Of a stretch of DNA of 64,000 nt, positions 1 through 64,000 are shown piece by piece. A program made the translations under genes and the position numbers. The DNA is from Prochlorococcus marinus XMU1404 (GTDB lineage Bacteria; Cyanobacteriota; Cyanobacteriia; PCC-6307; Cyanobiaceae): positions 310,001-374,000 of the forward strand of contig NZ_JAAORE010000003.1 of the NCBI RefSeq assembly GCF_017696175.1, written 5' to 3'. Each line of letters begins with the position of its first letter. The stretch's first letter is position 1. The notes under the pieces are model-generated. The model was not told where the DNA came from, searched no databases, and saw nothing but the letters and a program-made list of their open reading frames with translations.

Positions 1-447
1 AAGTTGTTCTGAAAATATCTCCAGTACTATTTTTTCAACTAATGGATTTTTACCAATTGAAAAAACAATTTCATCAGAACCATTTATATAACTTGGCAGT
101 AAATTTCCTAGTTCATTAATTGAATGAGCCTTATCAGCATTAAACTCTTTTTCAGCCCCTTCTAAACCCCATCTAAAGCCATGCCAAACTTCACTAATAA
201 TATCTTTAGGAGCAACGAACAAAATAAATCTCTCACCCTTTGGCTTATGGGATAAGAAGAGAGCGATTGCATCCGGTTCATCAAAACCAGTTAAATACCA
301 GAAATTACTCTCTTGTCTAAAAGGATATTCGCAATCAGCATGATGTTTTACAAGAGTAGCCCCAGGGATAATTGCTGCTTTTCCATCTAATTTATCTAGG
401 AATATTTCTCTTCTTTCTTCAAAAACCTTATTGTTAGATTTAGACAT
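1..447 (-). CDS. pepP: Xaa-Pro aminopeptidase (aminopeptidase P), N-terminal part, cut by window edge
   Basis: Cytosolic metallopeptidase of the M24 family that removes N-terminal residues preceding proline. The 149 codons present run from an ATG at 447 to the window edge and correspond to the aminopeptidase P N-terminal domain. Recognisable segments are a FLDKLDGKAAIIPG-like start, the YPFRQESNFWYLTG core and the EPDAIALF strand. The metal-binding catalytic domain lies outside the window, so activity cannot be judged. It is divergent from the CNNM gene, with 72 nt between the starts. Family identity is well supported by this conserved N-terminal block; the gene symbol is inferred from the family. 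Confidence 0.88.
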   Translation of the reverse strand, partial: MSKSNNKVFEERREIFLDKLDGKAAIIPGATLVKHHADCEYPFRQESNFWYLTGFDEPDAIALFLSHKPKGERFILFVAPKDIISEVWHGFRWGLEGAEKEFNADKAHSINELGNLLPSYINGSDEIVFSIGKNPLVEKIVLEIFSEQL

Positions 448-519
448 AAATTGTGTATTGGCGTGTTTAGAAAAAAAATGGAAGAATGAATTGAACAGAT
501 TTGGATTTGCTCTATCTTA

Positions 520-1503
520 ATGGAACCAAGCGTTTACGGTTTAATTTTACTAATAATAATTATATTAATAGGCTCTGCCTGTTGTTCGGGAGTAGAAGCG
601 GCTTTTTTAGCTGTAAATTCAATAAGAATTATTAAAATAGCCTCAAGACAAAAGCCAAAAAGTTCTGCGAATCAACTCCTTAAACTCAGGAAACATCTTG
701 GAAGGACATTAACTGTAATTACTATTACTAATAATGGATTTAATATAATTGGAAGTCTTATTTTAGGTGTATACGGAGCATTAGTAATCAATAGTAATTA
801 TGGATTAACCTTTTTTTCAATTGCCTTTTATATATTAGTTGTCTTAGTTGGAGAAGTACTTCCTAAAGCTCTTGGTACAAGATTTTCAGTTCAAATAGCA
901 TTATTATCCGTTCCTATCTTGAGAATATTAAATACTTTAATGAGGCCATTCTTAATATTAATAGAGCAAATATTTCCAGTTATTACTGAAGAAAACGAAA
1001 TTTCAACTGATGAAGAAGAAATTAGGCAAATGGCAAAAATTGGGAGTCAGAAAGGCTTGATAGAAGCTGATGAGGCAGCAATGATATTTAAGGTTTTCCA
1101 ACTAAATGATTTAAAAGCAAAAGATTTAATGATCCCTAGGGTTTCAGCACCTTGTCTTGATGGGTATTCGAATCTTGATGAAATTTCAAAACTTATAATG
1201 TCTGACAGCTCTCCATGGTGGGTTATTTTGGAAGATAAAGTTGACAAAATACAAGGGGTAGTTAAACGTGAAAAAATACTAGAAGAATTAATTAATGGGG
1301 AAAATAAAAAATTATTATCAGAAATTTGCGAGCCTGTGGACTACATTCCCGAAATGATAAAGGCAGATCAATTATTAACGAGATTTGACAAGAATCATAA
1401 AGGAGTGAAAGTAGTAGTAGATGAATTCGGGGGATTCGTGGGAATTATTGGTGCAGAAGCTGTGTTATCTGTATTAGCCGGTTGGTGGAAGAATAAATCA
1501 TGA
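520..1503 (+). CDS. CNNM-domain / CBS-pair membrane protein (hemolysin C / CorC-like)
   Basis: 327-residue inner-membrane protein of the CNNM (DUF21) superfamily, whose members are linked to Mg2+/Co2+ handling. Hydrophobic segments lie at roughly residues 6-28, 65-85, 90-115 and 125-150, and include the small-residue GSACCSGVEAAFLAVNS stretch typical of CNNM helix 1. A CBS-type region follows at about 195-320, with the KDLMIPR motif that opens the first CBS domain. The C-terminal CorC/HlyC domain of longer members is absent. It opens a forward cluster with a GTPase, nadD and nadE, and its TGA overlaps the next ATG by 4 nt, so translational coupling is likely. Transport substrate is unknown. 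Confidence 0.88.
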   Translation: MEPSVYGLILLIIIILIGSACCSGVEAAFLAVNSIRIIKIASRQKPKSSANQLLKLRKHLGRTLTVITITNNGFNIIGSLILGVYGALVINSNYGLTFFSIAFYILVVLVGEVLPKALGTRFSVQIALLSVPILRILNTLMRPFLILIEQIFPVITEENEISTDEEEIRQMAKIGSQKGLIEADEAAMIFKVFQLNDLKAKDLMIPRVSAPCLDGYSNLDEISKLIMSDSSPWWVILEDKVDKIQGVVKREKILEELINGENKKLLSEICEPVDYIPEMIKADQLLTRFDKNHKGVKVVVDEFGGFVGIIGAEAVLSVLAGWWKNKS

Positions 1504-2741
1504 AACAAATGAAAATTAATAAAAATTACTTTCTTTTAAAAAATTGGTGGGAGACAATTGATCTTACCAACTATGAAAAGAGTTTTTTTAATAGAGAAAT
1601 AATTTCTTTTAATCAACAACTTATTAGACTCAAAGAACAAAAAATAAGAATTGGAGTATATGGTAAATCAGGCGTAGGCAAATCATCTGTCTTAAATTCT
1701 TTATTAAAAAAAGACATATTCAAAACAGGTATTATCAATGGGACCACAAGAGAAATTCAATCGCAGGGTTGGACTGTTAAAGACCAAACACTCAATAGTT
1801 TAGAGTTGTTAGATTCTCCAGGATTTGATTTCTGCGATATTAAATTCCCAGATAAAATTTACTCTTGTATAAATCATTCAGACCTCATTTTATTTTTAGT
1901 TTCGGGGGATTTAAATAGAAATGAGTTAAGCGAAATCAGGTCTTTTATAAAAGATGGGAAAAAAATTATTGTAATTTTAAACAAAATCGATCTATTTAAT
2001 AAAAATGAATTAAAAGAAATAATTGAAAATATAAAGTCTAAGCTTCCGAAAGATTTAAATATTCCGATAATTATTAATCATGAAAACAATCTTAAAAATT
2101 ACATAACAAAAACAATAAATCAATATGGTGAGATATTATTAACACTAAATTCTATTCAATTGGCTGACAAATTGTTTCTGCGAATAAAAGAGCAAAGATT
2201 GAAAAGAAGGCAGAAATTAGCTCAGTCAACTATTGGTAAATTTTCGACTATAAAAGCATCAGCAGTAGCTCTTAATCCTTTTATTTTAGTTGATGTAGCT
2301 GGTAGTTTTGCACTAGATACTGCATTGATTAGCGAGTTAAGTAAGATTTACGGCTTAAAGTTGAAAGGTGAATCTACAAGAAAAATATTTAAAAATATAT
2401 CCATTAATAATTTATTTTTAGGAGTCACTCAAGTAGGAGTCAATACATCTTTTAACCTTATAAAGAAAGTAGTTCTATTAACAGCACCTTTTACTAACGG
2501 GCTTTCATTATTACCCTATGGACCCATCGCAATTATTCAAGCAGCTATCGCCATTCATTCTACAAAAATCCTAGGGAAACTAGCAGCAAAAGAGATATTT
2601 ATAAGAAGCAAAGCTTCTTTTATAGATCCATCCACTATGATCCAAAATATGACTTTTAGTGACCCAGAGATTTTTAACCACATAAATATTTATTTTACAA
2701 ATAGAAATTTAAATAATAATTTTGTAAGCATTCTGCCTTAA
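1500..2741 (+). CDS. Era-like GTPase with DUF697-type C-terminal membrane region
   Basis: 413-residue protein. The G domain shows G1 GKSGVGKS (55-62), G3 DSPG (105-108) and G4 NKID (161-164), so GTP binding is well supported. After about residue 220 a long hydrophobic/amphipathic region (NPFILVDVAGSFALDTALI and following) matches the DUF697 pattern seen behind small GTPases in cyanobacteria. This region would place the protein at a membrane. Its start overlaps the stop of the CNNM protein (ATGA) and nadD follows 7 nt later. The cellular role is unknown; coupling with the CNNM protein suggests a membrane or ion-homeostasis role, which is inference. Confidence 0.82.
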   Translation: MKQMKINKNYFLLKNWWETIDLTNYEKSFFNREIISFNQQLIRLKEQKIRIGVYGKSGVGKSSVLNSLLKKDIFKTGIINGTTREIQSQGWTVKDQTLNSLELLDSPGFDFCDIKFPDKIYSCINHSDLILFLVSGDLNRNELSEIRSFIKDGKKIIVILNKIDLFNKNELKEIIENIKSKLPKDLNIPIIINHENNLKNYITKTINQYGEILLTLNSIQLADKLFLRIKEQRLKRRQKLAQSTIGKFSTIKASAVALNPFILVDVAGSFALDTALISELSKIYGLKLKGESTRKIFKNISINNLFLGVTQVGVNTSFNLIKKVVLLTAPFTNGLSLLPYGPIAIIQAAIAIHSTKILGKLAAKEIFIRSKASFIDPSTMIQNMTFSDPEIFNHINIYFTNRNLNNNFVSILP

Positions 2742-2748
2742 AACTTAA

Positions 2749-3327
2749 ATGGGAAAAAGCATTGCATTATTTGGTACTAGTGCAGATCCACCTACCATTG
2801 GGCATAAAAAAATACTTGAAGAATTATCCAAAATATATACCTTTACTATTAGTTATGTGAGCAACAACCCCAACAAAAATCACAAAGAAGATATCTCGAT
2901 TCGTAGCCATTTATTAAAGACTCTTATTGAAGATTTAGATAATCCTAAAATTTTATTTGATCAAAATGTTAGTAGTCAATGGGCAGTAGAGTCAATTAAT
3001 AAATGTAAAAGAATTTATAAATTTAATAGTTTAGATTTTGTTATTGGGAGTGATTTAATTAAAGATATTTTTTACTGGAAAAATTTTGATAAAATAAATG
3101 ATGCTGTTAATTTTTTATTAATTTTAAGAGAGGGATATCCTGTTGAATCAAATACTCTTAAAATGTTAGAAACTTATAAAGTGAAATTTAAGATTTCAAC
3201 TATAAAAATCCCAAACATTTCAAGTTCTAAGTTCAGGTCAAATTTTAATTATTCTAATTTACCAAGTTCATTAATAGATTTTGTTAAAAAGAATAATTTA
3301 TATGAATCCACTAAACTAATTGAATGA
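2749..3327 (+). CDS. nadD: nicotinate-nucleotide adenylyltransferase
   Basis: 192-residue cytosolic enzyme that adenylates nicotinate mononucleotide to deamido-NAD+, the penultimate step of NAD synthesis. The nucleotidyltransferase signature is present as FGTSADPPTIGH (8-19), with T in the first position of the (H/T)xGH motif. The C-terminal ISSSKFR segment corresponds to the ISSTxxR motif. The family order nadD-nadE, with a 4-nt overlap (3324-3327), puts two consecutive NAD-pathway enzymes in one transcript. The length is normal for bacterial NadD. The start is an ATG 8 nt after the GTPase stop. Confidence 0.92.
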   Translation: MGKSIALFGTSADPPTIGHKKILEELSKIYTFTISYVSNNPNKNHKEDISIRSHLLKTLIEDLDNPKILFDQNVSSQWAVESINKCKRIYKFNSLDFVIGSDLIKDIFYWKNFDKINDAVNFLLILREGYPVESNTLKMLETYKVKFKISTIKIPNISSSKFRSNFNYSNLPSSLIDFVKKNNLYESTKLIE

Positions 3328-5021
3328 AGTTTTTACTTGCTCAAATTAATCCAGTTGTTGGTGATTTAGAGGGTAATGCAAAAAAAATACTTTTTACTGC
3401 TTCGAAAGCTAGCTCAACTGCAACTGATTTAGTTCTTACTCCAGAATTATCATTATGGGGATATCCAGCAAATGATCTACTTCTAAAAAAAAATTTACTC
3501 AACAATCAATATCAAATTCTTGACCAATTAGCTCTAGATATTAATCAAAAATATGGAAACTTGAGTATCACAGTAGGTATAGCTGAAATAATAAATGATT
3601 CTTTTTTCCCAAATCTTTATAATTCTATTGCATTGGTTGAGCGCGGTGAATGGAAAATAATTGCTCGTAAAATTATTCTTCCCACCTATGAAGTATTTGA
3701 TGAGAAAAGATACTTTAGATCAGAAGAAAAAGTGTCTGTATTAACAAAAGAAATTAATAATAAAACTTGGCGACTTGGCTTTACTATATGTGAGGATTTA
3801 TGGGTCAACAAAAATATAGAAGGTAGAGGAATTCATAAAAAGAATCCTATTTTTGATTTAAAGAAAAAAAAAGTTGATATTCTAGTGAATTTATCGGCCT
3901 CCCCATATACCTTCAAAAAGTTAGAGCTAAGATCCAAAGTTTCCAGTTTTGCTGCTCAATATCTTCAAGTACCACTAATATATGTTAATCAGATTGGGGC
4001 AAATGATAATTTAATTTTTGATGGAAATAGCTTTATTCTTGATAAGAATGGATCAAGAATTAAGCAATTAAAATCTTTTTCAGAAGACTTCTCCAGTTGG
4101 AACATTGATCAAACAAAACCTCAAAAAAATAAATTTGAAAAGTCTGAGATGTCATCAATTTTTGATGCATTAGTCCTTGGTGTAAAGGATTATGCTCAAA
4201 AATGCGGATTTAAAACAGCTTTAATTGGGCTAAGTGGTGGCATTGATTCAGCACTAGTTTCAGCAATTGCTACAGCTGCACTTGGTAGTAATAATATTTA
4301 TTGCGTCTCAATGCCCTCTAAGTGGAGCTCATCTCATTCAAAGAGTGATGCGAAAGATTTAGCGAGAAGATTAAAAATCAATTTCAGTAGCATCCCAATT
4401 GAAAACTTGATGAGCTCTTTTGAAGAGTCTTTTATAAAAACCATATCTTTCAAGATGGCTGAAATAACAAATCAAAATATTCAATCAAGGATCAGAGGAA
4501 CGCTTCTGATGGCTTTAGCAAATCAAGAAAAGCATTTATTACTTTCAACAGGAAATAAATCAGAGCTAGCTGTAGGATATTGCACACTTTATGGTGATAT
4601 GAATGGGGGATTATCGGTAATTGGGGATTTATATAAAACTAATGTTTTTAAATTATGCAATTGGCTTGATAGTGAAGATTCAATTAATCATAGAAAATCA
4701 TATATGTTAGATACTAATGTAAATATAATTGGAGAAAATATACGTACGAAAGCTCCAAGTGCCGAATTAGGTCCTGACCAATTTGATACTGATTCTCTCC
4801 CACCTTATTCTATTTTAGATAATATTCTTAAAGGTATTATTGAAGAGAAAAAAGATTTACAGCAACTAGAAGAAGATGGTTATAAAAAAGAATTAATTTT
4901 AAAAATAATCTCACTTATAAAAAAAGCGGAATTCAAAAGAAAGCAGGCTCCCCCTATTCTTAAGCTAAGCAGTCAATCGTTGGGAAGTGACTGGAGAGTT
5001 CCAATTGCAATATCTTATTAA
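3324..5021 (+). CDS. nadE: glutamine-dependent NAD+ synthetase
   Basis: 565-residue two-domain enzyme that amidates deamido-NAD+ to NAD+. The N-terminal nitrilase-type glutaminase has the catalytic triad E41, K116 and C156 (in FTICEDLW). The C-terminal ATP-pyrophosphatase synthetase has the PP-loop SGGIDS (304-309) and the downstream STGNKSELAVGY segment. It overlaps nadD by 4 nt. Its stop codon is shared, within a palindromic TTAA at 5018-5021, with the stop of the convergent DUF3326 gene. The fused glutaminase means glutamine rather than free ammonia is the likely nitrogen donor. Confidence 0.95.
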   Translation: MKFLLAQINPVVGDLEGNAKKILFTASKASSTATDLVLTPELSLWGYPANDLLLKKNLLNNQYQILDQLALDINQKYGNLSITVGIAEIINDSFFPNLYNSIALVERGEWKIIARKIILPTYEVFDEKRYFRSEEKVSVLTKEINNKTWRLGFTICEDLWVNKNIEGRGIHKKNPIFDLKKKKVDILVNLSASPYTFKKLELRSKVSSFAAQYLQVPLIYVNQIGANDNLIFDGNSFILDKNGSRIKQLKSFSEDFSSWNIDQTKPQKNKFEKSEMSSIFDALVLGVKDYAQKCGFKTALIGLSGGIDSALVSAIATAALGSNNIYCVSMPSKWSSSHSKSDAKDLARRLKINFSSIPIENLMSSFEESFIKTISFKMAEITNQNIQSRIRGTLLMALANQEKHLLLSTGNKSELAVGYCTLYGDMNGGLSVIGDLYKTNVFKLCNWLDSEDSINHRKSYMLDTNVNIIGENIRTKAPSAELGPDQFDTDSLPPYSILDNILKGIIEEKKDLQQLEEDGYKKELILKIISLIKKAEFKRKQAPPILKLSSQSLGSDWRVPIAISY

Positions 5022-6076
5022 TCACTGTAATAACACTGTTGAATTTTCTTCAAAGGCCGCTTAACTGAATCAAGGTTGATACCTTTTTTGATAGCAAGAA
5101 TTATGCCTGCAGCTTCTAAATAATTATCCACTTCAAAAAGATTGGGATAATCATAAAAATTATTAGTAACATTTAATGTATTTTGATTTTTTACAGAGAT
5201 AATATTTAAACCTTTTTCAATCCCTGCTAGTACTGCTTCTCCACCTAATGCACCATTAGGAACAACAATAGATTCAATCTGATCAGGGTGTATTGAGGTT
5301 AATTCATTTTTAGCAGGCAATTCAACAATGTCAGGGGCATTACTTAACCCAATCAGGACTGATGGCAAAAAGGTGTATCCTATTTCTTCTGCAGATGCAC
5401 GAGGATCTAAATTTTCATTCAATTCAATTGGATTTAAAGCAGGTGCGTGAGCACAAGGAACTTTTAAGAATTTGCTTATTAAATGACTTATAACTGCTTC
5501 GACTCCAGCGATAGGGTCAACCCCTTTTCCCTCTCGATAAATATTTGTTTCCGAAGAATCTGAATCATCTGGAAATTTTGACACAATTGCTATTGCCGTA
5601 ACTCCTTTTTCTATTAAACATTTTCCAGCATCAATAAGAGTATCAGGATTCTCAATTATGCCACCACTGATTTTTGACGAATCAGAATCAATAACTATGT
5701 TTAATGGCTTTTTTGTAATCACATAAGAATGAACATTAATCCCTAAAGTAGAAACACATGCATCAGCAACTTGTAAATGTCTTACTAATATTTCACTTTC
5801 AATGGCTGAATCAAAAATTATCCCAATTTTCTGTTGGTTTATCCTTTTTAAAGCTATTTCTCCTTTAGCAAGTCGGTCTAAATTATAACCTTCAACATAA
5901 AAAATATTCTCATCTTTTTCAGAAAGAGTACCGCCATTCATAACATTTGGATGAGTAATTAAACATCCACTTGCCGATGCTAGTAATTTAGCGGTAGGAA
6001 GTGCATCCCCAGCAAAACCTCCTACTTCACAACCAATACCAGTTGGAATAATGAATATTGTTGGTGAATTTTTCAT
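5018..6076 (-). CDS. DUF3326 protein (cyanobacterial conserved, function unknown)
   Basis: 352-residue protein recognised as the cyanobacterial DUF3326 family. The N-terminus has PTGIGCEVGGFAGDALPTAK, followed by a THPNVMNGG segment and a glycine-rich VPNGALGGEAVLAG segment near residue 275. No clear transmembrane segment or signal peptide is visible, so it is probably cytosolic. Function is unknown to me. It is the last gene on the reverse strand after the ATP synthase operon, the ferredoxin and a 63-residue protein, 27 nt from the latter, so it may be co-transcribed with them. Its stop shares TTAA with nadE. Confidence 0.75.
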   Translation of the reverse strand: MKNSPTIFIIPTGIGCEVGGFAGDALPTAKLLASASGCLITHPNVMNGGTLSEKDENIFYVEGYNLDRLAKGEIALKRINQQKIGIIFDSAIESEILVRHLQVADACVSTLGINVHSYVITKKPLNIVIDSDSSKISGGIIENPDTLIDAGKCLIEKGVTAIAIVSKFPDDSDSSETNIYREGKGVDPIAGVEAVISHLISKFLKVPCAHAPALNPIELNENLDPRASAEEIGYTFLPSVLIGLSNAPDIVELPAKNELTSIHPDQIESIVVPNGALGGEAVLAGIEKGLNIISVKNQNTLNVTNNFYDYPNLFEVDNYLEAAGIILAIKKGINLDSVKRPLKKIQQCYYSD

Positions 6077-6103
6077 TAATAAAAATATTCCAATTTATAT
6101 TCT

Positions 6104-6295
6104 TTAATTAGCTAAGACAGCTTTAATTTTAAGTTTTTTTGTTCCAAAAGAGTCAATAGAATTTTGAATATCAACAATTGACCATCGAATTACATCACCT
6201 TTTTTTTCTAAATTTGCAATGATAAATTCTCTTAAATTTTTTAATTTTATTGAAACTGGCCAATCTAAATAAAAATCAACTGAACTTAATTTCAT
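6104..6295 (-). CDS. conserved small hypothetical protein, 63 aa
   Basis: Short soluble protein that I do not recognise. It starts MKLSSVDFYLDWPVSIKLKNL and is rich in Lys and Ile, with no Cys and no membrane segment. Its ATG overlaps the stop of the 2Fe-2S ferredoxin by 4 nt, so it is probably translated together with it. The tight coupling and a plausible codon pattern support a real gene. A partner role for the ferredoxin is only an inference from position. Confidence 0.6.
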   Translation of the reverse strand: MKLSSVDFYLDWPVSIKLKNLREFIIANLEKKGDVIRWSIVDIQNSIDSFGTKKLKIKAVLAN

Positions 6296-6618
6296 TTTTG
6301 ATATTTACCAAATTGGTCATTATATAAATCATCTTCGACTTCTTTACCAATAACAATATTCAAATCTGACTTAGGATATGCCACACACAAAAGTGCAAAG
6401 CCCTTTCCCCTTAAATCATCATTTAATCCCATAGCATCTTCTTGATCTACAGATCCTTCCAATATCATGGATGCACAATCTGTACAAACTCCTGAACAAC
6501 AACTACTTGGTAAATCTATTCCATTCATTTTAGCCGCTGAAATAATATCTTGATCTTCAGAACATAAAAAACTAAAAGTCTTTTGCTCAAATTGAACTTT
6601 TATATTGTATTCAGGCAT
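6292..6618 (-). CDS. plant-type 2Fe-2S ferredoxin
   Basis: 108-residue soluble electron carrier. The cluster-binding cysteines are in the order CCSGVCTDC (near residues 40-48) and a final C near residue 78 (ALLCVAYP), the classic C-x4-C-x2-C...C pattern of [2Fe-2S] ferredoxins. It has an extra Cys before the first ligand and a longer acidic C-terminus (KEVEDDLYNDQFGKYQK) than photosynthetic PetF, so it is probably one of the minor ferredoxins. It lies 16 nt downstream of the ATP synthase gamma gene on the same strand and overlaps the next small gene by 4 nt. Confidence 0.88.
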   Translation of the reverse strand: MPEYNIKVQFEQKTFSFLCSEDQDIISAAKMNGIDLPSSCCSGVCTDCASMILEGSVDQEDAMGLNDDLRGKGFALLCVAYPKSDLNIVIGKEVEDDLYNDQFGKYQK

Positions 6619-6634
6619 ATCCTAAATCTTATTG

Positions 6635-7585
6635 CTAAACTGCTGAACCCCCTACAACCTCTAATATTTCTTGAGTAATAGCAGCTTGTCTGGCTTTGTT
6701 ATAGGTTAGATTCAAAGTACTTGCTAATTCTTTAGCATTATCACTCGCATTATTCATAGCAGTCATCCTGCAAGCGAGTTCTGAAGCTGCCGACTCTTGA
6801 AGAGCTCTTAGTACCTGATTCTGTAAATATAAAGGTAATAATGAATCCAATAGTTGATCAGGACTTTGTTCAAAAACTATATCTGATGGCAACTTCTCTG
6901 AATCACTTTTTTCAATATTTGATTTTTCAACAAGTAACTTACTATCTTTAGTGGTTAACCTAAAAATTTCATCATTTTCATCTGCAATACCTTGAGGGTC
7001 TAGTGGCAGCAATGTTTGAACTACAGGTGCACAACTGACTAAAGTAATGAATTTCGTATATATAATTTCTACCCTATCAGAATTTTCTGAAAGAAATTCA
7101 GCTAAGACTTCACTAGTTATCCCCTCAGAATCTGTTGCAGTTGGTACCTGTTCCAGCTCTTTAAATGTGCTTTTAATTGTGTATCTATCTTTCCTATTTT
7201 GGAAATAACCTATTGCTTTTTTACCAACTAAGATCAAATTTGGTTCATAACCTTGTTTAATCAGTTCTGCATACCTAATTTCCACCTTCTTAATTATATT
7301 GGTATTGTATCCTCCACATAATCCTCTATCTGCAGTTATGCATACCAAAGAAATTGTTTTTACATCTCTTTTTGATAGAAGAGGAGAATCTACAGCTTCA
7401 AACTGAACTCTAGATTGAATATTTTCTAAAACCCGAGCAAGTTTATCTGCAAAAGGCCTACTCTTAAGAACTTGATCTTGTGCCCTCCTAACTTTTGCAG
7501 CTGCAACTAATCTCATAGCTTCTGTTATTTTTCGTGTATTTTTAACAGAAACTATTCGATCTCTAATTTCTTTAAGATTTGCCAT
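6635..7585 (-). CDS. atpC: ATP synthase gamma subunit
   Basis: 316-residue central stalk of F1, which rotates inside the alpha/beta hexamer. The N-terminus MANLKEIRDRIVSVKNTRKITEAM and the C-terminal ARQAAITQEILEVVGGS helix are diagnostic. Between them is an extra segment at about residues 200-235 (TTKDSKLLVEKSNIEKSDSEK), the position of the cyanobacterial/plastid gamma insertion; no regulatory dithiol Cys pair is visible there, as expected for cyanobacteria. It is the last ATP synthase gene of the operon, 19 nt after atpA. The family symbol used in cyanobacteria is atpC; E. coli calls it atpG. Confidence 0.96.
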   Translation of the reverse strand: MANLKEIRDRIVSVKNTRKITEAMRLVAAAKVRRAQDQVLKSRPFADKLARVLENIQSRVQFEAVDSPLLSKRDVKTISLVCITADRGLCGGYNTNIIKKVEIRYAELIKQGYEPNLILVGKKAIGYFQNRKDRYTIKSTFKELEQVPTATDSEGITSEVLAEFLSENSDRVEIIYTKFITLVSCAPVVQTLLPLDPQGIADENDEIFRLTTKDSKLLVEKSNIEKSDSEKLPSDIVFEQSPDQLLDSLLPLYLQNQVLRALQESAASELACRMTAMNNASDNAKELASTLNLTYNKARQAAITQEILEVVGGSAV

Positions 7586-7604
7586 GATATTCCCTTAAAT
7601 AAAT

Positions 7605-9134
<1,530 letters not shown>

Positions 9135-9152
9135 TTAAGGTTGATTTAAAAT

Positions 9153-9695
9153 TTACTTGGAGAGGGATAAGCCAAGTTTTCTTATTTGTGAAGCAAGGGA
9201 AGCATCAATTACTTTTGATCCTACACTGGCGACGAAACCACCAATAAGAGATGGGTCGATTTTAGTTACAAGTTCTAATTTTTCTGTTCCAGCAATATTG
9301 ATGATCTTTTTGGTAATTAAACCTTTCTGTTCATCAGTAAGCTCGACTGCAGAAGTAACAGTTGCCAAAGCAATATTACTATTTTCTCGGTAAATCTCTA
9401 AAAACCTATCAAGAATTGAAGTAAGAATTCCAATTCTTTGCCTATCGGCCAATAATTTCAAGAAATTCAATAAAGAAGAATTGACTTTATTTGAAAAAAT
9501 TTCAATAATGATTTTCTTCTTAGCATCTGTCTCTAAAATGGGAGAGGATAGTGCCTTCTCCAATTCAGGGGCATCATTTATTAATTCCAAGAGTTGTTTA
9601 ACCTCAGAAACCATCTCTTCAGTTTGCGAATTTTCATTCACAACTTGAAGTAATGCCTCTGCGTATGGTGTAGTAACTGAATTTAAAAGTGGCAT
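9153..9695 (-). CDS. atpH: ATP synthase delta subunit (OSCP)
   Basis: 180-residue peripheral stalk protein linking the b/b' stalk to the top of F1. It has the N-terminal helical domain (PYAEALLQVV), a middle FLKLLADRQRIGIL segment and the C-terminal KIDPSLIGGFV motif that is typical of delta/OSCP. Its ATG overlaps the stop of atpF by one base, indicating translational coupling. Length is normal for the family. Confidence 0.95.
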   Translation of the reverse strand: MPLLNSVTTPYAEALLQVVNENSQTEEMVSEVKQLLELINDAPELEKALSSPILETDAKKKIIIEIFSNKVNSSLLNFLKLLADRQRIGILTSILDRFLEIYRENSNIALATVTSAVELTDEQKGLITKKIINIAGTEKLELVTKIDPSLIGGFVASVGSKVIDASLASQIRKLGLSLSK

Positions 9696-10207
9696 TAGTT
9701 CACCTCAATATTGTTAATTGATTGAGTTACCAAATTTTCTTGTGTTATTTTATCAAGTCGATTTGGGAGAGAATCTAAGGCTTTTTTAATTGCCAGTTCA
9801 ACAGCTTCTTTTCGAAGTTGAGAAATTGCTCTGGATGCTTCAGAGCTCTCATCAGAGATTGCACTTTGTTTAATTCGTGCCATCTCCTCTATAGCTTTTT
9901 TCTCACTTTCCATTCTGATTGATTCAGATCTTTTAAGGGAATCTGCTTTTATTTGAGAAGCTTTTTCTTCTGCTGAAGATAAATCTTTCTTTGCCTTCTC
10001 TAAAGCTTGAGTTGCATTTAGAAGTCGATCTTCAGCATCTTTTAATTCAAGAAGGATTCCTTCTCTCCTTTTTTGAAGCATTTTGCCGAGAAAACCAGGC
10101 AAAAATTTATAAAGGCCGAAAACCACTACAGCCCAATTAAGGATATTAGTTTCAAATAAATTGAAGTTTAGTCCAAAACCTTCTGTAGCTAAAAGAGTTA
10201 AATTCAT
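9695..10207 (-). CDS. atpF: ATP synthase b subunit
   Basis: 170-residue peripheral stalk subunit with one N-terminal membrane helix ([22 protein letters not shown], about residues 15-36). A long charged coiled coil rich in Ala, Glu, Lys and Arg follows. It overlaps the b' gene by 4 nt upstream and delta by one base downstream. Together with b' it forms the heterodimeric stalk characteristic of phototrophs. Confidence 0.94.
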
Positions 10208-10665
10208 TTTTCTAGAATCAATCTATTAACAATAAGTTCGCTTAGATCATCAGCTTGTTTAGAAAGTTGATCACGAGCAGCAGACGTCTGACTTTCAATT
10301 TCTAGTCTTGCTTTTTCTTTTGAAGCATTTGCTTCATTGTTGGCAAGTTCTAGTGCTTCTTTATAAAGCTTGTCAGACTCATCCTCAGCTTCGCTCACAA
10401 TTCTTTGGGCTTCTGTTCGAGCACTTTGAAGCTGAGTTAATAAATCAGCTTCTAATTTTTTAACCTCTGAAAGTTTATTTTTGGACTCGATAATATTATT
10501 ACTTACAAACTTTTCTCTTTTTTCTACAACATTACCAACAGGCTTAAAAAAGAGAGAATTTAAAATGTAAGTAAGCGCAACTACTTGTATCGCCATTAGT
10601 GGCAAAGTGGCATTTATATCAAATAATCCACCTTCGGTAGCACCAAAAAAATTAAAGGCCAACAT
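10204..10665 (-). CDS. atpG: ATP synthase b' subunit
   Basis: 153-residue second stalk subunit. An N-terminal hydrophobic segment ([20 protein letters not shown], about residues 17-36) is followed by [16 protein letters not shown] and a coiled coil. The presence of both b and b' genes is typical of cyanobacteria and other photosynthetic bacteria. It overlaps atpF by 4 nt. In cyanobacterial nomenclature this is atpG, not to be confused with E. coli atpG (gamma). Confidence 0.92.
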
Positions 10666-10734
10666 ATGATTCAGTTGAAGTTAAGAAATTAAATTTAAAT
10701 ATTGCTAAAAAGGAATTAGAAGCAATATTAACTT

Positions 10735-10998
<264 letters not shown>

Positions 10999-11059
10999 TT
11001 AATACTTTTGATAAATCTTTTTTGACATACACGCTTGGACATCCTTTCATTTAAGAATG

Positions 11060-11078
11060 GGTCTGATCATATCAGACC
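11060..11078 (-). promoter_or_regulatory. perfect hairpin in the atpB-atpE spacer
   Basis: An 8-bp perfect inverted repeat (GGTCTGAT, loop CAT, ATCAGACC) sits in the middle of the 165-nt gap between atpB and atpE. It is GC-richer than its surroundings and is not followed by a T-tract on either strand, so it does not look like an intrinsic terminator. It may stabilise or set the end of a processed atpE message, but that is inference. No coding sequence is visible in the spacer. Confidence 0.5.
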
Positions 11079-11145
11079 TACGCGATTAGATATTTTGCCA
11101 GATTACAGACCCTTTGTAAAAGAATCTGAATGTATTGGAAGATAG

Positions 11146-11871
11146 CTAATGATGTTCTTCAACAGCTTCTCCAATGTAGTAGGCAGCTAAAGTTGCGAAA
11201 ATCAATGCCTGAATTGCACTAGTAAATAATCCTAGGAACATAACAGGTATTGGTAAAATTAGTGGAACTAAAAAGACTAGAACACCAACAACAAGTTCAT
11301 CAGCCAAAATATTTCCAAATAGCCTGAAAGAGAGTGATAAAGGTTTAGTAAAGTCCTCTAGAATTTTGAAAGGAAGCATAATCGGAGTTGGGTGAACATA
11401 GTATTCGAAGTATCTCCAGCCCTTATTGCTTAAACCTGCATAGAAATACGAAAGTGAAACCAATAAAGCCAAGGCAATAGTTGTATTAATATCTGCAGTA
11501 GGTGCTCCTAATTCTCCACTAGGTAATTTAATCAATCTCCAAGGAATTAAAGCTCCTCCCCAATTACTAACAAAGACGAATAAAAATAAAGTACCTATAA
11601 ATGGCATCCAATCTCTATATACTTTTTCGCCTATTTGCGTCCGAGCAAGATCTCTTATGTAATCCCAGAGGAACTCAAGCAAGTTTTGAAGGCCTTTGGG
11701 ATCATTTTCCATTTTTTTAGTTCCTAAAGAAATAAAAACTAATAACGCTCCTAATAAAATCCAAGATGTTAAAAATACCTGCCCATGAAGTCTGATATTT
11801 CCAATTTGCCAATAAAGATGTTGACCAACTTCTAATGCTGCAAAATTTGTTAGCAAGGAATTAAAAAACAT
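11146..11871 (-). CDS. atpB: ATP synthase a subunit
   Basis: 241-residue polytopic membrane protein that forms the proton half-channels beside the c ring. The essential Arg lies in [17 protein letters not shown], and the C-terminal helix has [17 protein letters not shown]. Several membrane helices are apparent (about 33-53, 92-112, 130-150, 190-235). It lies between atp1 (23 nt upstream) and the atpE spacer. It is called atpB or atpI in different cyanobacterial nomenclatures. Confidence 0.96.
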
Positions 11872-11894
11872 TTGTTTTGAATAAAAAAATTTAC

Positions 11895-12371
11895 TTAAGA
11901 ACGTGAAAAATAAAGAATGAGTGAAGGCTTATAAATGAAAAAACCTATCATCGCAGGAAAAATCTCCAAAGATCCTAGCTTGCTCGTAAAGATAAAGAGG
12001 CAAACTGGAACTAATAGTTGCAATTTTGATACACCTGATGATTCTTTACCAAGTTTCCCTATACTTTTGGCAAGCAAACGTAGGTAAAAAATGCCGGCAA
12101 TTGCACCTATAAAAATACTAAAACCAAAAGTAAAACCTAGAAAAATTCCAGTTATTGCTGCTAATAAAATAGAAACAATAAAAGTAATTCCAAAAATTGT
12201 TAATTGCAATTTTGTGTATTCATCATTTTGAGAAAGCAAATTATCTATTTGATTGGCAATGCCAGATTTACTTTCTTTGATGATCGAATTATTCAGGGGT
12301 TGAGGAAATTGAACATTCTCATTAGAAAGATGCTCAAGTTTTTTTCTATTTGAGTCCACTGATGTGAACAT
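11895..12371 (-). CDS. atp1: ATP synthase Atp1/AtpI-like accessory membrane protein
   Basis: 158-residue protein heading the ATP synthase operon, the position of the Atp1/UncI family, which helps c-ring assembly or ion supply in other bacteria. About 55 polar N-terminal residues are followed by hydrophobic segments at about 56-72, 75-95 and a C-terminal pair. Sequence conservation in this family is weak, so the assignment depends largely on position and topology. The start is the ATG at 12371, 34 nt downstream of a TATACT -10-like box. Confidence 0.8.
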
Positions 12372-12404
12372 AGTTTAGAAACCCTCTCTGAATGGTTTGA
12401 AGTA

Positions 12405-12410
12405 AGTATA
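12405..12410 (-). promoter_or_regulatory. putative -10 box of the ATP synthase operon
   Basis: Reading the reverse strand, TATACT (one mismatch to TATAAT) lies 34 nt upstream of the atp1 ATG. It is in the 267-nt divergent gap between the ATP synthase operon and ftsW. No convincing -35 element is seen, which is common in Prochlorococcus. The rest of the gap is AT-rich with no supportable ORF. Confidence 0.4.
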
Positions 12411-12638
12411 TAAACTCACGGAATCTATCATGGAGAGGTACCTTTTAGCTAGTTTTTTTCTATAAAAAATTAATTCTTAAGATTTATGATTAATCTGTAG
12501 ACCATTTTTTACTTTATTCTTCAAAAATAAAATTTATAAAAAGTCATCTTTTTAATTGCTTTAACACTTTAAAAAGTTAATAAAAGACTTGGCAAAATCT
12601 TAATTAAACGTCTCAATAGTACATATACATCTAAAAAA

Positions 12639-13865
12639 TTGGAGATAAGTCAAGAACAAATAAAATATAAAAGAATTTCTAAAAGAAAAAAAACCTTTAA
12701 TTCTAATTACAAAAAAAATTTAATAGAATGTATATTGCCCTTACCGTGGACAATATGGCCTTATGAGGCAAAAATCCTCATTGTCTTGATTGGATTTTGG
12801 TCAATATTAGGAATATGCATACTAGGATCATCAAGTTGGTGGGTAGCTAGTAGGGAAATGGGAAATTGGGCTTATTTCTTAAAAAAACAAATTATTTGGA
12901 CAATTCCAGGCATTGGTCTTTTTTATTTCGTTCTAAATACGAACATTAGAAATCTATTAAAGTTTTCAAGAATTATTTTTTATATTTTATTTTTTTTAAT
13001 TTTTCTAACCAACATTACTGGGATTACAGTGAATGGCTCTTCAAGATGGATAGTGGTAGGGTTTTTACGTCTGCAACCATCTGAATTAATAAAACCTTTT
13101 CTAATTCTTGAAGCTTCTAATCTTTTTGCTCATTGGAATCTGATAAAGAATGATAAAAAATTAATTTCAATATTCTCTTTTGGTTTATTAATTTTATTAA
13201 TACTTAAACAGCCTAATTTAAGTACTGCATCATTAACTGGAATTCTTTTTTGGGTAATGGGTTTTTGTGGAGGCGTAAAACTTAGCTCTCTTTGCTCATT
13301 TGCTTCATTAGGATTCATAACTGGATGTATTAGTATCCTCATGAACCAATATCAAAAACTTAGAGTTACTTCATTTATTAATCCTTGGAAAGATCAACAG
13401 GAAAGTGGATTTCAATTGGTTCAGAGTTTATTAGCTATAGGTTCAGGTGGTCTATTTGGCCAAGGTTTTGGACTATCTATGCAAAAATTACAGTATCTAC
13501 CGTTCATGTATACAGATTTTATTTTTGCCATTTTTGCAGAAGAATTTGGTTTGTTGGGTTGTACTTTATTCTTAGGATTTTTAGCAGTTTTCTCTTTAAT
13601 AAGCCTAAGAATTAGTCTTAAGTGCAGGAACAACTATACAAAATTAGTCGCTATCGGATGTGGAGTATTGTTAACAGGTCAATCGATAATGCATATTGCT
13701 GTGGCAACTGGATCCATGCCTACTACAGGCTTACCACTACCTTTCATTAGTTATGGTGGAAATTCTTTAATAGCATCTTTTTTTATTGCAGGCATGTTAC
13801 TGAGATGTTCATTAGAGTCAACAGGATTCATAGGTATGATTAATACACGAAAGACTCTTAATTAG
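12639..13865 (+). CDS. ftsW: FtsW/RodA/SpoVE-family peptidoglycan polymerase, probably FtsW
   Basis: 408-residue SEDS-family membrane protein that polymerises peptidoglycan at the division septum. It has about ten membrane helices and the conserved blocks NGSSRWIVVGFLRLQPSEL (about 130-148), PNLSTA and the C-terminal GMPTTGLPLPFISYGG-type motif (here GSMPTTGLPLPFISYGGNS). The only upstream start in frame is TTG at 12639; no ATG is available before the first helix. FtsW is preferred over RodA because of the long basic N-terminus, but the distinction is not certain. Confidence 0.85.
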   Translation: MEISQEQIKYKRISKRKKTFNSNYKKNLIECILPLPWTIWPYEAKILIVLIGFWSILGICILGSSSWWVASREMGNWAYFLKKQIIWTIPGIGLFYFVLNTNIRNLLKFSRIIFYILFFLIFLTNITGITVNGSSRWIVVGFLRLQPSELIKPFLILEASNLFAHWNLIKNDKKLISIFSFGLLILLILKQPNLSTASLTGILFWVMGFCGGVKLSSLCSFASLGFITGCISILMNQYQKLRVTSFINPWKDQQESGFQLVQSLLAIGSGGLFGQGFGLSMQKLQYLPFMYTDFIFAIFAEEFGLLGCTLFLGFLAVFSLISLRISLKCRNNYTKLVAIGCGVLLTGQSIMHIAVATGSMPTTGLPLPFISYGGNSLIASFFIAGMLLRCSLESTGFIGMINTRKTLN

Positions 13866-13947
13866 TTAGAATTTAAAAGAATTAAGTCAGGCTATCGAAT
13901 CATTTAATTTATTTATTTCAGAATTATCTCAAAAGGGTAATCTGCTC

Positions 13948-14604
13948 ATGCAGAATGGTCTTAATGATCCTGGCCCATTTACTATATTTTTGGTTTTCAG
14001 CGCAGGTCTTTTAACTAGTCTTGGCCCATGTTCAATATCTTTACTACCAATCACTATTGCTTATATAGGAGGAACAGAGAAAAATAAATTTAAACTTATT
14101 AGTTTTTCAGGAGGAGTCGTTTTTTCACTTGTTGCTCTTGGTGCTGCTAGTGGATTCTTAGGTAGAATATATGGACAAATTCCATCTTATTACACTTCGG
14201 TAGTTGCCTTGATAGCAATAATAATGGGTTTAAATTTACTAGGGATTCTAAAGTTTCAGTTCCCGAATGGACCTGATATAAAAATCATTGAAGATAAAAT
14301 TCCAACATTTATAGCACCTTTTGCGATAGGGACTACTTTTGGACTAGCTTCTTCACCTTGCATTACTCCAGTTTTAGCAACTCTTCTGGCTTGGGTATCG
14401 CAAGCTAAAAACCCGACAATATCTATTATTTTTTTATTTTTCTTTGGGATAGGCCAAGTAACTCCATTAATTGTTGCAGGAGCTACTGCAGAAAACTTAA
14501 AACAATTTTTAGAGCTTAGAAAATTTAGTCAAATAATTCCCACTTTAAGTGGGATATTTTTAGTTTCCCTAGGTTTATTAAATTTATTTTCAAATTGGAT
14601 TTAA
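13948..14604 (+). CDS. ccdA: cytochrome c biogenesis protein CcdA (thiol-disulfide transporter)
   Basis: 218-residue membrane protein of the DsbD/CcdA family that passes reducing equivalents across the thylakoid/plasma membrane to keep apocytochrome c haem-binding cysteines reduced. Two conserved Cys sites are visible: LTSLGPCSISLLP (near residue 27) and GLASSPCITPVLA (near 137). Six hydrophobic segments are apparent. The ccsB start follows immediately after the stop (TAAATG), so the two System II genes form an operon. Confidence 0.92.
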   Translation: MQNGLNDPGPFTIFLVFSAGLLTSLGPCSISLLPITIAYIGGTEKNKFKLISFSGGVVFSLVALGAASGFLGRIYGQIPSYYTSVVALIAIIMGLNLLGILKFQFPNGPDIKIIEDKIPTFIAPFAIGTTFGLASSPCITPVLATLLAWVSQAKNPTISIIFLFFFGIGQVTPLIVAGATAENLKQFLELRKFSQIIPTLSGIFLVSLGLLNLFSNWI

Positions 14605-15891
14605 ATGATTATTTTTAAGAATCTAATTTTAAAAATATCAAGTTTAAGATTTGCCATATCACTGATAATCTTCATAGCCATTTCAAGTGGCATAGGTACT
14701 TTTATACCTCAAGGTAATAATTATAAATTCTATATTGATAATTTCGATAGTGCTCCAATTTTTGGATTTTTAGATGGAGAAAAAGTCTTAAAACTTCAAT
14801 TGGATCATGTATATACAAGCTTTTGGTTTTTATTTACATTAATTCTTCTTTGCATTTCGCTAGCTGCTTGTAGTTTCAGGAGGCAAATCCCTTCATTAAA
14901 AGCTTCATTAAAATGGATTGAATACAAGAGCGAAAAAAAATTTAGCAAATTGCAACTAACTACAAGTCACCCAATCGATCAAAATGGAGACCACATATCA
15001 AAAGTAGATTTATTACTTAAAAAAAAAGGATGGAAAACATACAAATTAAAAAGTCATATTTCTGCAAGAAGGGGGTTAATTGGAAAAATCGGACCTTTAG
15101 TTGTACATATCGGATTAATAGTCTTACTTATAGGTTCAGCATATGGAAGTTTTACAAGTCAATCAAAAGAAGAATATTTACTGCCTGGAGAAAGTTTGGA
15201 TCTTGTTAATGAGAGCACAAACTCAAAAGCCAATATAGAGTTAGTCGATTTTTCTATAGAACGAGAAAGTGATGGAGTACCCAAACAGTTTATTTCAAAA
15301 TTAAATTTTTCTTCTGAAGATCTAAATTTAAATGAAATAAAAACTGCCAAAGTTAATCACCCAATAAGGTTTAAAGGGTTAACTATTTATCAAGCTGATT
15401 GGGCGATATCAAATATAGTATTAGAAATTGATAATATCCTTTACCAATTACAGTTAAAGGAGATTCCTGAAATCGGAAATCAGATTTGGGGGGTTTTGAT
15501 TGAACTAGGTTCAGAAACTAAAAAAAATTTCCTTTTAACCATAGATAATGAAAATGGACCACTTAAAATTTCAAATATAGAAAATCTTTCCGGGAATAAT
15601 CTCTATATCAATGACAATTCTTTAGAAGTAAATTCTTCAAAATTATCTCTAAAAAAAATAATCCCCAGCAGTGGATTAATAATTAAAAATGATCCTTCTA
15701 TACCATTTATTTATTTTTCTTTTATTTTAATAATTTTTGGAACAATAATAAGTCTTATTCCAACTAACCAATTATGGATTCTTGTAAATCAAGAATCACA
15801 AAGGTTATACATTGGAGGTCTTAGCAATAAAAATCTAGTTGGTTTTAAAAAAGAATTTTTTAAAATATCAGAAGAAATAAAAAATTTTTAA
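14605..15891 (+). CDS. ccsB: cytochrome c biogenesis protein CcsB (Ccs1/ResB)
   Basis: 428-residue component of the System II haem delivery/ligation machinery. N-terminal helices (about 15-35 and 70-90) surround a lumenal segment, FIPQGNNY. A central helix near 155-175 is preceded by a conserved basic stretch and contains the His of [16 protein letters not shown] large lumenal domain and a final helix near 365-385 follow, with the length and topology of ResB/Ccs1. Its TAA stop shares a TTAA with the convergent queF stop. Confidence 0.92.
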
Positions 15892-16298
15892 TTTTTTTTC
15901 TGTCCACTAAAAATATCTAACTGCATAGAAACATTCCCTCTAGGGTTAAATGCCGCATTTAAATGTATCCAGTGAGGTGAGCCTTCATTCACTAAATCAT
16001 CCATAATTCTATTAACAACTTCCTCATGTGATATTTTTATATCTCTAAAATTATTAATATAAAGCTTTAAAGACTTCAACTCATAGACTTTCAAATTAGG
16101 TTGATAAATAATATTGAGCTTTGCAAAATCTGGATAACCAGAAAAGGGGCACTTACAAGTAAATTCAGGTAACTGGATAGAAACTTCATAAATTCTTTTC
16201 TTATTTGGATTATCGAAACAAATTATTTTTGATTCTTCAATAATTCTCTCACCATAAAGTGGTCTTTGTGTCGAATCATCTAATTTAGCTGTACTCAT
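15888..16298 (-). CDS. queF: NADPH-dependent 7-cyano-7-deazaguanine reductase
   Basis: 136-residue type I QueF that reduces preQ0 to preQ1 in queuosine synthesis. The active-site block [14 protein letters not shown] supplies the nucleophile C50 and the acid D57. The length matches the single-domain (YkvM-type) enzymes. It is convergent with ccsB and shares the 4-nt TTAA at 15888-15891. It has no other queuosine gene beside it in this window. Confidence 0.93.
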
Positions 16299-16410
16299 TT
16301 TTAGTAGAACTTATTTATTAAACCTATATAAAAAGATCAAAATCTGCAAAAATCCCAACAAGCTTAAGTATTACAAATGAATAAGCCAAAAGCTGTTAAA
16401 TCTTATTTTT

Positions 16411-16424
16411 GTATCAACTGCAAC
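16411..16424 (+). promoter_or_regulatory. possible NtcA-like site upstream of the 81-aa ORF and glnB
   Basis: GTA-N8-AAC matches the NtcA consensus GTA-N8-TAC except for one base. A weak -10-like TATATG begins 24 nt downstream at 16449, within the usual spacing for NtcA-activated promoters. It lies 52 nt upstream of the 81-residue ORF that precedes glnB. The match is imperfect and the region is AT-rich, so it could be chance. Confidence 0.28.
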
Positions 16425-16476
16425 ATTCATAGTGTCGGTTAAAAGGGTTATATGTGTTTAGTTCAAAAGAAAATTA

Positions 16477-16722
16477 ATGGACATTTGTTTGATAACTATC
16501 GATAACAACTTAAATAAATCCCTCCAACCAAAAAGCGCAATCGGAATGTTATGGCTTCAAACACACTTCCAGGATGATCAGTGGGAAGCATTGTCAAATA
16601 GTACAGTAATTATTTCTGAGGAAAATTCCACATTATTAATTGAAGACGCCACGAATGCAGGACTAAAAATTAAATGTTTTTCTGATATTTCAATGTTGGA
16701 TGTTTTCCCAAAAAACAATTAA
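16477..16722 (+). CDS. small hypothetical protein upstream of glnB, 81 aa
   Basis: I do not recognise this protein. It is soluble and slightly acidic, with the N-terminus MDICLITIDNNLNKSL, an aromatic centre (GMLWLQTHFQDDQWEAL) and a predicted alpha/beta mix, and no cysteine cluster or signal peptide. Only 24 nt separate it from glnB in the same direction, and the only promoter-like sequence is upstream of this ORF, so the two are probably co-transcribed. A role in nitrogen signalling is an inference from position alone. Confidence 0.65.
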   Translation: MDICLITIDNNLNKSLQPKSAIGMLWLQTHFQDDQWEALSNSTVIISEENSTLLIEDATNAGLKIKCFSDISMLDVFPKNN

Positions 16723-17085
<363 letters not shown>

Positions 17086-17086
17086 T

Positions 17087-17899
17087 TTAAAGAGTTTCAT
17101 TTACTAAGTTTTTTATATATTGACTATTAATCCTTGGATTTGATTCATTTTTTAAGCTCATCCAAGCTAGATATTCATGATTTCCAGCAGGACCTACTAA
17201 AGGGGAAGCTATCAAATTCTTTATATTCCATTGAAAATTTTTAGCAGTACAAATAACGGACTCTATAGCCTCAACATGGAATTTAGGATTACGAACTACG
17301 CCGCCTTTACTTACTTTATCTTTACCCACCTCAAATTGGGGTTTAATTAAAAATATTCCCTCTATAGAATCGCCTACTAATAAATTATTAATAGATTTAA
17401 AAATTAACTTTAATGAAATAAAAGACAAATCAGCAACTACAAAATTGGGCAATTCATCGCTTCTAGATAAAAGATCATGAGGTTTTAAATTTCGAATATT
17501 AGTTCTTTCAAAAAGTATGACTTTGGGGTTATTCCTAATCTTCCATGCAGTTTGTCCATAACCAACATCTATCCCATAAACTAATTTTGCTCCTTGTTGC
17601 AATAAGCAATCAGTAAATCCCCCCGTAGAGATTCCTGCGTCAATACATATTTTATCTTGTACTTTAATTTCAAGTCTTTTAAATGCCTCCAATAATTTTT
17701 CGCCTCCCCTTGAAACAAACATAGGTTCGGATTCAATAAACAATTCAGCTCCAATTAATACTTGCTGTCCAGGTTTATCCAATACTTTTCCATTGACATC
17801 TCTAACCTTACCAGCAAGAATTAAACCTTGGGCTTTTTGACGCGTTTCACATAAACCTTTATTAAAAAGATAAAGGTCTAATCTACTTTTTTTAATCAT
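17087..17899 (-). CDS. tlyA: TlyA-family rRNA methyltransferase (S4 + FtsJ-like)
   Basis: 270-residue protein with an N-terminal S4 RNA-binding domain (SRLDLYLFNKGLCETRQKAQ, then GKVRDVNGKVLDKPG) and an FtsJ/RrmJ-like Rossmann domain from about residue 85 (CIDAGISTGGFTDCLLQQGA as SAM motif I; VVADLSFISLK). Members of this family 2'-O-methylate cytidines in 16S/23S rRNA and are often labelled hemolysin A. The start is taken as the ATG at 17899; a TTG one codon earlier is also in frame. Whether it methylates both rRNAs cannot be read from sequence. Confidence 0.88.
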   Translation of the reverse strand: MIKKSRLDLYLFNKGLCETRQKAQGLILAGKVRDVNGKVLDKPGQQVLIGAELFIESEPMFVSRGGEKLLEAFKRLEIKVQDKICIDAGISTGGFTDCLLQQGAKLVYGIDVGYGQTAWKIRNNPKVILFERTNIRNLKPHDLLSRSDELPNFVVADLSFISLKLIFKSINNLLVGDSIEGIFLIKPQFEVGKDKVSKGGVVRNPKFHVEAIESVICTAKNFQWNIKNLIASPLVGPAGNHEYLAWMSLKNESNPRINSQYIKNLVNETL

Positions 17900-18176
17900 C
17901 AATTAATAAAAAAGACTGAATAATGAACTTCTACGAGATTAAGATCCAAATTCTTTTATACCTTTTAATTTTAAATTAGAACTAAAAAATTACCTATTAA
18001 TCATAAAGGCAATAAATGCAAATATTCAAATATTTAAATTTTCTTGAATCTGCAGAAAAATGTTACATAAGAAAATAATAATCAGGCAAATATGTTCAAT
18101 GGCAATTACATCTTCAAGGTATAGGGCAATAATTCGATTTTGGTTATAAAGTTTAAATTGATGATTAATAAAAATT

Positions 18177-19472
18177 GTGATTGAGCGTTACACATTACCC
18201 GAAATGGGGAAAATCTGGACTGAAAGCGCAAAATTCCAGAGTTGGCTGAAGGTTGAAATAGCTGCATGTGAAGCAAATTTTTCCCTCGGGAAAATTCCTG
18301 AGAATGCCATGAAAGAGATACGTGCAAATGCAAAGTTTGATAAATCTAGAATTACAGAAATTGAGAAAGAAGTTAAACATGATGTCATAGCATTTCTTAC
18401 AAGCGTTAATGAATTTGTAGGAGATTCTGGAAGATACATACATGTTGGCATGACCAGTAGTGATGTCCTTGATACTGGCTTATCTCTTCAGTTAAAAGAT
18501 TCTTCCGAATTGTTATTAGAAGAAATTGAGAAACTAGAAAATGAAGTCAGATTATTAGCAAGGAAGCATAAAAATACATTAATGATTGGCAGATCTCATG
18601 CAATTCATGGGGAGCCAATTTCCTTCGGTTTTAAACTTGCTGGATGGTTAGCAGAAATACTAAGAAACAAAAAAAGATTGTTAACACTTAAAGAATCTGT
18701 AGCAATTGGACAAATAAGTGGTGCAATGGGAACTTACGCTAATACTAATCCCAAAGTAGAAAAAATAACTTGTGATTTACTCGGCTTAAAACCAGACACA
18801 GCAAGTACGCAGGTTATATCAAGAGACAGGCACGCAGAATATGTTCAAACTATTGCATTAGTTGGCGCTTCTCTAGATAGATTCGCAACTGAAATAAGAA
18901 ATTTACAAAGAACTGATGTTTTAGAAGTTGAAGAGGGCTTTACAAAAGGGCAAAAAGGAAGTTCTGCCATGCCTCATAAAAGAAATCCTATTCGAAGTGA
19001 AAGAGTAAGCGGTTTAGCAAGGGTTTTGAGAAGTTACGTCGTAACAGCTCTGGAAAATGTTCCACTTTGGCACGAAAGAGACATAAGCCATAGTTCAAAT
19101 GAACGTATTATGTTACCTGACGTATCAATCTGTTTGCATTTTATGCTCAGGGAAATGAAAGATATCGTAAGCGATTTGGAAGTTTATCCAAAAAATATGC
19201 TCAAAAATTTAAATATATATGGCGGTGTAATCTTTAGTCAGAAAGTTTTACTTTTGCTTGTAGAGAAGGGCTTATCTAGAGAAAAAGCTTATAGCTTAGT
19301 ACAAAAAAATGCTCATCAGGCTTGGAATACTCAGAATGGGAATTTCAAACAAAATATAGAGAGAGATAATGAAATAATGGATTTTATCGATCAAAGCGAC
19401 TTAGAAGAATGTTTTAATCCTTCAATTCATCTCAATAATTTAAGTGTAATATGGGAGAAGTTAGGTATCTAG
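18177..19472 (+). CDS. purB: adenylosuccinate lyase
   Basis: 431-residue homotetrameric enzyme acting twice in purine synthesis: it cleaves SAICAR to AICAR and adenylosuccinate to AMP, releasing fumarate. The superfamily signature GSSAMPHKRNP is intact at about residues 261-271, as are the GMTSSDVLDT and GRSHAIHGEP blocks. The start is GTG at 18177 (then IERYTLPEMGKIW), which matches the family start. The 277-nt gap upstream shows no supportable gene. The next gene, fumC, belongs to the same superfamily and consumes the released fumarate. Confidence 0.95.
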   Translation: MIERYTLPEMGKIWTESAKFQSWLKVEIAACEANFSLGKIPENAMKEIRANAKFDKSRITEIEKEVKHDVIAFLTSVNEFVGDSGRYIHVGMTSSDVLDTGLSLQLKDSSELLLEEIEKLENEVRLLARKHKNTLMIGRSHAIHGEPISFGFKLAGWLAEILRNKKRLLTLKESVAIGQISGAMGTYANTNPKVEKITCDLLGLKPDTASTQVISRDRHAEYVQTIALVGASLDRFATEIRNLQRTDVLEVEEGFTKGQKGSSAMPHKRNPIRSERVSGLARVLRSYVVTALENVPLWHERDISHSSNERIMLPDVSICLHFMLREMKDIVSDLEVYPKNMLKNLNIYGGVIFSQKVLLLLVEKGLSREKAYSLVQKNAHQAWNTQNGNFKQNIERDNEIMDFIDQSDLEECFNPSIHLNNLSVIWEKLGI

Positions 19473-19478
19473 GATTTA

Positions 19479-19514
19479 CTGAAAACCTTATCTAAGTTAA
19501 ACCAGTGTTTTCAG
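19479..19514 (+). other. inverted repeat between purB and fumC
   Basis: CTGAAAAC at 19479-19486 and GTTTTCAG at 19507-19514 are perfect 8-nt complementary arms separated by 20 nt. They fill the 49-nt gap between the genes. The 3' arm abuts GAGGAAT, the likely ribosome binding site of fumC, whose ATG is at 19522. It has no T-tract. It could be a translation-modulating hairpin or chance. Confidence 0.35.
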
Positions 19515-19521
19515 AGGAATA

Positions 19522-20907
19522 ATGAAAAAAAACTTTAGGATTGAAAAAGATAGTATGGGAACAATAGAGGTTCCCATCGAAGCTTTATGGGGTGCTCAAA
19601 CACAAAGATCTATAATAAATTTTTCTATTGGAGAAGAATTAATTCCAATTGAGTTAATTTATTCACTTACCCTTATAAAAAAAGCGGCTTCAATTGCGAA
19701 TTTCAATTTAGGGTTAATAGATAAAAGAAAAAAAGATTTGATTGTAGAGGCATGTACAGAAATACTTGATGGGCTTCATGATTCACAGTTCCCCTTAAAG
19801 GTTTGGCAAACAGGTAGTGGCACGCAAACAAATATGAACGTTAATGAGGTAATTTCAAATATTGCAGCATTAAAAACAAATTCAGATCTTGGTAGTCATC
19901 AACCAATTCATCCGAATGATGATGTCAATAAATCTCAGTCAACTAATGATACTTTTCCTGCTGCTATTCAAATATCTGTTGTTAATGAAATAATCAAAAA
20001 TCTAATTCCAACGATTAGAGAACTTACGAAGATCCTTGATAAAAAAAGTGAAGAATGGAAAGACCTTATAAAGATAGGAAGAACCCATTTTCAAGATGCA
20101 GTGCCCCTTTCTTTTGGTCAAGAAATATCAGGATGGTCAGAACAACTTAAAGATGCTGAGAATGCAATTATTATGAGTCTGAATGAATTGTATTTCTTAC
20201 CTCTAGGAGGGACTGCAGTTGGTACAGGTATTAATTGTCCAAAAGGATTTTGTGAAGAGTCTATAAAAATAATTTCGGATGATTCTAATCTAATGTTCTA
20301 TAAATCAAAAAATAATTTTTCTATCATGGCCTCGCATGATCGTCTAGCTCAAGTAATGAGTCAGATAAAAATATTGGCAGGTGCATTATTTAAAATTTCA
20401 AATGATATAAAAATATTATCTTCTGGTCCAAGATCAGGAATATATGAATTAATTATCCCTCAAAATGAACCTGGAAGTTCTATCATGCCGGGCAAAGTGA
20501 ATCCAACTCAATGCGAAGCCTTATCAATGGTTTGCACTCAGATAATGGGTCTTGAATATGCAGTTTCAATGGCAAATTCTAGCGGCACTTTACAGATGAA
20601 TGAATATAAGCCTCTTATTGGATTTAATATTCTTACAAGTTTAAAATTACTTAAAAATGCAATAAAAAACTTCAGAATAAAATTAGTTGATGGGATGGAA
20701 CCTAATCAAAAGAAAATGAAGTTAAATTTAGAAAATTCACTAATGTTAGTTACAGCCATAGTACCAAAAGTTGGTTATGAAAAAGCAGCTGAAATTGCAA
20801 ACCTTGCCTTCAAAAAATCATTAAATTTAAAAGAGGCAACACTTAAATTAGGTTATTTAAACGAAGATGAATTTGATGAAGCAATGAATATTAATTCAAT
20901 GATTTGA
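19522..20907 (+). CDS. fumC: fumarate hydratase, class II
   Basis: 461-residue oxygen-stable tetrameric fumarase that converts fumarate to malate. Diagnostic blocks are GSGTQTNMNVNEV (about 96-108), the SQSTNDTFP substrate loop, GRTHFQDAVPLSFGQE and the signature GSSIMPGKVNP. The length is normal. It follows purB by 49 nt on the same strand. A putative weak terminator (AAGAATT-loop-AATTCTTTTT) lies just after the stop. Confidence 0.96.
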   Translation: MKKNFRIEKDSMGTIEVPIEALWGAQTQRSIINFSIGEELIPIELIYSLTLIKKAASIANFNLGLIDKRKKDLIVEACTEILDGLHDSQFPLKVWQTGSGTQTNMNVNEVISNIAALKTNSDLGSHQPIHPNDDVNKSQSTNDTFPAAIQISVVNEIIKNLIPTIRELTKILDKKSEEWKDLIKIGRTHFQDAVPLSFGQEISGWSEQLKDAENAIIMSLNELYFLPLGGTAVGTGINCPKGFCEESIKIISDDSNLMFYKSKNNFSIMASHDRLAQVMSQIKILAGALFKISNDIKILSSGPRSGIYELIIPQNEPGSSIMPGKVNPTQCEALSMVCTQIMGLEYAVSMANSSGTLQMNEYKPLIGFNILTSLKLLKNAIKNFRIKLVDGMEPNQKKMKLNLENSLMLVTAIVPKVGYEKAAEIANLAFKKSLNLKEATLKLGYLNEDEFDEAMNINSMI

Positions 20908-20916
20908 ATAAAAAAT

Positions 20917-23643
20917 TTAAGAATTATTGTCAATTCTTTTTGTTGCAGGATTAATATCTTCAGATACTTTTATAAGATCATTAGATTCAGAAACAGGAAA
21001 ACGATTAATAGATTTTAATGCTAGCTTTGCTTTGCTTTTTAGTTTATTACTAACACCAATACAGTATTGCACTTGAGAAAGAACATCTATTGATCTTCTA
21101 ATAATCCTCACTACATCACCTTCGTCTAATGAAGTATTAAAAACCAAATCTTTCCATTTTTTTCCCCTTGCCCACTCAGAAATAATTCCAGTCAACTCTG
21201 TTTCTAAATAGATAGGAATGTCAATATGAAACTTATTTTGTTGAGAAGCGACTAATTTTCTTAAACTATCTAATTCATTAAAAACATCTATTACCTTTAA
21301 AGAAGGCTTGAAATTACACCAAAGATTTGGCCTCCTTACATCAACGCATATAGCTTGAATAATTGCAGCTAACTCAGGAGGATCTAAATCGTCCAAATAA
21401 CCACTGACTAAAACAAGACCAATCCATAATTCATTTTCACTTCTTATTGCACCAACTGTTTGTCCAACTTCTGTCAATTCCAAATCATTTAAACAACCAA
21501 AATGATTCAAAATTTTAATCAAATCGGTAAAAGTTCTCCAGTTATGATTTTCTTTATCCTCAAGAAGTTTTTTTCTCATATTTATTTCTTGTTCAAAATC
21601 AACAATTCTTTTTCTATATTTCTTTAATTTCCTTGGGTCCCCAAATCTATGGGCGGGATGATCAGTGACTGTTTCTTCTAAATTATTAATTTGTTGCTCT
21701 TGTGCCAAAACTTCCTTTGTCAGATCATATTGTGGAGTTTGTAAATCATTTTTTTTAGAAATTTGTAAAATTCGATCCGCGAAACACTGCGACATATCAT
21801 CTCCCCTAACTACCTCTCCAGAAAAATACATCTTTGGTGCTTCAAGTCCTAAGACATCAACTGCATCCAAATCATTAAAAATACTTACTATGTATGAGGG
21901 TTTTATGAGAATAAATAAATTATCAATTGTCAAACACAATAAACTCTTAATTTTTTGGGATTCATATATTTTCTTACAAATTAATCCTGGAACAATTTTT
22001 CTTTTAATTTGAGGAGCTTTGATTGAAATTAAGCTTCCATCTTTAATATATGGGAGTGCATTAGTGATCTCTTCTGATAATTTTTCTGCTGCTTGTTTTT
22101 CTAAAATTTTCAAGAGTCTTCTCTCTTCTTTAAGACGATTTTTTAACTTTTCGTAGGCATCAAAATCTTTCCATGAAACATCAGATGTAATTTTTTTTAA
22201 GTCAATTAAATCCCTTTCTAAATTTTCAAGAATTATATTCTCATCTGAGGATTGACCTGAATATAAAAAACTACCAAAACTTCTTTTAATTAATTCTTTA
22301 GACTTTTCTAAAGTATAACTTTGTAAAAGATTAAGTACCATTCCATAGCTTGGAGTAAATTGACTCTCTAAAGAATTTGGTTTGCTAATAGCCAGTGCAC
22401 TTGCTTCTTTGGCACCTTCAAATCTTGTTTGTAATGTAACAACATATCCTTGGGTATCTTTTCCTCTTCTTCCAGCTCTTCCTGACATTTGCAAAAATTC
22501 ACTGCTAAATAATAATCTATGCCCATCTTCTGTCCTTTTTGATAAAGAAGAAATAACAGTTGTTCTTGCGGGCATATTAATTCCTGCAGCAAGAGTTTCA
22601 GTTGCAAAAACAACTTTTATCAAACCTTGCTGAAATAATTCCTCAACCAATTCTTTCCAGGCAGGCAATAATCCAGCATGATGTGATGCAATACCTCGTT
22701 TTAATGCCTCACATTGAGATTTATCTTTAATTGCCTCTTGATTATTTTTAAGATAAACATCTAATTTTTGGGATATCATATTTGCTTCTGAATAACTAAC
22801 TAAAGTTAAGTCTTTTATATTCTCAATAGCCTTGTCACAGCCTCTTCTACTAAAAATAAAGTAAATAGCTGGCAACATATTTCGTTCAGCTAGTTTCGAG
22901 ATCACAAAGCCAATTGAGGGAGACTTTGGTTGCATTATCCTGCCAACTTTTCCTCTCCTTTTCTGCCCTTTAGGAGCTCTCCAAATCTTACAGTTTGGAT
23001 GAATTCCATTAGCCTTATTATTTAAAAGTGGATGAAGGCCTTTAACACTACAAAAAATAAAATCAAGTGGGACTGGTCTCTTATCACTATTAATTAGTAC
23101 TGTTGGTCCATGAACTTTTTCTATCCAAGTTTGTAGTTGATCTGCATTAGCTATTGTTGCTGATAAAGCTATTATTTGAGTTCTAGTAGGGCAATGGATT
23201 ATAGTTTCCTCCCAAACTGTGCCTCTTTGGGGGTCATTCATGTAATGACATTCATCAAGAATTACAGATTCTAAATTTTCTAAGGGATCATCAAATTCGT
23301 CAAATTCACCATAAAGCATGTTCCTAAAAATCTCAGTAGTCATGACTAAGATTGGTGCTTCTCTATTGATACTTATATCTCCGGTTAAAAGACCAACTTT
23401 ATTCTCACCATATTGATTAGCAAAATCTCTAAACTTTTGGTTTGATAGGGCCTTTAAAGGTGTTGTATAAAAAACTCTGCTGTCATGAGTTAAGCCTCTA
23501 TATATAGCAAATTCACCTATCAATGTTTTACCTGAACCTGTTGGTGCAGTTAAAACAACAGAATTTCCGCTATTAATAGCTCTTATTGCCTCTAATTGGA
23601 AATCATCTAGCGGAAAGGGGAAATATTCCTCTAAATTAAGCAA
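20917..23643 (-). CDS. Ski2/Mtr4-like DEAD/DEAH-box RNA helicase
   Basis: 908-residue superfamily 2 helicase conserved in cyanobacteria. Motif I is APTGSGKT (about 34-41), motif II is DECH (in LDECHYMNDPQRG), motif III is SAT and motif VI is QMSGRAGRRG. The C-terminal half contains the helical DSHCT-like domain of Ski2/Mtr4 proteins (LGLEAPKMYFSGEVVRG, then the GCLNDLELTEVGQTVGAIRSENELW stretch, with helices after it). These proteins remodel RNA for decay; the substrate here is unknown. The start is TTG at 23643, the only start directly before the conserved N-terminus. It is divergent from the biotin operon, with a 140-nt gap. Confidence 0.9.
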   Translation of the reverse strand: MLNLEEYFPFPLDDFQLEAIRAINSGNSVVLTAPTGSGKTLIGEFAIYRGLTHDSRVFYTTPLKALSNQKFRDFANQYGENKVGLLTGDISINREAPILVMTTEIFRNMLYGEFDEFDDPLENLESVILDECHYMNDPQRGTVWEETIIHCPTRTQIIALSATIANADQLQTWIEKVHGPTVLINSDKRPVPLDFIFCSVKGLHPLLNNKANGIHPNCKIWRAPKGQKRRGKVGRIMQPKSPSIGFVISKLAERNMLPAIYFIFSRRGCDKAIENIKDLTLVSYSEANMISQKLDVYLKNNQEAIKDKSQCEALKRGIASHHAGLLPAWKELVEELFQQGLIKVVFATETLAAGINMPARTTVISSLSKRTEDGHRLLFSSEFLQMSGRAGRRGKDTQGYVVTLQTRFEGAKEASALAISKPNSLESQFTPSYGMVLNLLQSYTLEKSKELIKRSFGSFLYSGQSSDENIILENLERDLIDLKKITSDVSWKDFDAYEKLKNRLKEERRLLKILEKQAAEKLSEEITNALPYIKDGSLISIKAPQIKRKIVPGLICKKIYESQKIKSLLCLTIDNLFILIKPSYIVSIFNDLDAVDVLGLEAPKMYFSGEVVRGDDMSQCFADRILQISKKNDLQTPQYDLTKEVLAQEQQINNLEETVTDHPAHRFGDPRKLKKYRKRIVDFEQEINMRKKLLEDKENHNWRTFTDLIKILNHFGCLNDLELTEVGQTVGAIRSENELWIGLVLVSGYLDDLDPPELAAIIQAICVDVRRPNLWCNFKPSLKVIDVFNELDSLRKLVASQQNKFHIDIPIYLETELTGIISEWARGKKWKDLVFNTSLDEGDVVRIIRRSIDVLSQVQYCIGVSNKLKSKAKLALKSINRFPVSESNDLIKVSEDINPATKRIDNNS
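20919..20940 (+). terminator. weak candidate terminator after fumC
   Basis: AAGAATT (20919-20925), loop ATTGTC, AATTCTT (20932-20938) and a run of T follow the fumC stop by 12 nt. The stem is entirely AT except one pair, and it overlaps the 3' end of the convergent helicase gene. It is the best hairpin-plus-T candidate seen here but is thermodynamically weak. Confidence 0.3.
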
Positions 23644-23783
23644 TAATTGTGATTGAAGAGAGGATGAGTTAACTTCTTAATATATGATCTATATAGATAT
23701 TAAATAAACAAAAAATACCTTGCAAACTTTAATAGTAAATCTAAATCTTTTTAATTAAATCCACTATATTTTATTTTGCCAAA

Positions 23784-24923
23784 ATGAAAAAAATAAAAAT
23801 TCCAAAAAATAGAATCCGCAAATTAAAAACATTTTCTTTAGGTAAAAAACCATTCGAACTTCTAAGTTTAAATTCGCATAATAAAAAACTCATAGACTTA
23901 TGCAGCAATGACTATTTTGGATTAAGTAGGGACAAGGATTTAATAAAAGCTGCTTACGAAATAAGCCTTTTAGAGGGTTTGGGTTCAGGAAGCTCTAGGT
24001 TTATTACGGGTTCAAGACCAATACATAAATTATTAGAGAAAGAACTTGCAGAGTGGCTTGATAAACAAAAAGTACTACTTTTCCCAAGTGGATTTCAAGC
24101 AAACATAGCCGCTATCCAGGCTTTAGCAAACAGAAAAAGTATCGTAATAACAGATAAATTGATCCATAACTCTTTATTAGTGGGAGTCAAAGCTGCTCAA
24201 GCAAAACTGGTTCGATTTTCACATAATAATCTAAAAGATTTAGAAGATAAAATTATTAAATCTGACCCTAAAAAAAATTCCATTTTAGTTGTTGTTGAAT
24301 CTCTTTATAGCATGGAGGGTTCAATTGCTCCGCTAAGAGAAATAACAGAAATTTGCAAAAAAAATAGTGTTCAATTATTAGTTGACGAAGCTCATGCAAT
24401 TGGGATAATGGGCCCTGAAGGCAGGGGTTTAAGTTTTAATTGCCGTTCGGATATAACTATGATTACTGGAACTTTTGGAAAAGCATTTGGCAGTGGTGGG
24501 GCTTTCATCGCTTCAAATTCAGAAGTTGGTGAATATATTATCCAAACAAGTGATGCATTTAGATACACAACCGCGCTTGCTCCATCTTTAGCTGCTGGGG
24601 CACTAGAAGGATTGAAAAAAATTTTAGAAAATAAAGAATGGGGTAGTGAATTGTTATCTTCTGCCAAAGTATGGAAAGATGAAATTATTAAAAATTTTAT
24701 TTTTCCAGTTCAAGGAGATTCTCAAATTTTATCAATTATTGTTGGCCAAGAAGAGAAGGCAATTTATTTACAAAAATATCTTGAAGAAAATGGGTTTTTA
24801 GCAATTGCCATAAGACCTCCAACTGTTCCAGTGGGGCAATCTAGAATCAGAATAACAATAAGAAGAAACTTAGATTTTAATCTGCTACAAAATTTCATTG
24901 CAGTATTAAAAGAGTTTAAATGA
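23784..24923 (+). CDS. bioF: 8-amino-7-oxononanoate synthase
   Basis: 379-residue PLP enzyme that condenses pimeloyl-ACP (or -CoA) with L-alanine, the first step of biotin ring assembly. The family blocks are SNDYFGLS, GSGSSRFITGS (substrate loop), DEAHAIGIMGPEGRG (Asp that holds the PLP ring N) and TFGKAFGSGG (Schiff-base Lys). It is first in a five-gene operon and overlaps bioK by 4 nt. A TATATT box at 23765-23770 is the nearest promoter-like element, but it is only 13 nt before the ATG. Confidence 0.95.
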   Translation: MKKIKIPKNRIRKLKTFSLGKKPFELLSLNSHNKKLIDLCSNDYFGLSRDKDLIKAAYEISLLEGLGSGSSRFITGSRPIHKLLEKELAEWLDKQKVLLFPSGFQANIAAIQALANRKSIVITDKLIHNSLLVGVKAAQAKLVRFSHNNLKDLEDKIIKSDPKKNSILVVVESLYSMEGSIAPLREITEICKKNSVQLLVDEAHAIGIMGPEGRGLSFNCRSDITMITGTFGKAFGSGGAFIASNSEVGEYIIQTSDAFRYTTALAPSLAAGALEGLKKILENKEWGSELLSSAKVWKDEIIKNFIFPVQGDSQILSIIVGQEEKAIYLQKYLEENGFLAIAIRPPTVPVGQSRIRITIRRNLDFNLLQNFIAVLKEFK

Positions 24924-25624
24924 AACAAATTATTACTCAACATGGTTGGGGGCTAAATAAACATTTCTGGTATGATCATAAAGTTGATTTTTTAAAGAAT
25001 AATTGGCATTGGCAAGATAATGAAAGAGGATATTTTTCGACAGATAATTATCAAGCAACATGGATTAAAAGCGACTCTAAAAAAGAAATCAGAATGACTT
25101 TATGCCATTCATATGGTTTTCATTTAATGCAAAAAACCATTTTAAAAGAAGCTACTCATATTGTTCTTATCAACTCTTTTAATAATTTTCTTCCTGTAAG
25201 TAATAAGAGAAACTTTATTTTGAGGTCTCTCAAAAGAATGGAAGCAAAAATCATAAAAGATGAATCAAAGGATATGTTGAAAGAATTTATACATAGATCA
25301 TTCATGCCAAATGATATAAATGATAGTTTTAAAAATATCTTTCTTAAGAATTTAGAAAGTTTAAATAAAAATCTTCTTTTAAATGATTTACAACAACTTT
25401 ACATCAATAGAGATTTGCCAATTTTTTTAAAAAAAGATTGCAAAATTATTTTTATAAAATCAGAAAATGACTTGATTCTTGATAACGAATCAAATAATAA
25501 CTTTTTAGATTTCTTGAATAGGACAATTGATAGGAAGCCAATTTTAATCACATTACCTCAACAAGGTCATTGCTTAACTAATTTAAATTTATACGAGATT
25601 TTACTTGGAACATTTAAAGATTGA
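24920..25624 (+). CDS. bioK: BioK-type pimeloyl-ACP methyl ester esterase (alpha/beta hydrolase)
   Basis: 234-residue alpha/beta-hydrolase-like protein between bioF and bioC, the position of the enzyme that removes the methyl ester from pimeloyl-ACP. The start QHGWGLNKHFW supplies the oxyanion-side motif of such esterases. A nucleophile elbow-like LCHSYGFH gives S64, with a His in place of the usual residue before Ser and Cys at the first Gly position of GxSxG. D184 and H217 (QQGHCLTN) are suitable for the triad. E. coli uses BioH; from my knowledge BioK was described as the replacement in marine cyanobacteria. It overlaps bioF by 4 nt. Confidence 0.75.
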   Translation: MKQIITQHGWGLNKHFWYDHKVDFLKNNWHWQDNERGYFSTDNYQATWIKSDSKKEIRMTLCHSYGFHLMQKTILKEATHIVLINSFNNFLPVSNKRNFILRSLKRMEAKIIKDESKDMLKEFIHRSFMPNDINDSFKNIFLKNLESLNKNLLLNDLQQLYINRDLPIFLKKDCKIIFIKSENDLILDNESNNNFLDFLNRTIDRKPILITLPQQGHCLTNLNLYEILLGTFKD

Positions 25625-25625
25625 A

Positions 25626-26387
25626 ATGGATAATAAAAAGTGGAATGAGAAAATAAAAAATAATTTCAATGATGCTGCATCTCGATATTTAGAATATTCA
25701 AATATTCAGAAGTTTTTTGCAGGAAAGATTGTTCACCTTATCAAAGAATTTAATCCCCAAAAAAAAGGTGAATGGATTGATCTAGGATCAGGTCCAGGGC
25801 TATTAGCTGATCAAATAGAAAAAGTTTTTTCTTCCCAAAAAGTATCCAGAATTGATTTCAGCAAAAAAATGCTTCTTGAGAATAAATTATCTAGTAAAAA
25901 AATTTTATGGGATTTGAATAATTATTTACCTCATGAAATCAATAACTGTTCTCTAATAACATCAAACTTTTGCATACATTGGTTAAACAACCCAGAAAAG
26001 ATAATAAAAAATTGGTTCAGTAAATTAATGCCTGGAGGTTTTCTAATTATTTCATATCCAACAAAAGATTGTTTCCCTGAATGGAAAGATACTTGTAGAA
26101 AAATTGATATTGAATATAGTGGTCTTAATTTCCTTGGCTCAAAAGAATTATTAAAAGATTTCAGATCAACTGAAATACATTATTCAGAAAAGTTTAATTA
26201 TCTTGAAAATTTTGAAGATGTATATAAGCTTTTTAGAAGCATTAAAAATGTAGGGGCACAGTCAACAAACTATAAACGCAAAACAGTGAAAGAGTTAAAA
26301 GAAATTCAAAAGTTTTGGCCAAAGAATTACAATAATACAGTGAACCTTTCATGGCAAATTGAGATTCAAATCATAAAGAAATTATGA
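25626..26387 (+). CDS. bioC: malonyl-ACP O-methyltransferase
   Basis: 253-residue class I SAM methyltransferase that methylates malonyl-ACP to prime pimelate synthesis on the fatty acid machinery. The SAM motif I is EWIDLGSGPGLLA, and SNFCIHWLNNPEKI and MPGGFLIISYPT follow in BioC fashion. I take the ATG at 25626, two bases after the bioK stop codon's first base region (stop 25622-25624). A TTG seven codons earlier (25605) is also in frame but lies inside bioK. It overlaps bioD by 4 nt. Confidence 0.88.
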   Translation: MDNKKWNEKIKNNFNDAASRYLEYSNIQKFFAGKIVHLIKEFNPQKKGEWIDLGSGPGLLADQIEKVFSSQKVSRIDFSKKMLLENKLSSKKILWDLNNYLPHEINNCSLITSNFCIHWLNNPEKIIKNWFSKLMPGGFLIISYPTKDCFPEWKDTCRKIDIEYSGLNFLGSKELLKDFRSTEIHYSEKFNYLENFEDVYKLFRSIKNVGAQSTNYKRKTVKELKEIQKFWPKNYNNTVNLSWQIEIQIIKKL

Positions 26388-27049
26388 GAAGTCAGGATAG
26401 TATTTTCAAATTTATAATTTGTGGAACAGATACTGATATTGGAAAAACTTTAATAAGCTCTTTTTTCGTTAAAGGCTTAAATTCCTTTTATTGGAAGCCT
26501 ATTCAAAGTGGTATTGAATCGCAAACCGATAGTCAAACTGTTAAGGAGCTTGCACAAGTTAGTAAAGAGAAAATAGTTAAAGAAGCTTATGTCTTTACAA
26601 AACCTCTATCTCCTCATTGGGCCGCTGAAATAGATCAAAAAACTATTAACTTTGAAATGTTGAGATTGCCAAAAGTAAAAGGATCACTAATTGTAGAAAC
26701 TGCAGGCGGATTAATGGTTCCAATAACACGCAATTTTTTGCAAATAGATCAAATAAAACAATGGGATCTTCCCGTAATACTTGTATGTAAGAGCTCACTT
26801 GGTACTCTTAACCATACCCTGTTAAGTATTGAGGCCTTAAAACGAAGAAATATTGAGATTTTAGGTTTAGTAGTCAACGGCGAAAAACACATGGATAATC
26901 CAAAAACTCTTGTTGATTTTAGTGGTATTCCGTTAATCACTGAATTTCCTTACATCAAAAAAATGGACTCAAAGAATTTAGATATACTATGGAAAGAACT
27001 TGACATTAAAAATAAGTTGATCTCACTCATAAATTCAAAAATAAGTTAA
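26384..27049 (+). CDS. bioD: dethiobiotin synthetase
   Basis: 221-residue ATP-dependent enzyme that closes the ureido ring of dethiobiotin. The P-loop is GTDTDIGKT (14-22). The carbamate-side segment FYWKPIQSGIE and the VETAGGLMVPI block are typical. It overlaps bioC by 4 nt, and its stop is directly followed by the bioA ATG (TAAATG). Length is normal. Confidence 0.93.
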   Translation: MRSQDSIFKFIICGTDTDIGKTLISSFFVKGLNSFYWKPIQSGIESQTDSQTVKELAQVSKEKIVKEAYVFTKPLSPHWAAEIDQKTINFEMLRLPKVKGSLIVETAGGLMVPITRNFLQIDQIKQWDLPVILVCKSSLGTLNHTLLSIEALKRRNIEILGLVVNGEKHMDNPKTLVDFSGIPLITEFPYIKKMDSKNLDILWKELDIKNKLISLINSKIS

Positions 27050-28351
27050 ATGAAATCTTTGGATTCAAAAGCTCCAAATCAAGATTGGCACCCAAATATT
27101 TGGCCACCTTTTACACAAATCAATACAAGCAAACCACAAATAGAAGTAACTCATGGTAAAGATGCCCTTCTATTCACTAAGGATCCTAAAAAAGAACTTA
27201 TAGACGGAATAAGTAGTTGGTGGGTAACTCTTCATGGTCATAGTAACGAATATATTGCGGATGCCATTTTCGATCAAGCAAAAAACCTTGAGCAAGTTAT
27301 CTTTGCGGATTTCTTACATCCTCAGGCAAAAAAATTAGCAGAAAGGCTTAGTAAATTAACTAAACTAGAAAGACTATTCTTTTCTGATAACGGCTCTACT
27401 GCAGTGGAAGTAGCCTTAAAAATTGCCTTCCAATCATGGCAAAATAGAGGTGAGACAAGATCTCAAATAGTGGCTTTTGATGGTGCATATCATGGTGATA
27501 CATTCGGAGCAATGGCTTTAGGTGAGAGAAATATTTTTAATGAGAATTTCGATGATCTTATGTTCCCAGTTAGGAGAGTCCCATGGCCATCAACTTGGAT
27601 GAATGATGAAACAGTAGAAAACAAAGAAAAAGAGGCAATTCAAAATTTAGAAACTCTACTTAAAACTCCCACAGTAGCAGTTATCCTTGAGCCTCTTGTT
27701 CAAGGAGCAGGAGGGATGAATATGGTTAGGCCACAGTTTATTAAAAAAGTTTATGAAACTATAAAAAATAATAATTCTTTATTAATTGCCGATGAAGTAT
27801 TGACTGGGTTTGGAAGATGTGGAAGCCTTTTTGCGTTTCAAAAAGCAAAAATCATTCCTGATTTAATAAGTATTTCAAAAGGCTTAACTGGTGGATTTTT
27901 ACCGATGGGAATTACTTTATGTAAAGAAAACATTTTTCAATCCTTTATTGATGATTCTCCAAGAAAAACTTTTTGGCATGGACATAGTTTTACTGCAAAT
28001 CCTTTAGGTTGTGCTGCGGCAAACGCTAGTCTTGATTTATTAGAAAAAGAACCTCAAAAATACCTTTCGCTCGAAAAAAAACATTTATCTTATTTAATTC
28101 AATTTAAAAATTTACCATACATAAAAAAAATTAGAGTCTCTGGTACAATTGCAGCCTTCGATTTAGAAATTGGGAAGAAAAAAGGTTATTTCAATAATAT
28201 TGGGAAAGAAATAAAGAGTCGAGCGATGGAGCAAGGTTTATTTATAAGACCCCTCGGGAACGTTATTTACCTCTTGCCACCCCTTTGTATAACCGATGAT
28301 CAATTAGAAAAAAGTTACTGGATAATCAGGCAAATCTTAGACAATCTGTAG
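27050..28351 (+). CDS. bioA: adenosylmethionine-8-amino-7-oxononanoate aminotransferase
   Basis: 433-residue class III PLP aminotransferase that converts KAPA to DAPA using SAM as the amino donor. Diagnostic blocks are WPPFTQI, DGISSWWVTLHGH (substrate binding), FDGAYHGDTFGAM, ADEVLTGFGRCG and SISKGLTGGFLPMG (PLP Lys). It is last in the operon. With bioF, bioK, bioC and bioD the window encodes the biotin pathway from malonyl-ACP to dethiobiotin, except the shared fatty-acid enzymes; bioB is not here. Confidence 0.95.
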   Translation: MKSLDSKAPNQDWHPNIWPPFTQINTSKPQIEVTHGKDALLFTKDPKKELIDGISSWWVTLHGHSNEYIADAIFDQAKNLEQVIFADFLHPQAKKLAERLSKLTKLERLFFSDNGSTAVEVALKIAFQSWQNRGETRSQIVAFDGAYHGDTFGAMALGERNIFNENFDDLMFPVRRVPWPSTWMNDETVENKEKEAIQNLETLLKTPTVAVILEPLVQGAGGMNMVRPQFIKKVYETIKNNNSLLIADEVLTGFGRCGSLFAFQKAKIIPDLISISKGLTGGFLPMGITLCKENIFQSFIDDSPRKTFWHGHSFTANPLGCAAANASLDLLEKEPQKYLSLEKKHLSYLIQFKNLPYIKKIRVSGTIAAFDLEIGKKKGYFNNIGKEIKSRAMEQGLFIRPLGNVIYLLPPLCITDDQLEKSYWIIRQILDNL

Positions 28352-28360
28352 ATAACAAAT

Positions 28361-28618
28361 TTAAGGTCCTTGAAGTATTGCATTTTCTACATCTTCTCTA
28401 TTAATACAATACGAAAATAGCCTTTTAGTTTCTTGTCCTCCAATTTCCCAGTTAACACTCAAATCTTCTTGTTCAAAAATAATAGTGGCATTCCAATTTG
28501 ATAGTAAGAGATACCATTTAGATGGATTATTACTATCCTTCACAGCACCTAAATCAGTTAGCCACAATTCCAATGATTGCAGTGAATGTTGGTTAATAGG
28601 TTTTTTAGAGTGATTCAC
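28361..28618 (-). CDS. DUF3143 protein
   Basis: 85-residue cyanobacterial protein of the DUF3143 family, recognised by the LESW/LELWLTDLGAVKD start, the WNATIIFEQEDLSVNW centre and the NREDVENAILQGP end. It starts at GTG (28618). It is soluble with two Trp-rich strands. The function is unknown to me. It lies 16 nt downstream of the DnaJ-like gene on the same strand, an association that suggests a shared transcript, and is convergent with bioA. Confidence 0.78.
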   Translation of the reverse strand: MNHSKKPINQHSLQSLELWLTDLGAVKDSNNPSKWYLLLSNWNATIIFEQEDLSVNWEIGGQETKRLFSYCINREDVENAILQGP

Positions 28619-28634
28619 AAACTTTTTAAAATAA

Positions 28635-29075
28635 TTATTTTATTAACCAAAGGGGTATTGTATCTAATTCTTTACCAGTAAAAGACGCAATAAAAATTGA
28701 ACAAATCAAACTAATAGAAATGATCATTATTAAGAGGAATAACGAAAACAATTCTCCATTTGAAAAAGGTCTTCTATTCCCTATTAAATTTTGATTATTA
28801 GAATCGATTAATAAATTATTGAAAACGTTAACATTATTTTTTCTTCTAGATTTTTCCTTTAGTTTATCATCATATATTTTCCTCAAATTACTATTATTTA
28901 AATTTTCATAAGCTTCTAAAACTTCTTGGAATTTACTTTTAGCAACGTCTATTTCTAATGAAGTTGTATCAGGATGCAACTCTATGGAGAGTCTACAAAA
29001 TGCCTTTCTTAATTCATGATTTGATGCATTTTCATTTACACCTAAAATTTTGTAATAGGAAGTTTCCCCTTTCAA
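28635..29075 (-). CDS. membrane-anchored J-domain protein
   Basis: 146-residue protein with an N-terminal J domain (SYYKILGVNENASNHELRKA; HPD at 34-36) that would stimulate an Hsp70 ATPase. There is no Gly/Phe-rich, zinc or C-terminal substrate domain. Instead a single hydrophobic segment at about 112-133 (FLLIMIISISLICSIFIASF) anchors it, with the J domain probably cytosolic. The only usable start is TTG at 29075, before KGETSYYKIL. DUF3143 follows after 16 nt. The client or membrane site is unknown. Confidence 0.85.
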   Translation of the reverse strand: MKGETSYYKILGVNENASNHELRKAFCRLSIELHPDTTSLEIDVAKSKFQEVLEAYENLNNSNLRKIYDDKLKEKSRRKNNVNVFNNLLIDSNNQNLIGNRRPFSNGELFSLFLLIMIISISLICSIFIASFTGKELDTIPLWLIK

Positions 29076-29165
29076 AATAATCTTTTATTAATATTGTAAT
29101 TCTAATAAATTTTTTCTAAATAGAATGTTTTTAATGGTGAATTTAAAATTGATATTTATAACGAA

Positions 29166-29879
29166 ATGAAAAAACAAAACATTCCAGAAGAAATCTTTTC
29201 CTTAATAAATGAACGAGAAATAAATATGTTTCAAGAGTTACAAATTAAAATTAGAGAATTAAATAATAAAACTAATCTAACGAGATTAATTAATGGCGAT
29301 GATTATTGGATTTCACAAGTTTTTGACAGCATTTGGCCATTTAAAACTTTCCCTAATATTAATTATGATAATAAAAAATTTTTAGATATTGGATCTGGAT
29401 GTGGCTTTCCTGGTTTAGCTTATGCCATAACTCATCCTAGTTCAGAGATATACCTTATTGATTCTTCAAAAAAGAAAACAGATGCATTAAAAATCTTAAT
29501 TAAAAAGATCAATTTCAAAAACAATATTCATGTAATCAATAATCGAATTGAAAACATAGCTCATCAATCTTCATTTAGAAATAGTTTCAATATAGCCACC
29601 ACTAGAGCGGTGAGTAATCCATCAACAGTTTCAGAATATATACTGCCAATGCTAAACAAAGAGGGGTTGGGAGTTTTATATTGTGGCAAATGGGCTGATG
29701 AAGAAAGTAAAAATCTAAATAAAACTTTAGAAATTTTAGAAGGAAAATTTAAAGAGAAAAAGAAAATTTTGTTACCAAGAAATAAGGGTACCCGAAATGT
29801 TATTCTTATTGAACCAAAAAATTTTTGCCCTGAAATTTACCCAAGAAAAGTTGGCAAACCTGAAAAAAATCCATTATAA
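29166..29879 (+). CDS. rsmG: 16S rRNA (guanine527-N7)-methyltransferase
   Basis: 237-residue SAM methyltransferase (RsmG/GidB) that modifies G527 in the 530 loop of 16S rRNA. Family blocks are NLTRLINGDDYW, the SAM-binding FLDIGSGCGFPGLAYAI (about 76-92), ATTRAVS and the LPRNKGTRNVILIEP end. It is divergent from the J-domain gene (90 nt) and convergent with the aldo/keto reductase. Length is normal. Confidence 0.93.
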   Translation: MKKQNIPEEIFSLINEREINMFQELQIKIRELNNKTNLTRLINGDDYWISQVFDSIWPFKTFPNINYDNKKFLDIGSGCGFPGLAYAITHPSSEIYLIDSSKKKTDALKILIKKINFKNNIHVINNRIENIAHQSSFRNSFNIATTRAVSNPSTVSEYILPMLNKEGLGVLYCGKWADEESKNLNKTLEILEGKFKEKKKILLPRNKGTRNVILIEPKNFCPEIYPRKVGKPEKNPL

Positions 29880-29881
29880 AA

Positions 29882-31075
29882 TTATTTCTCTGATAGTCTT
29901 TTAGCAACCCTATCTCCAAACTTTTCTTTTAAAATTCTTAATTTATTTATAACTTTTTTTGGATTTATATGGGCTTCTAAAACTTTTAATAATTGGTCTT
30001 CAGATACATCCACATCTAATAAGTTAGCGTTACATCCTGGGAACCAATGACTTCCATTACCAAGCAATTGATATCTAGCTTTTGCAAATCCCTCCAAGTC
30101 TAACCACTCTACTAAATTTGAGAGCCAAAGCAGAACAGGAATATTAATATTTCCTGGAGTATATTCCCAACTCGGTAAATTTCTATTCCAATTGTGATAC
30201 CAATCTAAACCTAAAGAATTAACTGATTCCTGCTTTAATTTGTTTATTATCTTTGGAATATACTTATCAGATTCTGACAACAACGAGACAGCTTCTAAAT
30301 GAAGATCAAAATCTGCCTCTTTTGCAATACCCACACTAAGAGTATGGACATTTTTATTTCTTAAGCAAAAAAGATCATTAAAAACTATAGGATGAAGTGG
30401 ACTACAAAGTTCCAACATTTTGTTTGAAGGAGTATGCAGATGTCCCCCTTTATCAGTGGGACTTATTATGAAAACACCAAGATCATACTTATTTGCCAAA
30501 TTTATAACCTTTGTATTTTCTTGATTGATGAAATACCAGTGCAAATTTACATAATCAAATAAGTTTGTTGATATGGCTTTCTCAATAAGTGAAGATTTTC
30601 CATGGGTCGAAAATCCAATAGATCCAAGTAATTTTTTTTTTTGCAAACTCCTTAAAATATCTATACAGCCTCCATCTTTAACAGTCTGATGTAAATGTTC
30701 AGCTGTATTAATGCCATGTATTGCTAGCAAATCAATTCTTTTAACTCTTAATTTATCAATACTTGTCATAACTTCTCTTTCAAAAATTTTTGGATCGCTA
30801 TTTGGAGGTATTTTTGTTTGAATAATGTTTGGGATTTTTTTAGTATTTTGAAAACCCATTCCTAATTGAACCTCAGATGTTCCATAGTATTTGGCAGTTT
30901 CTACGTGACTTAAGCCATATTTATTTGCCAGATTTAATATGTTTTCTACTTTATTTTGTTCTTCATATGATATCTCCGAAAAATCTAATTGATCCCAACT
31001 TTTTTGAAATCTCATCCCACCCAAAGATAAAATAGGAATGTTTAAATTTGTTCGACCAAATCTCCGATATTGCAT
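29882..31075 (-). CDS. aldo/keto reductase family oxidoreductase
   Basis: 397-residue protein with an N-terminal aldo/keto reductase TIM barrel (MQYRRFGRTNLNIPILSLGG). The catalytic Tyr is in VETAKYYG, the Lys in QTKIPP and the His in AIHGIN. The usual catalytic Asp (IDTA) is Glu here, which I believe is typical of this cyanobacterial subgroup. The C-terminal 100 residues (HWFPGCNANLLDVDVSEDQ) form an extra helical region without a 4Fe-4S cysteine motif. It follows a 4Fe-4S ferredoxin by 10 nt, which hints that it may be a redox partner; the substrate is unknown. Confidence 0.88.
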   Translation of the reverse strand: MQYRRFGRTNLNIPILSLGGMRFQKSWDQLDFSEISYEEQNKVENILNLANKYGLSHVETAKYYGTSEVQLGMGFQNTKKIPNIIQTKIPPNSDPKIFEREVMTSIDKLRVKRIDLLAIHGINTAEHLHQTVKDGGCIDILRSLQKKKLLGSIGFSTHGKSSLIEKAISTNLFDYVNLHWYFINQENTKVINLANKYDLGVFIISPTDKGGHLHTPSNKMLELCSPLHPIVFNDLFCLRNKNVHTLSVGIAKEADFDLHLEAVSLLSESDKYIPKIINKLKQESVNSLGLDWYHNWNRNLPSWEYTPGNINIPVLLWLSNLVEWLDLEGFAKARYQLLGNGSHWFPGCNANLLDVDVSEDQLLKVLEAHINPKKVINKLRILKEKFGDRVAKRLSEK

Positions 31076-31085
31076 CTTTTTGAAA

Positions 31086-31445
31086 TTAGTGCTTATTCAT
31101 TCTTGGTGGTTTTCCAAATGATTGAAACATGTCCCTATCTAGGCTATTCTCCAAGTCATCCAATTCTTCAAACTTGACCCAGTGAATACAATCAACAGGG
31201 CAAGTATCTATAGCTTCTTCTATAAGATCGATACTATCTCCATCTTGTCTAATAGCTCTACTTCTACCATGAAATTCATCAACTATGAAAGTGTTCGAAG
31301 CAACGTGTACACAATATTTACAACCAATACATTTTGCCTCATCAACCCATACGGCTTTCTCTGCTAATTGTCCACCTAATACAGGCTCAAAGCCTGTTAT
31401 TTCGATATTCTCTTCAAAATTATTAAATGGATCTATAGAATCCAT
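31086..31445 (-). CDS. 4Fe-4S ferredoxin, single-cluster type
   Basis: 119-residue soluble electron carrier. The ligands are in CIGCKYC (about 40-46), where the fourth ligand of the first motif is replaced, and in CPVDCIHW near residue 87, giving one [4Fe-4S] cluster. About 30 residues precede the domain (NNFEENIEITGFEPVLGGQL) and an acidic C-terminal tail follows. It lies 9 nt downstream of Ycf35 and 10 nt upstream of the aldo/keto reductase on the same strand. It differs from PsaC, which has two clusters. Confidence 0.9.
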   Translation of the reverse strand: MDSIDPFNNFEENIEITGFEPVLGGQLAEKAVWVDEAKCIGCKYCVHVASNTFIVDEFHGRSRAIRQDGDSIDLIEEAIDTCPVDCIHWVKFEELDDLENSLDRDMFQSFGKPPRMNKH

Positions 31446-31454
31446 ATTGTGCTA

Positions 31455-31847
31455 TCAGCTATCCCACTTGGTTAAAACCAACTCAATAGAACCATCATTT
31501 TTGTTTTTTTGTTCCACAATTTGGTATCCATCATCTATTGTTTTTGAAATAATTGTTTCGTAAGCATACATTTGAGTAACTTTAGAAATGAATCTTTCAA
31601 CTGGGATCTCGAATTTCCATAAATCTAAGTCAGTAACTAATTCATAAGCATTTGAATTTTTGTCCCATTTAAACCCAACTTTTGTATTACAAGGTAAATT
31701 CATGCTTATATCAACTGGTGTAAATTGGCCTCTATAGCCTTTTACTAACTTTTCTTCTTGATTAATAGGATAACCCAGATTAGTTAAAGCCTTGATTAAG
31801 GGTTCGGCTTCTTTAAGCTGGGTTTTTATAGTACTAAAATGTGACAT
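31455..31847 (-). CDS. ycf35: Ycf35-like DUF1257 protein
   Basis: 130-residue protein of the DUF1257 family, known as Ycf35 in red-algal plastids and conserved in cyanobacteria. It begins MSHFSTIKTQLKEAEPLIKAL and includes GYPI, YRGQ and KWDKNSNAYELVTDLDLW. No membrane segment or cofactor motif is visible. The function is unknown. It overlaps DUF2997 by 14 nt and is followed by a ferredoxin, a linkage suggesting a common pathway. Confidence 0.85.
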   Translation of the reverse strand: MSHFSTIKTQLKEAEPLIKALTNLGYPINQEEKLVKGYRGQFTPVDISMNLPCNTKVGFKWDKNSNAYELVTDLDLWKFEIPVERFISKVTQMYAYETIISKTIDDGYQIVEQKNKNDGSIELVLTKWDS

Positions 31848-32049
31848 TAGATTCGTTGTTTTGTTGGTTTAAGTTTTCATTTTGATTAGAGATGAAAGCA
31901 TCAGATGTTTTATTCTTAACTATTACTTTACCGAGAGCATCTTCGAGATTTTTAGTAACTTCATTGCATGAATTACCAGTAAATCCCTCAACAGTCTCTT
32001 CAACTCTTCCATCTTGATGAATTTTGAATCTCAATGTTTTTTGAGGCAT
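31834..32049 (-). CDS. DUF2997 protein
   Basis: 71-residue protein with the DUF2997 core (TLRFKIHQDGRVEETVEGFTGNSC, then LEDALGKV) and a low-complexity Asn/Gln tail. I take the ATG at 32049 (MPQKTLRF); a TTG three codons earlier (32058) is in frame but overlaps the upstream palindrome. It overlaps ycf35 by 14-16 nt and is first in the four-gene redox cluster. The function is unknown. Confidence 0.75.
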   Translation of the reverse strand: MPQKTLRFKIHQDGRVEETVEGFTGNSCNEVTKNLEDALGKVIVKNKTSDAFISNQNENLNQQNNESNVTF

Positions 32050-32056
32050 TAAATTC

Positions 32057-32071
32057 AAGTACTGAGTACTT
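32057..32071 (-). promoter_or_regulatory. perfect palindrome at the promoter of the DUF2997-ycf35-ferredoxin-AKR cluster
   Basis: AAGTACT-G-AGTACTT is a perfect 7-nt inverted repeat around one base. On the reverse strand it lies 7 nt upstream of the DUF2997 ATG and just downstream of -10-like TATAAA (32076-32081) or TATTCT (32083-32088). This is where an operator or a 5' mRNA hairpin would sit. It does not match the NtcA or Fur consensus as I know them. Confidence 0.42.
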
Positions 32072-32198
32072 TTACTTTATATAGAATAACGAAAATATTT
32101 TGTTTCAGTTGGTACAAGTTAATTAATTTTAATTTTTATATTGAATATCTGATAAATTAATTATCTCGGTTGTGAGAGATTTAAGAAAATTAAAAAAT

Positions 32199-32966
32199 TT
32201 AGTTATAAAAACCTTGCATCCCCATTGAATCCAAAGCTGTTTTTGCTTCTTCCATAACCGAAGGTTCTTTATCAAAAAGGGCTATCTTAGTACATTCATC
32301 AACAAAACTTTCTTGAAATGTATTGTTTAATTTTTCGTACAACCTACATAATGACCAAATGCAATTACTTCTAACACCTGATTCATTATCTATCCTTAAA
32401 CTTATTAAAAGCTGTTCTGCAGCTAATTGAGCGTTTTCATAAGAAACATTTCCAATTTCAGCTAAAGAACTTGACGACCATAACCTTACTGCAGCAACAT
32501 CATTCTTCAATGCATTTATTAGCGGCTTTAAAACAATTTGATTATCATAATTAGCCAAACTCCATGCAGTCGCTCTTCTAACATAAGCGTTGTCGTCAGT
32601 CTCTAAAAGACTGACAAGTTTCTGGACTGCGCTAGGGAATGGATTACGACCTAAAGCGTATACCGCGCTCATTCTCTCTACAGGACAAGGTTGATCAAGT
32701 AAAGGTAACAAAAAAGTAAAAGATCTTTGATCTCTATATTCACAAAATATTCTTAAGCCCTGTATTCTTTCTTCTCTATTACCTCTTAGCATTTTCAAAG
32801 CTTCATTACACTCTTGAGCGATATTTAAACCTTTTGAAAAAGAATCTTCATCAATCTGCTCTAATGGATCTACTTCAATTTCTAAAGCCAATTCTTGGGC
32901 TAAAATATCCGGATCAACAGCGATTTCAGCTAAGCCTTCTTTATTAGGATCTTTATTTTTTGTCAT
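32199..32966 (-). CDS. HEAT-repeat (PBS-lyase-like) protein
   Basis: 255-residue alpha-solenoid protein. Repeated helix pairs are visible from about residue 85 to 230 (VERMSAVYALGRNP, YVRRATAWSLANYD, AVRLWSSSSLAEIG, GVRSNCIWSLCRLY), each with the Arg/Ala-x-x-Ala pattern of HEAT/EZ repeats. It has an acidic N-terminus. Such proteins are protein-binding scaffolds, and in cyanobacteria some are bilin lyase subunits, but no partner subunit is nearby. The start is taken as ATG at 32966; a TTG two codons earlier is possible. Confidence 0.82.
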   Translation of the reverse strand: MTKNKDPNKEGLAEIAVDPDILAQELALEIEVDPLEQIDEDSFSKGLNIAQECNEALKMLRGNREERIQGLRIFCEYRDQRSFTFLLPLLDQPCPVERMSAVYALGRNPFPSAVQKLVSLLETDDNAYVRRATAWSLANYDNQIVLKPLINALKNDVAAVRLWSSSSLAEIGNVSYENAQLAAEQLLISLRIDNESGVRSNCIWSLCRLYEKLNNTFQESFVDECTKIALFDKEPSVMEEAKTALDSMGMQGFYN

Positions 32967-32984
32967 TTTCAAAAACTAAAAATA

Positions 32985-33131
32985 TTAATTAAGTGGAGCA
33001 GGTGACATCATATCTCCGGGTAACCAAATTCTTGCGCTAACAGCAAAGAAGGCAATCCCAAAAAGTGAGACGATAGCAAAAGGTAAGATTTTTGTCTTAA
33101 TAAATCCCAAAGAGTCAAAATTAATTATCAC
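32985..33131 (-). CDS. small single-span membrane protein, about 48 aa
   Basis: An open frame from GTG at 33131 to TAA at 32985 encodes IINFDSLGFIKTKILPFAIV..., one clear hydrophobic helix (about residues 14-34, LPFAIVSLFGIAFFAVSA) and the tail RIWLPGDMMSPAPLN. The composition and the WLPGD..PAP ending look like those of small thylakoid peptides, but I cannot match it to a named photosystem subunit. It sits between the HEAT-repeat gene and rlmN on the same strand. The start is uncertain. Confidence 0.62.
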   Translation of the reverse strand: MIINFDSLGFIKTKILPFAIVSLFGIAFFAVSARIWLPGDMMSPAPLN

Positions 33132-33169
33132 AATAATAACGTGTTTAAGAGACTTTTTAAAAATAATTC

Positions 33170-34228
<1,059 letters not shown>

Positions 34229-34251
34229 TTATCTAAAGTTCGAAACTATTT

Positions 34252-34407
<156 letters not shown>

Positions 34408-34457
34408 TTACAACTTAAAAATCTATTCTAGTCCCTAAAAATTATAATAGAAAATAT

Positions 34458-38582
<4,125 letters not shown>

Positions 38583-38589
38583 TTAAAGA

Positions 38590-40509
<1,920 letters not shown>

Positions 40510-40530
40510 TTAGAAGTTTTAATTGAATAT

Positions 40531-43500
40531 TTAATCTTCCTCATATTCCGAGGTTCCCAGAGATTCGTAAGTCGGCCTCGATGGAGTATTTCTTCGGGGA
40601 TTTATATCTTGCATTAAATCTACCTCTTTTCCTTCATCTGTATAAACACCAATATCTAATCCTAGAGATTGTAATTCTCTCATAAGTACTTTAAAGGACT
40701 CAGGAGTACCAGGCCTAGGGATTGGCTTACCTTTAACAATTGCATTAAGAGCTTCATTTCTTCCTTGCATATCATCAGATTTAACTGTTAATAATTCTTG
40801 AAGAGTATATGCTGCTCCATATGCTTCAAGAGCCCATACTTCCATTTCTCCAAGCCTTTGCCCACCTTGCTGTGCTTTTCCACCCAATGGCTGCTGTGTG
40901 ACCAAAGAGTAGGGACCAGTAGATCTTGCATGAATTTTGTCATCTACCAAATGTACTAACTTGAGGAAGTGAGAGTATCCAACCGCAACTGGCTGATCAA
41001 ATGGTTCACCTGTTCTGCCATCTTTGAGTAATAATTTCCCAGGATCATCAGGATTATAAACCCATGCTTTACCGGGCTGTTTTGAGGCCTCTTCTAGGAA
41101 TGCTTGTACTGTCTGGTGTGACTTTTCAGCACCATACATTTCATCAAATGGGACAACTTTAACCCTGCAATTTAAATTGGAGGCTGCCCAGCCCATCAAT
41201 AATTCAAAGACTTGTCCTACATTCATCCTACTTGGGACTCCTAGGGGATTAAGAACTATATCTACAGGGGTTCCATCAGGCAAATAAGGCATATCTTCTC
41301 TAGGTAAGATCCTGCTAATAATGCCTTTATTACCATGCCTTCCAGCCATTTTGTCACCAACTTGGATTTTCCTTCTCTGGGCTACATAAACTCTAACAAC
41401 CATATTGGCCCCGGGAGGTAATTCATCACCTTGTTCTCTGGTATATATTCGAACATCCAATACTCGCCCCTTTTCAGTCTTTGGAACCCTTAGGGAGTTA
41501 TCTCTAACATCTCTAGCCTTTTCTCCGAAAATTGCTCTCAAAAGTTTTTCCTCAGGTGGTTGATCTGATTCACCTTTTGGAGTAACTTTTCCTACAAGAA
41601 TATCTCCACTCTCGACAAAGGCACCTATCCTAATTATTCCCATTTCATCGAGATTATTCAAGCTTTCTTCGGAGATATTAGGAATCTCTCTTGTGATTTC
41701 TTCAGGCCCTAACTTTGTTTGTCTTGCCTCAATTTCATATTTTTCAATATGTACCGATGTATATAAATCATCAGTTACCATCCTTTCACTTACAAGAATT
41801 GCATCTTCGTAGTTGTAGCCCTCCCATGGCATATAAGCGATTAAAACATTCTGACCTAATGCTATTTCCCCTCCTTCACATGCCGATCCATCTGCTAATA
41901 CTTGTCCAGAGATAACTTGATCTCCAATTTGTACTATAGGTCTTTGGTTTAAGCAGGTATCCTGATTTGATCTTTGATATTTTTGAAGATAATGAAAATG
42001 TTCATTACCTTCAGTATCTTTAACAACGATCTCATTAGCATCTACATATGAAACGATTCCATTAACTTTGGTGATAGGAACCATCCCCGAATCTCTAGCA
42101 ACTTGAGATTCTAAACCAGTCCCAACCAAAGGACGTTCTGGCCTAAGTAATGGAACAGCTTGTCGTTGCATATTTGATCCCATCAACGCTCTATTTGCAT
42201 CATCATGTTCCAAAAAAGGAATGAGTGAAGTAGCGACTGAAATTACTTGAACGGGGGAGAGCTGAACATAATCGACTTGATGAGGAGGTACTTTTTCAAA
42301 ATCTTGCCTGTATCTAACAGGTATTAAATTTGCAAGTATATTTCCATCCTTGTCAGTTGCAACATCTCCTGGAGCTACTCTGCACTCGTCTTCAAGATCA
42401 GCAGAAAGGTAAACAGGATTGCCTTCTTTATTAACCCTACCATTATTAACTTCCCAAAAAGGTGTTTCAATAAAACCATACTCGTTAACTCTTGCGTGTG
42501 TAGCAAGAGAGTTTATAAGTCCTGCATTAGGACCCTCGGGTGTCTCAATGGGACATAATCGTCCATAATGTGATGGATGAATATCTCTTACTGCAAACCC
42601 TGCTCTTTCTCGTGTTAAGCCTCCAGGACCAAGGGCAGAGATTCTTCTCTTATGCGTTAATTCAGCCAGAGGATTAGTTTGATCCATAAATTGACTTAAT
42701 TGACTTGATCCAAAAAACTCCTTTATAGCAGCCACCAAAGGTTTAGGATTAACTAGTTGAGCAGGAGTAAGAGAATCAGTTTCTCCAACGGTCATCCTTT
42801 CTTTAATAATTCTTTCTAGACGGTTAAGCCCGACCCTTACTTGATTTTGAAGAAGTTCTCCTACAGATCTCACCCTTCGATTACCAAGGTGATCAATATC
42901 ATCTAAACTCGCGCCGCCAATATCCAATTCAAGGTTTATTAAATAATCAATAGTAGAAAGAACATCTTCATGTGTAAGTGTTCTAACTTCATCCGGTACA
43001 GTAAGTCTCAACTTTTTATTTATTTTATATCTACCAACTCGGCCTAAATCATATCTTTTGGGATCAAAAAATCTACTATGTAATAGTTGTTGTCCTCCAG
43101 AAACAGAGGGAGGTTCACCCGGGCGAAGTTTCTTGTAGAGCTCAAGTAAAGCCTGATCTTCTGAATTTATCCCTTCATCATTCGCTGAGTCAATTGAACT
43201 CTGATAAAACTCAGGATGCCTAAGTTTATCAACCACATCATTATCAGAGAGTCCCATTGCTCTCATGAGAACATGTGCATTAATTTTTCTAGTTTTATCA
43301 ACTCTTACATAGAGTAAATTATTTTTATCAGTCTCGAATTTTAACCATGCACCTCTATTTGGGATAACACTCGCGTTGTAAGTTCTTCGACCATTCTTGT
43401 CCTGTTCATCTTTGAAATATACTCCTGGACTACGAACAATCTGATTAACAATTACTCTTTCAGCTCCATTAATAATGAAAGTTCCTCTCTCAGTCATTAA

Positions 43501-43824
43501 CGGTAATTCTCCAATAAATACTTCTTGTTCTTTAATTTCCCCTGTCTCTTTATTAATTAATCTGCAAGTCACATACATTTGTGAGGCGAATGTTGCATCT
43601 CTTCTTTTTGCCTCTTCAACGTCGTGCCTAGGTCTTTTCAACCTATAATCTTCACCAATAAAATGTAATTCCAATTTACCTGTGTAATCAGAAATTGGAG
43701 AAAAGTTTTGTAATTCCTCTATTAAACCCTTTTCCAAAAACCATTTAAAGCTTGCTCTTTGTACTTCAACCAAATCTGGTAGATAAGTAGCTGTTTTTGC
43801 TACTTGTAAAGCGCTACTGCTCAT
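40531..43824 (-). CDS. rpoB: RNA polymerase beta subunit
   Basis: 1097-residue core subunit, short as usual for cyanobacteria. Rifampicin-region block [62 protein letters not shown]-like segment (here [18 protein letters not shown]) and [12 protein letters not shown] are all intact. It is first in the rpoB-rpoC1-rpoC2 operon. The 236-nt gap upstream (43825-44060) is AT-rich and should contain the operon promoter; I see no gene in it. Confidence 0.98.
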
Positions 43825-44060
43825 CCAAGAAAACCTGAGATTATGTAAGATTTACTATTTACTTTAAATTTACTCAATATTTAGTTGTTTAACTCTTCTT
43901 TTTAGTTAAAACCAAACATAAATCTCGATTTCAACAATAAATCAATCTAACAAAAACTAAAAAAAAGTTAGCTTAATAGTTTATAAGATCATTAAATAAG
44001 CAGTTAAAACTAAAAATTAAGAAAAATTTCCAGTAATTACTAATACTAGCAGCTTCCGTG

Positions 44061-44855
44061 TCAACTTAACAAGTCAAATTTAAATAAATCTTCAGCATTC
44101 TTGGATGACTCTTTCGCAATTGTCATGAGATCTGTAGATCTTAAATTTGCCATAAAATTTGCAACATTTTCAACGAATGCAGGTTCATTTCTTTTACCTC
44201 TATGTGGAACAGGAGCCAAAAAGGGTGCATCAGTTTCAATTAAATATTTATCATTTGGGACTATTTTTGCACAATCATGTATTTCATGTGCTTTAGGAAA
44301 AGTTACTATTCCACTAAAACTGATATAAAATCCAAGATCCAAGAATTGCATCATTTCTTTTGGAGTTCCTGTCCAACAATGAAGTACACCTTTAGGACAT
44401 CTTCCTTCTTTAGTGAGCTTATTACATATCTCGATCATTTGATTTGCAGCATCTCTGCAATGGATAATCACAGGCAAGTCAAGTTCATATGCAAGGTCCA
44501 TTTGAGGAATAAGAGCATCAATTTGTTGGTTTTTATTTTCATTTTTAAAAAAATCTAGGCCCAATTCCCCAATAGCTACAACTCTTCTATCTTCTTGAGC
44601 TGATATTTTTAAAAGAGATTTGGAACTTAGTTCCCATTTTTTTGCTTCAAGCGGATGCAAACCTACTGAATAGTAAATTTCATTAAATTCATGGGCTATT
44701 TTTTTTAATTTAGGAATTTCTGTTAATTCACAACAAGCATGTACTAATTTTTTTACACCTTTGGATCGCAATCTAAGAACAACATCCTCGAGATCTTTCT
44801 CAAAATTTTCGAATATCAAATGACAGTGGGAGTCTATGAGTTCAATATCGCTCAT
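44061..44855 (-). CDS. tatD: TatD-family metal-dependent DNase
   Basis: 264-residue TIM-barrel hydrolase (3'-5' DNase/RNase). Metal ligands are in IDSHCH (about 7-12), the GELGLDFF segment (E), PVIIHCRDA, VLHCWTG and the final Asp of LIETDAPFL. Length and motif order are typical. It is 18 nt downstream of rpsT on the same strand. Confidence 0.92.
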   Translation of the reverse strand: MSDIELIDSHCHLIFENFEKDLEDVVLRLRSKGVKKLVHACCELTEIPKLKKIAHEFNEIYYSVGLHPLEAKKWELSSKSLLKISAQEDRRVVAIGELGLDFFKNENKNQQIDALIPQMDLAYELDLPVIIHCRDAANQMIEICNKLTKEGRCPKGVLHCWTGTPKEMMQFLDLGFYISFSGIVTFPKAHEIHDCAKIVPNDKYLIETDAPFLAPVPHRGKRNEPAFVENVANFMANLRSTDLMTIAKESSKNAEDLFKFDLLS

Positions 44856-44873
44856 AAATTATGACCTAAAGTT

Positions 44874-45167
44874 TTACTTTGCTGTAAGAGTAGTTTTTAC
44901 AAAATTGTTGATTTTTGTTTTTTTGTTGGCTCCGTTATTCTTATGGAGAACATTCTTTTTAACTGCTTTATCAATTAAACTAAAAGTTTTATTAAGACTG
45001 TTTTGCACTAGATTCTTATCATCATCATTAGGCTCTTTTTTATATTTCTCGCAATTCTCTTTAGTTTTTTTAGTCAAAGTTCTTACAGTAGATTTATATG
45101 ACTTGTTAATTAAACGATTTCTCTCTGCAATTTCTATTCTCTTTTTAGCTGATTTGTTATTGGCCAC
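44874..45167 (-). CDS. rpsT: 30S ribosomal protein S20
   Basis: 97-residue, very basic protein that binds 16S rRNA near the body of the small subunit. It begins ANNKSAKKRIEIAERNRLINKSYKSTV (start GTG at 45167) and has the helical KNVLHKNNGANKKTKINNFV end. Its length is normal for cyanobacteria. tatD follows closely. Confidence 0.95.
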   Translation of the reverse strand: MANNKSAKKRIEIAERNRLINKSYKSTVRTLTKKTKENCEKYKKEPNDDDKNLVQNSLNKTFSLIDKAVKKNVLHKNNGANKKTKINNFVKTTLTAK

Positions 45168-45228
45168 AGAGGGTAAATAAATATATGATCTTCATCATAA
45201 CAAATAGATCGACTTCTAATCAATCATA

Positions 45229-45234
45229 TATAAT
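45229..45234 (+). promoter_or_regulatory. consensus -10 box (TATAAT) upstream of hisD
   Basis: TATAAT lies 53 nt upstream of the hisD ATG, in the 120-nt divergent gap with rpsT. It is a perfect sigma-70-type -10. No strong -35 is seen. Confidence 0.48.
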
Positions 45235-45287
45235 TTGTAAAGGAATAAACTTGGGTTTTAGGCCTTTCAATTTGAAAATTTAAGAAT

Positions 45288-46574
45288 ATGAGGATTATTA
45301 ATAATAAAAAAGAAGCTATCCAAGAATTGAAAAGGATTTCTTCTCGAACTAATTCAGAAAACAATAACAAGATTAATTCAATTGTCGAAAAAATTCTTGA
45401 GGAAGTAAAAAATTATGGAGATATAGCAGTGGAAAAATATACTAACAAATTTGATGGTTTCAATCCTGACCCTATGCAAATTAGTGCGGATGAATTAAAG
45501 GATGCATGGAATGCAATGGATAGCAATTTAAAACGCTCACTTGAAATAGCTTATAAAAGAATTAGAAAATTCCATGAAAAAGAAATTCCACCATCCTTCA
45601 CTATAAAAGGCGAACATGGTGATGTAGTTCAAAGAAGATGGAGACCGGTTAAAAATGCAGGTATTTATATCCCTGGAGGTAGAGCTTCTTATCCAAGTAC
45701 TGTATTAATGAATGCAATACCTGCAAAAGTAGCGGGAGTAGAAGAGATCATAATGGTTTCTCCTGGAAATTCAGAAGGAAAAATAAACAAAACTGTTTTA
45801 GCTGCAGCGCACTTATCAGGGATAAATAAAGTTTTTAGAATTGGTGGAGCTCAAGCAATTGGGGCTTTAGCATTTGGCACAAACCAAATCAATAAAGTTG
45901 ATGTAATTACAGGTCCGGGAAATATCTATGTAACTACTGCTAAAAAACTAATTTATGGCGCTACAGGAATTGATTCTTTAGCTGGTCCAAGCGAGATATT
46001 GATTATTGCAGATGAGACGGCTCAAAGCACCTACATAGCATCTGATCTACTAGCTCAGGCAGAACATGATCCTTTGGCTTCTTCAATACTTCTAACTACA
46101 TCAAAGAACCAGGCAAAAGAAGTTTTAGAGGAAGTTTATAGAATAATAGATGATCATCCAAGAAAAGAAATTTGCATGCAATCTATAAAGAATTGGGGGT
46201 TAATAGTTATTTGCGAGAATTATGAATCATGTATTGAATTAAGCAATAACTTCGCTCCAGAACACTTAGAAATATTAGCTTTAGATTCAAAAAAGATTCT
46301 TGAAGGCATAGAGAATGCTGGGGCAATATTTTTAGGTAAATGGACCCCAGAAGCTGTGGGAGATTATTTGGCGGGACCAAATCATACTTTACCTACATCA
46401 GGAAATTCTAGATTTAGTGGGTCTCTGGGAGTTGAAACTTTTATGAAAAATACTTCAATAATTGAATTTAATGAAAATAGTTTAAAAGTTAATAGTCTTG
46501 ATATTATCAATCTTGCTAAAAGTGAAGGCTTACATAGTCATGCCAATTCAGTACAAATAAGATTTGAAGATTAA
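45288..46574 (+). CDS. hisD: histidinol dehydrogenase
   Basis: 428-residue NAD- and Zn-dependent enzyme that oxidises L-histidinol to L-histidine, the last two steps of the pathway. Family blocks are [50 protein letters not shown] and the ligand-containing [15 protein letters not shown]. No other his gene is adjacent. Its stop shares the palindromic TTAA at 46571-46574 with rpiA. Confidence 0.95.
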
Positions 46575-47284
46575 CCAACTTTTGAAAGTGAGTAAACAAC
46601 TGGATTATTGTTTTCAATCTTGCCAACCAATACTTTGTCTGTAAGATCAACGAATAATCCATTTTCTAATACTCCAGGAATATTATTAATACTCATTTCA
46701 ATATCTTTTGGGTTTTTAATCCCATCATTAAACAATACATCAATGATTAGATTGCCCTGATCAGTAACAACTGGACCAGCTTTTTTATTAGCCATTCTTA
46801 AGGTAGAAGTGCCATTCATCTCTAAAATTACATCCTGAACTTGCTTCCATGCATTTGGGAGAACCTCTACAGGTAAAGGAAAAGATTGATTTAAGTTTTT
46901 TACGAGTTTAGTTTCATCAACAACAATCAACAATTGATTGGCTTTAGATGCTACTAACTTTTCTCTGACATGGCATGCTCCTCCACCTTTTATTAATTGA
47001 AAACTTGGATCAACTTCATCTGCACCATCAATCGCTAAATCTATTTCAGAAACAGAAGCTAAATCAATAAGCGGTATATCTAGTTCGAGCGCTAAAACTT
47101 CAGATTGAAAAGAAGTTGGAACGCCTTTTATATTTTTTAGTTTTCCAGATCTTATTTCATCAGCAAGGCTTTTTATCATAAGCGCAGCTGTAGATCCGGA
47201 TCCTAATCCGAGAGTCATGTCACTCTTTACTTCCCTAATTGCTGCATCAGCAACTATTTGCTTCATTTGAGTTTGTGAATCCAA
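46571..47284 (-). CDS. rpiA: ribose-5-phosphate isomerase A
   Basis: 237-residue enzyme interconverting ribulose-5-P and ribose-5-P in the Calvin and pentose-phosphate pathways. Recognised by [16 protein letters not shown] (phosphate loop), [12 protein letters not shown] (catalytic Asp) and [14 protein letters not shown]. The start is TTG at 47284 or ATG six codons later; I keep the longer form because MDSQTQM precedes the core at the usual distance. Convergent with hisD, sharing TTAA. Confidence 0.93.
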
Positions 47285-47329
47285 AATTTTGTTTCTTAGT
47301 TTATAGATTATTAAATTTCAATGGATGAC

Positions 47330-48460
<1,131 letters not shown>

Positions 48461-48621
48461 TTATTTACTAATTCTGTGAATTGATTAAATCAATCTAATT
48501 GAAGAAATAAATTATTGTTGTTTTTTTGTTTACATCCAGAAAATACAAATTTCTGAATTTTTACAGAAAAAATTTCTTTATTATGTGAAAATTATTTTAC
48601 ATACATTTAAGCTAAATAGGT

Positions 48622-49089
48622 TTGAATAAAATTAACAACAGTAAAATAGAAACTCTTTTAAAAAAAGTTGCCAATGTACGGGCGTTGCAAATCTGCAGTT
48701 TAAATATAAAAACTCATCAAAATCCAATAGTTATAGAAATTTTTATAAAAAAAACTAATGGTGATGATATTTCACTAGATGATTGTGCACTATTTAGTAC
48801 CCCAGCATCTGAGGAAATAGAAAATTCAAATCTTTTAAATTGTTCATATGTGTTAGAAATTAGTAGTCAAGGGGTCAGTGATGAATTAACCTCAGAAAGA
48901 GACTTCAAAACTTTTAAGGGTTTTCCAGTTAATGTTGAGTTAAACCAAAAGAATTCAAAAATAAAATTTCTGAATGGTTTACTTTATGAAAAGTCTAAAG
49001 ATTATTTAGCTATTAACATTAAAGGTAAAATTAAAAAAATCCCTTTTGATGAAGTACTAAAGATTAGTCTTTCCACATTAAAAGATTAA
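48622..49089 (+). CDS. rimP: ribosome maturation factor RimP
   Basis: 155-residue protein for 30S subunit maturation. It is recognised mainly by position before nusA and by the core pattern around [11 protein letters not shown] (normally S/D-C-x-x-x-S) and [12 protein letters not shown] (YxLEVSSPGxxRxL in others, here weakened). The start is TTG at 48622. The sequence is divergent, as is usual for RimP in this clade. Confidence 0.87.
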
Positions 49090-49123
49090 TTATTTTCAAC
49101 CATTATTCATTTACCCATCATAG

Positions 49124-50527
49124 ATGGCATTAGTTATTCTCCCAGGTTTAAACAATCTTATTGAAGATATTAGTGAGGAAAAGAAGTTGCCTCCTAATAT
49201 TGTTGAATCAGCCTTGCGCGAAGCCTTATTAAAAGGATACGAAAAATATAGAAGAACTTTTTACATTGGAGTTAACGAAGATCCATTTGATGAAGAATAC
49301 TTTAGTAATTTTGATGTTGGACTAGATCTAGATGAAGAAGGTTATAGAATTTTATCGAGTAAGATAATTGTTGAAGAAGTTGAGAGCGAAGATCATCAAA
49401 TATCTCTTACAGAAGTAAAACAAGTCGCTGATGATGCTCAAATAGGTGACACAGTTGTTTTAGACGTTACTCCTGAAAAAGAGGATTTTGGGCGAATGGC
49501 TGCTTCAACAACTAAGCAAGTTTTAGGCCAAAAGTTAAGAGATCAACAAAGGAAAATGATCCAAGAAGAATTTGCAGATTTGGAAGATCCTGTTTTAACT
49601 GCAAGAGTCATAAGATTTGAGAGACAATCAGTTATTATGGGGGTTAGTTCAGGTATTGGCAGACCTGAAGTTGAAGCCGAACTTCCTAAGAGAGATCAAT
49701 TACCAAATGATAATTATAGGGCCAACGCAACCTTCAAAGTATTTTTAAAAGAAGTTAGCGAAATAGCAAGAAAAGGGCCACAACTTTTTGTAAGTAGAGC
49801 AAATGCTGGTTTGGTTGTTTACTTATTTGAAAATGAAGTCCCAGAAATTCAAGAAGGTACTGTAAAAATTGTTGCTGTCTCTAGAGAAGCAAACCCTCCT
49901 TCAAGAGCTGTTGGACCAAGGACAAAAGTAGCAGTTGATAGTGTTGAACAAGAAGTGGATCCAGTAGGTGCTTGCATTGGAGCTAGAGGGGCAAGAATTC
50001 AACAAGTAGTTAATGAATTAAGGGGAGAAAAAATTGATGTTATAAAATGGTCATCTGATCCAATTCAATATATTTTAAATTCTTTAAGCCCTGCGAAAGT
50101 AGATCTAGTAAGGTTAGTTGATCCAGAAGGGCAGCATGCGCACGTACTAGTACCTCCAGATCAATTAAGTCTTGCAATTGGTAGAGAGGGTCAAAATGTA
50201 AGACTTGCGGCAAGATTGACTGGTTGGAAGATTGATGTTAAAAACTCACATGAATACGATCAGGAAGCAGAGGATGCTGCAGTCTCTGAATTAATCACTC
50301 AAAGGGAAGATGAAGAGAAGCTTCAGCGCGAAGCTGAGCTAAGATTAGAAGCAGAACAAGCTGAGCGTGCTGCTGAAGATGCAAGATTAAGAGAGCTTTA
50401 TCCCCTCCCCGAAGATGATCAAGAGTATGGAGAAGAACATTACGAAGGAGAAGAATTTTCAGATAATGATCAATTTGAGACTGTTCAAGAAAATGAAATA
50501 TCCGCCAAAGAGGAGAGGAAACGGTGA
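49124..50527 (+). CDS. nusA: transcription termination/antitermination factor NusA
   Basis: 467-residue RNA polymerase-associated factor. Domains in order are the N-terminal polymerase-binding domain (1-120), S1 (about 135-200), KH1 and KH2 (about 230-375; VDPVGACIGARGARIQQVV and LAIGREGQNVRLAARLTGWKI). A long acidic, Glu-rich tail (about 390-467) takes the place of the acidic repeats of E. coli. It overlaps ylxR by 4 nt (GTGA). Confidence 0.96.
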   Translation: MALVILPGLNNLIEDISEEKKLPPNIVESALREALLKGYEKYRRTFYIGVNEDPFDEEYFSNFDVGLDLDEEGYRILSSKIIVEEVESEDHQISLTEVKQVADDAQIGDTVVLDVTPEKEDFGRMAASTTKQVLGQKLRDQQRKMIQEEFADLEDPVLTARVIRFERQSVIMGVSSGIGRPEVEAELPKRDQLPNDNYRANATFKVFLKEVSEIARKGPQLFVSRANAGLVVYLFENEVPEIQEGTVKIVAVSREANPPSRAVGPRTKVAVDSVEQEVDPVGACIGARGARIQQVVNELRGEKIDVIKWSSDPIQYILNSLSPAKVDLVRLVDPEGQHAHVLVPPDQLSLAIGREGQNVRLAARLTGWKIDVKNSHEYDQEAEDAAVSELITQREDEEKLQREAELRLEAEQAERAAEDARLRELYPLPEDDQEYGEEHYEGEEFSDNDQFETVQENEISAKEERKR

Positions 50528-50796
50528 TACGACAAACGCCTGTTATGCGTATATGCATTTCATGTAGAAAAACATATAACAGGAAAGATCTTTTCAAAAT
50601 TACCAAAGATCATAAGCAAGGCATCATGTTTCAAAAGGGAATGGGACGATCAGCTTACATTTGCAAGTCAAAAAAGTGTTACTCAGATTCCAAGATAAAA
50701 AAGAAACTTCAAAAAGCTTTAAAAACATCTCTAGAAGCTGAATTTATTGATATTTTTGAAAAAGAAATCACAAGCTACAATGACTATCCCAATTAG
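50524..50796 (+). CDS. ylxR: YlxR-family (DUF448) RNA-binding protein
   Basis: 90-residue basic protein between nusA and infB. It starts at GTG 50524 and contains RICISCRKTYNRKDLFKI and GRSAYICKSKKCY, the DUF448 pattern with Cys pairs. The family has been implicated in RNA binding and, in some bacteria, in RNase P function. The overlap with nusA suggests coupled translation. Confidence 0.9.
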   Translation: MIRQTPVMRICISCRKTYNRKDLFKITKDHKQGIMFQKGMGRSAYICKSKKCYSDSKIKKKLQKALKTSLEAEFIDIFEKEITSYNDYPN

Positions 50797-50852
50797 GGAA
50801 TATAATTAAATTAAATCCTCTTTAAATCAGAAAAGAGTACAAATCAGATTAA

Positions 50853-53800
50853 ATGACTATCAGCGATAAAATCAGAATTTACGAACTTTCCAGGGATTTA
50901 AGTCTGGATAATAAAGATATATTGGATGCCGCTCAAAAACTTGCAATTTCAGTAAAAAGCCATAGCAGCTCTATAAGTGCAGAGGACGCAAAAAAAATAA
51001 AAAATCTTATCAATAAAAAAAATTCTGATAAAAAAATACTTTCTATTAATAAACCTTCAATTAAGAAAGATAATCATAAACAAAAAAAAGAAGACCAATC
51101 TCCTGTTAAACCTTCAGCAAAAGGAAACCTTCACAAAGATAACTCTAACAAAAAGACATTATTGATAAAACCTATTAATAAACCTGAAAGTGTAAAAATA
51201 ATTTCAAATCAAACTAAAAATCCCACCAAACCTAATATAAAAAGTAAGCCCTTACAAAATTTCAACCAAGAGAAAAAAACTTTTCAAAATAACATAACTC
51301 CACCTATCAAAAGTCCCACAAAACCTCCAATTCAATTAATTGAAAAGCCTAAAAATATAAATCATAATGTTAAGCCTAAAGACTCTACCAACAACATCTC
51401 CAATTCAGAGGACAAAAGACAACTATCAAACAAACCTCATCAAAATTCGAATAAATCTAAAACAAAAAAATTTAATGACAGAAAAAATACTCCTGAGCTC
51501 GTAGGAGCACCGATAAGAAGAGACGATATAAATAAGCAAAACAATATTAAACAAAATACTCCTTTAAAACATACTTTCCCAAATAGATCAGGTGCTCCCA
51601 ATAAACCTGGATCAAGAAATAATCCATCAGGTCAAGGCAGGGCCGGTCAATTTAATAGACAAGATAATCGAAATAGATTAGCTGCTCCCAACAGACCTGG
51701 TACTCCCAACAGGCCTGGTACTCCTAACAGACCTGGGATGACTAATAGGCCAGGTTCATTTAATAGACAAGACAATCGAAATAGATTAGCTGCTCCCAAC
51801 AGGCCTGGTACTCCTAACAGACCTGGAATGACTAATAGGCCAGGTTCTAAATTCAATGGCCAAAAGTCCTCTGGAATAAGGAAACCAGTATCTCCTAATG
51901 AACTTTTGCAACTTCAAAAAACCAATAAATCTGAGACAGACAAACTAGGTTCAAATAAAAAAGATAAGCAAAATCTTGAGTCACCTAAGCAGAAGGTTAG
52001 AGCTCCTAATAATCGTCCAAGTGCTGCCCCAAGTTCCAAAAAATCCCCTCATAGAGCATTTACGAATAATTCAAAAAAACCAGGAAGGTCCGATTGGGAT
52101 GACAGTGCAAAACTAGAAGCATTAAGAAATAAAAATCCCCAGAAACAAAGACAGAAAGTTCATATTATCGGAGATAATGATGATTCACTCACATCTGAAA
52201 CAAGTGGATACTCAGGTGAGAAAATTTCAATATTATCAGCTAGTTTAGCCCGACCAAAGAAAGAAAAATCTAGTGAATCTAAACCACAAAAATCAATAAA
52301 ACAATTTAAGAAAAAGAAAAAAGAGTCTACAAGACAAAGGCAGAAAAGAAGAGCTATGGAATTAAAAGCTGCAAAAGAAGCTAAGCAGGTAAGACCAGAG
52401 ATGATAATAGTTCCCGAAGATAATTTAACAGTTCAAGAATTAGCTGATAAATTAAGTCTTGAAAGTTCTGAAATAATAAAGTCTCTTTTCTTTAAAGGAA
52501 TAACAGCAACTGTAACCCAATCACTTGACTTGGCAACAATTGAAACAGTAGCGGAAGAATTTGGAGTACCTGTTTTACAAGATGATATCCAAGAAGCTGC
52601 AGAGAAAACAGTTGATATGATTGAATCTGAAGATGTTGATAGTTTAATAAAAAGGCCACCTGTTATTACAGTAATGGGGCATGTAGATCATGGAAAAACA
52701 AGTCTTTTAGATTCAATCAGAGAATCAAGAGTAGCTTCTGGAGAGGCAGGAGGTATTACTCAACATATCGGGGCTTATCAAGTTGAATTTGAACATGAAT
52801 CTAAAAAGAAAAAATTAACCTTCCTAGATACTCCTGGTCATGAGGCTTTTACAGCAATGAGAGCAAGGGGGACCAAAGTAACTGATGTGGCTGTTCTTGT
52901 CGTAGCTGCAGATGATGGTTGTAGACCTCAAACCCTTGAGGCGATTAGTCATGCAAGAGCTGCAAAAGTACCAATAGTTGTCGCAATTAATAAAATTGAT
53001 AAAGAAGGAGCTTCCGCTGAGAGGGTTAAACAAGAACTTTCAGAAAAAGATTTAATTGCTGAAGATTGGGGAGGAGATACTGTGATGGTTCCAGTAAGTG
53101 CAATTAAAAAACAAAATATTGATAAATTACTAGAAATGATTTTATTAGTTTCAGAAGTTGAAGATCTACAAGCAAACCCAGACAGGTCGGCAAAAGGAAC
53201 CGTTATAGAAGCACACCTAGATAAAGCCAAAGGTCCTGTAGCTACTTTATTAGTGCAAAATGGTACCTTAAATTCTGGGGATGTTTTAGCCGCAGGTTCA
53301 GTCCTTGGAAAAATCAGAGCGATGGTTGATGAACATGGAAACAGAATCAAAGAAGCAGGTCCGTCATTCCCAGTAGAAGCTTTAGGATTCAGTGAAGTTC
53401 CAACAGCAGGTGATGAATTTGAGGTTTACCCTGATGAGAAAACTGCTCGAGCCATTGTTGGAGAAAGAGCAACAGATGCTAGAGCTACAAAATTAGCTCA
53501 GCAAATGGCCTCCAGAAGAGTCAGCTTATCATCCTTATCGACTCAAGCAAATGATGGGGAATTAAAAGAATTAAACTTAATTCTTAAAGCTGATGTCCAA
53601 GGTAGTGTTGAAGCGATATTGGGATCACTAGAACAATTACCAAAAAATGAAGTTCAAGTCAGAGTTCTCCTCTCTGCTCCAGGAGAAATAACCGAGACAG
53701 ATATAGATCTTGCAGCTGCATCAGGGTCAGTAATTATAGGGTTTAACACCTCATTGGCATCTGGTGCAAAAAAAGCAGCTGATGCAAATGATGTTGATAT

Positions 53801-54179
53801 AAGGGAATATGAAGTAATCTATAAACTCTTAGAAGATATTCAATCGGCTATGGAAGGCCTACTGGAACCCGATCTTGTGGAAGAATCATTGGGTAAAGCT
53901 GAAGTTAGAGCAACTTTTGCAGTTGGGAAGGGAGCCATCGCAGGTTGTTATATACAAACAGGAAAATTACAAAGAAATTGCTCTCTTAGAGTTGTCAGAT
54001 CAGAAAAAATAATTTTTGAAGGTAATTTAGACTCTCTAAAAAGGTCTAAAGATGATGTAAAAGAGGTAAATACAGGTTTTGAATGTGGAGTTGGCTGCGA
54101 TAAATTCTCTTCGTGGATAGAAGGAGATATTATCGAAGCATTCAAATTCGTTACAAAAAAGAGAAAGCTAACTCAATAA
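50853..54179 (+). CDS. infB: translation initiation factor IF-2
   Basis: 1108-residue GTPase that places initiator tRNA on the 30S subunit. The first 430 residues are low-complexity Lys/Asn/Pro/Ser with a tandem NRPG-rich block (see repeat). IF2_N domains follow at about 525-575. The G domain has G1 GHVDHGKT (about 609), G3 DTPGHE (about 658) and G4 NKID (about 712). The beta-barrel, domain III and the tRNA-binding C-terminal domain ([10 protein letters not shown]) complete it. It is last in the rimP-nusA-ylxR-infB operon. Confidence 0.97.
51651..51848 (+). repeat. tandem in-frame duplication in infB (NRPG-rich block)
   Basis: A 108-bp unit (51651-51758) is followed directly by a 90-bp copy (51759-51848), nearly identical except for loss of one 18-bp PNRPGT sub-repeat. 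Each unit encodes [12 protein letters not shown], then two or three PNRPGT/M hexapeptides and TNRPGS. It lies within the disordered N-terminal region of IF-2. The near-perfect nucleotide identity suggests a recent duplication by slippage. Confidence 0.9.
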
Positions 54180-54195
54180 TTAAATATTTAATCTG

Positions 54196-54432
54196 TTAAT
54201 CTTTATCCCTATCTAAGAATAATAAAGTGGGGAAAATTATAGATGCAAAAATTTGTATAATGAGATTATTCGGCTGTAATTCACTACCGCTTAAAATTTT
54301 AGAAAGCATTATAAGAAGTCCTAAAAATGCAGATCCACTAAAAGCGATCCATAATATTCTTCTTAATCCCTTGAAAGGAGCCTGGGATTCTTTAAGTAAT
54401 TTCTTTTTTAATTCAGGATCTACTTTTGACAT
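54196..54432 (-). CDS. DUF3493 protein (LPA3-like)
   Basis: 78-residue membrane protein of the DUF3493 family found in cyanobacteria and chloroplasts, where plant members (LPA3) are tied to PSII CP43 assembly. The N-terminus is polar (LKKKLLKESQAPFKGLRRILW), followed by two hydrophobic segments (about 27-45 and 56-72). It is convergent with infB and divergent from the tRNA. A role in PSII assembly here is inferred from the plant homologue. Confidence 0.75.
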   Translation of the reverse strand: MSKVDPELKKKLLKESQAPFKGLRRILWIAFSGSAFLGLLIMLSKILSGSELQPNNLIIQIFASIIFPTLLFLDRDKD

Positions 54433-54488
54433 AAATTCTTAAAATTATAAAATTAAGTCTATATGAAAAATATTAATATTTTAATATT

Positions 54489-54560
54489 GCCGGTATAGCT
54501 CAGCGGTAGAGCAACTGTCTCGTAAACAGTAGGCCATTGGTTCAATTCCAATTATCGGCA
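54489..54560 (+). tRNA. tRNA-Thr (anticodon CGT)
   Basis: A 72-nt cloverleaf. The acceptor stem GCCGGTA pairs with TATCGGC (one G-T pair). The anticodon stem is ACTGT/ACAGT around loop CTCGTAA, giving anticodon CGT at 54521-54523 for ACG Thr codons. The T arm contains TTCAATTCC. The CCA end is not encoded. It lies between the DUF3493 gene and a glycosyltransferase. Confidence 0.95.
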
Positions 54561-54583
54561 TTTCAAAAGCAAATTCAAGAAAA

Positions 54584-56140
54584 ATGATTAGTAAAATTTT
54601 AAAATTTAAATATCTTTTTAAACTATTTATTTTTATTCCTCTTATATTTTATTTTGGCAAACGAAGTTATATTGCTTTTGATGAAGGATTTTATGCATTA
54701 CAAGCCAGATGGATACTTGATAAAGGTAATTGGACAATTCCTATGTGGTGGGACGAGTATGTTTTAGATAGAACTATTGGACTACAGTTTTTAATTGCAA
54801 AGTCACAAGATATCTTTGGAAGAAATATGTTTTCCGCCTATCTGCCCACAACAGCTGCTGCAGTATTAATGCTATTTATAACTTATAAATTACATGAAGA
54901 ATTTTTTAATAAAAAATATGCAATTATTTCTCCACTAATACTTTCTACTACATATCTATGGTTTGATTACTCACATTTAGCAACTCAAGATATCATTTAT
55001 TCATGTTTAGTCACTATTGGAGTATTTTCTTTAGTCAAAATAAAAAGCGAGAAAAACCAATTCTATATTCTACTTTTTGGAATTTGGATTGGTTTATCTT
55101 TTATGATGAAAACTTTTCTAGTATTAGTGCCTTTATTATCACTCCTACCATATTTATATATCAAAAAAAATCTTTTATTCAGTAAATTGTTTTGGGTTGG
55201 ACTGCTCATTGGATTTATTCCATATTTATTTTGGTCATTCTCTATTAACCCTTTTTTAGAAAAAAATATTATTTTTTACTTAGCTGATAAGTTTAATATT
55301 CTCTCTAATAAAAATACTTTTACAAATCCTATCTATTATTATTTTTGGAATATTCCTGCAACATTCTTACCATGGAGTATTTTTGGAATTATTGGCACTA
55401 TATGCAACATTTATGGAAGTAAAGAAAATAAGTATATACTTAGCTTTTTCCCCATAATATTAATAACTATTCAAAGTATTTTTTCTACAAAAACTCCATA
55501 TTATAATCTACAAATCTCATCTATTTTGACATTAAATACTTATGTAGGCATAAGATATCTCTTCAATTCTAGAAGATATAAAGGAATTTTTATATTTTTC
55601 ACGTCAAAAATAATTCCATTATTTATAGTCGCTTCCTTATTCACATATTATTTTTTCTTTAGGAACATTAGCAACTTTAATTTTAAGGAAAATACATTTC
55701 TAATGATTGGATTATTTTTTTTCGGACTATCTTGGTCATTGATAAAACATAAAAACTCATTTAAAGAAATATTAATAACACTTATAATCGGGCCTTACTT
55801 ATTGACTTCATTTCTCTTGCAATCAGGATTATTTACCGATAGGTCAAGAGAACTTAGAGAAAAAATGGAATACGTTTCATCTTTAGATATAGTAAAAAAT
55901 CAACCGATAAAAGTTGATAAAAAAGGAATAGACAATTCTCAATCTCAATCAAAAATCATTAGGATTTCATTGTTAACACCTAAATTAAGCGAAGGGATAG
56001 ATAGTTTAGATAAATTGAATAAATCAGAGTTAGCATGGACGACTAAATATGAAGAATTAAAAAACAATAATTATTCTTACGAAGTTATATATGAAAATGA
56101 TATCTTAAACCCATGGAAATTAATATTAAAAAATAAATAA
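54584..56140 (+). CDS. GT39/ArnT-like membrane glycosyltransferase
   Basis: 518-residue polytopic protein of the dolichyl/undecaprenyl-phosphate sugar glycosyltransferase superfamily. The first periplasmic loop carries the catalytic DE of IAFDEGFYALQARWI (about 31-45) and WWDEYVLDRTIGLQFL. Roughly ten membrane helices follow, with a final soluble domain (about 430-518). Members transfer sugar from a polyprenol carrier to lipid A, protein or glycan; the acceptor is unknown. It starts 23 nt after the tRNA and lies 41 nt before a GT2 gene on the same strand. Confidence 0.82.
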   Translation: MISKILKFKYLFKLFIFIPLIFYFGKRSYIAFDEGFYALQARWILDKGNWTIPMWWDEYVLDRTIGLQFLIAKSQDIFGRNMFSAYLPTTAAAVLMLFITYKLHEEFFNKKYAIISPLILSTTYLWFDYSHLATQDIIYSCLVTIGVFSLVKIKSEKNQFYILLFGIWIGLSFMMKTFLVLVPLLSLLPYLYIKKNLLFSKLFWVGLLIGFIPYLFWSFSINPFLEKNIIFYLADKFNILSNKNTFTNPIYYYFWNIPATFLPWSIFGIIGTICNIYGSKENKYILSFFPIILITIQSIFSTKTPYYNLQISSILTLNTYVGIRYLFNSRRYKGIFIFFTSKIIPLFIVASLFTYYFFFRNISNFNFKENTFLMIGLFFFGLSWSLIKHKNSFKEILITLIIGPYLLTSFLLQSGLFTDRSRELREKMEYVSSLDIVKNQPIKVDKKGIDNSQSQSKIIRISLLTPKLSEGIDSLDKLNKSELAWTTKYEELKNNNYSYEVIYENDILNPWKLILKNK

Positions 56141-56181
56141 CCTGCATCCCCTAAAGTGTAGTCACCAAATTGTATGAAGTA

Positions 56182-57273
56182 ATGACATCAGTAAATTCTT
56201 GGAATTTAACGAATAACAAACTTCATCAATTATTCAAAAATAATGACGAATTCATTTCAATTAAAGTTCGGGGTAATACTTGGGAACCAATAACTAGATG
56301 GTTAAAATTAGATTCGAGAATTTTTAGAGAAACTACTAGTAAAGCGAGGATAACCTTATGCGATATTGAATCTCTTGCAGAAATTTATAACTACAGATCC
56401 ATTAGATGGAAAGCAAAAAAATTAACTCCTTTGCCAACTAAAATAATTCCACAATCTTTTAAAAATATTTTTCGTAAACTACCAATCATAAAGCAACTTG
56501 CCTATGAAATAGAAATAGTTTTTTATAGATATAATGAAAACAACTCCAACCATTTAATATCCATAGTAATACCGGCAAGAAATGAGGCTGGGAATAAAGA
56601 ACTTTTAATAAACGCTTTAAATAAATTCAAAAAAATACCCAATAAATTAGAAATTATATTTGTTGAAGGGAATAGCAAAGATAATACGTTTAAAATTCTG
56701 GAAGAGTTAAAAGAAAGTTACTCAAATTGCTTCAAGATATCTCTTTTAAAACAAACTTCCAAAGGCAAGAAAAATGCTGTTGTTGAAGGATTTAATATTT
56801 CATCAGGTAAAACTCTCGCAATAATTGATAGTGATTTTACTGTAGATATTGATGATAGTATTTCAGCAATTATGGAATCAACCAAAAATGAAAATATTTT
56901 AATTAATTGTTCCCGTACAACTTTTCCGATGGAAAAAGATGCAATGAGATGGGCTAACTATATAGGAAATAGACTTTTTGCAATATTTTTATCGATTCTC
57001 ATAAATAAGCCAGTATCTGATTCACTTTGTGGGACAAAAGTTTTTTCAAGGAAATTCTTTAAACTTATGAAAAAAAATGGTAGTTGGGATTCTAAATCTG
57101 ACCCATTTGGAGACTTCACAATAATATTTGAAGCAGCAAATAATAATATCAATATACTTAATTATCCTGTTAGATATTATGCCAGAAAATCTGGGGCCCC
57201 AAATATATCAAGATGGGTTGATGGTTTAAAACTTCTCAAAGTATGCTGGATTTATATGATTTCTGATATATGA
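56182..57273 (+). CDS. GT2-family glycosyltransferase with methyltransferase-like N-terminal tail
   Basis: 363-residue protein. The GT2 (GT-A) domain runs from about residue 125 (SIVIPARNEAG, then FVEGNSKDNT as nucleotide-binding DxD-side motif and DSDFTVD). The last part has DSLCGTKVFSR and PFGDFTII, typical of dolichyl-phosphate sugar synthases. About 110 residues before it resemble the C-terminal tail of a SAM methyltransferase (see findings). I take ATG 56182; TTG 56170 is four codons earlier in frame. It probably makes polyprenyl-phosphate sugar for the upstream GT39 enzyme, by analogy only. Confidence 0.8.
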   Translation: MTSVNSWNLTNNKLHQLFKNNDEFISIKVRGNTWEPITRWLKLDSRIFRETTSKARITLCDIESLAEIYNYRSIRWKAKKLTPLPTKIIPQSFKNIFRKLPIIKQLAYEIEIVFYRYNENNSNHLISIVIPARNEAGNKELLINALNKFKKIPNKLEIIFVEGNSKDNTFKILEELKESYSNCFKISLLKQTSKGKKNAVVEGFNISSGKTLAIIDSDFTVDIDDSISAIMESTKNENILINCSRTTFPMEKDAMRWANYIGNRLFAIFLSILINKPVSDSLCGTKVFSRKFFKLMKKNGSWDSKSDPFGDFTIIFEAANNNINILNYPVRYYARKSGAPNISRWVDGLKLLKVCWIYMISDI

Positions 57274-57380
57274 ATTGAAATAGATTTTTAGTAGTATTTT
57301 CAAAAGATTTTTAATTTCGACAAATTAGTAATAAAGTAGTTAGATTCATGTTGAAAAGAAATTAATTAGAATTTCATGAA

Positions 57381-59003
57381 ATGAATTTTAATTTTGAGTT
57401 AAAAAAATTAGATAAAAAAAATTTCCACAGAAAGGATTTTGAAAAAATTCTTACTGTAAGACTTCCTTGTAATCCAATATTTCCAATAGGGCCTATTTAT
57501 TTAGCAGACCATATTCATAAATGTTTTCCAGGTTTAGAACAGCAATTCATTGATCTAGCAATAATTCCATCTAATAAAGTTTCCAAATATTTAGCTAGAA
57601 AAATTGATCAATTTAGACCGCATCTAATCATTTTTTCATGGAGAGATATACAAATTTATGCACCTGTTGATGGTAGAAGTGGAAATCCCCTACAAAACTC
57701 TTTTGAGGTTTTCTACTCAAAAAATATTCTTAAAAAAATTAGAGGTTCCTGGGGAGGATTAAAATTAATTGCATCTCATTATGGAGAAATATATAGAAAT
57801 ACTTCTTTAGTCAAGATGGGACTAAAAAGAGCACAAAAATACAATAAAAATGTAAAAGTAATTCTAGGAGGTGGGGCTGTTAGTGTCTTCTATGAACAAT
57901 TGGGAAATCTACTCCCAAAAGGAACTGTTATTTCAGTTGGAGAGGGAGAGAATCTCATAGAAAAAATCATTAGAGGAGATTCAATAGAAGAAGAAAGATG
58001 TTACATTGCTGGACAAAAACCTCGGAACAAATTAATACATGAACAACCTTCAGGCACTGTTAAAACTGCCTGCAACTATAAATATATTAAATCAATATGG
58101 CCTGAATTCGATTGGTACATAGAAGGTGGCGATTATTACGTAGGGGTGCAAACAAAAAGAGGTTGTCCTCATAATTGTTGTTTCTGTATTTACACAGTTG
58201 TGGAGGGGAAGCAGGTTCGCATTAATCCTGTTAAGGAAGTAATCAAAGAAATGAAACAATTATATGATCTTGGAGTAAGGGGATTTTGGTTCACAGATGC
58301 ACAGTTTATTCCAGCGAAAAAACATATTGAAGATGCAAAGACACTTTTGCAAGCAATTAAGGACCAAGGCTGGGACGATATTAATTGGGCTGCATACATC
58401 AGAGCAGATAATATCGATGCTGAGTTAGCTCAGCTTATGGTTGATACAGGTATGAGCTATTTTGAAATAGGTATCACTTCGGGATCTCAAGAACTTGTTA
58501 GAAAAATGAGATTAGCGTATGACCTTGAAACTGTATTAAATAATTGCAGAATGCTAGTCAAATCAGGTTTCAAGAATCATGTTTCAGTCAATTATTCATT
58601 TAATGTTTTTGATGAAACGCCCAGCACCATAAGACAAACAATTGCCTACCATAGAGAATTAGAAAATATTTTTGGTAAAGGCTTAGTTGATCCAGCTATA
58701 TTCTTTATAGGTTTGCAACCTCATACTCTTCTTGAGAAGTACGCTTTGGAGCATAAAATTTTGAAGCCAAATTATAATCCAATGAGCATGATGCCCTGGA
58801 CAGCGAGAAAACTTCTATGGAATCCAGGATCTTTAGGAGAAAAACTTGGTCAGGTTTGCTTAGAGGCTTTTGATAATCAAGAAGACGAATTTGGCAAAAC
58901 AGTTATTGACATTCTTGAGAGAGAATACGGAAAGTCTTCCTTAAAAGAATCCCTAAAAGTCCGTCCTTTATCAGAAAGGAAATTAGCTTTCTCTAAATTA
59001 TAA
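57381..59003 (+). CDS. radical SAM protein, PSII high-light-acclimation family
   Basis: 540-residue enzyme. The SAM cluster motif CPHNCCFC gives C262, C266 and C269. An upstream Rossmann-like segment (about 75-195, with LIIFSWRD and VILGGGAVSVFYEQL) resembles a B12-binding-type domain but lacks the DxHxxG ligand motif. The family is named in databases as photosystem II high light acclimation radical SAM protein; the name is recalled, not checked, and the reaction is unknown. It follows the GT2 gene by 107 nt. Confidence 0.78.
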   Translation: MNFNFELKKLDKKNFHRKDFEKILTVRLPCNPIFPIGPIYLADHIHKCFPGLEQQFIDLAIIPSNKVSKYLARKIDQFRPHLIIFSWRDIQIYAPVDGRSGNPLQNSFEVFYSKNILKKIRGSWGGLKLIASHYGEIYRNTSLVKMGLKRAQKYNKNVKVILGGGAVSVFYEQLGNLLPKGTVISVGEGENLIEKIIRGDSIEEERCYIAGQKPRNKLIHEQPSGTVKTACNYKYIKSIWPEFDWYIEGGDYYVGVQTKRGCPHNCCFCIYTVVEGKQVRINPVKEVIKEMKQLYDLGVRGFWFTDAQFIPAKKHIEDAKTLLQAIKDQGWDDINWAAYIRADNIDAELAQLMVDTGMSYFEIGITSGSQELVRKMRLAYDLETVLNNCRMLVKSGFKNHVSVNYSFNVFDETPSTIRQTIAYHRELENIFGKGLVDPAIFFIGLQPHTLLEKYALEHKILKPNYNPMSMMPWTARKLLWNPGSLGEKLGQVCLEAFDNQEDEFGKTVIDILEREYGKSSLKESLKVRPLSERKLAFSKL

Positions 59004-59015
59004 ATTCAACCGTTA

Positions 59016-59333
59016 TTAATCCTCTTTCTCAATTGAACTAGAAATTCCTTTAGATTTTAATGATTCTGAGTAGAATTCTGCTGGCTCTAAATCACAAACA
59101 ATTACTAAACCCACGCCCGTATTGTGTGCTTCAAGCATTATTGCAATAGCATCTTGTTCACTTAATTGAGGAACAACTTCTCGCAGTGAAATAGTGACAT
59201 ACTCCATAGAATTTACTGGGTCATTATGAAGTAAAACCTTATATTTTGGAGATTTATTTTTTAATTCAGCAGGTTTCTTTTCAATCACTGCTGAATTATT
59301 ATTTGCAATTTGTTCTAACTTTATAGATAGCAT
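59016..59333 (-). CDS. clpS: ATP-dependent Clp protease adaptor ClpS
   Basis: 105-residue adaptor that delivers N-degron substrates to ClpC/ClpP. The motif block KVLLHNDPVNSMEYV and the C-terminal TGVGLVIVCDLEPAEFY are diagnostic. It is 33 nt downstream of dapL on the same strand. Length is normal. Confidence 0.94.
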   Translation of the reverse strand: MLSIKLEQIANNNSAVIEKKPAELKNKSPKYKVLLHNDPVNSMEYVTISLREVVPQLSEQDAIAIMLEAHNTGVGLVIVCDLEPAEFYSESLKSKGISSSIEKED

Positions 59334-59365
59334 TAAATTTATTAGTGTTTAATTTGTACTAATAA

Positions 59366-60592
59366 TTATATATTAATTATTCTTTCCATTGCATCAAGGA
59401 CGTTTGATCGTGAGTTGAAGGCTGACAAGCGAAAATAACCCTCTCCTGCTAATCCAAATCCGCTCCCAGGTGTTCCCACTACACTAACTTTTTGGAGAAG
59501 GAAATCAAAAAAGTCCCAAGATGTCATTTGATCTGGAACTTTAATCCAGATATAAGGAGCATTGTCCCCACCGTAAACTTTATATCCTGAATTCTGAAGT
59601 TTATTTTTCATGATTTTTGCATTTTCCATATAAAAATCAATTAAACCTTTCACCTGTTTTTTCCCTTCAGGAGAATAAACAGCCTCTGCACCTTTCTGAA
59701 CTACATAACTTACGCCATTGAATTTTGTAGATTGTCGCCTATTCCATAGAGGCCATAATTCTATTTCCTCATTTGTTGAACTCAAACCTTTGAGATCCTT
59801 AGGTATTACTGTAAAAGCACATCTGACTCCAGTGAATCCTGCATTCTTTGAAAAAGATCTAAATTCAATAGCACAATCCTTTGCCCCCTCAATCTCATAT
59901 ATTGAATGTGGAATATCATTATCTTGTATAAATGCTTCATAAGCTGCATCAAAAAGTATCAGAGATTTGTTTTGAAGGGCATAGTCAACCCACTTTTTCA
60001 ATTCTTCTTTTGTGATAGTTGCTCCAGTCGGATTATTTGGAAAGCAAAGATATAAAATATCAACTTTTTTTTCAGGTAGTTTTGGCAAAAAGTTGTTCCC
60101 CTCATTTATTGCTAGATATGTTAACCCTTGATAAGTACCATCTTCGAAAGCTTCTCCAGTTCTGCCTGTCATGACGTTACTATCTACATAAACAGGATAA
60201 ACAGGATCTGTTACAGCAATTGAATTATCCTTGCCAAGGATATCTAAAATATTGCTACTATCGCATTTCGAACCATCAGAAACAAATATTTCTTCAGGTA
60301 AAATTTGACAGCCACGAGAAATAAAATCATGCTCAGATATTTTTTCTCTCAGCCAAGAATAACCTTGTTCTGGTCCATAACCTCTGAAACCGTTTATTGT
60401 TCCCATGTCATCTAAAGCTTTACCCATAGCTTCTATGCATGCTCTTGGTAATGGTTCTGTAACATCTCCTATTCCAAGCTTAATAATTTCAGCACTCTTA
60501 TTTGATTGAGAATATATCTTTACCCTTTTAGCAATTTCAGGGAATAAATAGCCTGCTTTGAGTTTTAAATAATTTTCGTTTACTTGAACCAC
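59366..60592 (-). CDS. dapL: LL-diaminopimelate aminotransferase
   Basis: 408-residue PLP aminotransferase that converts tetrahydrodipicolinate directly to LL-DAP for lysine and peptidoglycan in cyanobacteria and plants. The start [22 protein letters not shown] is diagnostic. The PLP Lys lies in [12 protein letters not shown], and CFPNNPTGA is typical. I choose GTG at 60592 because it gives the family-length start VQVNENYL; a TTG eight codons upstream (60616) is also in frame. The 296-nt gap to rne holds no supportable gene. Confidence 0.94.
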
Positions 60593-60888
60593 TTTAGATA
60601 TAAAGAATTTAAACAATACAAGGATAATGGATCAACGTGCTTTAGTGGTGATTAGATGTTAATATTATTGTAGTTATGATTAAATCAAGAGATAATCATA
60701 GCTATGAATTCAATTTCAAATATTTTGAAAGTCGTCTAAAGCTTAATACTTAGCATAATTAAATTGCTATTAATCTTAATTTAAAAACTAAAAAATAATA
60801 GCCATAAACAATTTCTTTTTTACAAGAGAAAAATTTAATTACTTATTAAGATGATTTTCATAGTTCAAACCACTTAAGAATTAATTAT
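60593..60888 (+). promoter_or_regulatory. divergent promoter region and long leader of rne
   Basis: 296-nt gap between dapL and rne. On the forward strand TATGAT (60675-60680) and CATAAT (60754-60759) are candidate -10 boxes and would give leaders of about 200 or 120 nt. A long rne leader fits feedback control of RNase E, known in E. coli. Only a chance 11-codon ATG frame at 60627 is present. Confidence 0.4.
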
Positions 60889-62712
60889 ATGTCTCAACAA
60901 ATTGTCATCGCCGAGCAGGCTCGAATTGCAGCACTCCTCACAGATGATCGAGTTGATGAATTAATAGTCGCGCAAGGTCAATATCAAATTGGCGATATTT
61001 TTTTAGGTTCAGTTGAAAATGTTCTTCCAGGCATTGATGCCGCTTTCATAAACATTGGAGAAAGTGATAAGAATGGGTTCATCCATGTATCAGATCTTGG
61101 CCCATTAAGGCTCAAAAAAGGAAACTTAGGAATAACTGAATTACTAGAACCAAAACAAAAAGTTCTAGTACAAGTAATAAAAGAACCTACAGGATCTAAA
61201 GGTCCTAGACTTTCAGGAAGTATTTCAATACCCGGGAAATATTTGATATTACAGCCACATGGTCAAGGAGTGAATATTTCCAGAAAAATAAATACAGAAA
61301 CTGAAAGAAATCGTTTAAAGGCTCTTGGGGTATTAATAAAACCACCAAGCACAGGTTTACTATTTAGAACAGAAGCAGAAAAGATAAAAGAGGAACTACT
61401 CATTGAAGATTTAGAAAATTTAATTCAACAATGGGAAGAGATTTTAAAAGTTTCAGAGTCCTCTAATCCACCAAAATTAATAAAAAGAGATGATGATTTC
61501 TCTCTTAAGATTTTGAGGGATCATGTTAAGTTATCAACTAAAAGTATAATTATCGATAGTGAATTTTCAGTTAAAAGAGCAAAAGATTTTTTAATTAAAT
61601 GTGAATCTAATGTGGATATTGAATTTCACGATAACGATTTAAACCAACATATTCTAGAAAAGTACGAAATAAAAAAAACTATTCAGAAAGCTCTTGAAAC
61701 TAGAGTGGAACTTCCTTCAGGCGGATATATAATAATTGAGCCAACTGAAGCTCTTACAGTAATTGATGTTAATTCTGGATCATTTACAAGATCTGCCAAC
61801 TCCCGACAAACAGTTTTGTGGACTAATTGCGAAGCAGCAGTAGAGATCTCAAGACAAATGAAATTAAGAAATATTGGTGGAGTTATAGTAGTAGACTTTA
61901 TTGATATGGAATCTAGAAGAGATCAATTCCAATTACTTGAGCATTTTACTTCAGCAATAAAAGATGATTCAGCTAGGCCTCAGATAGCTCAGCTGACTGA
62001 ATTAGGTTTAGTTGAGTTAACAAGAAAAAGACAAGGCCAAAATATATATGAATTATTCGGAAAAAAATGTTCTGCATGCAATGGCACAGGCCATATAGAG
62101 AATCTATTGAATTTTGAAGTTTCTAATCAAAAAATTAAAAACTTTGAAGAAAAAACTAAACAATCAAACATTATAAAAACCCTAGATATAGAAACTTCCC
62201 AATCAAATGATAAATATGAAAAAACAATTGAGAAGGGATTACTTAATTCTAAGAACCTTAGTAAGGATGATTCTTCTAATAAAAGAGAAAATGAAAATGA
62301 TGATTCAAGTACATTAAATTCAAAAGAAAAAAAAATAATAACAGTTGATCTTACTGATGATGAAAAAATTGTTTTCAGTCAATTAGGTATAAATCCACTA
62401 ATAAAGTTAGGGAAAGAATATCTCAATAGCAATAATTTTGTAAATTTAAAGGACAGTAGTAATGAAAGAGAAAGAACTTCGAATAACAAAAAAACAACAT
62501 CAAAAAAAGTAAAAAAAATCTCAAAATCTAAAGACTCAGAAGATATTGAAATTCATTTTGAAGCAAATCCTAATTCAAAAGATTCATCAACAACAAAAAC
62601 TAATAAGAATAAAGAAATTATATTATCAGAAAAGAAGAACGAAATTGAACTTACAGATGAGATTAACAATGCAAGAAAAAAAAGAAGAAGATCCTCTGCA
62701 ATTATTGAATAA
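60889..62712 (+). CDS. rne: ribonuclease E/G
   Basis: 607-residue endoribonuclease for RNA processing and decay. The S1 domain spans about 35-125. The catalytic Asp residues are D293 (TVIDVNSG) and D336 (VVVDFIDM). The Zn-link CSAC is C394 and C397. After about residue 420 it is a charged Ser/Lys/Asn-rich noncatalytic tail. The tail ends with a basic RKKRRRSSA block (596-604), which resembles the cyanobacterial nonapeptide that binds PNPase. Its last 44 nt overlap rnhB. Confidence 0.96.
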
Positions 62713-63286
62713 AGTATCCGAAACTGGAATAGATGAAGTTGGCAAGGGAGCAGTTTTTGGTCCAGTTTTTTCGGCAGTTGTAGTTTTAACTAAAAAAAAT
62801 AAATCTATCCTAAAAAAATTAGGTGTAATAGATAGTAAAAAATTAACTCAAAAAAAAAGACAATCACTTTTACCGAAAATTTTATTACTTTCTTCAGATT
62901 ATGGAATTGGGCAATCTTCTGCCAGAGAAATAGATCATCTTGGCATCAGAGCAGCTACAGAACTTTCAATGATTAGAGCTTTAAAAAAACTAAAAAAGAA
63001 ACCAGCTGAAATAATAATTGACGGGCCATTATTATTAAGGCCCTGGGAAGGAATGCAAAGAAATATAGTATCGGGAGATTCCAAATTTACCGCCATAGCT
63101 TCAGCAAGTATAGTTGCAAAAGTCTCTCGGGATAATCTAATGGAAAGGTTAGGAAAGAAATACTCAGGATACCTTTTATTTAAAAATAAAGGTTATGGGA
63201 CGAAGGAGCATCTTTCAATTATCAAAGAAAATGGAATAACTAATCTTCATAGGAAAAGTTTTTTACAAAAATCAAATCTTATTTAA
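62669..63286 (+). CDS. rnhB: ribonuclease HII
   Basis: 205-residue enzyme that removes ribonucleotides and RNA from DNA hybrids. The acidic catalytic set is in [14 protein letters not shown] (DE near residue 20), DSKKLTQ and IDGPLL. I place the start at ATG 62669; the frame is open further upstream inside rne, but that extension is not RNase HII-like. It overlaps the rne end by 44 nt in another frame, and its 3' end overlaps the convergent DUF1997 gene by 15 nt. Confidence 0.92.
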
Positions 63287-63790
63287 CTTACACCAATCTA
63301 AAAAATCTTTAACTAATTGCTGTTGAACTCTCGACTTGATACCCAACAAAATTCCATTTAAAACCGAATGGCCAGTAGATTCCAAAATTTTCTTTGGTAC
63401 TAACTTCAAAAGAGGGGGTTGGCTCACAGATACCCCTAACAGCGCCTCTCCTTCTAATCCAAGATCAGTTGCTTCCAAATTAGCTTTCAAAACAAGATTA
63501 AAGTCATCTATCATTCCTAAACCATCCAATCTGCTCTCAAGAGCGCTCATTCTTAAAATTCCATCTTTATTCTCTACCGCGATTGAAACAACAGGGTTAA
63601 TATCTAATTGAAAAACCTTAAAACTTGTTACTGTATACTTATATCTACCCTCTCCTTCAGGGACTAATTTTTTGGAGTCCAGCATTGCTCCAACGACTCT
63701 TTCTTCTTCCTTAAGATACTTAGAGAGATATTCTTTATTTCGTGTTACAGAAAGCTTTAATTTCTGCTTAGCATCAAAAGACAGCATCAT
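63272..63790 (-). CDS. DUF1997 protein
   Basis: 172-residue cyanobacterial/plastid protein of the DUF1997 family ([24 protein letters not shown] core). It looks like a soluble, beta-rich lipid-binding-like fold, but the function is unknown. I choose ATG 63790 because a GGAGG Shine-Dalgarno lies 8 nt before it; the TTG at 63805 upstream would place that site inside the ORF. It overlaps the rnhB end by 15 nt. Confidence 0.8.
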
Positions 63791-63840
63791 TTTTATTTCC
63801 TCCAATGCTTATTTGATCTCTTTTTTTCTTACTATTAATC

Positions 63841-64000
63841 ATGCGCAAACAAGTTGCATATTTAGGTCCTAAAGGGACATACGCAGAAAAAGCAGCTCAC
63901 ATATTATCAAAGCTTGCCAATTTTCAGACACCTATATTTGTACCATGTAATGGGTTACATTCGGTTATTAAATCGATAGCCTACAACAATTGTGATGCTG
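63841..64000 (+). CDS. pheA: prephenate dehydratase, N-terminal part, cut by window edge
   Basis: The ATG at 63841 opens MRKQVAYLGPKGTYAEKAA, the classic prephenate dehydratase start that binds the substrate. About 53 codons are present before the window ends. The enzyme makes phenylpyruvate for phenylalanine synthesis. It is divergent from DUF1997, with a 50-nt gap. The catalytic TRF motif and any ACT domain lie outside the window. Confidence 0.92.
   Translation, partial: MRKQVAYLGPKGTYAEKAAHILSKLANFQTPIFVPCNGLHSVIKSIAYNNCDA

Follow-up and report, generated by a model that had tools for sequence, protein, structure and literature searches.

How does an enzyme come to begin with what looks like the end of another enzyme? 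The question is raised by an open reading frame on the forward strand of the window (the whole stretch of 64,000 nucleotides analysed here, 32.5% G+C, from a genome of 1,668,840 bases in three contigs whose size, base composition and gene content suggest a Prochlorococcus-type cyanobacterium), which runs from position 56182 to 57273 and encodes 363 residues from its ATG: an N-terminal segment of about 117 residues, followed by a glycosyltransferase family 2 (GT2) domain. The listed frame extends further 5', to a TTG at 56170; the ATG at 56182 was chosen as the start because relatives have an ATG at the matching place. The sequence-only reading had taken the segment for the decayed C-terminal third of a SAM methyltransferase (MT) of the type fused to GT2 domains, and the motifs on which it relied (GNTWEPITRWLKL, ITLCDIESLAEIYNYRS, LPTKIIP and LPIIKQLAYEI) are all found in the translation. 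The features referred to below are as follows.

54584..56140, forward strand: ArnT-like GT-C glycosyltransferase gene (PMT_2; PMT below), the likely partner; PF13231, E 7.3e-19; NF009784, E 4e-13, which is below the NF009784 cut-off; directly 5' of the GT2 gene in 59/62 genus genomes with an unbroken GT2
56141..56181, forward strand: 41-nt gap between the PMT and GT2 genes, the expected place of the missing MT half; in locus L067, from a related genus, PMT stop and MT-GT2 ATG are 35 nt apart
56182..56532, forward strand: half-methyltransferase segment, residues 1-117; AF2 model, with the same element order in a full-length relative; profile match over residues 13-113
56281..56283, forward strand: Trp34 (of WEP), invariant in 78/78 full-length fusions (from the best 80 listed) and 32/32 truncated genus sequences
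56428..56430, forward strand: Pro83, invariant in the same 78/78 fusions (from the best 80 listed) and 32/32 truncated genus sequences
56533..56556, forward strand: variable linker between half-MT and GT2, residues 118-125; the highest median dN/dS covers it
56557..57273, forward strand: GT2 catalytic domain of the polyprenyl-phosphate glycosyl synthase type, residues 126-363 plus stop, DxD at 216-218; PF00535, E 2.6e-18, and VIA matches

A radical SAM gene (NF045585) lies 3' of the frame. With a probability of about 0.72, we explain the protein as a lipid-sugar GT2 that serves the ArnT-like partner, descends from an MT-GT2 fusion, has lost the SAM half of its methyltransferase and keeps the other half, fixed, as a non-catalytic part.

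Half of a methyltransferase

Among the named genomes, at least 590 candidate stretches were obtained, of which at least 503 encode relatives. The best 80 of these cover almost the whole fusion and come from Bacteroidetes, Verrucomicrobia, Nitrospirae, Planctomycetota and other groups; removal of two split matches (L090 and L097) left 78. The window itself (L001), a broken gene (L027, in genome G026) and duplicates (L028-L030) were left out of the full-length alignment. SAM motif I is present in 78/78 of the fusions examined from the best 80, in 77 by regular expression and in L145, which has a variant with His, by eye. A methyltransferase profile was built from 56 of the 78, the other 22 being omitted because the expression for the GT2 start missed them. 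It scores 24.5 bits against the N-terminus of the 363-residue protein and a median of 23.5 bits against 32 sequences of the genus. The highest score among 2000 composition shuffles is 9.4 bits, and among 243 real 125-residue pieces of the window's reading frames it is 8.6 bits, from a piece that has the SAM glycine motif itself. A second profile, from 30 full-length relatives, gave 12.5 bits against 7.6 for the best shuffle.

In the alignment, residue 1 falls just past strand 4 of the methyltransferase, and the protein is collinear from there with the full-length MT-GT2 fusions; the segment corresponds to about residues 106-220 of a 220-residue domain. In other words, residues 1-117 are the C-terminal half of the class I SAM methyltransferase from a widespread MT-GT2 fusion. 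The proposed C-terminal methyltransferase origin is thus borne out by profile, alignment and AF2 models, while its extent has to be revised from a third to a half, so that part of the Rossmann fold remains. The form found in this genus lacks the first ~105 residues, that is, strands 1-4 with SAM motif I, and is cut at the boundary between strand 4 and helix D; the seven-stranded fold is reduced to the counterparts of strands 5, 6 and 7. A Pfam search with residues 5-126 alone returned no family at E up to 1.

The AF2 models agree with this assignment. They have mean pLDDT values of 85 for the 363-residue protein and 92 for the full-length relative L080, and the predicted order of elements is identical in both: helix D (residues 7-19 of the window's protein), strand 5 (24-30), an extra helix (35-42), helix E (59-68), strand 6 (71-80), helices (91-106), strand 7 (109-116) and then the GT2 domain. 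Secondary-structure states are equal at 95/114 aligned tail positions. The tail is modelled less confidently than the GT2 domain, with ten-residue pLDDT means of 56-90. In L080, the MT part resembles class I methyltransferases (1vlm, Z 21.8, 196 aligned, rmsd 2.8) and the GT2 part resembles DPMS (Z 25.5). No methyltransferase is named among the top 50 VIA rows for the 363-residue model, because GT2-type matches fill the list, and the Foldseek matches are likewise of GT2 type; these lists do not probe the tail, and its fold is assigned from the sequence profile and the model of the full-length relative.

It could be objected that residues 1-117 are an unrelated N-terminal domain which merely resembles an MT tail. 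Profile-profile comparison by hhalign was weak on the shallow alignments (probability 8.3, E 0.0041), and residues 30-112 have a mean identity of only 18.5% to the full-length tails. However, we hold an unrelated origin to be extremely improbable, given the 24.5 bits against a maximum of 9.4 in 2000 shuffles, the collinearity of a segment that adjoins the same GT2 domain, and a secondary structure that agrees with the full-length methyltransferase.

The missing half was also sought elsewhere. As the sequence-only reading had noted, the SAM glycine motif and the Rossmann core are absent and do not lie upstream: the PMT gene ends at 56140, and 41 nt are too few for the missing part. In the rest of the window's genome, six matches to the missing half lie in frames of 219-554 aa, and none is a lone half of ~105 aa. 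One might still imagine a split enzyme, in which the SAM half is supplied in trans and methyltransferase activity persists, as methyltransferases of the same genome match the missing half with E values down to 1e-7. But the open frames that hold the four matches below E 1e-3 are 245-311 aa long, as long as complete methyltransferases, one of them is UbiE/MenG by NCBIfam, and conserved residues of the tail are substituted, so that there is scarcely any room for such an arrangement.

Distribution of the truncated and full-length forms

In the window's genus (g1), an unbroken copy is present in 62/101 genomes, and all of its frames have 363-378 aa. In the family outside g1, 28 matches were found in the 201 genomes searched, all in frames of at least 462 aa. 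A class-wide sample gave a match in 100/291 genomes. The 11 in g1 are all short; of the 89 outside it, 85 have a frame of at least 456 aa. The four short cases outside g1, considered as possible further truncated lineages, are contig ends (G498 and G543, where the contig end hides the MT part) or frame breaks (G399 and G514, with the MT part in the neighbouring frame); G516 has a further short match, likewise at a contig end. Among the cyanobacteria sampled, the truncated form occurs only in the window's genus.

Broken or remnant copies are seen within g1 in G026, G035, G280, G296 and G318, and G262 has a relict second copy. GT2 genes devoid of the tail were sought in g1 and none was found, the partial copies being broken genes or contig ends; the matches in G287 and G308, for example, begin inside the GT2 domain at contig ends. 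Two deletion remnants deserve mention: in G280 (L168, 453-975), the start of the PMT gene runs into the end of the GT2 gene, and in G298 (L169, 4324-4584), the PMT start alone is left.

A conserved remnant, probably remodelled and then fixed

Is the segment decaying, as was first proposed? Median pairwise dN/dS among the 32 genus sequences (444 to 476 of 496 pairs, after removal of pairs with saturated or near-zero dS) is 0.163 for residues 1-29, 0.085 for residues 30-112, 0.296 for the linker (residues 113-127, the highest value) and 0.059 for the GT2 domain. The half-MT segment is under strong purifying selection, near that on the GT2 domain, and all 62 unbroken copies in the genus align from query residue 1 or 2. 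The description of the tail as decayed is therefore not sustained.

All 32/32 genus sequences have other residues at five positions where the fusions typically have Asp (6), Thr (23), Trp (56), Asn (94) or Ala (114), all five conserved in the fusions; W34, D61 and P83 are retained in 32/32. We read these substitutions and retentions as a remodelling that was followed by fixation. The mean net charge of the tail is +11.7 in g1, +2.9 in eight sequences from the related genera g27 and g34, and +4.0 in the remaining fusions.

A functionless relic on its way to being lost would account for the disappearance of several fusion-conserved residues and for the low identity to the full-length tails. Nevertheless, such a relic would hardly be subject to selection near the GT2 level or be present in 62/62 unbroken copies; it is also retained in G262, where the cassette sits at another locus, and real decay in this genus strikes the whole gene. 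We consider the relic very improbable, and prefer the remodelled and fixed half-domain.

The likely PMT partner and the flippase-like gene

The PMT gene lies less than 200 nt 5' of the GT2 gene in all but three of the 62 g1 genomes with an unbroken GT2. In one exception, G006, the match begins at base 117 of its contig; the other two, G033 and G300, have only distant PMTs elsewhere (E up to 1e-20). The co-occurrence of PMT and GT2 gives a Fisher p of 1.8e-17, an inflated value because neighbouring genes vanish together in incomplete genomes.

In related genera, the gene order is PMT, MT-GT2 and a TIGR00374 flippase-like gene. This module is common in the family outside g1 (L067, 6432-10399; L068-L070; 28 family genomes), where TIGR00374 lies 3' of MT-GT2 within 200 nt in 24/28 genomes and within 2 kb in 26/28; a function for it was not found in our literature search. 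In g1, a TIGR00374 match is present in 6/101 genomes, five of them above the cut-off and none on the GT2 contig, and one of these genomes (G313) has no GT2 match. Glycosylation systems of this kind would be expected to have a lipid-sugar flippase. A search of the window's genome for two families, GtrA (PF04138) and TIGR00374, found neither, a result that counts against the explanation preferred here.

Several rearrangements of the cassette were observed. G262 (L166, 5549-8704; L167, 5621-6256) has a relict GT2 with many stops at the usual place, 5' of the radical SAM gene, and an intact PMT-GT2 pair elsewhere with a convergent GtrA gene adjoining, as if the cassette had moved or been regained. 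In G154 and G176, the GT2 gene is intact and the best PMT match is 43-44% identical at another locus, with a PMT remnant adjoining the GT2 gene in G154; the PMT partner may have been swapped in these genomes. In G300 (L170), the end of infB, the end of the PMT gene and the GT2 gene occur twice on one contig in opposite orientation, one GT2 copy matching residues 1-90 only, which reflects either a genuine inverted repeat or an error of assembly.

In-place truncation or transfer

Two histories fit the truncated gene: a burst of change after truncation in place, or replacement by transfer, in which a GT2 that already lacked the MT half was acquired from an unsampled lineage and settled next to the PMT gene, either alongside the resident MT-GT2 or in its place. 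The GT2 data lean towards transfer. The stem that leads to the g1 sequences has a length of about 4.8 changes per column; AU tests reject the grouping of g1 with g27/g34 (p 0.019) and with the family (p 0.014), and do not reject a grouping with all cyanobacteria (p 0.335); and the best E outside g1 is found in other cyanobacterial families (2.8e-56, against 9.3e-51 in its own family). On the contrary, the PMT of the same cassette groups in g1 with those of g27 and g34 against other genera with support of 100/100; under midpoint rooting, g1 is nested among g27/g34 with weaker support (89/88 and 91/87) and long branches flagged. The gene order is equal and the spacing near-equal (41 versus 35 nt), no truncated donor is seen among the 89 genomes with a match outside g1, of which two have the match cut by a contig end, and long branches distort tests of the AU type. 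Transfer is thus a serious alternative, to which we nonetheless give somewhat less than even odds; on the grounds of gene order, spacing and the PMT tree, we slightly prefer truncation in place.

A proposed role for the halved enzyme

D216 and D218 of the DxD motif are invariant in 79 alignment rows, and the GT2 domain is 26-34% identical to those of the 78 fusions from the best 80 listed. In VIA, the GT2 part of the predicted model matches DPMS (5mlz, Z 24.4, 227 aligned, rmsd 2.4), ArnC (9bhe, Z 23.8) and GtrB (9nyd, Z 20.6), enzymes that load polyprenyl phosphates. This DPMS/ArnC/GtrB-like fold, with an ArnT-like gene 41 nt 5', points to synthesis of a polyprenyl-phosphate-sugar for that neighbour. 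Most likely, the GT2 would attach a sugar to polyprenyl phosphate on the inner side of the membrane, and the ArnT-like GT-C enzyme would use the lipid-linked sugar outside it.

The ancestor would have been a bifunctional MT-GT2 fusion. In the window's genus, its first ~105 residues would have been lost up to the strand-4/helix-D boundary, and methylation should have ended with the SAM half. The remaining half (helix D, strand 5, helix E and strands 6-7) would then have been remodelled and fixed. Now probably non-catalytic, it would most likely support the GT2 fold as a scaffold or dock the enzyme to the membrane or to its partner, a role that the surplus positive charge of the tail fits; its retention as a putative docking domain, raised from the outset, is plausible.

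A much broader picture may be sketched, which we regard as speculative and rather unlikely as a whole: a catalytic domain was halved at a secondary-structure boundary and its half-Rossmann sheet rebuilt as a positively charged adaptor that the partner enzyme needs, alongside the burst of change in the GT2 and the loss of the flippase-like gene, and in this way an abundant marine lineage came to have a two-gene glycosylation module without methylation in place of a three-gene module that methylates.

The locus offers a clean natural case of domain halving, in which full-length fusions stand beside a single lineage where the half-domain is fixed, and the broken copies serve as controls. It opens a test of whether a GT2 needs the fold of its neighbouring domain rather than its chemistry, and it suggests that surface glycosylation in this lineage proceeds without a methylation step that its relatives may have.

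Comparison with known systems

With DPMS, ArnC and GtrB, the 363-residue protein shares the GT2 fold over about 220 residues (Z 20.6-24.4) and the DxD motif; it differs from them in its N-terminal half-MT and in having no clear transmembrane segment by hydropathy (maximum KD19 1.47).

Three-component extracytoplasmic glycosylation, as set out in PMC11127046, uses a synthase, a flippase and a GT-C enzyme, with the Gtr systems and Citrobacter O1/O2 as examples. The likeness is a synthase-type GT2 adjoining a GT-C enzyme; the difference is that the gene pair here has no flippase gene, GtrA and TIGR00374 not being found in the genome. From gene order and the distribution of the flippase-like gene, the g1 module would be akin to such a three-component system, minus the methylating half and the usual flippase-like gene.

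Also among the closest known systems is the MT-GT2 fusion itself, a class I SAM methyltransferase joined to a DPMS/AglJ-like GT2, which occurs in cyanobacteria, Bacteroidota, Verrucomicrobiota and other groups; a literature search at title and abstract level returned no description of this fusion, its function or its truncation. The window's protein lacks strands 1-4 and the SAM motif, has a remodelled, cationic tail and is without the downstream TIGR00374 flippase-like gene, whereas the GT2 domain, the C-terminal half of the methyltransferase, the invariant WEP Trp and Pro, and the PMT neighbour are common to both.
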